DNA from: Chitinivibrionia bacterium
GTDB lineage: Bacteria > Fibrobacterota > Chitinivibrionia > Chitinivibrionales > Chitinivibrionaceae
Assembly (NCBI GenBank): GCA_009779925.1
Contig: WRAZ01000017.1
Coordinates: 1-39,696 of the forward strand
DNA: 39,696 nucleotides
Reading direction: 5' to 3'
In this document: positions 1-39,696 of the stretch, in pieces
How the letters are laid out: each line of letters begins with the position of its first letter
Position numbering within the stretch: position 1 is the first letter of the stretch
Made by a program: the position numbers and the translations under genes
The notes under the pieces: model-generated
What the model was told of the DNA's origin: nothing
The model's database searches: none
Seen by the model: the letters and a program-made list of their open reading frames with translations, nothing else

Positions 1-2
1 AC

Positions 3-275
3 AGACAAGTCGGCACGTTGCGCCCCAACGGCATTGCAAGTCGCGGGGTGCTTATTCGTCATTTGGTTTTGCCCGAAAATCTTGCGGGGACGGATAAATT
101 TGTGCGCTGGGTCGCCGACGAACTCGGCACGGATACCCACGTAAATATTATGAGCCAATACACGCCAAAGTTTATGGCAAACGATTACCCGCCGCTAAAC
201 AGACGACTGATCCCCGGAGAATTCGACCAAGCAATGCGCTGGGCGAGAGAGGCTGGGTTGCGGAATTTTCATTGA
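3..275 (+). CDS. PflX-like radical SAM protein, C-terminal fragment
   Basis: This is the last 90 codons of a gene that starts before the window; the frame is open to the left edge and stops with TGA at 273-275. The visible residues RQVGTLRPNGIASRGVLIRH, followed by LVLPENLAGT, VNIMSQYTPKF and a closing YPPLNRRLIPGEFDQA segment, match the C-terminus of the PflX/COG1313 family, described as pyruvate-formate-lyase-activating-enzyme-like radical SAM proteins. The N-terminal CxxxCxxC iron-sulfur motif lies outside the window, so the catalytic part cannot be checked. The true substrate of this family is poorly defined. The last 19 codon positions overlap a 23-bp repeat that recurs at 1082-1104. Confidence 0.8.
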   Translation, partial: RQVGTLRPNGIASRGVLIRHLVLPENLAGTDKFVRWVADELGTDTHVNIMSQYTPKFMANDYPPLNRRLIPGEFDQAMRWAREAGLRNFH

Positions 276-277
276 GG
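255..277 (+). repeat. 23-bp direct repeat, left copy
   Basis: Positions 255-277 are identical to 1082-1104, and similarity continues weakly for a few more bases on the right. This copy covers the last six sense codons and the stop codon of the radical SAM gene. The two copies enclose the PBECR nuclease gene. Confidence 0.85.
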
Positions 278-383
278 AAGGGAAAGATAAATCGGATATT
301 TTTAATTAAATTCAAATTACTTCGCATAAATACTCTTACATTATTTATTTTGTCTCCGAAATTACAAATAAACAAAGGTTTTT

Positions 384-1010
384 ATGCTTGAAAAAAATGT
401 TGACGATGATAAAAAATTGAAAGGGCTGGAGCGATATTCTGCGCGAGATATTGAAAATTGGAAAGAAAATGAAAAAATAATTGTCGCTAAAAGCGATAGC
501 GATGTGGAAGATTTTATAAAAAACTCGTTAAACGGAAATATTAAGTTCGGAGAAATGCGCCTCGGAAGAATTGACAATGGGTTGGCGCAAAGGATACTGA
601 ATGAAACGGGTGTAAATTTAAGCGGATACAGTTTGTTGGTCAGAGCCGACGATGTAAGACACGTTTTTAATAAACACGGAAGTTCAAAAGATGAGAATAG
701 TCGAGGGCAACAAGCGATAACCGCACGCGATATAGAGATATTTCCCGAAGTGATTGCAGATTTTGATCTTGTCCGAAAAGGCGAAAACAACACTTTATTA
801 TTCACGAAAGAAGTTAGCGGAAAATTAACGGCTGTAAGTATATACGCAAATGGCAGAAGAAGTTTGTCTCTTAAAACTATGTATAAAAGGATAGACAGAA
901 GTGCAACCCAAGCGGCGAATGCTAAACGCTCTCGTCAAACGTCCAAAAACGACTTGGGCGGGACTTCCGATAATAAAATACAAACAAGCAACAAAAAAAG
1001 TCAAGAGTAA
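384..1010 (+). CDS. PBECR-type (Barnase/EndoU/ColicinE5/RelE-like) nuclease, probable toxin
   Basis: The 208-aa protein has a central segment, residues about 85-135, with the pattern RADDVRHVFNKHG, E104, GQQAIT, then DIEIFPEVIADFDLV. That arrangement of two histidines (H93, H98), an acidic residue and a D-(I)-x-x-(I/F)-P helix is what I recognise from the phage-associated PBECR nuclease domains (Barnase-EndoU-ColicinE5/D-RelE fold). A strand pair and an RRSLSLKTMYKR segment at 158-169 complete the fold. Such domains usually sit at the end of phage MuF or polymorphic toxins and cut RNA; here the domain is stand-alone with a basic disordered tail (about 175-208). The ATG follows an AAAGG at 6 bases. 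There is no neighbouring antitoxin or immunity gene. Family assignment is from pattern memory; the activity is inferred. Confidence 0.6.
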   Translation: MLEKNVDDDKKLKGLERYSARDIENWKENEKIIVAKSDSDVEDFIKNSLNGNIKFGEMRLGRIDNGLAQRILNETGVNLSGYSLLVRADDVRHVFNKHGSSKDENSRGQQAITARDIEIFPEVIADFDLVRKGENNTLLFTKEVSGKLTAVSIYANGRRSLSLKTMYKRIDRSATQAANAKRSRQTSKNDLGGTSDNKIQTSNKKSQE

Positions 1011-1081
1011 AACAGAAAATTTGTAAATTTTCATAAAATAGTCCCCAAAATTCCGGAAAATCGCACCGCATCGTAGGGGCG

Positions 1082-1104
1082 GGGTTGCGGAATTTTCATT
1101 GAGG
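1082..1104 (+). repeat. 23-bp direct repeat, right copy
   Basis: Exact copy of 255-277, 827 bp downstream. It is preceded at 1072-1081 by a half site resembling the GGGCGGGTTT palindromic repeat seen at 12933 and 27962. It is non-coding here. Confidence 0.85.
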
Positions 1105-1138
1105 GAGGAAAAATCTGCATTTGTTTTTTTCTGGCAAA

Positions 1139-1163
1139 AAGGGACGATTAAAAATCGTCCCTT
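1139..1163 (-). terminator. Rho-independent terminator of the beta-helix gene
   Basis: An 11-bp perfect stem (1139-1149 with 1153-1163) and a 3-base loop lie 22 bp after the minus-strand stop at 1186. In minus-strand reading the stem is followed by a short T run. Confidence 0.75.
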
Positions 1164-1185
1164 GATAAATTTGAAAAACTAATTT

Positions 1186-3186
1186 TTATCTACTAACGCC
1201 GATTCTTGCGGAATAGGTGAATCTTCTGCCGCTGATTCCCGTTGCCTCTGCGATTATCAAATACGTCCCGTTGGCGACGAAACGCCCTGATTGGTTTTGC
1301 AAATTCCAGATAATGGGCAAATGATGATTTGCCCCTACGGCGGTTTCCGTGAATACGACATTACCCAACGCATCCATAATTCGCAGATTTATTGTTGCGG
1401 GCTCGGGGGTAATTACCGAAATTCTTGCGAAATCGGAGACAATTGCGTTTTCGAGGAGAATGCCGAAGCGGGTGTCGGTGTTTATGCGTCTGAAAATCGA
1501 ATTTTGGCTTGGGTTTACCGTAACGGTTGCTATCGGAAAAAAGCCGCCCGGATAACTGATACCGCCTCCTTGCTCGCTGTTTAATTCCCACGATGCCGAA
1601 TTTTCAGGCAGAGATACTAAGCCGGTTCTGTCGCCTGCGTTGTGCGTGCCGACAGCCGCTTCGGCAGTATAGGCGACAATAGTACCGCCTAATTCGCCTG
1701 TATGCGCTCTACCGAGAATACCTTGAATATTCTCTCTCTGTCCAATTATCAAACCACCCGTTATATTTAATACGGAATTGTCGCCCCACCCGATGCCAAT
1801 CACGGCGAACCAGTTGCTATTACTACCTACCACTCCTCCGGAAATTGTGACGATATTATTTGAGCAATCAAAATTTTGTTGAATTGCTCCTCCTGTTGCG
1901 GAATGTATTATTCCTCCGGAAACTGTTAATCGACCGGCAGTATTTCTGGTAATTGCTATATCGTCGCCGGCGCTTATTATTTTTGCACCGTCCACAACCT
2001 CAAATTCGCCGCTACCGAAAATTCTTATAGTCCCCTCACCACTAACAGTCCAATCCCATGTGGCGGAATTCGTATATCTTGCCTGCCAAATAACTTTTGA
2101 GGTAGCGGGAATATTAAGAGCAATTCTTCTGTCTGCGTTATCAACCGACTCATTACCTGCACTCACAATTGCCACCGTTGCGTTCGCAGGTATCGACAGT
2201 GTTCCGTTTGCTCCTGCGGCTATAGTGACAGTAACGGATTCAATGCCTAAGGGAATATCAATGTTATCGCCGTCCCCGTTCCAAACAAATTCATTTGTCG
2301 CATTTATCTCTGTCATAGTAAAGGGAAAAACATCACCGTCGGCATTGTATTTAACGCCCGTTATAAGATTATTTTCAAAGTTCCACGATACAGGCGCGTT
2401 GTTCGGTAAAAATGACAAAAATTCTTTACCGCCGTTTGTTATTGAGCCGGAGAAATATGTGCTTACAGTAGGAAGAGCAATAATCACGCCGCCTAATTCG
2501 CCCGTATGCGCTCTATTGAGAATGCCTTCAGGTCCCGAATTCATATTCCCTCTCGGCGCAATTATTAAACCACCGATGATATTTAACTCGGAATTGTCTT
2601 CCCCCCAACTCGTAGTAGGTACAAAAATTACATTTGCAGTAGCGCTGTTGTTGCTTACCACTCCGCCGGAAATTGTGACAATAGCATTTGACCAAGAATT
2701 ATTTTGAATTGCCGTGCCTCTGTCAGAATGCACTATTCCTCCGGAAACTGTGATTTGACCGCCAACACCAACTCTGTTAATTGCTATATCGTTGTCGGTG
2801 TTTATTATTTTCGCACCGTCCACAACCTCAAATTCACCGTCGTCGGCGGAAATTATTACAGCTCCTCCGATCGTCCACGTCGAATCCGTCCTCCAATCCG
2901 GCGCAGATGTAGAATTCGTATATCTCGCCTGCCAAATAACTTTTGAGGTAGCGGGAATATTCAGGGAAATTCTTCTGTCACCATTATTGACCGTTTCATT
3001 ACCCGCACTCACAATCGTCACCGTCGTATTCTCCGGCACATCCATCGTTCCCTCTGCTCCTGCGGCAATTGTTACCGTCGTCCCATTTGTAATTGTCGGC
3101 GGCGTGTTATTATTCCACGTCACCTGTCCACACACCACACTCGCGATAATCCCTATCGTCGCCAATACCCTGAAAAGTTTCCTCAT
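1186..3186 (-). CDS. Secreted beta-helix protein with two tandem repeats and a FlgD-like C-terminal domain
   Basis: The 666-aa protein begins with a signal peptide (residues 1-20, ending SVVCG; no good lipobox). Two homologous units follow, about residues 37-292 and 318-553. Each holds a VTIAAGA segment, an LNIPATSKVIWQARYTNS block, GEFEVVDGAKII and VTISGGVV rungs typical of a right-handed parallel beta-helix, and a GRAHTGELGG-like end. Residues 574-666 form a FlgD-like Ig or type IX secretion-like tail (ARISVITPEPATINLRI, then WNLQNQSGRFVANGTYLI). The same tail ends the protein at 9085-13113. The likely role is an exported or surface-attached adhesin-like protein; no enzyme motif is visible. 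The ATG has a weak AAGGCGG ribosome binding site. The long leader upstream is described separately. Confidence 0.8.
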   Translation of the reverse strand: MRKLFRVLATIGIIASVVCGQVTWNNNTPPTITNGTTVTIAAGAEGTMDVPENTTVTIVSAGNETVNNGDRRISLNIPATSKVIWQARYTNSTSAPDWRTDSTWTIGGAVIISADDGEFEVVDGAKIINTDNDIAINRVGVGGQITVSGGIVHSDRGTAIQNNSWSNAIVTISGGVVSNNSATANVIFVPTTSWGEDNSELNIIGGLIIAPRGNMNSGPEGILNRAHTGELGGVIIALPTVSTYFSGSITNGGKEFLSFLPNNAPVSWNFENNLITGVKYNADGDVFPFTMTEINATNEFVWNGDGDNIDIPLGIESVTVTIAAGANGTLSIPANATVAIVSAGNESVDNADRRIALNIPATSKVIWQARYTNSATWDWTVSGEGTIRIFGSGEFEVVDGAKIISAGDDIAITRNTAGRLTVSGGIIHSATGGAIQQNFDCSNNIVTISGGVVGSNSNWFAVIGIGWGDNSVLNITGGLIIGQRENIQGILGRAHTGELGGTIVAYTAEAAVGTHNAGDRTGLVSLPENSASWELNSEQGGGISYPGGFFPIATVTVNPSQNSIFRRINTDTRFGILLENAIVSDFARISVITPEPATINLRIMDALGNVVFTETAVGANHHLPIIWNLQNQSGRFVANGTYLIIAEATGISGRRFTYSARIGVSR

Positions 3187-3249
3187 AAAACCGCCTTCCC
3201 GCCGTTTCCATACGGCAATGTTAAAATTTCAAGCAAGAAACAGCGGAAA

Positions 3250-3426
3250 GGCTGTTCTGCCGGTAAAATTCGTAATTTTTGCAGTAAATACAGAATACGC
3301 CTATGTTTTAATTAGAGAAGGCAGACAGAACAGCCCCGACGGACATTCGTCTTCTCTAATTGTTGATAGAGAATAACATATACGAAAAAACAGAACTAAA
3401 ATTTCTGCTTCCTGTATTTACTGCAC
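3250..3426 (-). other. Interlocking inverted repeats (structured leader RNA or small mobile element)
   Basis: Three pairings were found. An outer 14-bp perfect inverted repeat joins 3281-3294 with 3413-3426. An inner 11-bp perfect stem joins 3310-3320 with 3351-3361. In addition 3326-3335, inside the inner loop, is complementary to 3250-3259 outside the outer stem, giving a pseudoknot or alternative fold. A weaker hairpin at 3391-3407 is followed by six T on the minus strand. The element ends 64 bp before the start of the minus-strand beta-helix gene. It could be a cis-regulatory RNA or a terminal-inverted-repeat element; no known riboswitch consensus was recognised. The remaining intergenic sequence, 3187-3249 and 3427-3516, shows no gene. 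Confidence 0.5.
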
Positions 3427-3516
3427 AAGAAAAATATGTTTTGTTTTTGGTGGTTTACGGGATTATTTTGTTTTTGGTGAAAATTTATCGTATGAGATAG
3501 ACACACGGGTCTGCCC

Positions 3517-3624
3517 TTACGGTTTCCGTTTCCTGATTTTTTCTAAAACTAACAACCCGTCCAAATCAATTTTTGAAAACGCAAAACACAAAATTGCCGC
3601 CAATACATTTTTAAGACTTATCAT
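3517..3624 (-). CDS. 35-aa hydrophobic peptide, hypothetical
   Basis: An ATG at 3624 is preceded by GGGAG at 5 bases, a strong ribosome binding site. The peptide starts MISLKNVLAAILCFAFSKI, resembling a signal peptide or one membrane segment, then DLDGLLVLEKIRKRKP and TAA. Its end runs into a half palindromic repeat (GGGCAGACCCGTGTGTC on the minus strand). It may be a small membrane peptide, or the stub of a secreted protein whose 3' part was lost. No homologue was recognised. Confidence 0.35.
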   Translation of the reverse strand: MISLKNVLAAILCFAFSKIDLDGLLVLEKIRKRKP

Positions 3625-3687
3625 AAAAACTCCCTTTTTATTTGTTTAATTGAACTTGTTTTCGACTTTGACGACACAAAAAAGAAC

Positions 3688-3714
3688 GCAAAAATTTTGC
3701 GCCTGAAAAGGCGT
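3688..3714 (-). terminator. Possible terminator of the coiled-coil nuclease gene
   Basis: On the minus strand a short GC-rich hairpin (about 3698-3714, GACGCC...GGCGC) is followed by AAAATTTTTG and a T-rich stretch. The stem is only five to six pairs, so the call is weak. Confidence 0.35.
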
Positions 3715-3731
3715 CCCCTTGTAATATCCCC

Positions 3732-3760
3732 ACATATATAATATGGAATATTATATATGT
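3732..3760. repeat. AT-rich perfect palindrome
   Basis: A 13-bp stem (3732-3744 with 3748-3760) and a GGA loop lie between the coiled-coil nuclease gene and the small peptide gene. There is no T run, so it is not an obvious intrinsic terminator. It may be a protein-binding site or a transcript-end hairpin. The rest of 3625-3783 shows no gene. Confidence 0.6.
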
Positions 3761-3783
3761 ATATGTGTTGTGTTGTTCATTTT

Positions 3784-4377
3784 CTAATACTCCTTCACAA
3801 AATCGGAGTTAATTTCAATGGTTTTTCCGTCTTGTTTTATAACTCCTACGCCGAGTTCGTTCGCTTTTTCAACAACATAGTTGTCAAAAGAAAGCCCTGC
3901 AACTCCGAGATACACCCTGTAATTTGCGTATTCGGGGAAATATTTTCTGAATTGCGACAATTTTGTTGTTGCCAAATTTTCTACAAAATTCGGGTGAATA
4001 CGAGTTTTTGCTTCAATAATCGCAACACTGTCGCCATTTACCAAAACAATATCAAATTCACAAGTTTCCTTTTTCTCTACTTTAAGATTAGGTATTAATT
4101 TGTCAAATTTTATTCCCGCAAAAGTAAGGTTTTTAGCAAGCGCGCGCTGAAAAAATTCTTCTGCGTAAAGCCCGTTGTTTTTTCCCATATTGCCAACAAG
4201 TTCTTTGAGCTTTTCAAGGCTTTTATCGGCTTTAGCCGCTCGCTTGTCGGCGGCGTCGGAGCGTTTTTGGAACTCTTCTTCGTTTTTCTTTTGCAATTCT
4301 CTAATCTCCGCAAAACCTTTCATGTTTTCCGCCATTGCCGCCCTGATTTCCGCCATTTCTTCTTGCCATTTTTCCAT
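3784..4377 (-). CDS. Coiled-coil protein with PD-(D/E)XK nuclease-like domain (DUF3782-like)
   Basis: In this 197-aa protein residues 1-70 are a charged, alanine- and glutamate-rich coiled coil (MEKWQEEMAEIRAAMAENM onward). The C-terminal half carries TCEFDIVLVNGDSVAIIEAKTRI, where D and ExK form the classical PD-(D/E)XK active-site spacing. A glycine-rich strand and a VVEKANELGVGVI segment follow. The architecture matches DUF3782-like proteins common in cyanobacteria, archaea and termite-gut bacteria. Their function is unknown; nuclease activity is inferred from the motif. It starts at the ATG nearest a GGCGGA sequence and is transcribed alone. A candidate promoter lies at 4422-4435. Confidence 0.65.
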   Translation of the reverse strand: MEKWQEEMAEIRAAMAENMKGFAEIRELQKKNEEEFQKRSDAADKRAAKADKSLEKLKELVGNMGKNNGLYAEEFFQRALAKNLTFAGIKFDKLIPNLKVEKKETCEFDIVLVNGDSVAIIEAKTRIHPNFVENLATTKLSQFRKYFPEYANYRVYLGVAGLSFDNYVVEKANELGVGVIKQDGKTIEINSDFVKEY

Positions 4378-4421
4378 AAATTTCCGCCTTGCTTTGTTGT
4401 ATCCTTGTATCAGTTGCAGAT

Positions 4422-4435
4422 AAAAATACTATATG
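4422..4435 (-). promoter_or_regulatory. Candidate promoter motif (CATATAGTATTTTT)
   Basis: Minus-strand CATATAGTATTTTT lies about 45 bp before the ATG of the coiled-coil nuclease gene. It belongs to a motif family with better copies at 13198, 26156 and 27903. Confidence 0.35.
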
Positions 4436-4479
4436 CGTAAGGACAATATAGCAAATTTTTTAGAAAGAACAATATTCGC

Positions 4480-4941
4480 TTACAACGAACTCCACTGAAT
4501 TTCACAGCAAACGCCGTCTTCAAACCAGACGTTCAGGCATTTTTCTTGTGAGAAAAGTAAGCGCAATTTTACCTCTTCGTCTTCGCCCTCTTCCGCTTCG
4601 ATTTCTTCTTCGTTGATGTCGTTGATGTTCATATTTTGCAAAATATTTTTGACATCTTTAATGCCTTTTCCGATAAGTTTTTTGCCGCCCAACTCAAAAT
4701 CGTCGTCATCGACTTCTATTGTGCCTAATTTCCATTCGTCTTCTTCGTCGAAATAGAGCGTTGCGCCTAATTCGTCGTAAATCCACGCGACGGTATCGCC
4801 GAAATCTTCGCCGTCTGCGCTCGGCACTTCCGAGTTTTCTATTTCGCTTGGCTCGCCTAAAATCTTTTTAACTTCTTCAAAGCGCATTCCAAAACGCAAC
4901 TCATTACCGAGACCTTTTCCTAATTCAATTGTTTTTTCCAT
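4480..4941 (-). CDS. Hypothetical acidic protein, probably also translated from an internal start
   Basis: This is the second part of the TrmB fusion, considered as its own 153-aa gene. The ATG at 4939-4941 has AAGGAG six bases upstream, a spacing typical of real starts, even though the frame is continuous with trmB. The sequence has an F-x-x-V-K-K-I-L-G-E-P segment typical of small BamE/SmpA-like or immunity-like folds, then a very acidic stretch (EVDDDDFELGG; NDINEEEIEAEEGEDEEV) and a C-terminal NVWFEDGVCCEIQW. No function can be assigned. It probably forms an operon with trmB, the reductase and the CBM48 gene. Confidence 0.5.
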   Translation of the reverse strand: MEKTIELGKGLGNELRFGMRFEEVKKILGEPSEIENSEVPSADGEDFGDTVAWIYDELGATLYFDEEDEWKLGTIEVDDDDFELGGKKLIGKGIKDVKNILQNMNINDINEEEIEAEEGEDEEVKLRLLFSQEKCLNVWFEDGVCCEIQWSSL

Positions 4942-5592
4942 TGTTTTCTCCTTTTTTTTGAAACTTACAGCACAAAAATATATTTTTTTTCCAAGCCCCG
5001 CGAACTTTTCTTCATATTCCGTGCGAATATTCCAAGTCGGCTCGTTTTCGTGCAGGTCTAAATTGAGCGAATTTATACGAAGCCCGAAATTATTAAATTC
5101 GGATAAAGAATACTCGAAAAATTTGCGATTATCCGTTTTATATTGCAAAATTCCGCCGCCGGTAAGAATTTTTTCATACTTTTTCAAGAAATTTGTATGA
5201 GTCATTCGCTTGTTTCTTTGCGATGTTCTTTCCCACGGGTCGCTGAAATTAAGATAGATTTTCTCTATTTCGCCGTTTCCGAATATTTCGAGGATATTGT
5301 TTGCGTCGTAGCGCAAAAGTCGCAGGTTTTTTATGGGGTTGTCTATTGTTTTTTCTAAAGCGCGCAACAAAACCGAGTCGAATTTTTCTATTCCCAAGAA
5401 ATTTATATCTGGATTTTGTTTCGCCAAATTTATTATGAAATTCCCACGTCCGATACCGATTTCGAGGTGTAGCGGGTTGTTGTTTTCGAATATTTTCGTC
5501 CAGTTTCCTATAAAATCTTTTGGGTTTGCGACAACGATTTCGGGATTTGCGGCAAGCACACTGCCTGCGCGCGGGATATTTCTTAATCTCAT
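4480..5592 (-). CDS. trmB: tRNA (guanine-N7)-methyltransferase TrmB fused to a hypothetical domain
   Basis: Residues 1-213 are TrmB: the SAM-binding LHLEIGIGRGNFI (E44, G46-G50), GIEKFD at 68-73, the LRYDANNIL loop (D97), NFSDPW at 115-120 and KTDNRKFF at 152-159. The family makes m7G46 in tRNA and is normally about 200-240 aa. The open frame continues for 153 more residues with an acidic domain (MEKTIELGKGLGNELRFGMR, then VKKILGEPSEIE) that I do not recognise; the pattern is faintly BamE/SmpA-like. The junction is an A8 tract (T8 on plus, 4952-4959) overlapping a GGAG ribosome binding site before an internal ATG at 4941. Either one base gained or one lost there gives a stop within about 14 codons. 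The start overlaps the upstream reductase stop by ATGA. Confidence 0.85.
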   Translation of the reverse strand: MRLRNIPRAGSVLAANPEIVVANPKDFIGNWTKIFENNNPLHLEIGIGRGNFIINLAKQNPDINFLGIEKFDSVLLRALEKTIDNPIKNLRLLRYDANNILEIFGNGEIEKIYLNFSDPWERTSQRNKRMTHTNFLKKYEKILTGGGILQYKTDNRKFFEYSLSEFNNFGLRINSLNLDLHENEPTWNIRTEYEEKFAGLGKKIYFCAVSFKKKEKTMEKTIELGKGLGNELRFGMRFEEVKKILGEPSEIENSEVPSADGEDFGDTVAWIYDELGATLYFDEEDEWKLGTIEVDDDDFELGGKKLIGKGIKDVKNILQNMNINDINEEEIEAEEGEDEEVKLRLLFSQEKCLNVWFEDGVCCEIQWSSL

Positions 5593-6788
5593 ACAATTTG
5601 TCCGTAAAAAATAGTTTCCTTAATAATTTCACTGATTGTCGGGTGCGCAAAAACTGTAGTTCTTATATCTTGAACGGTCAAATTTTTCTGAACTATCAAC
5701 GCCATTACCGCGCTTATTTCTTCTGCGTTGGGCGAAATTAAATGCAATCCTGCAATTTTTCCGCTTTCTTTTTCGATTACCGCTTCGCATAGTCCTCTTT
5801 CGCCCGTATCTGTCATTGCGCGGAATTTGGCATTTCCCGAAAGCGGCATTTGGCGGACTTCGTATTGAGTATCTTTTGTCGGCAAAACTCCCACTCTTAC
5901 GATTGACGGGTCGGTGTATAAAACAGCGGGAATACTTTCGTAATCGAGTGCAAAATCATTGCCAATAATTTTGTTTATTGCGACAAATCCCTCTTGCTCC
6001 GCCGTGTGAGCGAGCATTGATTTTGAATTTATGTCGCCTATTGCAAAGCAGTTTTTTGCGGATGTTCGGCAAAATTCGTCGGTTGAAACGCCGTTTTCTG
6101 TTATTTGAAGCGACAAATTTTCTATTCCTTTAATAGGCGCGAATTTTCGTCCGTTTGCGAAATATACATTGTCGCCAATTTCGCCGTCAAAGTTTTTTAC
6201 GAATTCAATTCCGTTTTTTTGCATTTTGCCGACAAGGATATTTACGGCGTTTTGGCTTAAATTTGCGCAAAATTTGTCGCTTTTTTCTAAAACGCGAACT
6301 TTACTTCCCAAGGCGTTAAAAATTTGCGCGGCTTCAAATCCCGCTATTCCGCCGCCGAGTATATCGACATTTTCGGGAATTTCGTCTTGAGTTTTCGGAA
6401 AGAAAATTCCTTGTCCTTTTGCAACGGAACCGCTTGCGATAATTAAATATTTGCTTTCAATTATTTTGTCGCCTGATTTAATTACAAAGTTTTCACCGTT
6501 TTTGGGCAAAATTTCGGCTTCGCTTTCAATAATTTCCACACCGCTCGAAATTAAATCGTGCTTAAGTTTTTGTTGAAAAGAATTGCGAATTTTGTTGAAT
6601 TTGTTATAAATATTTTCGACAGGGGGATTATCCCCTAAATATATTTTTGAAGGAACGCAACCGCAGTTCAGGCAAACGCCGCCTAAAAGATTTTTCTCGA
6701 AAATTATTGATTTAAAATTAAATTCGGAGGCGGTTTTAGCCGCAGAAATTCCTGCAGTTCCGCCTCCGATAATACAAATATCAAGCAT
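5589..6788 (-). CDS. FAD-dependent pyridine nucleotide-disulfide oxidoreductase (dihydrolipoamide dehydrogenase-like)
   Basis: The 399-aa protein opens with the FAD-binding ICIIGGGTAGISAA (residues 4-17), then the redox-active GGVCLNCGCVPSK (Cys39 and Cys44 in CxxxxC, with an extra Cys42). The second nucleotide-binding GGGIAGFEAA sits mid-protein, and NCFAIGDINSKSMLAHTA is the second FAD contact. The dimerisation domain ends with FAHPTISEI, whose His and Glu form the acid-base pair. It is about 60 residues shorter than typical Lpd, mainly after the CxxxxC helix. No E1, E2 or lipoyl genes are nearby, so the substrate (lipoamide, mercuric ion, glutathione or other) is undecided. I chose the second codon, ATG at 6788, over TTG at 6791. 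It has no clear ribosome binding site and is probably coupled to the CBM48 gene. Confidence 0.85.
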   Translation of the reverse strand: MLDICIIGGGTAGISAAKTASEFNFKSIIFEKNLLGGVCLNCGCVPSKIYLGDNPPVENIYNKFNKIRNSFQQKLKHDLISSGVEIIESEAEILPKNGENFVIKSGDKIIESKYLIIASGSVAKGQGIFFPKTQDEIPENVDILGGGIAGFEAAQIFNALGSKVRVLEKSDKFCANLSQNAVNILVGKMQKNGIEFVKNFDGEIGDNVYFANGRKFAPIKGIENLSLQITENGVSTDEFCRTSAKNCFAIGDINSKSMLAHTAEQEGFVAINKIIGNDFALDYESIPAVLYTDPSIVRVGVLPTKDTQYEVRQMPLSGNAKFRAMTDTGERGLCEAVIEKESGKIAGLHLISPNAEEISAVMALIVQKNLTVQDIRTTVFAHPTISEIIKETIFYGQIV

Positions 6789-6795
6789 CAAAAAA

Positions 6796-7197
6796 TTATT
6801 TTGCCGCTTTTGCTGTGGTTTTTTTTGTTGCCGCCGCCGCTTTGGGCGCCGCTGTTTTTGTTGCAGTTGCCGCCGCTTCTTTTTTCGGTGCGGCTTCTTC
6901 GGGTGCGACTACGTTTGTCAAATCCAAAACAGAGTTGCTTGTTCCGAATGGAGAAACTACCTGCGGCAAAGTCGCGTCTGAATTCCAACGACCGTCGATA
7001 GAATAACCGAATTGATACGCTCTTCCCAAATCAAGGTTTAATTTAACTGAAAAAGCGCCGTCTTTGCCCTTTTTCATTGCCCAAACTTCCCAATTATCCC
7101 ATTCTCCCGTGAGAATTGCTCCTGCTGCCCCATCAACTGACGGTGTAGTAAAAACAACAGTTGCTTTTTTTGCTTTTGGTGTAATATCAACAGACAT
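6796..7197 (-). CDS. CBM48/AMPK-type glycogen-binding domain protein with Lys/Ala-rich tail
   Basis: The 133-aa protein has residues 8-92 forming an isoamylase-early-set/AMPK-beta-like domain: VVFTTPSVDGAAGAILTGEW, then WEVWAMKKGKDGAFSVKL, then YQFGYSIDGRWNSDATLP. Such domains bind glycogen or starch chains. Residues about 98-133 are a low-complexity tail of Ala, Lys, Thr and Pro (AAPKKEAAATATKTAAPKAA onward), like histone H1 tails, which may bind nucleic acid or polyphosphate. The ATG has a good AAGGAGAG site at 6 bases. It is the first gene of the minus operon with the reductase and trmB. The role is inferred: a regulatory or scaffold protein of storage polysaccharide. Confidence 0.75.
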   Translation of the reverse strand: MSVDITPKAKKATVVFTTPSVDGAAGAILTGEWDNWEVWAMKKGKDGAFSVKLNLDLGRAYQFGYSIDGRWNSDATLPQVVSPFGTSNSVLDLTNVVAPEEAAPKKEAAATATKTAAPKAAAATKKTTAKAAK

Positions 7198-7238
7198 AAA
7201 TACTCTCCTTATGAGTATAAAATTAAAAAATTACGCAA

Positions 7239-7252
7239 AAAAATACATTTTG
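7239..7252 (-). promoter_or_regulatory. Candidate promoter motif (CAAAATGTATTTTT)
   Basis: Minus-strand CAAAATGTATTTTT lies about 42 bp before the CBM48 ATG in the divergent 118-bp gap to the NFACT-R gene. It is one base off the window-wide AAATAGTATTTT family. Confidence 0.35.
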
Positions 7253-7315
7253 TCGTACAAAGCGCGCAAGGAAAATTTATTTTATATTTAAATATTATGT
7301 TAAGAAAGTGTTTTT

Positions 7316-8194
7316 ATGGAAGAAATCATCGAAAAATTACCGATTTTGAAGGCAAAAATGCAATTGGAAATTGACCGTGCACGGAAGCGGCGCGCAACTC
7401 ATATAGTTCAATTGGAGAAATCGCAGGACTGGGAAATTTACAAAAATTTTGCCGACACCATTCTTATAAACAAAAACGCGATAAAAAAAGGAACGGATTG
7501 CGCTGAACTTACGGACGCGCTCGGAAATCCGCTGAAAATTACGCTGAACACCGCAATTGGTGCGGTCGATAATGCCGAAATGTATTACAAAAAAGCGAGA
7601 AAAGGCAAACGCGGCTGTGAAATATGTGCCGAAAACATAAAAACAGAAGACGCAAAAATCGCCGAATTGCAAAAAAATTTGGCAGTTATCGAGGATTTTT
7701 TACAAAACGGATTTTTAGGTCGCGAAAACGAAATACAGAATTTTATCGACAAATATTTATCATCTTCCGCGCAAAAAATTAAGACTAACGAAGAAGCGCC
7801 TAAAACACCGTTTCGCAGGTACGTATATAAAGGATACGAAATTTTTGCAGGAAAAACGAGCGCCGACAACGACGAACTTTCCATAAAATTCGCGAAACCC
7901 AGCGATATTTGGTTTCACGCGGTCGGATACGCAGGCTCTCATTTAATAATCCGCCGTCCCAAAAACGCTCCAATGCCTCCCGACGAAATTTTGAGAATTG
8001 CAGGCGGAATAGCGGTGTTTTTTTCAAAAGCAAAAAATTGCGGATACGTCGAAGTCCACATAGCCGAAGCGCGATACGTGCGAAAACCAAGAAAATCGCC
8101 GCCCGGTTTGGTTGTTGTAGAAAGATACAAAACGATGAGGGTAAGCCCCGTTGACCCGCAAATTCTGTTTAAGGAAATGAAAAATGAAAATTAG
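7316..8194 (+). CDS. NFACT RNA-binding domain protein (RqcH/Tae2-like, lacking NFACT-N)
   Basis: Residues about 1-155 of this 292-aa protein are largely helical and charged, with a coiled-coil character. Residues about 168-285 are a clear NFACT-R domain: YEIFAGKTSADNDELSIKFA, IWFHAVGYAGSHLIIR, ILRIAGGIAVFFSKAKNCG, VEVHIAEARYVRKPRKSPPG. NFACT-R binds tRNA on the large ribosomal subunit in RqcH/Rqc2. Full RqcH is about 550-600 aa with an NFACT-N domain carrying an Asp-Arg motif that supports CAT/alanine tailing; that domain is absent. It may be a ribosome- or tRNA-binding factor with a different job. The stop overlaps the rlmH start by 11 bp, so the two are co-translated. The ribosome binding site (AAGAAAG) is weak. 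Confidence 0.85.
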   Translation: MEEIIEKLPILKAKMQLEIDRARKRRATHIVQLEKSQDWEIYKNFADTILINKNAIKKGTDCAELTDALGNPLKITLNTAIGAVDNAEMYYKKARKGKRGCEICAENIKTEDAKIAELQKNLAVIEDFLQNGFLGRENEIQNFIDKYLSSSAQKIKTNEEAPKTPFRRYVYKGYEIFAGKTSADNDELSIKFAKPSDIWFHAVGYAGSHLIIRRPKNAPMPPDEILRIAGGIAVFFSKAKNCGYVEVHIAEARYVRKPRKSPPGLVVVERYKTMRVSPVDPQILFKEMKNEN

Positions 8195-8663
8195 CATAAT
8201 CGCCGTCGGAAAAATTAAAGAAAATTATCTGAAAGACGCAATTGGCGAATACCTAAAACGACTTTCCGCGTTTGCCAATATGCAAATAATCGAAATTCCC
8301 GACGCGCAATGCCCCGAAAATCTAAGCGAAGCACAAAAAAACATAGTTCTGCAAAAAGAAGGCGAGAAAATTTTAGCACAAATCTCACCGAAATCTTTCG
8401 TTTACGCTTTGGCGATTGACGGAAAAAAATTGTCGTCCGAAAAATTCAGCGAAAACATACAAAACAATATGACAAACGGAGTATCGCATATAACATTTAT
8501 TATAGGCGGCTCGCTTGGACTAAACAGCGAAATTTTACAAAAAAGCGATTTTCGCCTGTCGTTTTCGGATATGACTTTTCCGCATCAACTTATGCGAGTG
8601 ATTTTGCTGGAACAAGTTTATCGCAGTTTCAAAATAATTGCAGGAGAACCGTATCACAAATAG
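8184..8663 (+). CDS. rlmH: 23S rRNA (pseudouridine-1915 N3)-methyltransferase RlmH
   Basis: The 159-aa length is typical for RlmH, a SPOUT methyltransferase that acts on assembled 70S ribosomes. Diagnostic segments are MKISIIAVGKIKENYLKDAI at the start, FVYALAIDGKKLSSEKF in the centre, the SAM-binding knot THITFIIGGSLGLN-like strand (here SHITFIIGGSLGLN), and the C-terminus FPHQLMRVILLEQVYRSFKI, AGEPYHK. The overlap with the NFACT-R gene ties two ribosome-linked functions into one transcript. Two hairpins follow at 8667-8694 and 8732-8760. Confidence 0.95.
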   Translation: MKISIIAVGKIKENYLKDAIGEYLKRLSAFANMQIIEIPDAQCPENLSEAQKNIVLQKEGEKILAQISPKSFVYALAIDGKKLSSEKFSENIQNNMTNGVSHITFIIGGSLGLNSEILQKSDFRLSFSDMTFPHQLMRVILLEQVYRSFKIIAGEPYHK

Positions 8664-8666
8664 TAT

Positions 8667-8694
8667 TTTATCCACTTCAAATAAAGTGGATAAA
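8667..8694. repeat. Hairpin after rlmH without T run
   Basis: An 11-bp perfect stem (8667-8677 with 8684-8694) and a 6-base loop sit directly after the rlmH stop. It overlaps a copy of the AAATAGTATTTT motif at 8656-8669 whose TAG is the rlmH stop codon. It may be an RNA-stabilising hairpin upstream of the real terminator. Confidence 0.5.
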
Positions 8695-8731
8695 TATGAG
8701 CAATACAGATTTATCTTACAAAAAAACCATC

Positions 8732-8760
8732 GGCGCAAAACAATCTTTGCGCCTTTTTTT
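8732..8760 (+). terminator. Rho-independent terminator of the NFACT-R/rlmH operon
   Basis: GGCGCAAA (8732-8739) pairs with TTTGCGCC (8746-8753) and is followed by seven or more T. The non-coding stretch 8761-8881 after it shows no gene. Confidence 0.85.
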
Positions 8761-8881
8761 ACACATTTCCGCAATTGCCCCACAATTTTCACCAAAAACA
8801 AAATAATCTCCCACGCCACCCTTGCCACAATGTATTTTCACTCAGAGAAAAGCAATGCAAACAAAAAACGAGGAGAAAATA

Positions 8882-8959
8882 ATGCAATTCGCACAAAAAT
8901 GTCAAATTCCCTTGACAACAGCGAGAGGTCGAAATTACTCTCTCTCTCTCTCTCTCTAA
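8882..8959 (+). CDS. 25-aa leader ORF containing the CT microsatellite
   Basis: An ATG at 8882 is preceded by GAGGAG at about 7 bases. It encodes a 25-residue peptide starting MQFAQKCQIPLTTARGRN and ending SLSLSL, because codons 19-25 fall in the CT tract; TAA at 8957-8959 ends it. The start signal is as good as that of many true genes in the window. With one more CT unit the frame would stay open to 9101, past the ATG of the surface protein at 9085. With one fewer it would stop at 9012. This is a candidate phase-variable leader peptide; translation is not proven. Confidence 0.45.
   Translation: MQFAQKCQIPLTTARGRNYSLSLSL
8938..8957 (+). repeat. (CT)10 dinucleotide microsatellite
   Basis: Ten uninterrupted CT units lie 128 bp upstream of the large surface-protein start and inside the leader ORF. 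They are followed by TCTAAT (8955-8960), a possible -10, and preceded by TTGACA (8912-8917), a possible -35, with a spacer currently far too long at 37 bp. Tracts of this type mutate by slipped-strand mispairing. Confidence 0.9.
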
Positions 8960-8991
8960 TACTCACCCATTTTTATCATTTTTCAAAAAAT

Positions 8992-9012
8992 CTATATACC
9001 TATGGTATATAG
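8992..9012 (+). repeat. Hairpin in the 5' leader of the surface-protein gene
   Basis: A 9-bp perfect stem (CTATATACC with GGTATATAG) and a 3-base loop. It lies between the CT tract and the ribosome binding site at 9071-9077. The rest of 9013-9084 shows only the AAGGAGG site. Confidence 0.6.
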
Positions 9013-9084
9013 GCGTTGGGCGTGTTATGTGGGCAAAACACAGAATTCAATTTTTTCGATATAAATTAAAAAGGAGGTTGCTTT

Positions 9085-12000
9085 ATGAAAAGCAAAACTA
9101 AAACATTCCTATTGGCAATCGCAATGGTATTTGCGGTAATCACAAGTTCAACAGCAGCGAGCATTGAACTAATCAACGATGAAAATGCTTGGCATACTTA
9201 TTTTTGGGGAAATGCACAAGCAGAAGTTATCAACAACAGCCCTTTTACGGGAGCATTAATTCCAAACGGCGGTGGAGGCGGATTTTGGCAAGACGGAATT
9301 TATGATTGGACTAATGCTACTTCTATTCGTATAACCTACACAAGCAGCCACAATTTTTTAGCTATATTAGGTTGTGAGCAATTCATTTATTACGTTCAAT
9401 TACCTGCGGGGACAAACAGGACAGAAGATATTTCATTGCTGGGCGTAAATGCCCGTTTTACACGTAGCGATAGAGTTAATTGGGTGCCGCAACAAATAAC
9501 AATGAACCAATCTATTTTATCTCAAATAAACGGGGCTGTTAATATAGAGTCTGTCGCGTGGGGAGCAACGACAAATATTACCATCACCTCCATTTTAGTG
9601 GCAGGATTACAAGTCGCGCCCTCGCACAGCATTACAGTAACGGCGGGCGCGGGCGGAACGATTTCGCCGAGCGGAGATGTTCTTGTCAGAGAGGGAAGAA
9701 ATCAAACATTTACCATTACTCCCGAAAACGGATATATAATACAAGATGTTAAGGTAAACGGTGTAAGCAGAGGAAAAATAAACAGTTATACTTTCCAAAA
9801 CACAAGGGGCGACTCTACTATTGAGGCGAGTTTTAGGGCGCTTGCAGATTTTGGGCTGACCGAACTAATCAACGACGAATTTGTTTGGCATATAAACAGA
9901 TGGGGCAACGAAAACAATGTGTTTGCGAGCAAATTATCAAACAACCCATTAGAGGGCTCAATAAGTGTGAGAACTCCTCACGACGGGGTGAGCAGCGCAA
10001 ATTTCGACCTTTCTCTTGTGGATTTTGATTGGAGCAATGTGGTAAATATCAATATGACTTATACAAGCGACAGGGAATTTTTTCTTAATTTATGGGACAG
10101 CGAAAATGAAAGAGGATATATGCGTCTTATTCCGAGAGGCACAAACGCAAGCATAAACTTTGATTTGTCGGGCTTTACCTTTTGGGACGCAAGTCAAATG
10201 CGAGATGTGCCTGCTCACACAGTGTGGGATTTATCAAAAATAACACACCTTGGCATAAACACGCTTTGGGGTGCAACATCGACATCTTTTCAAATAACGT
10301 CTCTTTCGGTGGCGGGGTTGGAAGTCATACAAAACACTCACAAAATTACAGCGACGGCAGGAGCGGGCGGAACGATTTCGCCGAGCGGAGAAGTGGTCGT
10401 CAGAAACGGAGCGAACAGAACATTTACCTTTACTCCCGACAGGCAATATGTAATAGAAGACGTTAAAATAAACGGCGTAAGCAGAGGAAGAATAAACAGT
10501 TATACGTTCCAAAACATAACGGGCGACTCAACTATTGAAGTCCGTTTTGAAATGCCCGATTACACCGAACTAATCAGCGACGAATTTGTTTGGCACGCGC
10601 AAACTTGGGGCGCTAATACAACTGCGACAATAACATCAAACAATCCGTTGGCGGGCTCAATAAGTAGCAACAACGAAACGGGCGGCGGAAATATTTCTCT
10701 AAATGTTCGCGACTTTGATTTGACGGATGTAAGTAGAATTGATATGACTTACACAAGCGACAGGGCGTTCCTGCTAATATTATGGGACGACGAAAACAGA
10801 AGAGATTTTTATCGGGTTATACCCGCAGGTACAAACGCAAATATAAGTTTTGATTTATCGGGTTTTATCCGTAGGACAGGAACTCAAGACCTGCCTGCTC
10901 ACACAGTTTGGGATTTGTCTAAAATAACAGATGTTGTTATACAGCCACTTTGGGTTAGCGCAGTAGATTTTCAAATAACCTCGCTTGCCGTAGCAGGTTT
11001 GAAAACTCAAGCAAGCGAAAATGTCGAAGTTATTTGGGATACAAAAACGGACTTTGTTTACAACGGAAGAGTGCAAGCGCCGACAGCAACGGCAATTACG
11101 GCAGACGGAATTCCGTTGCAACTTACGATTTTGGGCGGCGCAACAAACGCAAACAGTTCGCCATACGTCGCAACGGCAATTCTTGCGACAACAAACAGCA
11201 ATTTCAACTTTAATTTGACGGGCGCAACAAAACAATTCACAATCGCAAAGGCACAAATCAGCCCAATCTTAAACATTCAAAGCGTTGAAGTCGGAAATGC
11301 GCTTGCTCCGAGCGTAATCGGAAATCTTGACAATGGCGCAATAACTTACCTTTTTGCAACAAGTGAAAACGGAGAATTTTCTGCAATTGCTCCGACTGCT
11401 GTAGGAACACACTTTGCAAAAGCAATGATAGCGGAAACAGAAAACCGTCTTGGCGCGCAAACACCCGTTGTCTCGTTTGCCATACTTTCCGAAACAGCGG
11501 CAGAAACGGCAAATGTTGTAGTAGTTTGGGAAGATATAAACGACGACTTTATATTTAACGGCTCAATGCAAGCGCCGTCTGCTTCGGCAACATTGTTCGG
11601 ACTTCCCGTTCCATTGGAAATTATCGGCGGAATTAACGCGGGAGAACACAGAGCAATCGCCCGTTTGGCAACTCCGAATAATCAGATAATTTTGACCAAC
11701 TCCGAAAAACCATTTACGATAGAGCCGAGAACGCTTCGCGAAAACGCAATATCGCCAATCAGCCATTTTTCATTTACGGGCAGGCAAATTACTCCGAATG
11801 TCGAAGTTAAATACGGCGAAGAAAGTTTAACGGAAAACGTAGATTTCAAGGTTTTTTACGGAGCAAATATTTCGGGAATGGGAAGCGTAGAAATCACGGG
11901 TATCGGAAACTACACGGGAATTTTAAGCCGCACATTTGCCATTGCTTCAAGCGGAACACCTATTGTCAGCGTTGTTTGGGGCGAAACGCAATTTACGTTC

Positions 12001-13113
12001 AACGGCGAAGAACAATATCCCACTGCAACGGCAATGTGGAACGATATAGAAATCGAACTTGAAATTATCGGCAAACAAACAAACGCGGGAAGCCACGTGG
12101 CAGTTGCTCAACTTAAAAATCCCGCGCTTGGCATAATTTTGGTGAATAATGTTCGTCCGTTTACCATTAGCCCTAAGAAATTAACGGTAAGTTGGTCGCA
12201 ACCAAGAACGTTTGTTTATAACAAAATGGTGCAAGTCCCAATTCCGAGCGTGGAAGAGAAAAGCGTTATGTTGCGTGTTGTCGGCGGTCAGTCCGAAGTC
12301 GGAAATTATACGGGAGTTCTTGCGCCGTTTGCTCAGATAATTTCGGCAAATGCGAATAATTTCACGCTTGACGAAAGCACCGTCAGCATAGATTATTCAA
12401 TTACACCGAGAACGCTTTTGGTTTCATTGACCGCACCCGCTAACGACACAATTTTGTTGAACGAAAGAGATTTCGCTGAAATAGAAGACATTATATCTCA
12501 TTTGAGCGGACTTATCAGATTTATCGGCTTTGCAACTAACACCGAAACGCAAGAAAGCGACAATGAAGACGTTTTGACGGGAGCGCCGTCAATTTCGTTG
12601 AGCCCGATACCGACAACACTTTCAGCAGAAGCGCGCGAACAACGTTCAAACGAAACAGAAAGATTGTATTCGGTCAACATAAACACTTCGGCAATGAGCG
12701 CAAAAAACTACACCCCGCAAGGTCAAACAGGTTTAGTCGTAAGATTATCACAAGGTTCCACATCAATCAGAAGAACAGAATCCCGCGATAACAGACACGG
12801 CATTGTGTTGGAAAATGCCATTGTTTCGGATGTGGCAAGAATTTCGGTAATCACTCCCGAACCCGCAACAATAAACTTGCGAATTTTAGATAATTTGGGG
12901 AATGTCGTATTCACGGAAACCGCTACCCATCCGTACGGGCGGGTTTTAAACCCGCCCCTACATTCGTCGGCAATCGTCTGGAATTTGACCAACACCAACG
13001 GACGTTTCGTCGCCAACGGCACGTATTTGATTGTTGTAGAGACGCAATGCCTTGCGTCTCCTTCCGGCGGCAGAAGATTCACCTATTCCGCAAGAATTGG
13101 CGTTAACAGATAA
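9085..13113 (+). CDS. Large surface protein: three jelly-roll-like repeats, InlB-type and MBG-like domains, FlgD-like tail
   Basis: The 1342-aa protein has a signal peptide at residues 1-25. Three homologous units of about 700 bp begin at 9166, 9862 and 10567 (each opens ELI(N/S)DE and has MTYTSDR, IPAGTN, WDLSKIT). The first two end in a divergent InlB B-repeat (ITVTAGAGGTISPSG, then VKVNGVSRG). From about 11020 come several MBG-like Ig repeats (FVYNGRVQAPTATA, FIFNGSMQAPSASA, FTFNGEEQYPTATA). The C-terminus (about 12770-13113) is the FlgD-like or type IX-like tail shared with the 1186-3186 protein, but interrupted by two in-frame palindromic repeats. The ribosome binding site AAGGAGG is strong. 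The likely role is surface display or adhesion, possibly carbohydrate binding by the N-terminal units; no catalytic motif is seen. Confidence 0.85.
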   Translation: MKSKTKTFLLAIAMVFAVITSSTAASIELINDENAWHTYFWGNAQAEVINNSPFTGALIPNGGGGGFWQDGIYDWTNATSIRITYTSSHNFLAILGCEQFIYYVQLPAGTNRTEDISLLGVNARFTRSDRVNWVPQQITMNQSILSQINGAVNIESVAWGATTNITITSILVAGLQVAPSHSITVTAGAGGTISPSGDVLVREGRNQTFTITPENGYIIQDVKVNGVSRGKINSYTFQNTRGDSTIEASFRALADFGLTELINDEFVWHINRWGNENNVFASKLSNNPLEGSISVRTPHDGVSSANFDLSLVDFDWSNVVNINMTYTSDREFFLNLWDSENERGYMRLIPRGTNASINFDLSGFTFWDASQMRDVPAHTVWDLSKITHLGINTLWGATSTSFQITSLSVAGLEVIQNTHKITATAGAGGTISPSGEVVVRNGANRTFTFTPDRQYVIEDVKINGVSRGRINSYTFQNITGDSTIEVRFEMPDYTELISDEFVWHAQTWGANTTATITSNNPLAGSISSNNETGGGNISLNVRDFDLTDVSRIDMTYTSDRAFLLILWDDENRRDFYRVIPAGTNANISFDLSGFIRRTGTQDLPAHTVWDLSKITDVVIQPLWVSAVDFQITSLAVAGLKTQASENVEVIWDTKTDFVYNGRVQAPTATAITADGIPLQLTILGGATNANSSPYVATAILATTNSNFNFNLTGATKQFTIAKAQISPILNIQSVEVGNALAPSVIGNLDNGAITYLFATSENGEFSAIAPTAVGTHFAKAMIAETENRLGAQTPVVSFAILSETAAETANVVVVWEDINDDFIFNGSMQAPSASATLFGLPVPLEIIGGINAGEHRAIARLATPNNQIILTNSEKPFTIEPRTLRENAISPISHFSFTGRQITPNVEVKYGEESLTENVDFKVFYGANISGMGSVEITGIGNYTGILSRTFAIASSGTPIVSVVWGETQFTFNGEEQYPTATAMWNDIEIELEIIGKQTNAGSHVAVAQLKNPALGIILVNNVRPFTISPKKLTVSWSQPRTFVYNKMVQVPIPSVEEKSVMLRVVGGQSEVGNYTGVLAPFAQIISANANNFTLDESTVSIDYSITPRTLLVSLTAPANDTILLNERDFAEIEDIISHLSGLIRFIGFATNTETQESDNEDVLTGAPSISLSPIPTTLSAEAREQRSNETERLYSVNINTSAMSAKNYTPQGQTGLVVRLSQGSTSIRRTESRDNRHGIVLENAIVSDVARISVITPEPATINLRILDNLGNVVFTETATHPYGRVLNPPLHSSAIVWNLTNTNGRFVANGTYLIVVETQCLASPSGGRRFTYSARIGVNR
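12933..12961. repeat. Palindromic repeat, GGGCGGGTTT family, inside coding sequence
   Basis: GTA-C-GGGCGGGTTT arms pair with AAACCCGCCC-C-TAC. The same unit occurs at 27962-27990 in non-coding DNA. Here it is read as PYGRVLNPPL, where the homologous protein at 1186-3186 has a much shorter VGANHHLP loop. Confidence 0.85.
13036..13060. repeat. Palindromic repeat, GAGACG(C/T)AA family, inside coding sequence
   Basis: GAGACGCAA (13039-13047) pairs with TTGCGTCTC (13052-13060). It is a sister of the element at 19336-19356. It is translated as ETQCLAS where the homologous tail at 1186 reads EATGIS. Confidence 0.8.
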
Positions 13114-13142
13114 TACAGCCTTTCCAACAATCAAAAAGAACG

Positions 13143-13179
13143 CGCCCCGCTTAAAATTCGCGGGGCGTTTTCTTTTTTT
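13143..13179 (+). terminator. Rho-independent terminator of the surface-protein gene
   Basis: CGCCCCGC (13143-13150) pairs with GCGGGGCG (13160-13167), then TTTTCTTTTTTT. It is 30 bp after the stop codon. Confidence 0.9.
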
Positions 13180-13197
13180 GCCGACGGTATTCGTCTC

Positions 13198-13211
13198 CAA
13201 ATAGTATTTTT
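13198..13211 (+). promoter_or_regulatory. Candidate promoter motif (CAAATAGTATTTTT) before pstS
   Basis: CAAATAGTATTTTT lies about 107 bp upstream of the pstS ATG and just before the candidate Pho box. The same motif precedes the efflux and AAA-ATPase operons. Confidence 0.4.
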
Positions 13212-13228
13212 GCAAAAAAAATTCACAT

Positions 13229-13245
13229 TTTACACAAACTTAACA
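13229..13245 (+). promoter_or_regulatory. Candidate Pho box before pstS
   Basis: TTTACA (13229) and TTAACA (13240) are direct repeats with an 11-bp period, with a further TTCACA at 13222. PhoB/PhoP-family regulators bind such 11-bp-phased repeats. The site lies 74 bp before the pstS start. Confidence 0.4.
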
Positions 13246-13318
13246 AAGACCGCAAGCGAATTTTATTTAGGTTTTTTATATTACCGACAGTTTTTTCTAA
13301 TTTTTAATAGGAGGTATT

Positions 13319-14170
13319 ATGAGAAAACAGGTGTTCAAATTTATGACAGCCGTTAGTTTTGCGGCATTGTTTATTGTTTCGTGTGCGAGAAACGACGACC
13401 AAATTACGGTTGTTTCGCGTGAAGAGGGCTCGGGAACACGTTCGGCGTTTACCGAATTAGCAGGAGTTGTTGACGCTCAGGGAAGAGATATGATGACTGT
13501 TAACGCAGAAATCAGCAACAACACATCGGTTGTGATTAACGCTGTAATCGGCAATACGCGTGCAATCGGATATATTTCGATGGGCTCGCTTAACAACAAC
13601 ATCAAGGCGCTGAAAATCGACGGCGTTGCGGCAACTCCCGAAATGGTAACAAGCGGCGATTATAAAATTGCCCGTCCTTTTCTTATCGGAACAAAAAACG
13701 AAATAACTGAAGTCGCTCAGGATTTCATCAATTTTATGCTTAGCGCAAACGGACAGCAAATTGTTGCATCGCGTGGATATATCGGAATTCAAAATACGGG
13801 CGAATTTGTATCAAGCGGTGTTTCGGGGCGCGTTGTAGTTGCGGGTTCGTCGTCGGTTGCTCCACTTATGGAAAGATTCAGAGAAGCGTATATGGCAATA
13901 AATACAAGTGCCACGGTTGAAGTTCAGCAAAATTCTTCGTCGGCGGGAATACGTGCGTTGCAGGAAGGGATTTGCGACATTGCTATGAGTTCCAGAGAGC
14001 TGAGACCTGCCGAAATTCAATCGGGTATTACTCCGACCACCGTTGCGCTTGACGGAATTGCAGTTATAGTTAACACGGAAAATAAAATTGACAATTTGTC
14101 TCTTGAGCAAGTAAGAGGAATTTTCTTGGGTGAAATTACAGAATGGAGCAAAGTCAGGGGAGCGAATTAA
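13319..14170 (+). CDS. pstS: Phosphate-binding lipoprotein PstS, circularly permuted
   Basis: In this 283-aa protein a lipobox (IVSC, Cys22) follows a hydrophobic signal. Residues 29-157 correspond to the C-terminal half of classical PstS: ITVVSREEGSGTRSAF, AIGYISMGSL, ALKIDGVAATPE, YKIARPF, and QDFINFMLSANGQQIV. Residues 171-283 correspond to the N-terminal half: VVVAGSSSVAPLMERF, DIAMSSRELRPAE, ALDGIAVIVN, and LSLEQVRGIFLGEITEW. Both halves are complete but in swapped order, and the end (WSKVRGAN) is what normally precedes the start of the first half. I recall similarly ordered phosphate-binding proteins in Clostridia. The stop is directly followed by the pstC ATG. An AGGAGG site at 13312-13317 ends only two bases before the ATG, an unusually close spacing. 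Confidence 0.9.
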   Translation: MRKQVFKFMTAVSFAALFIVSCARNDDQITVVSREEGSGTRSAFTELAGVVDAQGRDMMTVNAEISNNTSVVINAVIGNTRAIGYISMGSLNNNIKALKIDGVAATPEMVTSGDYKIARPFLIGTKNEITEVAQDFINFMLSANGQQIVASRGYIGIQNTGEFVSSGVSGRVVVAGSSSVAPLMERFREAYMAINTSATVEVQQNSSSAGIRALQEGICDIAMSSRELRPAEIQSGITPTTVALDGIAVIVNTENKIDNLSLEQVRGIFLGEITEWSKVRGAN

Positions 14171-15019
14171 ATGTTTAAAACCAAAGAAAAAGCGGCGGAA
14201 ATCGGATTTTTCATATCGGCAGCCGCCAGCATATTGTGCGTTGCGCTTATCTGCATATTTTTGTTTGCGGGCGGAATTCCTGCGATATTTGAAATAGGAT
14301 TTTTCAACTTTATCTTTGGTATGGAATGGCGTCCTACCAGCCACGGGAAATTCGGCATATTTCCAATGATAACGGCAACAATGCTTGCGACATCTTTGGC
14401 GCTTTTGTTTGCTGTTCCCGTCGGAATTATGACGGCTGTTTTCTTGGTGAAATTCTGTAAAAAGAAAATCAGTAATATATTAAGCCCGATGGTATCGCTT
14501 TTAGCGGCGATACCATCGGTTGTTTACGGCTTTTTCGGAATGGTGGTTATCGCTCCGATAATCGGCGAATTGTTCGGCGGAAGCGGTCGCTCGCTTATTG
14601 CCGCGTCAATAATTCTTGCAATAATGATACTTCCGACTATAATTACCGTTTCACAAGCGGCAATACGGGCTGTTCCCGAAATCTATTACGAAGGCGCGCT
14701 CGCCCTTGGCGCAAGCAAAGAAGAGTCGATGTTTTTCGCCACTCTTCCCGCGGCAAAATCGGGAATTATCGCCTCTGTCGTTCTCGGATTAGGACGTTGC
14801 GTCGGCGAAACAATGGCAGTAATAATGGTAGCAGGAAACCAAGTGCGAATTCCGGGCAGTTTATTTGACGGTGTAAGAACGCTCACGGCAAACATAGTCC
14901 TCGAAATGGGCTACGCCGAAGGTCTTCACCGCGAGGCGCTTATATCGACCGCAGTAGTTCTTTTTGTGTTTATATTGATGATAAATTTCACTTTCGCGGT
15001 GGTAAAAAAGAGGATTTGA
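14171..15019 (+). CDS. pstC: Phosphate ABC transporter permease PstC
   Basis: The 282-aa protein has six predicted membrane segments. The N-terminal hydrophobic helix (FFISAAASILCVALICIFLF) is followed by the short PstC periplasmic part with GMEWRPTSHGKFGIFPMI, the family signature. The ABC permease loop includes YYEGALALGASKEESMFFATLPAAKSGI (EAA motif with conserved G), which contacts PstB. LGRCVGETMAVIMVAGN is also typical. It starts at the ATG immediately after the pstS stop and has no separate promoter. The partner permease PstA and ATPase PstB are on the opposite strand 3-4 kb away. Confidence 0.95.
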   Translation: MFKTKEKAAEIGFFISAAASILCVALICIFLFAGGIPAIFEIGFFNFIFGMEWRPTSHGKFGIFPMITATMLATSLALLFAVPVGIMTAVFLVKFCKKKISNILSPMVSLLAAIPSVVYGFFGMVVIAPIIGELFGGSGRSLIAASIILAIMILPTIITVSQAAIRAVPEIYYEGALALGASKEESMFFATLPAAKSGIIASVVLGLGRCVGETMAVIMVAGNQVRIPGSLFDGVRTLTANIVLEMGYAEGLHREALISTAVVLFVFILMINFTFAVVKKRI

Positions 15020-15025
15020 GAAGAA

Positions 15026-15066
15026 CAAAATTGAGCACAATTGTTTTGTGCTCAATTTTGTTTTTT
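15026..15066 (+). terminator. Rho-independent terminator of pstS-pstC
   Basis: A 15-bp perfect stem (15026-15040 with 15046-15060), a 5-base loop and six T. The minus-strand small peptide gene stops inside the T run at 15065, so this hairpin separates the converging transcripts. Confidence 0.9.
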
Positions 15067-15223
15067 AATTCTTGTTCAATTTCAACATTGTTTCTCCTGA
15101 ACCTCCTCTTGGTGGTATAGGCTTTAGCATCGACGAACTACTTGTTCCTTTTAGTTGATGCCCTTGCCTTAGGCTGTTATTTCGAAGTTGGTAGCCTTCA
15201 ATTGCTAATTTTCTCTCGTTCAT
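15065..15223 (-). CDS. 52-aa Gly/Ser/Pro-rich peptide gene coupled to the DUF6338-like gene
   Basis: I chose the ATG at 15223 because AAAGGAG lies 7 bases upstream; the longer frame from 15256 has none. It overlaps the end of the DUF6338-like gene by 26 bp, so translation is coupled. The peptide has two short related units (GYQLRNNSL and GHQLKGTSSSS) and a PIPPRGGSGE motif, and is hydrophilic with no signal peptide. I recall short Tyr-Gln-Pro and PPxGGSG peptides beside DUF6338 genes elsewhere, but this is memory, not a search result. The function is unknown; it could be a partner, immunity peptide or secreted signal. Confidence 0.5.
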   Translation of the reverse strand: MNERKLAIEGYQLRNNSLRQGHQLKGTSSSSMLKPIPPRGGSGETMLKLNKN

Positions 15224-15797
15224 CGCTTTCTCCTTTCTGCTCATTAAAAAGTTCAATATACTCTATTTCGTCATAATTTATTAACAACCCCTTTGTGTCG
15301 GGTGTTTTTTCCATAAATATTCCTTCTTCATTAAGTCTCCAAACTTCTTCTAAATATAAATCTTCTTTTTCAGGGTAAGATGAAGCAAATGAATCACCTC
15401 CATAAAGACCGCCTATAATTCTTTCATTTTTTAAGTGAATTAGTACAAAAAAACGAACTTTTTGGTTGCTAAAAAAGTAATCCCAAGATTTGGGTATTGT
15501 GCTGATAGTTTTATCTTTTATGATATTAAATCCTAATATCAACTTTAAGAATATTGGACAAATTATTGAAAGCACAAAAAGCAAAGGCACTAAAAAAATA
15601 TCGGATAAACATACCATTGAGGTAAACCAAGATACAAAAATATAGTAAGCGCCTCCAAATATAATTGCTTCAATCAAAGAATTTGTGATCTTCACTTTTT
15701 CCGACGGATGTATTAATCCCCATACTTTCATAGAAATAAATCCGGGGGCTACAAAAAGCATAATCAATTTAATTGTATTTTCATTCAGAAATTCCAA
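15198..15797 (-). CDS. DUF6338-like membrane protein
   Basis: In this 199-aa protein the N-terminus (IKLIMLFVAPGFISMKVWGL) carries the PGF(I) helix I associate with DUF6338. Two more membrane segments (AIIFGGAYYIFVSWFTSMV and IFLVPLLFVLSIICPIFL) follow. The cytoplasmic half holds KSWDYFFSNQK, GGLYGGDSFASSYPEKEDLY and GLLINYDEIEYIELF, a compact SH3-like beta pattern. The start is TTG at 15797 with GGAGGAG seven bases upstream. The region is more AT-rich than its neighbours and splits the pst locus, suggesting later insertion. The function of the family is unknown to me. Confidence 0.6.
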   Translation of the reverse strand: MEFLNENTIKLIMLFVAPGFISMKVWGLIHPSEKVKITNSLIEAIIFGGAYYIFVSWFTSMVCLSDIFLVPLLFVLSIICPIFLKLILGFNIIKDKTISTIPKSWDYFFSNQKVRFFVLIHLKNERIIGGLYGGDSFASSYPEKEDLYLEEVWRLNEEGIFMEKTPDTKGLLINYDEIEYIELFNEQKGESDEREKISN

Positions 15798-15867
15798 TTT
15801 AACACTCCTCCAATAAGCAATATTAAAATATCAATGAAATAAATATAATAAAAAATCAAGTGTTTTG

Positions 15868-17235
15868 TCAAGCTTTTTGATTGAAAATTAAAAACTCAAC
15901 CGTAATAGTTGTTCCTTTTCCCTCAACGCTTGATAAACTTATCGTTCCTTTGTGGATTTGAACGGCGTGTTTTGTTATTGCGAGACCAAGTCCCGTGCTG
16001 TTTTGTCTTTGGCTTCTGGCGCTGTCCACTCTGAAAAAACGCTCGAAAATTCTGTGTTGCATCGAAAGCGGAATGCCTATTCCTGTGTCGGATACGGATA
16101 AAATTGCGCGCTCGTTTGTTGCGTCTATTTTTACGCTGATTTTTCCGCCGTCGCAATTGTATTTTACTGCGTTTACTAATAAATTCTGCAAAATTACGTC
16201 TAAAAGTCGCGGTATTGCGTTTATTTCTGTGGTTTCGCCTGTAAGTTCGCAAGTTATTTCTCGCTCTGTTGCTTTTTCGCTTATTTGATTGATGGCGTTT
16301 TGTGCAAATTCGTATAAGTTTACTTTTTCAAAGGAAAAAGCGCTGTTTTCGTCGAGATTTGACAGTTGAATAATGTCGTTTATAAGGTTGAGCAAATGCT
16401 GTGCTTCCGTGTAAATTTTACCCGAAAAATCTTTAATGTCCTCGGGTTTGGCAATTCCCTTTGTTATAATTTCGGAGTAGCCCGAAATTACTGCAAGCGG
16501 CGTTTTCAGTTCGTGGGAAACGTTTGCGGAAAATTCGCGGCGCAGTTTTTCGCGGTCGGCTTGCTCGCTTATGTCCATAAGCAAAATGGCAATTCCTTGT
16601 TTTTCTCCCGCTTTGTTGATTATAAGCCCTGCAAACATTCTTATGGTTTTGCCTTGAATTTCTATAATTGTCTCCATTTTTTTTACGTCGTCTGCGAATT
16701 TTATGCCTTGGCGAAATTCTTCTTCTCTGCACAAAACCAAAACGTGTTTGCCTGTAAGATTTTGGATTTCTTCTTCTGCGTTGTCGCTTTCGCGCTTGCT
16801 GTTTTCGCCGTCCAAAATGTTAAGAGCTGTCTTATTACACGACAAAATTCGATAATCGACGTCTAAAATAATCAAGCCTTCGTGCATATTTGCCGTTATG
16901 GTTTCAAAGTGTTTTTTGCGTTTTTTCAGCTTCTTGATTTGGGCTGAGGTCTCGGAGTTTTGCCTTTGTGATTTTACTAAAATCGGCGCCAACTCGTCGT
17001 AAACATCGCAATCTTGCGGGCATTCCAAATCGATTTTTTCTATGTCTCGCGTGATTTTTGAGATGACAAATTTTGTCGCAGTTGATATGGCAAAGAAGTA
17101 AAATCCGACTAATGCTGCGCCTATAATAACTATGAAAATATTTGCGAGATTATCACCATAATGAATAAAAGCTAAAGTTATCGCAATCAAGACTGCGCTT
17201 AGAATTAAATTTGTCCAAAAAATCAGGAATTTCAT
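15868..17235 (-). CDS. phoR: Phosphate-regulon sensor histidine kinase PhoR
   Basis: The 455-aa protein has two membrane helices (about 7-26 and 33-55) with little periplasmic sequence between them, as in PhoR. A linker and a PAS domain follow (FETITANMHEGLIILDVDYR onward, about 110-225). The HisKA domain has phospho-acceptor His241 in FSANVSHELKTPLAVI, and the ATPase domain has LLVNAVKYN, SVSDTGIGIP and STGLGLAI. I start at 17235, where ATG overlaps the phoB stop as ATGA; the longer upstream frame is an Arg-rich shadow of phoB. It phosphorylates PhoB when PstSCAB/PhoU report low phosphate. Confidence 0.9.
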   Translation of the reverse strand: MKFLIFWTNLILSAVLIAITLAFIHYGDNLANIFIVIIGAALVGFYFFAISTATKFVISKITRDIEKIDLECPQDCDVYDELAPILVKSQRQNSETSAQIKKLKKRKKHFETITANMHEGLIILDVDYRILSCNKTALNILDGENSKRESDNAEEEIQNLTGKHVLVLCREEEFRQGIKFADDVKKMETIIEIQGKTIRMFAGLIINKAGEKQGIAILLMDISEQADREKLRREFSANVSHELKTPLAVISGYSEIITKGIAKPEDIKDFSGKIYTEAQHLLNLINDIIQLSNLDENSAFSFEKVNLYEFAQNAINQISEKATEREITCELTGETTEINAIPRLLDVILQNLLVNAVKYNCDGGKISVKIDATNERAILSVSDTGIGIPLSMQHRIFERFFRVDSARSQRQNSTGLGLAITKHAVQIHKGTISLSSVEGKGTTITVEFLIFNQKA

Positions 17236-17909
17236 TCGGGGCTCCCTATTTTGTAGCCGACCCCGCGAACGGTTTGTACGTGTTTTCCGCCGTCGCCTAA
17301 TTTTTTTCTTAAGCTCATTATGTGCGCGTCCACCGTGCGCGTTTCCATAGCGTAATCGTAGCCCCAAACTTCTGTTAGAATGTTTTCGCGGCTGTGAACA
17401 ATATTTACGGAACGAAGCAAAAATACCAGCGTATCAAACTCTTTTATTGTAAGAACGACTTCCTGTCCGTTAACCAAAACCAAGTGTTTGGGAATATCGA
17501 CCGATATGTTTTCAAATGAAATAAAGTTATGTTTGTCGGACGATTTTTGCGTTCTTTTAATAAGGCGCTTTACTCTTGAAATCAGCTCCATTATTCCGAA
17601 AGGTTTTGTAATATAGTCGTCAGCGCCACTGTCGAGCCCCATTACTTTGTCGTATTCCGTGCCTTTGGCGGTGAGCATAATTACAGGAAGGTCGGCAGTC
17701 GTTTTCGCTCCTCTTATTTTTTTCAGAATGCTTAATCCGTCGTCGCAGGGGAGCATAATATCCAATATTACAAGGTCGGGTTTATTGACGCCCATTACGG
17801 CGAAAAAATCGTTTCCGTCGATAAATCCCTGACACTCTATTCCCGAATTTTTTAAGGAATAAATTATAAGTTCGCGAATTGCACGGTCGTCTTCTACGAT
17901 ATATACCAT
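17232..17909 (-). CDS. phoB: Response regulator PhoB/PhoP (OmpR family)
   Basis: In the 225-aa protein the receiver domain has the acidic pair ED-D near residues 6-8, phospho-acceptor Asp50 in LVILDIMLP, T80 and K102 in DDYITKPFG. The winged-helix domain (about 125-222) has LTIKEFDTLVFLLRS, ENILTEVWGYDYAMETRTVD, HIMSLRKKL and VRGVGYKIG. It would bind the 11-bp-phased repeats before pstS and pstA. The gene is coupled to phoR and lies 12 bp after phoU. The context of pst genes supports the Pho assignment over other OmpR-type regulators. Confidence 0.9.
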   Translation of the reverse strand: MVYIVEDDRAIRELIIYSLKNSGIECQGFIDGNDFFAVMGVNKPDLVILDIMLPCDDGLSILKKIRGAKTTADLPVIMLTAKGTEYDKVMGLDSGADDYITKPFGIMELISRVKRLIKRTQKSSDKHNFISFENISVDIPKHLVLVNGQEVVLTIKEFDTLVFLLRSVNIVHSRENILTEVWGYDYAMETRTVDAHIMSLRKKLGDGGKHVQTVRGVGYKIGSPE

Positions 17910-17921
17910 AATCTTCTCCGA

Positions 17922-18557
17922 TTACGCTTCTTGGATGGAATATGCAACAACTTTTGCGATGTTTTTTGCGTGGTCGCCTATTCTTTCGAGGTATTTTGCC
18001 GCCTGAAAAATATCCAAACACAGTTCGCCGTTTTTGCCGTCTTCGTCAATTCGTTTTATAAGCCCTTGCTTTATGTCCTTAAAATGGTTGTTTATAACGA
18101 TATCGAACATTATCACGTTTTTTGCTTCTTCCACATCGTTTTTGATTAGGCAATCCACGGCGTTTGAAATGATTTTTGCTACGGATTTCGCCATTTCTTC
18201 CATATATTTGCCGACAAAATGCCGTTGTTCGTCGCTGGCGTTTTCAAACAAATACGAGATGCTGGCGGCGTTTGCTCCGATGCGCTCCATATCGCCTATA
18301 AGTTTTTGTGTGGTCGTAATAAAACGCAAATCGCCTGCGACAGGTTGCTCTCTTATAAGAAGTATAATGCAAAGTCGGCTTATTTCGCGCTCCATATTGT
18401 CAATTTGTTCTTCGATGGCAAACGTTTTTTTCCGCATTTCCGAATTGTTGGTCACAAGTCCGTTAATTGTGCTGTTAATTGCATATTCGCAAAGTGCGCC
18501 CATTTCTGTCATATCGCAACGAAGTTTTTCCAATTGTCTTTTGTATGATTCTCTCAT
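17922..18557 (-). CDS. phoU: Phosphate signalling regulator PhoU
   Basis: The 211-aa all-helical protein has two three-helix bundles. Each carries a PhoU metal-binding stretch: [20 protein letters not shown] with [19 protein letters not shown] in the first, and [16 protein letters not shown] in the second. PhoU links PstB to PhoR and represses signalling when phosphate is plentiful. The start ATG overlaps the pstB stop (ATGA) with GGGAG upstream. Confidence 0.95.
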
Positions 18558-19306
18558 CCAAATCTCCCTGTTATATAGTCCTCGGTTTTTTTATTTGTCG
18601 GTTTTGTGAATAATTTTTCCGTTCTTCCGTGTTCGATAACTTCGCCCAAAAGGAAAAATACCGTTTCGTCCGAAATTCGTGCCGCCTGTTGCATATTGTG
18701 GGTTACAATTACGATAGTGTATTTTTCTTTAAGCGTTTCCGCCAAGTCTTCAATTTTTGACGTGGAAATCGGGTCAAGCGCGCTCGTCGGCTCGTCCATA
18801 AGAAGAACTTCAGGCTCTACCGCAAGCGCTCTGGCTATGCACAAACGCTGTTGCTGTCCGCCCGAAAGTGCGAGTGCGGGCTTTTTGAGACGGTCTTTTG
18901 TTTCTTCCCAGATTGCGGCGTCTATAAGCGATTTTTCGACAATCATATCGAGTTTCGCCTTGTTTTTTATGCCGTGAGTACGGGGTCCAAAAGCGATATT
19001 GTCATAAATGCTCATAGGAAAAGGGTTTGGCTTCTGAAACACCATTCCGACGCGTTTTCTGAGCAGATTTACATCGACCGAATTGTCGTAAATGTCTTGT
19101 CCGTCAAAGGTGATTTTTCCTGTTATTCGGCAACCCTCAATCAAATCGTTCATTCTGTTGAGAATTCTCAGAAACGTCGATTTTCCGCAACCAGACGGTC
19201 CTATAAGCGCCGTTATTTCGTTCTGTTTCATAGCGAAATTCACGTTTTTAAGCGCTTGGAATTCCCCATAAAACAAATTCACGTTCTCGCTGACAATTTT
19301 GTTCAC
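18554..19306 (-). CDS. pstB: Phosphate ABC transporter ATP-binding protein PstB
   Basis: The 250-aa protein has Walker [24 protein letters not shown], the Q-loop in [18 protein letters not shown], signature [15 protein letters not shown], Walker [18 protein letters not shown]-loop and switch [10 protein letters not shown]. The pattern after the Q-loop is specific for PstB. I start at GTG 19306, with AAAAGGAG five bases upstream. The longer frame from 19348 begins inside a palindromic repeat and adds 14 Lys-rich residues unlike PstB. It energises PstC/PstA phosphate import. Confidence 0.93.
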
Positions 19307-19335
19307 AGACACTCCTTTTATTTTTATTTTTTTGG

Positions 19336-19356
19336 GAGACGTAAGCATTACGTCTC
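19336..19356. repeat. Palindromic repeat, GAGACG(C/T)AA family, between pstA and pstB
   Basis: GAGACGTAA (19336-19344) pairs with TTACGTCTC (19348-19356). It sits in the 59-bp pstA-pstB gap, inside the operon, and matches the element at 13036-13060. Confidence 0.8.
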
Positions 19357-19365
19357 TACATTTTA

Positions 19366-20223
19366 TTACCGTGTTTTTCGTTCGATTTTTCCTGCAATGT
19401 AATACGAAAACGAATTCAGCAAAATCACTATTATGAAAAGCACCGCCGCTGTGGCAAACGCCTCGTTTACATTCATTCCTTCCGTCGAAATCGAATACAA
19501 ATGCACTGCAAGCGTTCGTCCCGATGATACCGAAATTTCTCCTGCGTTGTTTGTGAAAACCCTGACGATTTCGGTTGCCGTTCCCGCCGTAAATATGAGC
19601 GCCGCTGTCTCTCCCAAAATCCGTCCGAGCGATAAAATCACTCCCGCAAAAATTCCGTTGGAAGCGCTCGGAAGTATTACTTTGAACGTTGTTCGCAGTC
19701 GTCCTGCGCCAAGCCCGAAACTTCCCTCGCGATACAAATCGGGAACTGCGATAAGCGCTTCTTCGGCAGTTCGCATAACAAGCGGCAGGGTCATTATTGC
19801 AAGGGTTAGTCCGCCCGCAAGCACCGAATATCCCATCTGCAAATATATAACAAAAAACATCATTCCGAAAAGTCCGTAAACTATAGACGGTATTCCTGCA
19901 AGCGTTTCGGCGGCAATTCGTATAAATTTCACAAACTGATTTGAGCGCGATGCGTATTCCGTAAGATAAACCGCCGAAAATATTCCTATCGGAACAGAAA
20001 GCGAAAGAGCGATAATTACTACCACCACCGTATTTATCATAGCAGGAAAAAGTGATACATTATCGCTTGTGTATTCGAGTGCAAACAGGCTCGGAGTGAT
20101 ATTGACAAGTCCCATAATAAGTATATACGCCGATATGAAAAGTATAGTGCAAATGGTCATTGTCGCGCTGAGATAAACACAACTGCGAAGAAAAATTACA
20201 AGCTTCTTAGGTTTCGCTTTCAT
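19366..20223 (-). CDS. pstA: Phosphate ABC transporter permease PstA
   Basis: The protein is about 285 aa with six membrane helices. Family signatures are [33 protein letters not shown], the EAA loop [25 protein letters not shown], and [18 protein letters not shown]. It starts the minus-strand transcript pstA-pstB-phoU-phoB-phoR. I prefer the ATG at 20223 (MKAKPKKL), which has a GGAA seven bases upstream. The alternative ATG at 20244 adds seven residues but has AAGG touching the codon. The upstream region carries a Pho-box-like array. Confidence 0.92.
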
Positions 20224-20274
20224 AAAGATTTTCCATTCCTCCATCCTTAGTTTTGCAAGAAATTACGTATTAAA

Positions 20275-20314
20275 TGTCAAGTTTTGTTTGCAAGTTTTGT
20301 AAAGTTTTGGTAAA
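20275..20314 (-). promoter_or_regulatory. Candidate Pho box array before pstA
   Basis: On the minus strand, TTTACC (20309-20314), TTTACA (20298-20303), TTGCAA (20288-20293) and TTGACA (20275-20280) are spaced 11, 10 and 13 bp apart. This resembles the direct-repeat sites of PhoB/PhoP-family regulators. The last unit could double as a -35 box. Confidence 0.45.
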
Positions 20315-20316
20315 AT

Positions 20317-21801
20317 TCATCTATGCCCTGAAACCCCGCGCCTTGCCAGCAACGTCGCGTCTCTCGAGTACAGCGACAACAACGCCTCTATATACGCAAT
20401 TCTTGCTCGCGCTTCGTCGAGGTTTGCCGATACTACGTCGCGTTGGACTTGGAGGACGGCGTAGCCTGTGGAGCGACCTACTCTTAATTTTTCTTGCTCG
20501 GCTTCTAATTTTTGTTTTTGCAGGGTGGATACAAGTTGCGCGGTTTCTATTTGTCTGTGCGCTCGCGATACTTCGAGGTGTGCGGAGCGTATTTCAAAAT
20601 CTATAAGGCGCGAGAAGTTGGATATTGCTAATTGTCGTTGTTGAGACGTGTATTGCGCCGCTCTGTGTCTTTGCCGAGCCGCGCCGCTTGTTATCGGGAA
20701 TTGAAGTTGCAAGCCTGCGCTGAATCTTGGGTCGGAATCGTTTGGAAATATTGCAAACGTTTCGTTGGGCGACGTTCCCTCAAGCGCAATGAAAAAATCC
20801 AAGCGGGGGAGAAGTCCGTTTTTTGTTTGGATTAAGTCCAACTCTCCGCGCTCTGCCAAAAGATTTGCTTGTCGCAAGTCCTGCCTGAATTCTTGCGCCG
20901 CGAGTATGTGGTCTTCGAGATTATCCGCTTCGCCTAAAGTTAAAGTGCTGTCGCTGAGAATAATTTCTTTATCGAAAAATTGCGGGGCGTTTATCAGAAA
21001 TGCAAGATTAAGAGAACGTTGTTCGCGGGCGATTTGCGCGTCGAATAGCTGTTTTTCGCGCGAGGCGACTTCGGCTCTGATTGTGATAAGGTCTATTGGA
21101 GCGACAGTTCCTGCGTTAAGGCGTTGCTCGGCTTCAAAAAGTAAGCGGTTGGCAAGTTCTAAGGAATATTCGAAAATTTGCAATTCTTTATTGCTCAGCA
21201 TTAACGCCCAATATGAGCGTTCGACCTCCGCAAAAAGCCGCTGAGCATAAGCGGACAATTCTTCTTGGCTGATTTCGAGGTCAATGCGCGCTCGTCTGAC
21301 AGGGGCGAGATTTACGCGAGTTCCCAATCCCTGCAAAAGCGATTGCGTTATGGTGATTCTTGCGGTCGCGTTGGAATCGCGCGGAGCAGCCCAAGTTGCG
21401 CCTCTTGTCGAAAGTTCTATGTTTGTTCCCGTGGGGGCGGTTTGGCTTAACGCTATGCTTGCTCGGTTGTGGTCGAAAAACGGCTCTTGCGCGGAATATG
21501 TTGCAGTGATTGTCGGCTCGAATGCGTATTGGCGTTCTCGGATAATTGTTCTTGCGATGTCGGTTCTTATTCGTTCTATGGCGAGGAGGGGATTGCCGTT
21601 TACAGCCATATTCAGCGCTTCTTCTAAAGATAGTATTATGGCATCAGAGCGACCGCGATGGTCGTCCCTACGGGGATCTGCCGTAGGGGCAATCCCCTGT
21701 GATTGCCCTAAATTCCGATCGTTTACAGTGTTGTTTGCAGTGTCGTCTATTTGAGCGAACGCGGTGCAAAAAATCAGTAATATTATTGCGAGTATTTTCA
21801 T
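20317..21801 (-). CDS. TolC-family outer membrane efflux channel
   Basis: The 494-aa protein has a signal peptide (MKILAIILLIFCTAFA). The OEP repeats follow: LSLEEALNMAVNGNPLLAIE at the start of the first half, the coiled-coil helices with VERSYWALMLSNKELQIFE, and a second half with LQLQFPITSGAARQRH and YAVLQVQRDVVSANLDEARA. It forms the outer-membrane tunnel for the RND pump encoded just upstream; the start overlaps the pump stop as ATGA. The stretch between the signal peptide and the first helix holds a 59-bp composite palindrome read in frame. There is no obvious terminator after the gene; the pstA regulatory region begins at once. Confidence 0.93.
   Translation of the reverse strand: MKILAIILLIFCTAFAQIDDTANNTVNDRNLGQSQGIAPTADPRRDDHRGRSDAIILSLEEALNMAVNGNPLLAIERIRTDIARTIIRERQYAFEPTITATYSAQEPFFDHNRASIALSQTAPTGTNIELSTRGATWAAPRDSNATARITITQSLLQGLGTRVNLAPVRRARIDLEISQEELSAYAQRLFAEVERSYWALMLSNKELQIFEYSLELANRLLFEAEQRLNAGTVAPIDLITIRAEVASREKQLFDAQIAREQRSLNLAFLINAPQFFDKEIILSDSTLTLGEADNLEDHILAAQEFRQDLRQANLLAERGELDLIQTKNGLLPRLDFFIALEGTSPNETFAIFPNDSDPRFSAGLQLQFPITSGAARQRHRAAQYTSQQRQLAISNFSRLIDFEIRSAHLEVSRAHRQIETAQLVSTLQKQKLEAEQEKLRVGRSTGYAVLQVQRDVVSANLDEARARIAYIEALLSLYSRDATLLARRGVSGHR
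21650..21708. repeat. Composite palindromic repeat inside the TolC-family gene
   Basis: Three adjacent inverted repeats occur: CGACC/GGTCG (21650-21664), CCCTACGG/CCGTAGGG (21666-21688) and GGGCAATC/GATTGCCC (21687-21708). It is translated in the N-terminal linker as roughly GQSQGIAPTADPRRDDHRGR, a polar stretch without counterpart in the family core. Confidence 0.8.
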
Positions 21802-24800
21802 TGTTTTACCTCCAATGTCGCGAATGCGGGGGCTTTTTTTCGGACTAATTTTTGCTCTACGAGAGAGTAAACCACGGGGATAAGCACGAGCGTTATTACT
21901 GTTGAAACCGTAAGTCCGCCGACTATAACGCGAGCCATCGGGACTTGCGCTTCACTGCCTTCGCCTATTCCTATCGCCATCGGCATAAGTCCGAGTATGG
22001 TCGAAAGGGCGGTCATTAGGATTGGGCGCAGACGGCGTTCGCCCGCTTTTTCTATCGCTTCAAAAAGTTCCATTCCTTTTTCGTGGTGCATTCGATTTAT
22101 GAGGTCGATTAGGACGATTGCGTTATTTATTACCACTCCTATTAGTATTATACAGCCGATAAACGCCTGAAGCGTGAAAGGGGTGTTTGTCAAAAGCATT
22201 ATTGCTACAACGCCCGTTAAAGCCATCGGAATTGAAAAAAGGACAACAAACGGGTCTTTGAACGACTCGAATTGTCCTGCCATAACAAGGAAAATAAGGG
22301 CGATTGCAAGCGCTATGCCGAAAAATAACTCGCGCTGGGCTTTTTGCTGTTCTTCCCAGTCGCCGCGGATTAACATTACAAATTCCTGCGGGACGGTTAT
22401 TTCGGAAATTGCCGCTCTTACGTCGTTTACAACGCTTCGCATATCGCGCCCCGAATAACTTATATTAACGCTTACAATTCGTTCTCGGTCGCGGCGTTCT
22501 ATGCGCGTGGGACCAACTCCAGCCTCTATTTGCGCCACGCTTTGCAATAATACGGGATTGCCCGCGCTGTTTATTATGGAAATGTTATTTACGTCGGTCA
22601 AGGTTTGTCTGTCGCCCTCTGCAAGACGAACTATTACCTGAAATTCTTTACCGTCCACTCGAACTTGCGTTGCCGTTGTTCCGCCTAAAGCCGTCTGAAT
22701 TGTCTGTCCGATTTGGATTGCCGAAAGTCCCATTTCCGCGGCTTTGCTTCTGTCGATTATAACGCGAAACTCGGGCATTCCTTCTTCGCGGCTTATTTGG
22801 ACGTCCGTTATTCCCGCAATGTCTTGGACTGCCGAGCGTACTTGTTGGGCGAGCGCTTGACTTTGTTCCAGATTAAAACCTCGAATTTCTACCGCTATAG
22901 CCTCGGTTGTCGCACCAACGCGCATTATCCATAAGCCTTGCCCTTCGCGAACTCGCACGGTTGCGCCCGGAATGTTTGTCAAAAGAGGGCGGAGGTCGTC
23001 GGCGACTTGCGCGGAAGAACGTTGACGTTCGTTTGGCGGAACAAGTCCCGTTCGCATTGCCGAGCGGTTTAAGCCCTGTTGTCCGCCGCCGAGCGTTCCG
23101 CTTACGACTGTCAGAGTAAAGTTTACTTCGGGAACTTCTTCGCTTACTATTGCTTCGATTTGACGAACGGTTGCGTCCATTACCTCTAATTTTGTGCCTG
23201 TCTCCATTTCGATATTTACGCGCACGTCGCTTTCGTCGGCTACGGGCATTAAGTCCATACCCACAAGCGGAAGCGCGAGCAGAGAAAGCAAAAACAGCAC
23301 CGCAACGCCGACCACTACGGTCATTCGATTTCTGAGCGCCCAATGTATTATTTTTCGATATTCGCGCTCCATTTTCACATAAAAATTCTCGCTTGCGTTA
23401 AAAACTTTGCTTAAAATCGGGTTTTTCACTTTTTTCGTGCGTTGAACGCTTTCGTCTTTCAGGAATTTTGAAGTAAGCATAGGAACAAGGGTAAGCGCCA
23501 CAAAAAGAGAGCAGAGAATAGAGAATCCGACGACAAACGCAAGCGATTGGAAGAGTATTCCCGTCATTCCGCGCATAAATATTACGGGGATAAATACCAC
23601 GAGGGTCGTTAGGGTTGCCGCTATAACCGCCGAAGAAACTTCGCTTGCGCCTTGTATCGCTCCGTCGATTGCGTTCGCGCCTTTTTCGCGTTTATGAAAT
23701 ATGTTGTCCAAAACGACTATGGCGTTGTCCAAAAGCATACCAATTCCGAGAGCCAAACCGCCGAAAGTCATCATATTAAGGGTAAATCCGCTGAAATAAA
23801 CAAGCGAGAAAGTAGCGACCACCGAAATAGGAATTGCCACGCCGATTATGAGGGTTGTGGTAATGTTTCGCAGGAACAAAAGTATTACTAAAATTGCTAT
23901 TGCGCCGCCCAAAATTAAGGCGATTGCCACCGAATTTATGGAATTTCGCACGTATTGCGCGTTATCGACCATCGTTATTATTTGCAAGTCCTCGAAATCT
24001 TCGTTTATTCGGCGGATTTCGCGCTGAACTCCGTCGGCGACCGCGACCGTATTTGTGCCCTCCTGCTTGCTTATGGAAAGCCGAATGCCCGGCTCGCCGT
24101 TAATTCTGGTGAGCGAGCGCACATCCTGAAATCCGTCGCGCACGTCGGCAATATCCGAAATTCTTATGGGAACTCCGTTTCGCACGGTTATCACGGTATT
24201 GTTTACGTCGTTTACGCCTTTGAATTCTGCAAGCGTGCGCACCGTAATTTCGCGATTGCCCGAAGTAATTGCGCCCGCGGGAACGTTTCTGTTTTCGCGA
24301 CGAAGCGCCGCCACAACCATATCGGGAGAAATGCCGAACGCGTCCATATTTGTCGTGCGTAAATCAACGTGAATTTGCTTTCTTTGTCCGCCGCGAATGT
24401 CCACCGTCGCAACTCCGTCCACCCGTTCCAGACGATACTGCACTTGGTCTTCGAGAATCTGCTGAATTTCGTGAATATCTTTGTCCTGCACGGTAATGCC
24501 GAGTATCATTATCGGCATTGCGGCGACGTCGAATTTGCGTATCATCGGTCTGTCAACTTCTTCGGGAAGCGCGCCTAAAATGCGGTCTATTCGGTCGCGC
24601 ATATCGTTAACGGCGTTGTCTAAATTTACGCCCCAAGGGAAAGTGACTCGCACCTGACTTCGCCCTTCCTGAGAGGTGGAATTGACCTCTTCTATACCCT
24701 GAATTCCCGCAAGAGCCGCCTCTATCGGTCGTGTAACAAGTTCTTCGACTTCTTGCGGTCCCGCGTTTGAAAAAGTCGTAATTACGCTTATTGTCGGCAT

Positions 24801-24938
24801 TGTGATTTCCGGCATAAGGTCTATGGGCAAACGCGACAAAGAAAACGAGCCGATAAGCATTATTATAAGGTATATAACCGTGATTAAAATCGGTCGTTTA
24901 ACAGGAAGCGATATAAATGAGTGTTCTCTTTCTTTCAT
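21798..24938 (-). CDS. RND efflux pump inner-membrane subunit (AcrB/HAE1-type)
   Basis: The 1046-aa length is typical. The N-terminal helix (PVKRPILITVIYLIIMLIG), SRLPIDLMPEITMPTI, porter domain IPIEAALAG-like PIEAALAGIQGIEEVNS, and two groups of membrane helices with large periplasmic loops are all present. TM4 has FGGLALGIGMLLDNAIVVLDN, placing a proton-relay Asp in the usual spot with Asn at the second position, as in many MdtB/MexB-like relatives. TM10-11 has GCIILIGVVINNAIVLIDLI. The adaptor gene lies directly upstream and the TolC gene overlaps downstream. The substrate is unknown (drugs, bile acids or lipids are possible). Confidence 0.95.
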   Translation of the reverse strand: MKEREHSFISLPVKRPILITVIYLIIMLIGSFSLSRLPIDLMPEITMPTISVITTFSNAGPQEVEELVTRPIEAALAGIQGIEEVNSTSQEGRSQVRVTFPWGVNLDNAVNDMRDRIDRILGALPEEVDRPMIRKFDVAAMPIMILGITVQDKDIHEIQQILEDQVQYRLERVDGVATVDIRGGQRKQIHVDLRTTNMDAFGISPDMVVAALRRENRNVPAGAITSGNREITVRTLAEFKGVNDVNNTVITVRNGVPIRISDIADVRDGFQDVRSLTRINGEPGIRLSISKQEGTNTVAVADGVQREIRRINEDFEDLQIITMVDNAQYVRNSINSVAIALILGGAIAILVILLFLRNITTTLIIGVAIPISVVATFSLVYFSGFTLNMMTFGGLALGIGMLLDNAIVVLDNIFHKREKGANAIDGAIQGASEVSSAVIAATLTTLVVFIPVIFMRGMTGILFQSLAFVVGFSILCSLFVALTLVPMLTSKFLKDESVQRTKKVKNPILSKVFNASENFYVKMEREYRKIIHWALRNRMTVVVGVAVLFLLSLLALPLVGMDLMPVADESDVRVNIEMETGTKLEVMDATVRQIEAIVSEEVPEVNFTLTVVSGTLGGGQQGLNRSAMRTGLVPPNERQRSSAQVADDLRPLLTNIPGATVRVREGQGLWIMRVGATTEAIAVEIRGFNLEQSQALAQQVRSAVQDIAGITDVQISREEGMPEFRVIIDRSKAAEMGLSAIQIGQTIQTALGGTTATQVRVDGKEFQVIVRLAEGDRQTLTDVNNISIINSAGNPVLLQSVAQIEAGVGPTRIERRDRERIVSVNISYSGRDMRSVVNDVRAAISEITVPQEFVMLIRGDWEEQQKAQRELFFGIALAIALIFLVMAGQFESFKDPFVVLFSIPMALTGVVAIMLLTNTPFTLQAFIGCIILIGVVINNAIVLIDLINRMHHEKGMELFEAIEKAGERRLRPILMTALSTILGLMPMAIGIGEGSEAQVPMARVIVGGLTVSTVITLVLIPVVYSLVEQKLVRKKAPAFATLEVKQ

Positions 24939-24941
24939 TTT

Positions 24942-26102
24942 TTAATTTCCTCTGCTTCCTCGTTCTCTGTTGCCGCTTCTTTCGCCTCTGTTTTCCGGAA
25001 CGTCTGCGTTTGTTATATTAACCCGCGCGCCGTCTCGCAATAGGTGCTGACCGAGGGTTATCACTTTTCCGTCTATATTTGCGGGAGAAACTATTTGTAC
25101 AAATCGCCCGTCGTAAATTCCTGTTTCTACCGGCACAAATTTTGCTCTGTCGCCATCGACCACAAAAATTGCCGCGCCGTTATTTACGAGCGCCGACGAC
25201 GGTATTGTTTGCGCGTTCGGGTCGCTTTCGAGAACTATGTTTATCCGCGCCGACATTCCCGGCATAAGCAGATGTCTGTCGTTTTTGAGGGCGACTTCGA
25301 CTGCCGCTGTTCGGGAAGCCGCCTGAAAAAACGGGGCTACTCTGTAAACGCTGCCCTCAAAGGTTTCGTTCGGGACTGCGGTGCTTGATACGGTCGCTTT
25401 TTTTCCTATTGTTATGCTTCTGTAATCGCGCTCGGTTACGGCGAGTTCTACAAAAACCGTGTCAATGTCCACAACTGTTATGATTGGCGCGCCCGCTGTA
25501 AGCAATGTGCCGCCGTCGATATGCCGTTGCGCCACAAAACCGTCTTTTGCGGAGCGAATTATTGTGTGTTGAAGATTTGTTTCACGCTGTCTCATTGTCG
25601 CTCTTAAAAGTTCGCGCCGCGACCTCTGGGCTTCGACTTGCGCGTTTATCGCACCGAATTCCGCTCTGGACACAATTCCCTTGTCGAGCAAATCCTGCGC
25701 TCTGTGAAGTTCGGCTTCCGAGTGAGCCAGCTGAGCGTCTATTTCATTGACTTGCGCGCGCGCTTCTTCTAAGGAATTCTGGAATTCTATGTCGTCTAAT
25801 CTTGCGACGATTTCGTTTGCGCGCACTCTGTCGCCTATGCGTTTGTTTATGCTCAAAAGCCGTCCGCCGACCCTTGCCGACACTACAAAATTGTGCGAGG
25901 CTTTAACCGCCCCCGTAAATTCGCGGGTTTCGGTCATCGGACGAAAAACAGGATTTTGCGCTTCGACCGCGATTACTCTGTCGCGCCCTCCGCCTCCGCC
26001 TGTTGTTGCATTGTCCGAAGATGTAATAAGTCTTGCCGCGATAATTGCCGACAATGCGACAACTGCGAAAATTAAAATGATAGTCAAATGTTTCTTTTTC
26101 AA
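24942..26102 (-). CDS. RND periplasmic adaptor (membrane fusion protein)
   Basis: The 386-aa protein has an N-terminal membrane anchor (LTIILIFAVVALSAIIAARL) and a Gly-rich linker. The lipoyl half motif is KASHNFVVSARVGGRLLSIN with IGDRVRANEIVARLD. A coiled-coil hairpin (about 105-170) contacts TolC. The second lipoyl half is IIRSAKDGFVAQRHIDGGTL. A beta-barrel and membrane-proximal domain end near DGARVNITNADV; the tail is Arg/Gly-rich. The start is TTG at 26102 with GAGGG six bases upstream. It is the first gene of the efflux operon, with a candidate promoter at 26156-26172. Confidence 0.93.
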   Translation of the reverse strand: MKKKHLTIILIFAVVALSAIIAARLITSSDNATTGGGGGRDRVIAVEAQNPVFRPMTETREFTGAVKASHNFVVSARVGGRLLSINKRIGDRVRANEIVARLDDIEFQNSLEEARAQVNEIDAQLAHSEAELHRAQDLLDKGIVSRAEFGAINAQVEAQRSRRELLRATMRQRETNLQHTIIRSAKDGFVAQRHIDGGTLLTAGAPIITVVDIDTVFVELAVTERDYRSITIGKKATVSSTAVPNETFEGSVYRVAPFFQAASRTAAVEVALKNDRHLLMPGMSARINIVLESDPNAQTIPSSALVNNGAAIFVVDGDRAKFVPVETGIYDGRFVQIVSPANIDGKVITLGQHLLRDGARVNITNADVPENRGERSGNRERGSRGN

Positions 26103-26155
26103 AGCGTTCCCTCTTTTTATTTTATTGCCATATTATTTTCTGTATTTGAGATAGT

Positions 26156-26172
26156 GAAAATACTATTTGTTA
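26156..26172 (-). promoter_or_regulatory. Candidate promoter motif before the efflux operon
   Basis: Minus-strand ACAAATAGTATTTTC lies about 54 bp before the adaptor TTG. The 17 bases at 26156-26172 are identical to 27903-27919. Confidence 0.4.
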
Positions 26173-26182
26173 CATATTTTTA

Positions 26183-27871
26183 CTACCTTGCCTCGAAATC
26201 GCCTTTTCCCTCGAATACTATGGCGACAAATTTTATGTCGTCTCTGCCGATAAAACGAGGGTCTTTTTTGTATTTCTCTATTTGAGCCGTCGCCTCGGCG
26301 AATTTTGCTTCTTTTTCGCTTTTTGTCGCTTTGGTTTTAATGTATTTCAACTCAAAAACGTATTCAAATTTAATATCCTTAATGGCGTGGTGTTTTTGCA
26401 GGTAAACGTCGGAATAGCCGTTTTGGGTTTCGTTTTCGGAAACGGGAAGATATAATCTGCTGTTAAACAAAGTCGCAAGCATCATAACTTTAATATACTT
26501 TTCGTCAAAGTCGATAAGGTCTCTGTTTGAAAGCCGTTTCAGATAATTTTCCGCGAAAAAATCCAAGTAGGACTTGAAATCGCCGTCAAACGCCATTTTT
26601 CCCGTCGCCTCTTCTAATAAATTATTGCTTACCGGTTTTTCATTGAAACTTTGCGAATATGAAACAATATATTCCCAATAAAGCGTTTTTATTGAATAAT
26701 TCGGGATTTTTAACCAAGGTCTGCCTCTTACTGCCTCGCCGATAGTCAGCATTCCCAAGTAAAAAAACAGGGAAACAAAATACTCTTCGCTTTCGAGTTT
26801 GTCCAAGGAAAATTTTTCGATTATATTGCCGTGCGTTCCTCCGTCTAAAGCGATTTGCAGTATTTTTTTTCGATTGTTTTCGTTTTCCGCAAGTCGGCGC
26901 AAGCGTTCGTAATCAGTTTGCAAATTGGTATCAACCACTTGCTTTGGCTGTTTGTTTGTGATTGAAATTTGATTAAAAATAAACAAAATCATTTGAGAGT
27001 TGTAAACCTTGTTTTCTCCGTCTTCGTTGAACAGATAGCCGTTGTAATACGCTTCCATATCAACTTTTATCAGATTTTTATCAACGCCTGTCTCGGACAT
27101 CATTCGCTCAACTTCTTCTTTGGTAAAGCCGAACATTTCGTTGTATTTGGAATATAAACTGTAGTCGGTGGACATATTAAAGCCGCTTGTTAGGTCGTTT
27201 ATCATCATCGGGCTTATACCTGTTATGAATATTCTTTTTACGACGGAAGAAGTGCCCGCTTTCAGCGATTCGTAAAAACTGCGAACTATGCCGCCGGCTT
27301 TTACTTCGTCTATATAGGACTTTCCCATTGCTATAAGATTGTTTGCGAAATGGTCGTATTCGTCTATTATTACAAATATGGGAATATCGACGGATTTTGC
27401 CGCTGTGTAAGCTAAAACCATTGCTCCGATACCGGGATTATTTTTTCCTAATGAGCTTAACAATTCTTCGTAATTTTGGAAAGTGTTTTTATATGTGTAA
27501 AGAAAATCTCTGACAGCTTCTTGCACCTTGATTGAAAACGAATCCTTAAATTCTTCGTGGCTGTCGGTGTTTAATCCGGAAAAATCAAAACGAATAACGG
27601 CGTATTTTCCTTGTTCCGACGTTGGGTGTTTGCCGATATAAAGATTACCGAAGAGGGCTTCAAATTTGTTTTTTTGCTTTATACAATAATAATTTTCCAA
27701 CACCGACAAAAACAAACTTTTGCCGAATCTGCGAGGGCGAATGAAGAATTGGTACGAATTGTTCTCGTTTTCCAAAAGTTCAACAAAACGCGTTTTATCG
27801 ACGTATGCAAATCCGCCTTCTATTAAATCTGCAAAATTTGATTTGCCATACGGTAATTTTTTGAAAGGCAT
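26183..27871 (-). CDS. AAA-ATPase-like protein with C-terminal PD-(D/E)XK nuclease domain
   Basis: The 562-aa protein begins PFKKLPYGKSNFADLIEGG, then FAYVDKTRFVELLE, the hallmark of the AAA-ATPase_like (PF09820) family. The P-loop variant is RPRRFGKSLFLS (about 45-56), and Walker B is IFVIIDEYDHF. The C-terminal PDDEXK_9-type domain ends with KFEYVFELKYIKTKA and FVAIVFEGKGDFEAR. These proteins are abundant and multi-copy in Bacteroidota, Fibrobacterota and anaerobic gut bacteria, and their role is unproven. The ribosome binding site AAAAGGAG is strong. It is transcribed alone. Confidence 0.88.
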   Translation of the reverse strand: MPFKKLPYGKSNFADLIEGGFAYVDKTRFVELLENENNSYQFFIRPRRFGKSLFLSVLENYYCIKQKNKFEALFGNLYIGKHPTSEQGKYAVIRFDFSGLNTDSHEEFKDSFSIKVQEAVRDFLYTYKNTFQNYEELLSSLGKNNPGIGAMVLAYTAAKSVDIPIFVIIDEYDHFANNLIAMGKSYIDEVKAGGIVRSFYESLKAGTSSVVKRIFITGISPMMINDLTSGFNMSTDYSLYSKYNEMFGFTKEEVERMMSETGVDKNLIKVDMEAYYNGYLFNEDGENKVYNSQMILFIFNQISITNKQPKQVVDTNLQTDYERLRRLAENENNRKKILQIALDGGTHGNIIEKFSLDKLESEEYFVSLFFYLGMLTIGEAVRGRPWLKIPNYSIKTLYWEYIVSYSQSFNEKPVSNNLLEEATGKMAFDGDFKSYLDFFAENYLKRLSNRDLIDFDEKYIKVMMLATLFNSRLYLPVSENETQNGYSDVYLQKHHAIKDIKFEYVFELKYIKTKATKSEKEAKFAEATAQIEKYKKDPRFIGRDDIKFVAIVFEGKGDFEAR

Positions 27872-27902
27872 AGATACTCCTTTTTATTATAACATTTATA
27901 GG

Positions 27903-27919
27903 GAAAATACTATTTGTTA
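27903..27919 (-). promoter_or_regulatory. Candidate promoter motif before the AAA-ATPase gene
   Basis: Minus-strand ACAAATAGTATTTTC lies 32 bp before the ATG. A TATAAT at 27887-27892 is closer, but it would start transcription within the ribosome binding site, so the upstream motif is the better -10 candidate. Confidence 0.4.
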
Positions 27920-27961
27920 TCCTGCAAAATCTAAAAAACGCGAAATTTTCGTACGACGTAC

Positions 27962-27990
27962 GTAAGGGCGGGTTTGAAACCCGCCCCTAC
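27962..27990. repeat. Palindromic repeat, GGGCGGGTTT family
   Basis: GTA-A-GGGCGGGTTT, one base, then AAACCCGCCC-C-TAC. It matches the in-gene copy at 12933-12961. Confidence 0.85.
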
Positions 27991-28005
27991 ATCAAACCCG
28001 TCCTT

Positions 28006-28046
28006 ACACGCCGCCGGCGTGTATTGTTGCAGGGTGTATGCCATAC
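28006..28046. repeat. Second palindromic cluster beside the GGGCGGGTTT repeat
   Basis: ACACGCCG-C-CGGCGTGT (28006-28022) is followed by GTATG-C-CATAC (28036-28046). Together with 27962-27990 they form an 85-bp non-coding repeat cluster between the AAA-ATPase gene and the giant lipoprotein promoter. Confidence 0.65.
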
Positions 28047-28080
28047 GTCGCGGGGATTTTTGCGAATTCGGGAATTGTAC

Positions 28081-28110
28081 TTGACAAATCTTGGTTATAT
28101 ATTATATATT
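28081..28110 (+). promoter_or_regulatory. Candidate sigma-70 promoter of the giant lipoprotein
   Basis: TTGACA (28081-28086) and TATATT (28105-28110) with an 18-bp spacer, 45 bp before the GTG start. Confidence 0.5.
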
Positions 28111-28154
28111 GAACTGTGAGGTAGCGCGTGAAAATCTAAACAATCGGAGGGATA

Positions 28155-31100
28155 GTGCCGAGGAAATACACGCCTCAAAAACTTCGTAAAACCCTCTTTC
28201 CGAACGGTGAAATGTTGTTCGGGGCTTTCTTTGTTTTGTCTTTGTTTTTGCTGACTGCCTGTAGCGACCTCTTTGAGCCGAACTACACTTACCTTCGTCC
28301 GAGGACGGAATACGTCGTCTGGTTTAACGCGCAGGGCGGCAGAAGCGACGTGGACAGCCAAGTTGTTTCTTGGGATTCTTCCTTTGTACTTCCTGTCGCC
28401 GCGAGGGAAAGATACTGCTTTGACGGCTGGTATTGCAGTCCGGAATACGGCGAAATTATGGGCAAAGAGGGGGATTTGTTTCTCCCCGCCCACGACGACA
28501 CGCTTTTCGCTTATTGGACATTTCGCGCGCAAATAATGTACGAAAGCGACGGAACGTCCTCTCCGCCTGACTTTAAATGCGTGGGCGAAGATATTGAAGA
28601 ATTTCCGACGAGCGACAAGGATTGCCACATATTTTTGGGGTGGTTTGACATAGAGGGCGAAGAGAAAACTCCGCCTTTGCGCATTTTGGGCGATACCACG
28701 CTTTTTGCGCGTTTTGAAATAATTAAATACACGATAACTTTTAACGTAAGAGGCGGAACGGCAATTGCTCCTCTTGAGGCGGATTGCGGAAAAAGCGTAA
28801 GACTTTTGCCTGCCGAAAGAGAAGATTACCTTTTCTTGGGATGGTTTGACGGCGAAGACGAGGGCGCTCAAAGACTTGAGAACGAGCAAATTATAAATTC
28901 CGACCTTACGGTTTTCGCTCGTTGGCGGTCAATGGAGCTTGCCGACCTGAGATTTGCCGTAATCGACGTTTTAAGCAGTCATACATTTAACGGCGCGCCG
29001 CAAATTCCCGAATTTACCGTTATGATTGCCGAAAACCAACTTGTTGCGGGAACGCATTTTACCGCTATTTTCACGGATAACATAAACGCAGGAAATGCTG
29101 AAATTACAATTAACGCGATTGAGGACGGCGGATATATCGGCGTGCAAACCGCGAGTTTTGTCATAGAAAAAGCCGACCCGCAACCTGCTTTGCCGACGGG
29201 ATTAACCGCGACTTTCGGCGATTTGTTGTCGAGCGTTGTCTTGCCGAGCGGTTGGGCTTGGGAAATTCCCTGGGAAACTCCCGATGTAGAGGTCGGAAAC
29301 GTTGGGCAAAATTCGTTTGAGGCGACGTTTACGCACGAAAATACGAATAACTTTAACGTGATTTCGCATATTTTAAGCGTAAACGTAAATCCTGCGATTA
29401 TTAGTTCGGCGGCGCTCAAAAAGGCTAATCCGACTAAAGGACAAGTTCCTGCAAATCCAAACAATATAGAGATAAAAGACGGTGAATTTACCGTAAAAAG
29501 CGTTGTTTGGTATCCCGACCATCCAAGATTTTTGGGCGGGACGGAATATTCGGCGGTAATAACGCTTGCCGCAAACGAAAATTTTGCGTTCTGCAGTGAA
29601 TTTAATGCCGCGACAATAAACGAAACCGCCGTAAATATCGACGAAAACAGCGGCGCCGAAATTGTGATTTCGCATAAATTTGCGCCGACTTACGAGGCAA
29701 TAATCGTATCTTTGGAAATCACGCAGGAGCCGAGTAATTTTAACTACGCTCACGGCGAGCAACTCGATTTGTCCGAGCTTCGTATAAGAGCCGTATATTC
29801 CGACTATTCGGAAAGCACTCTGTTGCACAACGAGCTTCACTTCAGAGGCGTGGTAATGAACGTTTGGCACAACAACAGATTGTCGCGCGGTTTGCATAAC
29901 AATCTGCATATAATTTTCACCGCGATTTTGGAAGATATTGTAGTGCAGACCACGGGCGCGCTTTCGATTGTTCCGCGCGATATTGCGAATGTATTTGTGG
30001 AAGACATTCCCGACCAAGAATATACGGGAAGCGCGATAACGCCGCAAATACTCGTGAACGACGATGAGATATTGCCGCTTGAATTTACCGAAAACTATTT
30101 TGATTTGGCTTTTTCGGATAATGTAAACGCGGGGACGGCGAGCGTAATACTTACAGGCAAAAATAACTATTCGGGCGAAAAAACGCAGAATTTTGTCATT
30201 ACTCCCGCAACTCCGACGGTTATTACTCCGCCGACCGCGACAAGCGTAAGCGCAGGGCAAACGCTTGCGACGTCCACGCTTTCGGGCGGGCGAGTGGACG
30301 GCGTTGGCGGCGCCGAAATCAGCGGAACGTGGGCGTGGCTCGACGATACGCATATTATAAATGAAAACGGAAGCTTTGCGGCGAGATTTATACCGACAAG
30401 TCAAAATTATAGCGAAATAACGGTTTGGGATATTTCGGTGAATTTGAGTTATACCGCGCACTTGCGGGTGATTTCGACAAGCTCAATCACCGGATTTGCT
30501 ACTCTTAACCTTGCGCTTGATTGGCTTAGCGCAACTCCGGTGATTGAGCCTGTCGAAATCACCATTTCCGCAAATCAAACTTTTGCCGTCTCGAGAGCCC
30601 TTAACACTGCCGCCGATATTACATTGGTCGGCGACGGCGAACCGCGGCAAATTTCGGGGACGTTCCTTTTGAGCGACGGCGCGCTTAAGGTCGGCAATAA
30701 TATTACCGTTTCGGAAATAAACGTAAGCGGCGGCAACTTAACTTTGGCGCAAAACGCCGTTATTGAGACAGTCCGATTAACCGCAACACACACACACAGT
30801 ATGATTTCGGTGGAATCCGGCTTTACAGGAAACGTACCCGCTTTGGATTTGGCAGGCGGCGTAAACATAGAAGCAACCATAATTTCGTGGGAAGACAAGC
30901 AAATAATTACACCCGCACCGCCGCACGTTCTTACCGAAAACGACGTGGCAAGATTTACGCTGAGAAATTTTGTAAACGGCGCAAACACTCAACCGATAAC
31001 CCAAACTCACCTTTTCTCATCGACGGATTTGGGACGATTGGTTTCTATGCCGAGCGTGTATAACGCAACAATTACCGTTATCGGCGCGTCCTTTACATTT

Positions 31101-34100
31101 AACGGAAACCCGCACATTCCCGACTTTACAGTGGGTTTGGACAGTGAAACGTTGCTTGCGGGAACGCATTTCAGCTATATTATAACAAACAACGTCAATG
31201 CAGGCGCCGCCGAAATTACAATCACCGGCTTGCCGCCGTTTATCGGAACAAAAACGCAGAATTTTACCATAAATCCTCAGCAAATACAAGTCGAAATCAC
31301 AAACGCAACGCTAACGGGCGCCGACGTAAGCACCGCGCCTGCCGGAATTACGCTGAATTTGCCCCCCGCCGCAGGATTTTCGTTTAACTCCGCGACAAAC
31401 CGCCTTACTTACACAGCCGCCGCAAACTTTGCCGCGCCTCTGACTTTTACGCCGACAAACACGAATTATACCATAACAGACGCTCCCACCCTGCAAATTA
31501 CGGGAACCGCCGCCGAGCCGATTTTGGTTAATCAGGCGACTATCGGCGTGTTTAACGCGTTTGCCGCCGCTACCGGGCACGGTTTAGCGCAACATTACAG
31601 ATTAACGGAAAATGTTGTTCTTGACGGTTCCAATCCTAATAACTGGACAATTATTGGTTCGCAGGACGCGCCGTTCAGAGGCGTTTTTGACGGAAACGGG
31701 CATAGTATTACGAATATGTCTATAAGTTCTTTGCAGCCATTACAGCAGAGTGTGGGGATGTTCGCAAATATGACCGCGCAGGCGACTGTAAGAAACCTCG
31801 CTTTGATAGACATTGCAATTACCATTCCTGCAATTACCACCAATATGGTGAATGTCGGCGGGATAGTCGGGGTGAATATAGGCACGATTGAAAACGTTTT
31901 TGTAAGCGGAAACATAACCGGTCTTCAACAGTTGAGCGCGGGCGGGATAGTCGGCATGAACGAATACCATTTGAGAAACAGCTTTTCTACCGTTTCAATC
32001 GCTTTAACCACAAGCGGACAATCGCGCGTTGGCGGTATTGCGGGGTATAGTTGGCAATCGAGCAATATCCTAAACTGTATTGCGATTGGTCAAAGCGTGA
32101 AAAATGACGGCGGCGTTCACCACGAAACAGCGTTAGGGCGCGTAGTAGGACTGCACCAAGGCGGAACTCTGGTTAACAATCGCGCGTGGAGCGGAATGTC
32201 CGTAGCGAGAGACGGCGCGGAAAAAACCGTAATTAACGACCTCGGCAACATTGACGGCTTGGGGACTTTGTCGTCGGACTTTAAACAGCAGAATGTTTGG
32301 ACGGATTTTGATTTTACTCCGACCACGGGTATTTGGATTTGGGAAGACGGAAAAATGCCGCGCCTGCGCAACCAGTCCGCGATTGATTGGGCGACGTGGT
32401 TTGTCGATATACCGCAGAACTTACTTGCTACTTTCGGCGATTTGTTGTCGAGCATTACTTTGCCGAACGGTTGGACTTGGGTTGCTCCCACACTCTCCGT
32501 CGGAGATGTAGGAGCTCGCCAGCACACCGCAAGATACAACGGAACCGACCACGATTTAACCGTTGTCGTAAGCCCTGCGCTTCCCACTGTGGCAACCCCG
32601 CCGACAGCAACTTCCGCCGCGTTGGGGCATCCGCTTTCTAATTCAATAATTACCGGCATTGTTAACGGAGTCGGCGGCGCAACCAATATTCCCGGAACGT
32701 GGGCGTGGAAAACTCCCGCGGAAATTGTGAATGCAAGCGGGTTGTTTGAGGCGGTGTTCACTCCCGCAAGTAGTAATTATTTGCCGATAGAGCGAGAAAT
32801 ACAGGTAGCCGCGGTTTATCCTGTGGAGGTATTAGGCATAGGTTTAACTCAAATAAACTTTACCACGCTCGCCGAGGCGTTCACCGAGATAAGAACATCA
32901 GGACAAGGAACTTACACAATAACACTAAATGCCGACCAAGAACTCGGAGGCATAGGACTTGATATTCCCAATGTCAATATTACAATTCTGGGTGAGGGGC
33001 GCACTATACAATACAACGGTAATTCTTTCACATCTACCACTAATATCACGCTACATTCGATGTTTGCTGTCGTCGGAGAAAATACCTCTCTTACTTTAGG
33101 AAGAAATCTTACGCTTCGAGGGCTTGAGACAGGGGCAGCAGGTACATTTAGAGCTATGATATTTTTGAGCGACGTGTCCGACAACGGCATTGGCATCGAT
33201 GCTAACTCCGTCGTTATGGAGGAGGGCTCAAGAATTATCAACCACTTCACTTCCGCTGTGCGGATAGATAACGGCATATTCACTATGAACGGCGGAGAAA
33301 TAAGCGGAAACAGGGCAGTGGCAGTTCTAGTTGACGGAGGCACATTCACTATGAACGGCGGCGAGATTAGAGGAAATATTGCCAGCACTAATAGTGTGGG
33401 CTGGGCGGGTGGCATAGAAGTACATAGTGGGGCTTTTAATATGAACGGCGGTAGAATTACCGATAATGTTCTTAATGATATGGCGACCCATGCAGATGCG
33501 AGGGTGTCAGATGCAAGTATCTTTACTTTGAGCGGAAATGCCCAAATCGGCAATCTTCAGTTAGCGGATCTTGTATCGACTGTTGGGGGGTCGCCTAGCC
33601 CTAATAATTTTGTAATACAGAGCGGTTGGTCAGGAAATATTTCTACGCTTAATCTGACAAGAAGTCCGAGCAATATACAAGATGTTATAAATATATATCA
33701 GAATCGAACAATAATTAGGGGAAGTGGCGCGGCGGCGGCAATCGCCTCAAACAGAATAACACTTGGAAACTTTATTGCGCAAATGGGTGGCAACACTCAA
33801 CCAATTTACCCAACCGCCTATCTTGACACCGACGGCGTTTTACGCTTAAATCTTGTTTCGGCTCCCGTTGTAGTAGCAACTCAAGGCGTAAGCCCCGACA
33901 GAGGATTTCCTAACCTTCAACTTGCACTGAACGTAATACAAACCGAAGCAGGAAATCACACGATAACTTTGCGCGAAAATCAAACGATTGGGGGGAACGG
34001 AAGAACAATTAACACCCCCGACGTTAATATCACCATTATCGGCGACGGTACCGAGCGCACAATTTCACACGCTCTTACAGACCCCACTCCTGCTATGCTA

Positions 34101-37100
34101 ACCATCAACAACGCCACCGCATCCCTCACCCTCGGAAATAACATCACCATCCAAGGACGAGCCGCGGAGGGAATGGGAAGCGTTGTTCTTGTTTCGGGTG
34201 GGACTTTTAATATGGAGAACGGTTCAAAAATTACAGGGCATAACCTTAATAACGCTCATAGTACAGTGCAAGTAAACGGAGCGCAGGCGCAAACTTTCTT
34301 CAATATGAACGGCGGCGAAATTACAGGAAACAGTACTACGTTTGCCAATTCCGACGCCTCCGCGGGCGTAAGCGTAATTAACGGCACTTTTAATATGCAA
34401 GGCGGAAGCATTACAGACAACAGACGAGGAGCTGTCGGGGATAATACTTTTGCCGACGTGTTTTCAACCGCGTTCATTTCCGTAGTGTTAAACAATAACG
34501 CTCGCATAGGTACGTTTATGTTAAATGCGCATAATGCTACAACAATGGCAAGCATAAACATAGGCAATAATTTTGCGGCGACGGGCGGAGTGGATATACT
34601 CCATCTTCACGGTAATGGCAATATGGAAACGACAATAGATTTCTGGACAAACGCCGAAGTGCTCAGAGGCAACAGAACTCCCGCAAATATCGCAAAATTC
34701 CCACTTGGAAATTTCCGTTCTAATTTAGCGGGCGATAGTCCGCAGGCGATAAACGAAACCCACTTCCTCAACGACCAAGGACGTTTGGAGCGACTTCCCG
34801 CTCCCGTGATAGTAAACGGCACAACACAAACCGATTTCGATAATCTCACCGCGGCGTTTGAGGCGATAAGATTGGCAGGCGCGGGGACTTACACAATAAC
34901 GCTAAACGCAGACCAAACGGTGGGAGGTGTAGGAATTACTCCACAGACAGGTGCGGCATACATAAGTATTGCTGCCGATATAAATATTACGCTTATAGGC
35001 GCGGGGGGAATGCGTGAAATTCAGTTTAACGGAAATACGGAAGAGCATAATATGTTTAGAATATCGGCAAATGCAGGGCTTACTCTCGAAAATAATATAA
35101 CTCTCAGAGGAACACAAAATCCAATCGTCCAAGCGGGTCTTGTTAATGTTATTGGAACTTTTACAATGGAAAGCGGCTCAATAATAACAGGGCATATTTC
35201 TCCCGCAGTAATAACAGAAACATCGTCGGGGGCGCCAATATTCACTATGAACGGCGGTGAAATCAGAGACAATGTTGGCAACAATGCGAATTTTTCGGGT
35301 ATTGGTGTATATATCACCAGAGGTACTTTTAATATGAACGGCGGCAGAATTTTCAATAATACCTTTAGCAATATGACTCCTTCAGACGTGTCTGTTAGTG
35401 ATATGGTCAGCTTTACTCTGAGCGGGAATGCCCAAATCGGCGACCTTCGATTAGCGGACTTTTCAACGAATGCTATGGTTTCTCCTAATCCTAATAATTT
35501 TGTAATACAATCAGATTGGACAGGAATGATTTCTACGTTTAATCTAACAATGGCGTTTCAGGGTATGGGAACTGTGATAAATTCGTGGAATAATAGACAA
35601 ATAATTAAGGGAACAGGCGCGGCTTCCGCAATCACCGCAAATAAAATTCCGCTCGGAAACTTTGTTGCGGGGACTGAAACCCGTCCGATTTCCCCGACCG
35701 CTTCCCTCGGCACCGACGGAGTTTTACGCCTAAATCCTGCTTTGGCGGATGTTATGGTGGCAACTCAAGGCGCGGCGGATAGAGGATTTGCTACGCTTCA
35801 AGCCGCGCTGAACGAAATCAACACAGAAGCGGGAAATCACACGATAACTGTTCGCGCTCCGCAGAATCTTGCTAATCGTACTATCGGCGCGGGGCAAAAT
35901 ATCACTATTGAGGGCGCGGCGCAAATTACGCTTAACAACGCAACTCAAAGAATGTTTACCGTAAACGCAGGCGGAAATCTTACTATCGGCGGCGATATAA
36001 CGATTAACGGACATTCGAGCAATTCGGGAAGTTTAATTTTGGTGCAAAACGGAACGCTTACGGTGCGCGATAACGCAATTATAACGGGACACACCACTAC
36101 TCACGCGGCGGGAGCGATAGATATAACCGAAAATTCCACGATGAATATTAACGGCGGAAGCATTACGGGAAATTCGCCTTTGGACGCGCTTGCTACGGGG
36201 ACTGTGAATATATCGGGAACTGCGCAAATCGGAAATCTTACGTTAAATATCCATGAAGCGCACAGAGGAAGCGCGGCGGTAAACGCGGCTTTTGACGGAA
36301 GCGTTGCCTCGCTTAACTTGCGCAGGAATGTCGCTATTATGAACGATGTTGTCAATTCGTGGCAGTCGCAACAAGTTATTTCGGGAACTTTCGCTTCGGC
36401 GGCGATTTCGGCAGGGAAATTCGGTCTGGGAAATTTCGTTTCCACGAATAATACTCAACCCATCGACGAAACGCACTTCATCAACGATCAGGGAGTTTTG
36501 GTGTTGATTCCGACGGCGACCGTCAGCGGCTTCACCACAGGCGAGGCAACCCGCGAATTTCCAACCCTCGAACTTGCGCTTGCCGAAATAACCGCGGCGG
36601 GAACTTACATAATAACGCTTTTTGAAGACCAACCGATTACCGCGACAAGAACGTTCAATGTTGCGGGTGCCAATATCACCCTTACGGGCGACGGCACAAT
36701 GCGCGAAATCAGGCACGCTATTGCAAATGGCGAAGTCAATATGTTCACCATCAACAACGCTACCACTTCCCTTACCCTCGGAAATAATATAACTATCCGA
36801 GGACGAAGCGCAGTCGTCGGCAGTGGACGAGTTATAAGTATTGAAAACGGTGAATTCGTTATGGAAACGGGCTCAATCATCAGAGGGCATACTAATGCTA
36901 GATATGCGTCCGGTGCCGTCCATTTAGACGGAGCAACCGCAAAATTCACTATGAAGGGCGGCTTAATTACAGAAAACCGTAGTATTGCTTCTGAGCTTCC
37001 CGATGCCGACGGTCGCCAATCAGGCGCGGGCTTAACCGTGCTTAGCGGCGAATTTACTATGACCGGCGGAATTATTACGGGCAACACCCGAGGACCAAAC

Positions 37101-39356
37101 GGAGAATTTCCCGCCGACGTGCATTTTGGCGCTCATAGCGCCGCCGGCGCTAATAGTGTCCAGACATTGGACGGCAACGCTCGCATAGGCGCGCTTACAC
37201 TTAATGCGCAAGATACAACAATAAGCACAACAATAACCGTCGGCGCCAACTTTACGGGAAATGTGGAATCGCTTAATCTTCGGGGGGGAAACACGCCTAC
37301 TTTGGCGGCAGTAAGAGATAGGTGGACAAACAGACAAGTGCTTGTAGGCAATCTTACTTCCGAAACTATTGCAAAGTTTACGCTTGGGAATTTTATTATG
37401 CCGACCCCAATTGCTCCTTATCCCATCGACGAAACCCACACCCTCGCCGCCGACGGGCGGCTGATAACTCACTTTGCCGCGTTCCAAGCGGAGGTGGCGG
37501 CGTTTGCTTCGGCTTCGCAGGATGTTGAAATTGTGGTGGAGCGCGATATTGTTATGGCGGCTCAGATAAACATTCCCGGAAATTCGGGGCGCACGCTTAC
37601 CATAAAAAGCGCAAACCCAACGCAACCGCATACGCTCAGCCGCGGATTTACAGACGGCACTACTATCTTTGAAATGCAAAGCAACGCGCATCTTATTGTG
37701 GAAAATATTATTATCGACGGCGGAAGCACGGGTGCGTTCGGAAGCGGCGTTGTCGGAACTCGTTATTTGATGAGAATGGAGGGCGCAGTCAATAATGCTA
37801 CTTTTGAAATGAGAGACGGCGCAGTTTTACGGAATAATTTCTCTAACAATTGGGGAAGCGCAATCAGAATGCTTGGAACCGACAATCGCTTTATAATGCG
37901 CGGCGGTGAAATATACGGCAATACGGCAAATGAACGCGGCGCGGTAAATATCAACGCGGGAACATTTGAAATGACGGGCGGAAGCATAACAAACAACCGT
38001 TGCAGTCAAGGCGGCGTGTTAATCCAAGATGCCGGCAATGCAATTTTCGGCGGCAATGCGGTAATTCGCGACAACACTCTTTTGAACGGCACAACTCCCG
38101 CCAACCTTAATTTGAACAACAACAGGACAATTTCGCTTTCACCCACAACTCCGCCTACGTCAAATATGGAAATTCACCTTTACGGCGCAAATTCCGACGG
38201 CGTTTTTGTGGAGAGCGGAGCAAACGCCGGGCACGTGGATAATTTCTTCGCGGATAATTCGGATTGGAACATAACCCACGACAACGGACAACTTGTGTTG
38301 TTGCCTCCTCCTTCTCCCGTCTCCGTCAGCGGCTTTGCCACAGGCGACCCAATCCGCGGCTTTGACAACCTCGACCTTGCGCTTAACGCAATTACAACGG
38401 CAGGAACTTACACGATAACGCTTAATGAAAACCTGACGGTCGCCGCAGAAATAACATTAAACACTGCAGGCGCCGATATCACCCTTACAGGCGGAAGCAC
38501 AATGCGGACAATAACGCATAATATTACCACAACCGCCCCTAGCATGTTTACAATAAGCGGCGCCACTACATCTTTTACGCTCGGAGATAATATAACCGTT
38601 CAAGGACGAACAGCAGGGGGCGGAGGGGCAGTCGTAAATATGACAGCCGGCACTTTCAATATGCAGGGAAATTCCCGAATACAAGGACACAATGTTAGCG
38701 GCGTGCCGTCGGGAGCCGTATTAATGGCAGGAACAACAGCGTTTAATATGTCGGGAACTTCCGAAATTACAAATATTACTTCAACAACTGCTACAAGCGC
38801 GGCAGTTTATGTAACCAACGCAGGCGCAGTTTTCACTATGAGCGGCGGCTCATCAATTACAGGAAACACTAATACGCTTGCAACTGCCGTCAGCGATGTC
38901 GGCGCAGGTGTATCCGTGATTAACGGACAATTTAATATGAACGGCGGAAGCATTACGGGCAACAGACGGGGTGCAATCGGAGACAATACCGCTCCTTATG
39001 CCGACGTATATATAGGCGCCGCTACCTTCGTCGCCGTTGACCTTGTTCCCACATTGAACAATAACGCCCAAATCGGCACGCTTACTCTGAATGGCGTATC
39101 TAACAACACAAGAATTAACATCGGCGATACTTTTAACGGCAACGTTCAAGCGCTTAATCTTCGGTGGAATGATAACGATATGGCAACGGTAATAAGTCGG
39201 TGGACCGCCAGCTCGGTGGTGGTGCTTGCAGGCAATTTTGCTCCCCATATTCCAATGTTTAACTCTGCGCTTGCGCTTGGTCAGTTTGTTTCGCAGACCA
39301 ATGACAGAGAAGCGATTGCTCCTCGTGTTTTCAATGCGAACGGGGGGTTGCAGTAG
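28155..39356 (+). CDS. Giant (3733-aa) modular beta-helix lipoprotein
   Basis: A GTG start with GGAGGG upstream leads to a lipobox (LTAC, Cys36). In order the protein has three InlB-type B-repeats (about 45-257; FNAQGG and FLGWFDGEDEG patterns); MBG-like Ig repeats (about 257-770); a first beta-helix module (about 776-960); more MBG repeats; a GLUG-motif region (about 1130-1416: FDGNGHSITNMSI, NVGGIVGVNIGTIENV); a further MBG linker; then seven beta-helix modules of 0.8-1.0 kb to the end. Rungs read FTMNGGEI, FNMNGGSITGN and LTLGNNITI. It has no FlgD-like tail, so it probably depends on the lipid anchor. It is a likely outer-membrane adhesin; no enzymatic residues were recognised. Confidence 0.85.
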   Translation: MPRKYTPQKLRKTLFPNGEMLFGAFFVLSLFLLTACSDLFEPNYTYLRPRTEYVVWFNAQGGRSDVDSQVVSWDSSFVLPVAARERYCFDGWYCSPEYGEIMGKEGDLFLPAHDDTLFAYWTFRAQIMYESDGTSSPPDFKCVGEDIEEFPTSDKDCHIFLGWFDIEGEEKTPPLRILGDTTLFARFEIIKYTITFNVRGGTAIAPLEADCGKSVRLLPAEREDYLFLGWFDGEDEGAQRLENEQIINSDLTVFARWRSMELADLRFAVIDVLSSHTFNGAPQIPEFTVMIAENQLVAGTHFTAIFTDNINAGNAEITINAIEDGGYIGVQTASFVIEKADPQPALPTGLTATFGDLLSSVVLPSGWAWEIPWETPDVEVGNVGQNSFEATFTHENTNNFNVISHILSVNVNPAIISSAALKKANPTKGQVPANPNNIEIKDGEFTVKSVVWYPDHPRFLGGTEYSAVITLAANENFAFCSEFNAATINETAVNIDENSGAEIVISHKFAPTYEAIIVSLEITQEPSNFNYAHGEQLDLSELRIRAVYSDYSESTLLHNELHFRGVVMNVWHNNRLSRGLHNNLHIIFTAILEDIVVQTTGALSIVPRDIANVFVEDIPDQEYTGSAITPQILVNDDEILPLEFTENYFDLAFSDNVNAGTASVILTGKNNYSGEKTQNFVITPATPTVITPPTATSVSAGQTLATSTLSGGRVDGVGGAEISGTWAWLDDTHIINENGSFAARFIPTSQNYSEITVWDISVNLSYTAHLRVISTSSITGFATLNLALDWLSATPVIEPVEITISANQTFAVSRALNTAADITLVGDGEPRQISGTFLLSDGALKVGNNITVSEINVSGGNLTLAQNAVIETVRLTATHTHSMISVESGFTGNVPALDLAGGVNIEATIISWEDKQIITPAPPHVLTENDVARFTLRNFVNGANTQPITQTHLFSSTDLGRLVSMPSVYNATITVIGASFTFNGNPHIPDFTVGLDSETLLAGTHFSYIITNNVNAGAAEITITGLPPFIGTKTQNFTINPQQIQVEITNATLTGADVSTAPAGITLNLPPAAGFSFNSATNRLTYTAAANFAAPLTFTPTNTNYTITDAPTLQITGTAAEPILVNQATIGVFNAFAAATGHGLAQHYRLTENVVLDGSNPNNWTIIGSQDAPFRGVFDGNGHSITNMSISSLQPLQQSVGMFANMTAQATVRNLALIDIAITIPAITTNMVNVGGIVGVNIGTIENVFVSGNITGLQQLSAGGIVGMNEYHLRNSFSTVSIALTTSGQSRVGGIAGYSWQSSNILNCIAIGQSVKNDGGVHHETALGRVVGLHQGGTLVNNRAWSGMSVARDGAEKTVINDLGNIDGLGTLSSDFKQQNVWTDFDFTPTTGIWIWEDGKMPRLRNQSAIDWATWFVDIPQNLLATFGDLLSSITLPNGWTWVAPTLSVGDVGARQHTARYNGTDHDLTVVVSPALPTVATPPTATSAALGHPLSNSIITGIVNGVGGATNIPGTWAWKTPAEIVNASGLFEAVFTPASSNYLPIEREIQVAAVYPVEVLGIGLTQINFTTLAEAFTEIRTSGQGTYTITLNADQELGGIGLDIPNVNITILGEGRTIQYNGNSFTSTTNITLHSMFAVVGENTSLTLGRNLTLRGLETGAAGTFRAMIFLSDVSDNGIGIDANSVVMEEGSRIINHFTSAVRIDNGIFTMNGGEISGNRAVAVLVDGGTFTMNGGEIRGNIASTNSVGWAGGIEVHSGAFNMNGGRITDNVLNDMATHADARVSDASIFTLSGNAQIGNLQLADLVSTVGGSPSPNNFVIQSGWSGNISTLNLTRSPSNIQDVINIYQNRTIIRGSGAAAAIASNRITLGNFIAQMGGNTQPIYPTAYLDTDGVLRLNLVSAPVVVATQGVSPDRGFPNLQLALNVIQTEAGNHTITLRENQTIGGNGRTINTPDVNITIIGDGTERTISHALTDPTPAMLTINNATASLTLGNNITIQGRAAEGMGSVVLVSGGTFNMENGSKITGHNLNNAHSTVQVNGAQAQTFFNMNGGEITGNSTTFANSDASAGVSVINGTFNMQGGSITDNRRGAVGDNTFADVFSTAFISVVLNNNARIGTFMLNAHNATTMASINIGNNFAATGGVDILHLHGNGNMETTIDFWTNAEVLRGNRTPANIAKFPLGNFRSNLAGDSPQAINETHFLNDQGRLERLPAPVIVNGTTQTDFDNLTAAFEAIRLAGAGTYTITLNADQTVGGVGITPQTGAAYISIAADINITLIGAGGMREIQFNGNTEEHNMFRISANAGLTLENNITLRGTQNPIVQAGLVNVIGTFTMESGSIITGHISPAVITETSSGAPIFTMNGGEIRDNVGNNANFSGIGVYITRGTFNMNGGRIFNNTFSNMTPSDVSVSDMVSFTLSGNAQIGDLRLADFSTNAMVSPNPNNFVIQSDWTGMISTFNLTMAFQGMGTVINSWNNRQIIKGTGAASAITANKIPLGNFVAGTETRPISPTASLGTDGVLRLNPALADVMVATQGAADRGFATLQAALNEINTEAGNHTITVRAPQNLANRTIGAGQNITIEGAAQITLNNATQRMFTVNAGGNLTIGGDITINGHSSNSGSLILVQNGTLTVRDNAIITGHTTTHAAGAIDITENSTMNINGGSITGNSPLDALATGTVNISGTAQIGNLTLNIHEAHRGSAAVNAAFDGSVASLNLRRNVAIMNDVVNSWQSQQVISGTFASAAISAGKFGLGNFVSTNNTQPIDETHFINDQGVLVLIPTATVSGFTTGEATREFPTLELALAEITAAGTYIITLFEDQPITATRTFNVAGANITLTGDGTMREIRHAIANGEVNMFTINNATTSLTLGNNITIRGRSAVVGSGRVISIENGEFVMETGSIIRGHTNARYASGAVHLDGATAKFTMKGGLITENRSIASELPDADGRQSGAGLTVLSGEFTMTGGIITGNTRGPNGEFPADVHFGAHSAAGANSVQTLDGNARIGALTLNAQDTTISTTITVGANFTGNVESLNLRGGNTPTLAAVRDRWTNRQVLVGNLTSETIAKFTLGNFIMPTPIAPYPIDETHTLAADGRLITHFAAFQAEVAAFASASQDVEIVVERDIVMAAQINIPGNSGRTLTIKSANPTQPHTLSRGFTDGTTIFEMQSNAHLIVENIIIDGGSTGAFGSGVVGTRYLMRMEGAVNNATFEMRDGAVLRNNFSNNWGSAIRMLGTDNRFIMRGGEIYGNTANERGAVNINAGTFEMTGGSITNNRCSQGGVLIQDAGNAIFGGNAVIRDNTLLNGTTPANLNLNNNRTISLSPTTPPTSNMEIHLYGANSDGVFVESGANAGHVDNFFADNSDWNITHDNGQLVLLPPPSPVSVSGFATGDPIRGFDNLDLALNAITTAGTYTITLNENLTVAAEITLNTAGADITLTGGSTMRTITHNITTTAPSMFTISGATTSFTLGDNITVQGRTAGGGGAVVNMTAGTFNMQGNSRIQGHNVSGVPSGAVLMAGTTAFNMSGTSEITNITSTTATSAAVYVTNAGAVFTMSGGSSITGNTNTLATAVSDVGAGVSVINGQFNMNGGSITGNRRGAIGDNTAPYADVYIGAATFVAVDLVPTLNNNAQIGTLTLNGVSNNTRINIGDTFNGNVQALNLRWNDNDMATVISRWTASSVVVLAGNFAPHIPMFNSALALGQFVSQTNDREAIAPRVFNANGGLQ
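32860..39356 (+). repeat. Seven tandem beta-helix modules within the giant lipoprotein gene
   Basis: Approximate modules are 32860-33860, 33870-34800, 34805-35740, 35750-36510, 36515-37460, 37465-38310 and 38320-39356. Most open with a GTYTITL or NHTITL strand, carry LTLGNNIT, FNM.GGSIT.N and a W.N.Q(V/I)(I/L) strand, and end with LGNF....PI.ETH.L. The modules at 32860 and 34805 share SPNPNNFVIQS; those at 33870, 36515 and 38320 share a RRGA.GDNT-type block (RGP in one) before a D-V segment. Confidence 0.75.
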
Positions 39357-39376
39357 TCGAGGGTTGAGGGAAAGAG

Positions 39377-39405
39377 AAAGGCAAGGTTTTGTGGCTTGCC
39401 TTTTT
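39377..39405 (+). terminator. Rho-independent terminator of the giant lipoprotein gene
   Basis: AAAGGCAAG (39377-39385) pairs with CTTGCCTTT (39395-39403) and ends in five T. Confidence 0.85.
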
Positions 39406-39414
39406 GGTGGTGGT

Positions 39415-39696
39415 TTAGAGGGCGGTGATTTCGGTTTCTGTGAGACCTGTGATGTAAGAAATTTGTTCGGTTGGTAGTCCGAGGGCTTTCATTTTTCGGG
39501 CATTTTCTATTTTTTCTTCTAATTTTCCTTTCTCTTCCGCCCCTCTCAACAATGCCTTTTTCGCCCTAATTGCATCTTCAACCTTATCATACGCCTCCAA
39601 TTCCTCAGGCGTTAAAGCACTCTCCGCAACACATTCTACGGCTTCTCTCAAAACTTCATTATTCAAAAAATCCGCCGAAATCTCTTTTGAATTTCT
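39415..39696 (-). CDS. Rpn/PD-(D/E)XK-transposase-family nuclease, C-terminal fragment
   Basis: The frame is open to the right window edge (it begins RNSKEISADFLNNEV) and stops at 39415. The visible 93 residues have LTPEELEAYDKVEDAIRAKK, a Lys/Glu-rich coiled coil (EEKGKLEEKIENARKMKALG) and a final LPTEQISYITGLTETEITAL. This tail is typical of Rpn-family recombination-promoting nucleases and the PD-(D/E)XK transposase-like family. The catalytic part is outside the window. Confidence 0.7.
   Translation of the reverse strand, partial: RNSKEISADFLNNEVLREAVECVAESALTPEELEAYDKVEDAIRAKKALLRGAEEKGKLEEKIENARKMKALGLPTEQISYITGLTETEITAL

What the first reader, a model, noticed from the sequence alone, without database searches (positions are those of the whole stretch)
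8882..9101. CT microsatellite inside a leader ORF that could switch coupling to the surface-protein gene
Seen: a 25-codon ORF with a strong GAGGAG site holds (CT)10 and stops right after it. Adding one CT unit (or losing two) opens the frame through the ribosome binding site and start of the 1342-aa surface protein, ending at 9101. Losing one unit stops it at 9012, upstream of the start. So three repeat lengths give three different relations between leader translation and the downstream start. Known: slipped-strand variation in such tracts controls surface proteins in many bacteria. Inference: a translational contingency switch, possibly with a promoter-spacing effect as well.
Basis: partly seen in the sequence, partly recalled or inferred. 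Interest (0 to 1): 0.75.

Follow-up and report, generated by a model that had tools for sequence, protein, structure and literature searches.

The report
Repeat-length switch before surface genes
A short stuttering CT repeat in a small leader gene, whose length decides whether ribosomes are carried on to the start of a surface-protein gene, is not a one-off: the same module sits before at least eight genes of this probable termite-gut bacterium, which looks like a large, so far unreported repertoire of random on/off switches.

Summary
It belongs to a dispersed module. Nine copies lie in this 2.5 Mb genome (order of a Chitinispirillia MAG) and hold every (CT)>=7 tract found, with 7-23 units. 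In all 8 complete copies, and one in a relative, one frame is open from the tract through the SD of the downstream gene, usually ending as a 4-nt ATGA/GTGA overlap; chance about 1e-10 (shuffles) to 5e-6 (real upstream regions) for seven leaders. The other frames stop right behind the tract or mid-leader. Assembled lengths mostly give the stop right behind the tract; one copy (C11) is coupled. A pentanucleotide family repeats the architecture; the genome carries some 30 long, mostly frame-shifting repeats. Best reading: phase-variable translational coupling of secreted proteins. A real complication: the conserved TTGACA before the tract is the -35 of the genome's housekeeping promoter type (N18 spacer), its -10 formed by the first CT units, so an internal promoter may start inside the tract. 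Length variation within a population was not testable.

The parts
8826..8838 (+). P1, promoter-like motif CACAATGTATTTT (variant of the genome's CAAATA(G/T)TATTTT)
   Evidence: aligned in the other copies; motif enriched upstream of ordinary genes
8870..8875 (+). SD of the leader ORF (GAGGAG)
   Evidence: sequence; conserved in C11, C1, C45
8882..8959 (+). leader ORF, 25 codons, frame A stop TAA 8957-8959
   Evidence: start 56 nt before the tract also in C11, C1, C45 and G036:C70
8912..8917 (+). TTGACA, -35 of an internal promoter-like element (P2)
   Evidence: in all 9 copies and G036; TTGACA-N18-TATTTT 26 vs 0 control
8936..8941 (+). TACTCT, -10-like hexamer of P2, its last four bases from the tract
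   Evidence: N18 spacing as in housekeeping promoters
8938..8957 (+). (CT)10 microsatellite
   Evidence: 7-23 units in the other copies
8992..9012 (+). AU-rich hairpin CTATATACC-TAT-GGTATATAG; frame B stop TAG 9010-9012 lies in its 3' arm
   Evidence: hairpins with other stem sequences at this place in 6 more copies
9071..9077 (+). SD of the surface-protein gene (AAGGAGG)
   Evidence: sequence
9099..9101 (+). stop of the coupling frame (frame C), 17 nt into the gene
9085..13113 (+). 1342-aa secreted surface protein with signal peptide and divergent InlB B-repeat domain
   Evidence: C-terminal part shared by several dozen genes of the genome

Best explanation
A phase-variable translational-coupling switch. 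Shown: promoter-like motif P1, SD and start codon, leader ORF, (CT)n tract, three-frame stop layout, AU-rich hairpin, SD and start of a secreted protein; the layout recurs at several loci. Inferred: slipped-strand mispairing changes n; n mod 3 picks the leader's exit frame. Frame A ends right behind the tract and leaves the hairpin and SD untranslated (low or off). Frame B ends mid-leader. Frame C carries ribosomes through the hairpin to a stop overlapping the gene's start, where they reinitiate (high or on). The leader peptide itself need not matter, since its tail is not conserved. Most copies read as A in the assembly, so most of these genes would be off in the sampled population, with C11 on. 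An internal promoter at the tract edge may add a leader-independent transcript.
For: Nine module copies with n = 10, 15, 7, 23, 23, 15, 23, 12, 13. Coupling frame open in 8/8 complete own copies and in G036:C149; five own copies end as ATGA and the relative as GTGA (+4), C17 and C5 at +17, C1 at +89. Null: product 1.1e-10 over seven leaders with dinucleotide shuffles, about 5e-6 with real intergenic upstream regions. The (ACACA)n family, without the TTGACA element, has the same immediate stop and coupling frame (+4, +4, +8). CAAATA(G/T)TATTTT, enriched upstream of ordinary genes, lies upstream of the leader start in most copies, with weaker variants in C17, C11 and C1. Assembled n gives frame A in 7 of 8 G000 copies with a clear start, plus G036:C149. 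In G036:C70 a related tract is directly inside a signal peptide. Nearly all downstream genes start with a signal peptide or lipobox. A surface gene at C1:269844 has a similar promoter and the same SD without the module. Trinucleotide tracts of >=7 units are absent while 2-, 5-, 7- and 8-mers abound.
Against: No reads, strains or expression data: variation within a population and any effect on expression are unproven. The downstream SD (AAGGAGG) is strong, so frame A may not silence the gene. CTTGACA-N18-TAnnnT is a housekeeping promoter type here and is conserved in the module; its transcripts would lack the leader start. MutS and MutL are present, which lowers slippage of dinucleotides. Three copies have exactly 23 units and one contig ends 6 nt behind such a tract, so these counts may be an assembly ceiling; without them the frame-A bias is weak. 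C5 lacks a clear leader start and C1 overshoots the start by 89 nt. C46 (ACAGC) has no coupling frame.
Confidence: 0.6

Rival explanations
1. Transcriptional switch: the promoter that matters is the internal one (TTGACA 8912-8917, N18, TACTCT 8936-8941). The tract supplies half of its -10 and the whole start region, so n changes the start site, abortive or slippery initiation, or the 5' end of the mRNA. The leader ORF would then not be in the main transcript.
For: TTGACA-N18-TATTTT occurs 26 times against 0 for the reversed control and precedes tRNA genes, tuf, gapA and pyk. The CT modules carry TTGACA with the -10-like hexamer at N18 (TACTCT in 8 of 9, TTCTCT in C1), even where the leader frame through it differs. 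A second tract family has an intact promoter of this type 0-60 nt upstream of the repeat.
Against: It does not explain the open coupling frame, the leader SD and ATG, or the (ACACA)n family, which lacks the element. n does not alter the -35/-10 spacing. In G036:C70 the element lies downstream of the start codon of the secreted protein. The -10 deviates at two positions from TATTTT.
Confidence: 0.22
2. Plain decay of ON/OFF genes: the tract once lay in the signal peptide of the secreted protein itself, as in G036:C70, and the present leader ORF is a remnant, with the gene now using its own start.
For: G036:C70 has the tract inside a signal peptide, and (LS)n suits a signal-peptide core.
Against: In the complete copies the downstream gene has its own SD and signal peptide, and the frame between tract and gene stays open although its sequence is not conserved; decay would fill it with stops.
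Confidence: 0.08
3. Neutral microsatellites that hitchhike with a duplicated promoter region; neither frame nor length has an effect.
For: Copies C17, C11, C1 and C45 share up to about 370 bp and clearly arose by duplication.
Against: The same layout with unrelated leaders and with another repeat unit, the coupling frame far above chance, the lack of trinucleotide tracts, and the bias to secreted proteins.
Confidence: 0.08

Closest known systems
Helicobacter pylori oipA (and other outer-membrane protein genes) with CT dinucleotide repeats in the signal-peptide coding region (PMC10564699)
   Same: CT dinucleotide tract near the 5' end, slipped-strand frame switching, surface proteins; the G036:C70 copy is of this form.
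   Different: In H. pylori the tract is inside the gene that is switched. Here it sits in a separate upstream leader ORF and the gene keeps its own SD, start and signal peptide; the frame decides coupling.
Haemophilus influenzae SSR contingency loci, including the hifA/hifB (TA)n promoter repeats (PMC2651432)
   Same: Many loci of one genome carry frame-shifting or promoter SSRs before surface genes.
   Different: Those tracts act inside the ORF or are proposed to act by -35/-10 spacing; here n does not change promoter spacing.
Translational coupling of overlapping genes (conserved coupled pairs, PMC3711429)
   Same: Stop of the upstream ORF overlaps or adjoins the start of the downstream ORF.
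   Different: Known pairs are fixed; here the overlap is reached only at one value of n mod 3.

Membership tests
SSR contingency locus (slipped-strand phase variation) | Long, pure, frame-shifting repeat far above chance | tested here: met
   (CT)10; about 1e-7 expected per genome; nine tracts
SSR contingency locus (slipped-strand phase variation) | Unit number varies between copies of the locus | tested here: met
   7-23 units among paralogous copies; not a test within one locus
SSR contingency locus (slipped-strand phase variation) | Reversible variation at one locus within a population | not testable with these tools
   no reads or conspecific strains held
SSR contingency locus (slipped-strand phase variation) | Unit number changes the reading frame or the promoter of a gene | tested here: met
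   three exit frames with three different stops at each locus
Translational coupling | Upstream ORF ends at or across the downstream start | tested here: met
   in one of three frames; +4 in six leaders, +17 in C17 and C5
Translational coupling | Downstream translation depends on upstream translation | not testable with these tools
   needs a reporter; predicted SD pairing (unpaired 0.04-0.56) is only suggestive
H. pylori-type CT signal-peptide switch | Tract inside the signal peptide of the switched gene | tested here: not met
   the window gene has its own start 127 nt behind the tract; met only in G036:C70

The most novel reading that the evidence does not exclude
A three-position switch class in which a repeat-bearing leader ORF, not the gene, is the contingency element: the same leader module has been copied in front of many unrelated secreted-protein genes, with several different repeat units, so that one bacterium holds dozens of independently flipping surface genes, possibly combining a coupling switch with a promoter built partly from the repeat itself.
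Probability: 0.45. Interest if true: 0.8.

Novelty: new variant of a known kind. Interest (0 to 1): 0.7.

Why it matters
[quoted passage not shown] A probable gut symbiont of the Fibrobacterota with some 30 long repeat tracts, most of those read here placed before or inside secreted-protein genes, would extend it to an insect-gut community and suggest strong selection for surface variation there, for instance by phages or competition for fibre. The portable leader module, which needs no change to the gene it controls, would be a new way to make any gene phase-variable, and is easy to test with a reporter.

Tried and rejected
Leader peptide as the conserved function: rejected, since C3a and C26 read the conserved DNA in another frame and the tails are unrelated. 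Intrinsic terminator between tract and gene as the general switch: only C5 shows a terminator-like hairpin with a T run on the coding strand, by eye; the window hairpin scores as one only on the minus strand. GAGAG/CUCUC hairpin across the element: absent in C3b, C26 and C5. Sigma-54-like sequences before the CT tracts of G034 and G013: not pursued, contexts look coding or unclear. Canonical TTGACA-N16-18-TATAAT: only 4 versus 1 control, which first made me doubt TTGACA as a promoter; the N18-TATTTT form settled that it is one in this genome. Orthologous locus in the same genus: G001 lacks the surface gene beside rlmH. A whole-collection scan found the element only in the one relative.

Full report
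Observation. The tract, the 25-codon ORF and the three stop positions are exactly as described. (CT)n encodes Leu-Ser in every frame, so the ORF always passes the tract and only the exit frame depends on n.

A dispersed module. A search of the window's own genome (G000, 2.5 Mb, 88 contigs; the window is contig C17) found that 8880-8957 is repeated: C17, C11, C1, C45, C21, C3 (twice), C26, C5. All (CT)>=7 tracts of the genome lie in these copies, with 10, 15, 7, 23, 23, 15, 23, 12 and 13 units. Each is preceded by TTGACA-N15-AA(T/G)T(A/T). Outside, only one relative of the order (G036) has it; its record is a Chitinispirillia MAG, and I take the habitat, termite gut, from the isolate name only. 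That relative has a second copy with 19 instead of 20 nt between TTGACA and the tract. The same-genus genome G001 has none and lacks a surface gene directly beside rlmH.

Anatomy of a copy. A promoter-like motif, then a start codon, mostly with an SD, 56-71 nt before the tract (C5 unclear), the element, the tract, TAG/TAA directly behind it in one frame (not in C5), an AU-rich hairpin whose stem sequence differs between copies (7 of 8), then an SD and the start of a gene whose product has a signal peptide or lipobox. C3b is cut by its contig end. Downstream products include InlB-type repeats, fibronectin III, leucine-rich repeats, a weak Por_Secre_tail match below its cut-off, and a polysaccharide deacetylase domain. 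The last 125 or so residues of the window protein recur in several dozen genes of this genome.

The coupling frame. For all eight complete G000 copies and the G036:C149 copy, one of the three exit frames is open up to or across the downstream start: five G000 copies end as ATGA and G036:C149 as GTGA (+4), C17 and C5 end at +17, C1 at +89. Dinucleotide shuffles of the leaders give 0.004-0.12 per leader for an end within -3..+20, and a product of 1.1e-10 for seven leaders, with C17 standing for the C17/C11/C1 group. A harsher control with real intergenic upstream regions gives 0.11-0.28 per leader; my product of these is about 5e-6. That control is inflated by crude gene calls.

Which state is assembled. 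With the best-supported starts, C17, C1, C45, C21, C3a, C3b and C26 exit in the frame that stops right behind the tract; C11 exits in the coupling frame; G036:C149 is also in the first class. Eight of nine has binomial P about 1e-3 (about 3e-3 after allowing for the choice of frame).

Other repeat units. In 2.21 Mb of the genome there are some 30 long repeats, mostly with units of 1, 2, 4, 5, 7 and 8 bases, a few of 6, 9 or 10, and no trinucleotide tract of 7 or more units. Three (ACACA)n copies (C2, C28, C4) repeat the layout with coupling ends at +4, +4 and +8, and C2 and C28 also read as the immediate-stop frame; a fourth, (ACAGC)n at C46, has no coupling frame. Other tracts, such as (AC)n at C39, C12 and C23 and (GT)n at C26, are directly behind a start codon, the classical form.

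Promoters. CAAATA(G/T)TATTTT is strongly enriched upstream of ordinary genes (TAGTATT 11-fold) and often lies 29-66 nt before their starts. A motif of this kind lies upstream of the leader start in the aligned copies; the window form, CACAATGTATTTT at 8826-8838, is a weaker match, and C1 is poor. Separately, TTGACA-N18-TATTTT occurs 26 times against 0 in the reversed control, before tRNA genes, tuf, gapA and pyk (gene names from the visible sequence). The module carries TTGACA-N18-TACTCT (TTCTCT in C1), with CTCT taken from the tract. I therefore regard an internal promoter as likely present, and it explains why TTGACA is kept whatever the leader frame. It does not explain the coupling frame, and in G036:C70 it lies behind the start codon of the secreted protein. 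A surface gene at C1:269844 has a similar promoter region and the same SD with no module between them.

Judgement. Structure and comparison show a conserved, portable leader whose exit frame depends on n. That n varies at one locus, and that coupling sets expression, is inferred. MutS and MutL are present, which argues for modest slippage rates. Full-text searches found CT repeats in the H. pylori oipA signal peptide and SSR loci of H. influenzae, but no repeat-bearing leader ORF that switches coupling and no report of phase variation in Fibrobacteres. The library holds open-licence papers only, so absence there is weak evidence.

Noticed in passing
G000 contigs C2:34179, C28:5029, C4:83688, C46:15 (loci L127, L177, L212, L195): Second leader family with (ACACA)n or (ACAGC)n tracts and the same layout before secreted-protein genes.
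   Followed up: partly
G000 C15:35659, C18:38214, C23:13473, C11:18019, C49:7791, C22 end (loci L165, L221, L172, L155, L198, L225): Third group: TTGACA/TTGACT-N18-TATTTT promoter followed at 0-60 nt by 5-, 7- or 8-mer repeats, then mostly a secreted-protein gene.
   Followed up: partly
G000 C20:98, C25:122, C11:55036, C10:44987, C3:78042, C26:31603: Poly-G tracts of 10-24 bases, possibly further contingency loci.
   Followed up: no
G000 C23:29750, C12:47205, C39:1966, C26:26648: (AC)n or (GT)n tracts directly behind start codons of long ORFs, the classical on/off form; C23 reads as off in the assembly.
   Followed up: partly
window 8656-8760: A CAAATAGTATTTT promoter motif overlaps the rlmH stop codon and is followed about 60 nt on by a strong terminator (8732-8760): looks like a small RNA unit; the terminator region recurs at several places of the genome.
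   Followed up: no
L097 and L099 (G034:C90, G013:C15): Long CT tracts directly behind TGGCAC-N5-TTGC sequences that resemble sigma-54 promoters.
   Followed up: no

Follow-up and report, generated by a model that had tools for sequence, protein, structure and literature searches.

GTAG-tagged palindromic repeats are read in frame in surface-protein tails of a Chitinivibrionia bacterium

Introduction

Two short palindromes lie within the coding sequence of a predicted surface protein from a Chitinivibrionia bacterium, which we take to be an inhabitant of the termite gut, and their position raises the question of how such sequences come to be read as protein. Palindromes located in frame within genes are already known from Rickettsia. 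A first-pass annotation of the window (the whole stretch of 39,696 nucleotides analysed here) had proposed that mobile palindromic elements insert in genes of this bacterium without breaking the frame, in a manner comparable to the Rickettsia elements. The evidence base is one 97.6%-complete MAG of 88 contigs, in which no polymorphism was seen, together with genomes of related species.

Two palindromes and their host gene

The host gene (9085..13113, plus strand) encodes a predicted surface protein of 1342 aa whose C-terminal part is a FlgD/Ig-like tail (12775..13110, plus strand), this domain being one of approximately 50 full-length paralogues in the genome. The palindromes reported at 12933-12961 and 13036-13060 are real, and both lie in frame in this ORF. 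The first element, REP-A (12933..12961, minus strand), has a length of 29 nt and carries a GTAG tag at 12961; it reads GTAGGGGCGGGTTTAAAACCCGCCCGTAC on the minus strand and GTACGGGCGGGTTTTAAACCCGCCCCTAC on the plus strand, where its in-frame translation in loop 1 is PYGRVLNPPL. The second, REP-B (GTAGAGACGCAATGCCTTGCGTCTC; 13036..13060, plus strand), contributes VETQCLAS in frame to the second loop. When compared to shuffled sequences, single-strand folding gave z scores of -4.0 for REP-A and -6.8 for REP-B, with 0 of 200 shuffles folding equally well, and the matches expected by chance in the window were 0.05 and 0.00, respectively. Whole-genome searches returned 142 strand hits for REP-A (up to 3 mismatches), a number in which every symmetric copy is counted twice, on both strands, and 8 exact-arm hits for REP-B, while the reversed controls returned 0 for each.

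An AlphaFold2 model of the tail (mean pLDDT 72, pTM 0.65) comprises seven beta strands. The REP-A peptide, at approximately residues 53-63, is the lowest-confidence loop of this model, between strands 44-52 and 67-69, and the REP-B peptide is placed at the next predicted strand end and turn. The predicted fold is similar to Ig/FnIII domains, with matches including FlgD and PorU, and the tail scores against the Pfam family FlgD_ig only below the family cut-off.

Additional GTAG palindromes occur in the window. A paralogous surface protein of 666 aa with a homologous tail is encoded at 1186..3186 (minus strand), and this tail had been described as lacking both inserts, which holds for the second loop; the first loop contains a different GTAG REP, GTAGGGGCAAATCATCATTTGCCC (1315..1338, minus strand), read as VGANHHLP. 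The recurrence of the REP-A palindrome in non-coding DNA was borne out by an intergenic copy (27962..27990, minus strand) that differs only at the centre and at one end base. A decayed-looking palindrome, GTGTATTGTTGCAGGGTGTATGCCATACGTC, adjoins this copy at 28000-28050, upstream of a giant surface protein. A further occurrence of the REP-B palindrome had been placed at 19336-19356; the sequence there in fact spans 19337..19359 (minus strand) and is a relative, GTAGAGACGTAATGCTTACGTCT, with GACGTAA arms in the place of the GACGCAA arms of REP-B. This variant is located at the junction of two same-strand ORFs, overlapping the predicted start of ORF 18554-19348 by 12 nt. A sixth GTAG palindrome, GTAGGGGCAATCCCCTGTGATTGCCC (21683..21708, plus strand), was absent from the earlier description and is found in the 5' part of an outer-membrane efflux (OEP/TolC-like) gene at 20317-21801.

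Element class and genomic placement

GTAG-tagged REPs have been defined by a GTAG or GTGG tag 0-2 nt 5' of the hairpin foot, a basal stem of 7-20 bp and a loop of 2-5 nt, as well as by a high copy number and by intergenic copies in convergent or unidirectional gaps (PMC6006769, PMC3733652). In the present elements the GTAG tag stands directly at the hairpin foot and the stems have 8-10 bp, and single-strand folding gives the two palindromes of the host gene loops of 3-4 nt. The wider element survey combined whole-genome searches with approximately 1.05 Mb of the genome taken in stretches, and among all 4-mers found there directly 5' of hairpins (arms of at least 9 bp) GTAG was second to AAAA, with 53 occurrences versus a median of 2. 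A pyrimidine (C or T) preceded GTAG in 127 of the 130 copies. GTAG palindromes of all kinds were present at 137 places in the 1.05 Mb, the counts from this sample being biased toward tail-bearing contigs, and copy number is high for all kinds together as it is for REP-A. With genes called from a simple codon model, the intergenic copies were distributed over convergent (35 copies, 2.44/kb), unidirectional (32 copies, 0.59/kb) and divergent gaps (1 copy, 0.04/kb).

The tag is shared by several stem families, including GGGCGTATTGCATACGCCC, GGGCGGGTTTNAAACCCGCCC, GGGCAGGTTTNAAACCTGCCC, AGACAAGGCATGCCTTGTCT and AGACGCAATGCTTGCGTCT together with others. Inverted pairs with the tags outside were detected at 35 places, with lengths of 62-115 nt, a few of which overlap or nest. 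Their spacers are mostly individual to each pair, apart from one pair of the tails, considered below. Judged by their anatomy and distribution, the palindromes are GTAG-tagged REPs of several families.

In-frame copies in other genes and lineage distribution

Copies read in frame are not restricted to surface proteins. They have been detected in the genes for MurC, RsmE, biotin synthase (BioB), an aminotransferase, two ABC transporters and a ComEC-like protein, as well as in beta-ketoacyl synthase, glycosyltransferase and polysaccharide deacetylase genes. MurC, which has 85% identity to the sister species in the best segment, carries two inserts (+60 and +81 nt) at precisely the positions that are empty in the orthologues. 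In the sister species the RsmE and BioB sites also lack an insert, and the same is true of the aminotransferase site in genomes of the same family and in solved homologues. A length rule for in-frame insertion, by which a 29-nt element together with the conserved pyrimidine would give 30 nt, was dropped, given that paired elements do not obey it. One of the ABC transporter genes (L170, 14926-15019 and surroundings) contains an inverted pair nested in the spacer of another pair, also in frame.

The REP-A family gave 0 hits in one genome of the same genus and in three genomes of the same family, and a few hits in more distant genomes of the order. Palindromes of the form GTAGGGGC...GCCCNTAC recur across the order with species-specific stems. 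Palindromes of the form GTAGGGGC...GCCCCTAC, again with species-specific stems, have been observed in the genomes G002, G017, G023, G027, G032 and others of the order, including genomes without a Y1 transposase.

The tail loop across paralogues

A profile HMM of the tail gave 69 matches in the genome, 50 of them near full-length and with a readable loop. Between the NVVF strand and the WNL motif, 42 of these 50 tails have a filled loop and 8 an empty one, whereas in the same-genus sister species 13 of 13 scored tails were empty by label. A hairpin better than those of shuffled sequences (p<=0.02) was found in 38/50 of the bacterium's own tails versus 1/13 of the same-genus tails. The slot contains at least ten kinds of palindrome, labelled by peptide patterns, and in a few tails a decayed copy. 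In two tails (L184 and L157) a GGGAGACAGGGTCTCC palindrome is nested in REP-A, in both reading registers and with the frame kept. A second palindrome family, with 9 half-sites in the sample and 0 in the control, fills the slot of one tail (L080); it is represented in the window by a 33-nt inverted repeat at 30467-30563, with arms TTCGACAAGCTC / GAGCCTGTCGAA, inside a 3733-aa surface protein.

One identical core DNA gives VxAGxKPAPT in 11 tails and, in a second register, YGRVxNPPL in 5 others. All five clear YGRV copies carry GTAC in place of the GTAG or GTAA that would give a stop. The two registers bear on the explanation that the peptides are functional and conserved at the protein level, with the palindromes as a by-product. 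All copies are indeed in frame, and tails of one type share one peptide, which favours such conservation. The same DNA nonetheless gives unrelated peptides in homologous loops, and copies also exist in intergenic DNA; moreover, identical peptides appear in unrelated enzymes, VGAGFKPAPT being present both in tails and in the aminotransferase. The first-pass annotation had named, as the observation that would favour conservation over insertion, orthologues that keep the residues without the palindromes. In the same-genus species the 13 tails have neither, and no relative was found in which the peptide is kept and the palindrome destroyed by synonymous changes. Protein-level conservation is regarded as very improbable.

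Coding DNA outside the tails is poorer in REPs than intergenic DNA is, so the filling of the slot is not explained by the insertion rate alone. A palindrome retained for a DNA or RNA function, for instance as a recombination joint between surface-protein genes or as an mRNA hairpin, could account for one slot being nearly saturated with many kinds of palindrome and for the exchange of elements between tails. Such a function is improbable, considering that eight of the bacterium's own tails and all those of the sister species are empty, and that identical elements are located in housekeeping enzymes and intergenic DNA.

Age of the elements and probable exchange between tails

Four-fold sites differ at 9/235, 0/59 and 0/261 positions within the REP cores (0-4%), versus 469/988, 84/200 and 364/809 in the flanking codons of the tails (42-48%). 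With divergence of 0-4% against approximately 45%, the REPs must be much more recent than their host tails, unless they are kept alike at the DNA level. Since divergence is low inside and high outside, plain inheritance of one ancestral insert and plain protein-level conservation are both excluded. An elaborated form of the former would have a single ancient insertion in an ancestral tail inherited through duplications, with the kinds of palindrome arising by later divergence. It would fit the occupancy of one slot and some clustering of kinds on a tree of the tails built without the loop, where the kinds need 31 changes (minimum 13; shuffled 38.5), a tree limited by its few columns. Against it, the slot contains at least ten unrelated stems, with two registers and several offsets among its occupants. 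One pair type, carried by ten tails, is also scattered on this few-column tree, requiring ten changes, with at least four origins forced by supported branches. Rescuing a single insertion from the four-fold contrast would require a DNA-level constraint that freezes the core, and the explanation is accordingly very improbable.

Genome-wide repetition, lineage restriction, in-frame filled and empty sites, reading in whichever frame has no stop, and young age are what the data show for these palindromes. The original proposal is upheld by the genome-wide copies and their absence from the same-genus genome, by the empty and filled states of MurC, RsmE and BioB, by the reading of the same DNA in different registers and by the near-zero synonymous divergence inside versus approximately 45% beside the elements. 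As an explanation for the two palindromes, the insertion of GTAG REPs tolerated in frame is regarded as highly probable. Several GTAG REP families, each with YGTAG followed by a hairpin and present singly or as inverted pairs, would have amplified recently in this lineage. Within genes, presumably only in-frame and stop-free insertions in tolerant loops would survive. The loop after the NVVF strand would then be the most tolerant slot, filled in nearly all paralogues, and resident elements would also be replaced or copied between tails.

A 70-nt pair with the spacer CTGAAAACAGAACGAACGGCGATTTG bears on how the individual slots were filled. This pair has 12 copies in the genome (11 exact and 1 with one mismatch), all of them in tails, and this confinement argues for exchange between tails. 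On the left, identity ends sharply at the element end, the first 6 nt beyond it having a mean diversity of 0.45; most carriers have a short right flank (AAAACGC..) in common. Either repeated entry of the pair into this slot, perhaps with displacement of a resident REP, or copying by short conversion tracts would explain the pattern. If short-tract gene conversion between tails, starting from a handful of original insertions, was the main process, a pair found in 12 tails and nowhere else and a right flank common to most carriers would both be expected. The repeat similarity of the tails is further indicated by the many contig ends in them, the ends of contigs C10, C21, C40, C63, C69, C78, C14 and C4 being within or adjoining tails; the tails therefore break the assembly, and some copies are partial. 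The sharp left boundary and nearby four-fold sites that are approximately 45% different speak against conversion, which is possible and the less favoured account. Repeated insertion or replacement is somewhat preferred to conversion as the main way in which the slot was filled.

A stronger form of replacement has also been considered, in which the loop is a true landing slot. The resident palindrome would be swapped through recognition of palindrome ends and tail DNA, and the elements would home to dozens of surface-protein genes, varying a surface loop. This form is considered unlikely.

Search for a mobilizing enzyme

A trans-acting single-strand transposase, since lost or missing from the assembly, would have spread the REPs. 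A search for the Y1 (TnpA-REP) transposase gave no PF01797 match in the 97.6%-complete MAG, so the genome has no REPtron, in which such a gene would be flanked by the REPs. Among 40 genomes of the order, compared by eye, there was no positive association between Y1 genes and the presence of REPs, as would be expected of a partner enzyme, and a quick scan of the Y1 loci of the ten best relatives yielded no GTAG hairpin of this kind. REPtrons may be missing from REP-bearing species (PMC3733652), and so the result for PF01797 does not exclude membership in the GTAG REP class. Loss of the enzyme, a gap in the assembly or the use of a different type of enzyme may each explain this absence.

Relation to known systems

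GTAG REPs located within genes, including pairs, were reported in 2013 (Di Nocera et al., PMC3733652). The elements studied here share with them a tag placed at a short hairpin's foot, numerous families per genome, inverted dimers, copies in convergent and unidirectional gaps and copies in ORFs, a likeness that concerns tag, anatomy and placement. That paper does not describe 42 paralogues saturated at one homologous loop, the nearest case being the recB genes of two Xanthomonas species, with insertions at roughly one position (PMC3733652), and no RAYT was found in the present genome. REPINs (Bertels and Rainey, 2011, PMC3116915) likewise consist of two inverted REPs with a spacer and GTAG tags outside (62-115 nt in total for the pairs here). 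They have been defined in extragenic DNA, whereas many of the present pairs are coding and one private-spacer pair is confined to a single protein slot; the two copies in the host gene are single REPs, and the REPIN layout occurs at the 35 other places. With the TnpA-REP/RAYT REPtron (PMC6006769) the elements share ends of the form that such enzymes recognise, namely GT[AG]G and a hairpin, and differ in that the genome, without a PF01797 protein, has no REPtron.

The likeness to the Rickettsia palindromic elements drawn in the first-pass annotation stands with respect to the way of working, both being palindromic repeats in frame in many genes, and fails with respect to class. The present elements have a GTAG tag, RPE-4 and RPE-6 belong to the CGTC class and RPE-1 is longer (PMC3733652), and the bacteria are unrelated. 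In the literature searched, what appears to be new is the near-saturation of one homologous protein loop in 42 paralogues, together with the absence of inserts from that loop in the sister species and a REPIN-like pair confined to the slot. The elements provide a clear, quantitative case of mobile DNA writing protein sequence, in which orthologues one species apart are filled or empty, paralogous sites number in the dozens and the same DNA is read in several frames. Genomic tolerance of in-frame palindromes, a question since the Rickettsia elements, becomes testable because a single genome offers one domain in 42 copies with an occupied loop and 8 with an empty one. A warning for annotation also follows, as peptides such as VGAGFKPAPT, VGAYCIRP and GGQTPPLQ can be translated repeats.

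A likely diversity-generating retroelement has also been observed in the genome (L151, G000:C3:85001-105000, at 14215-18526). A template at 18358-18522, beside a reverse transcriptase, recurs as a variable copy at 16434-16598, the 3' end of a gene for a protein with an FGE-sulfatase domain. Of the differences, 23/32 are located on template A, and a GTAG REP lies between the reverse transcriptase domain and the template.
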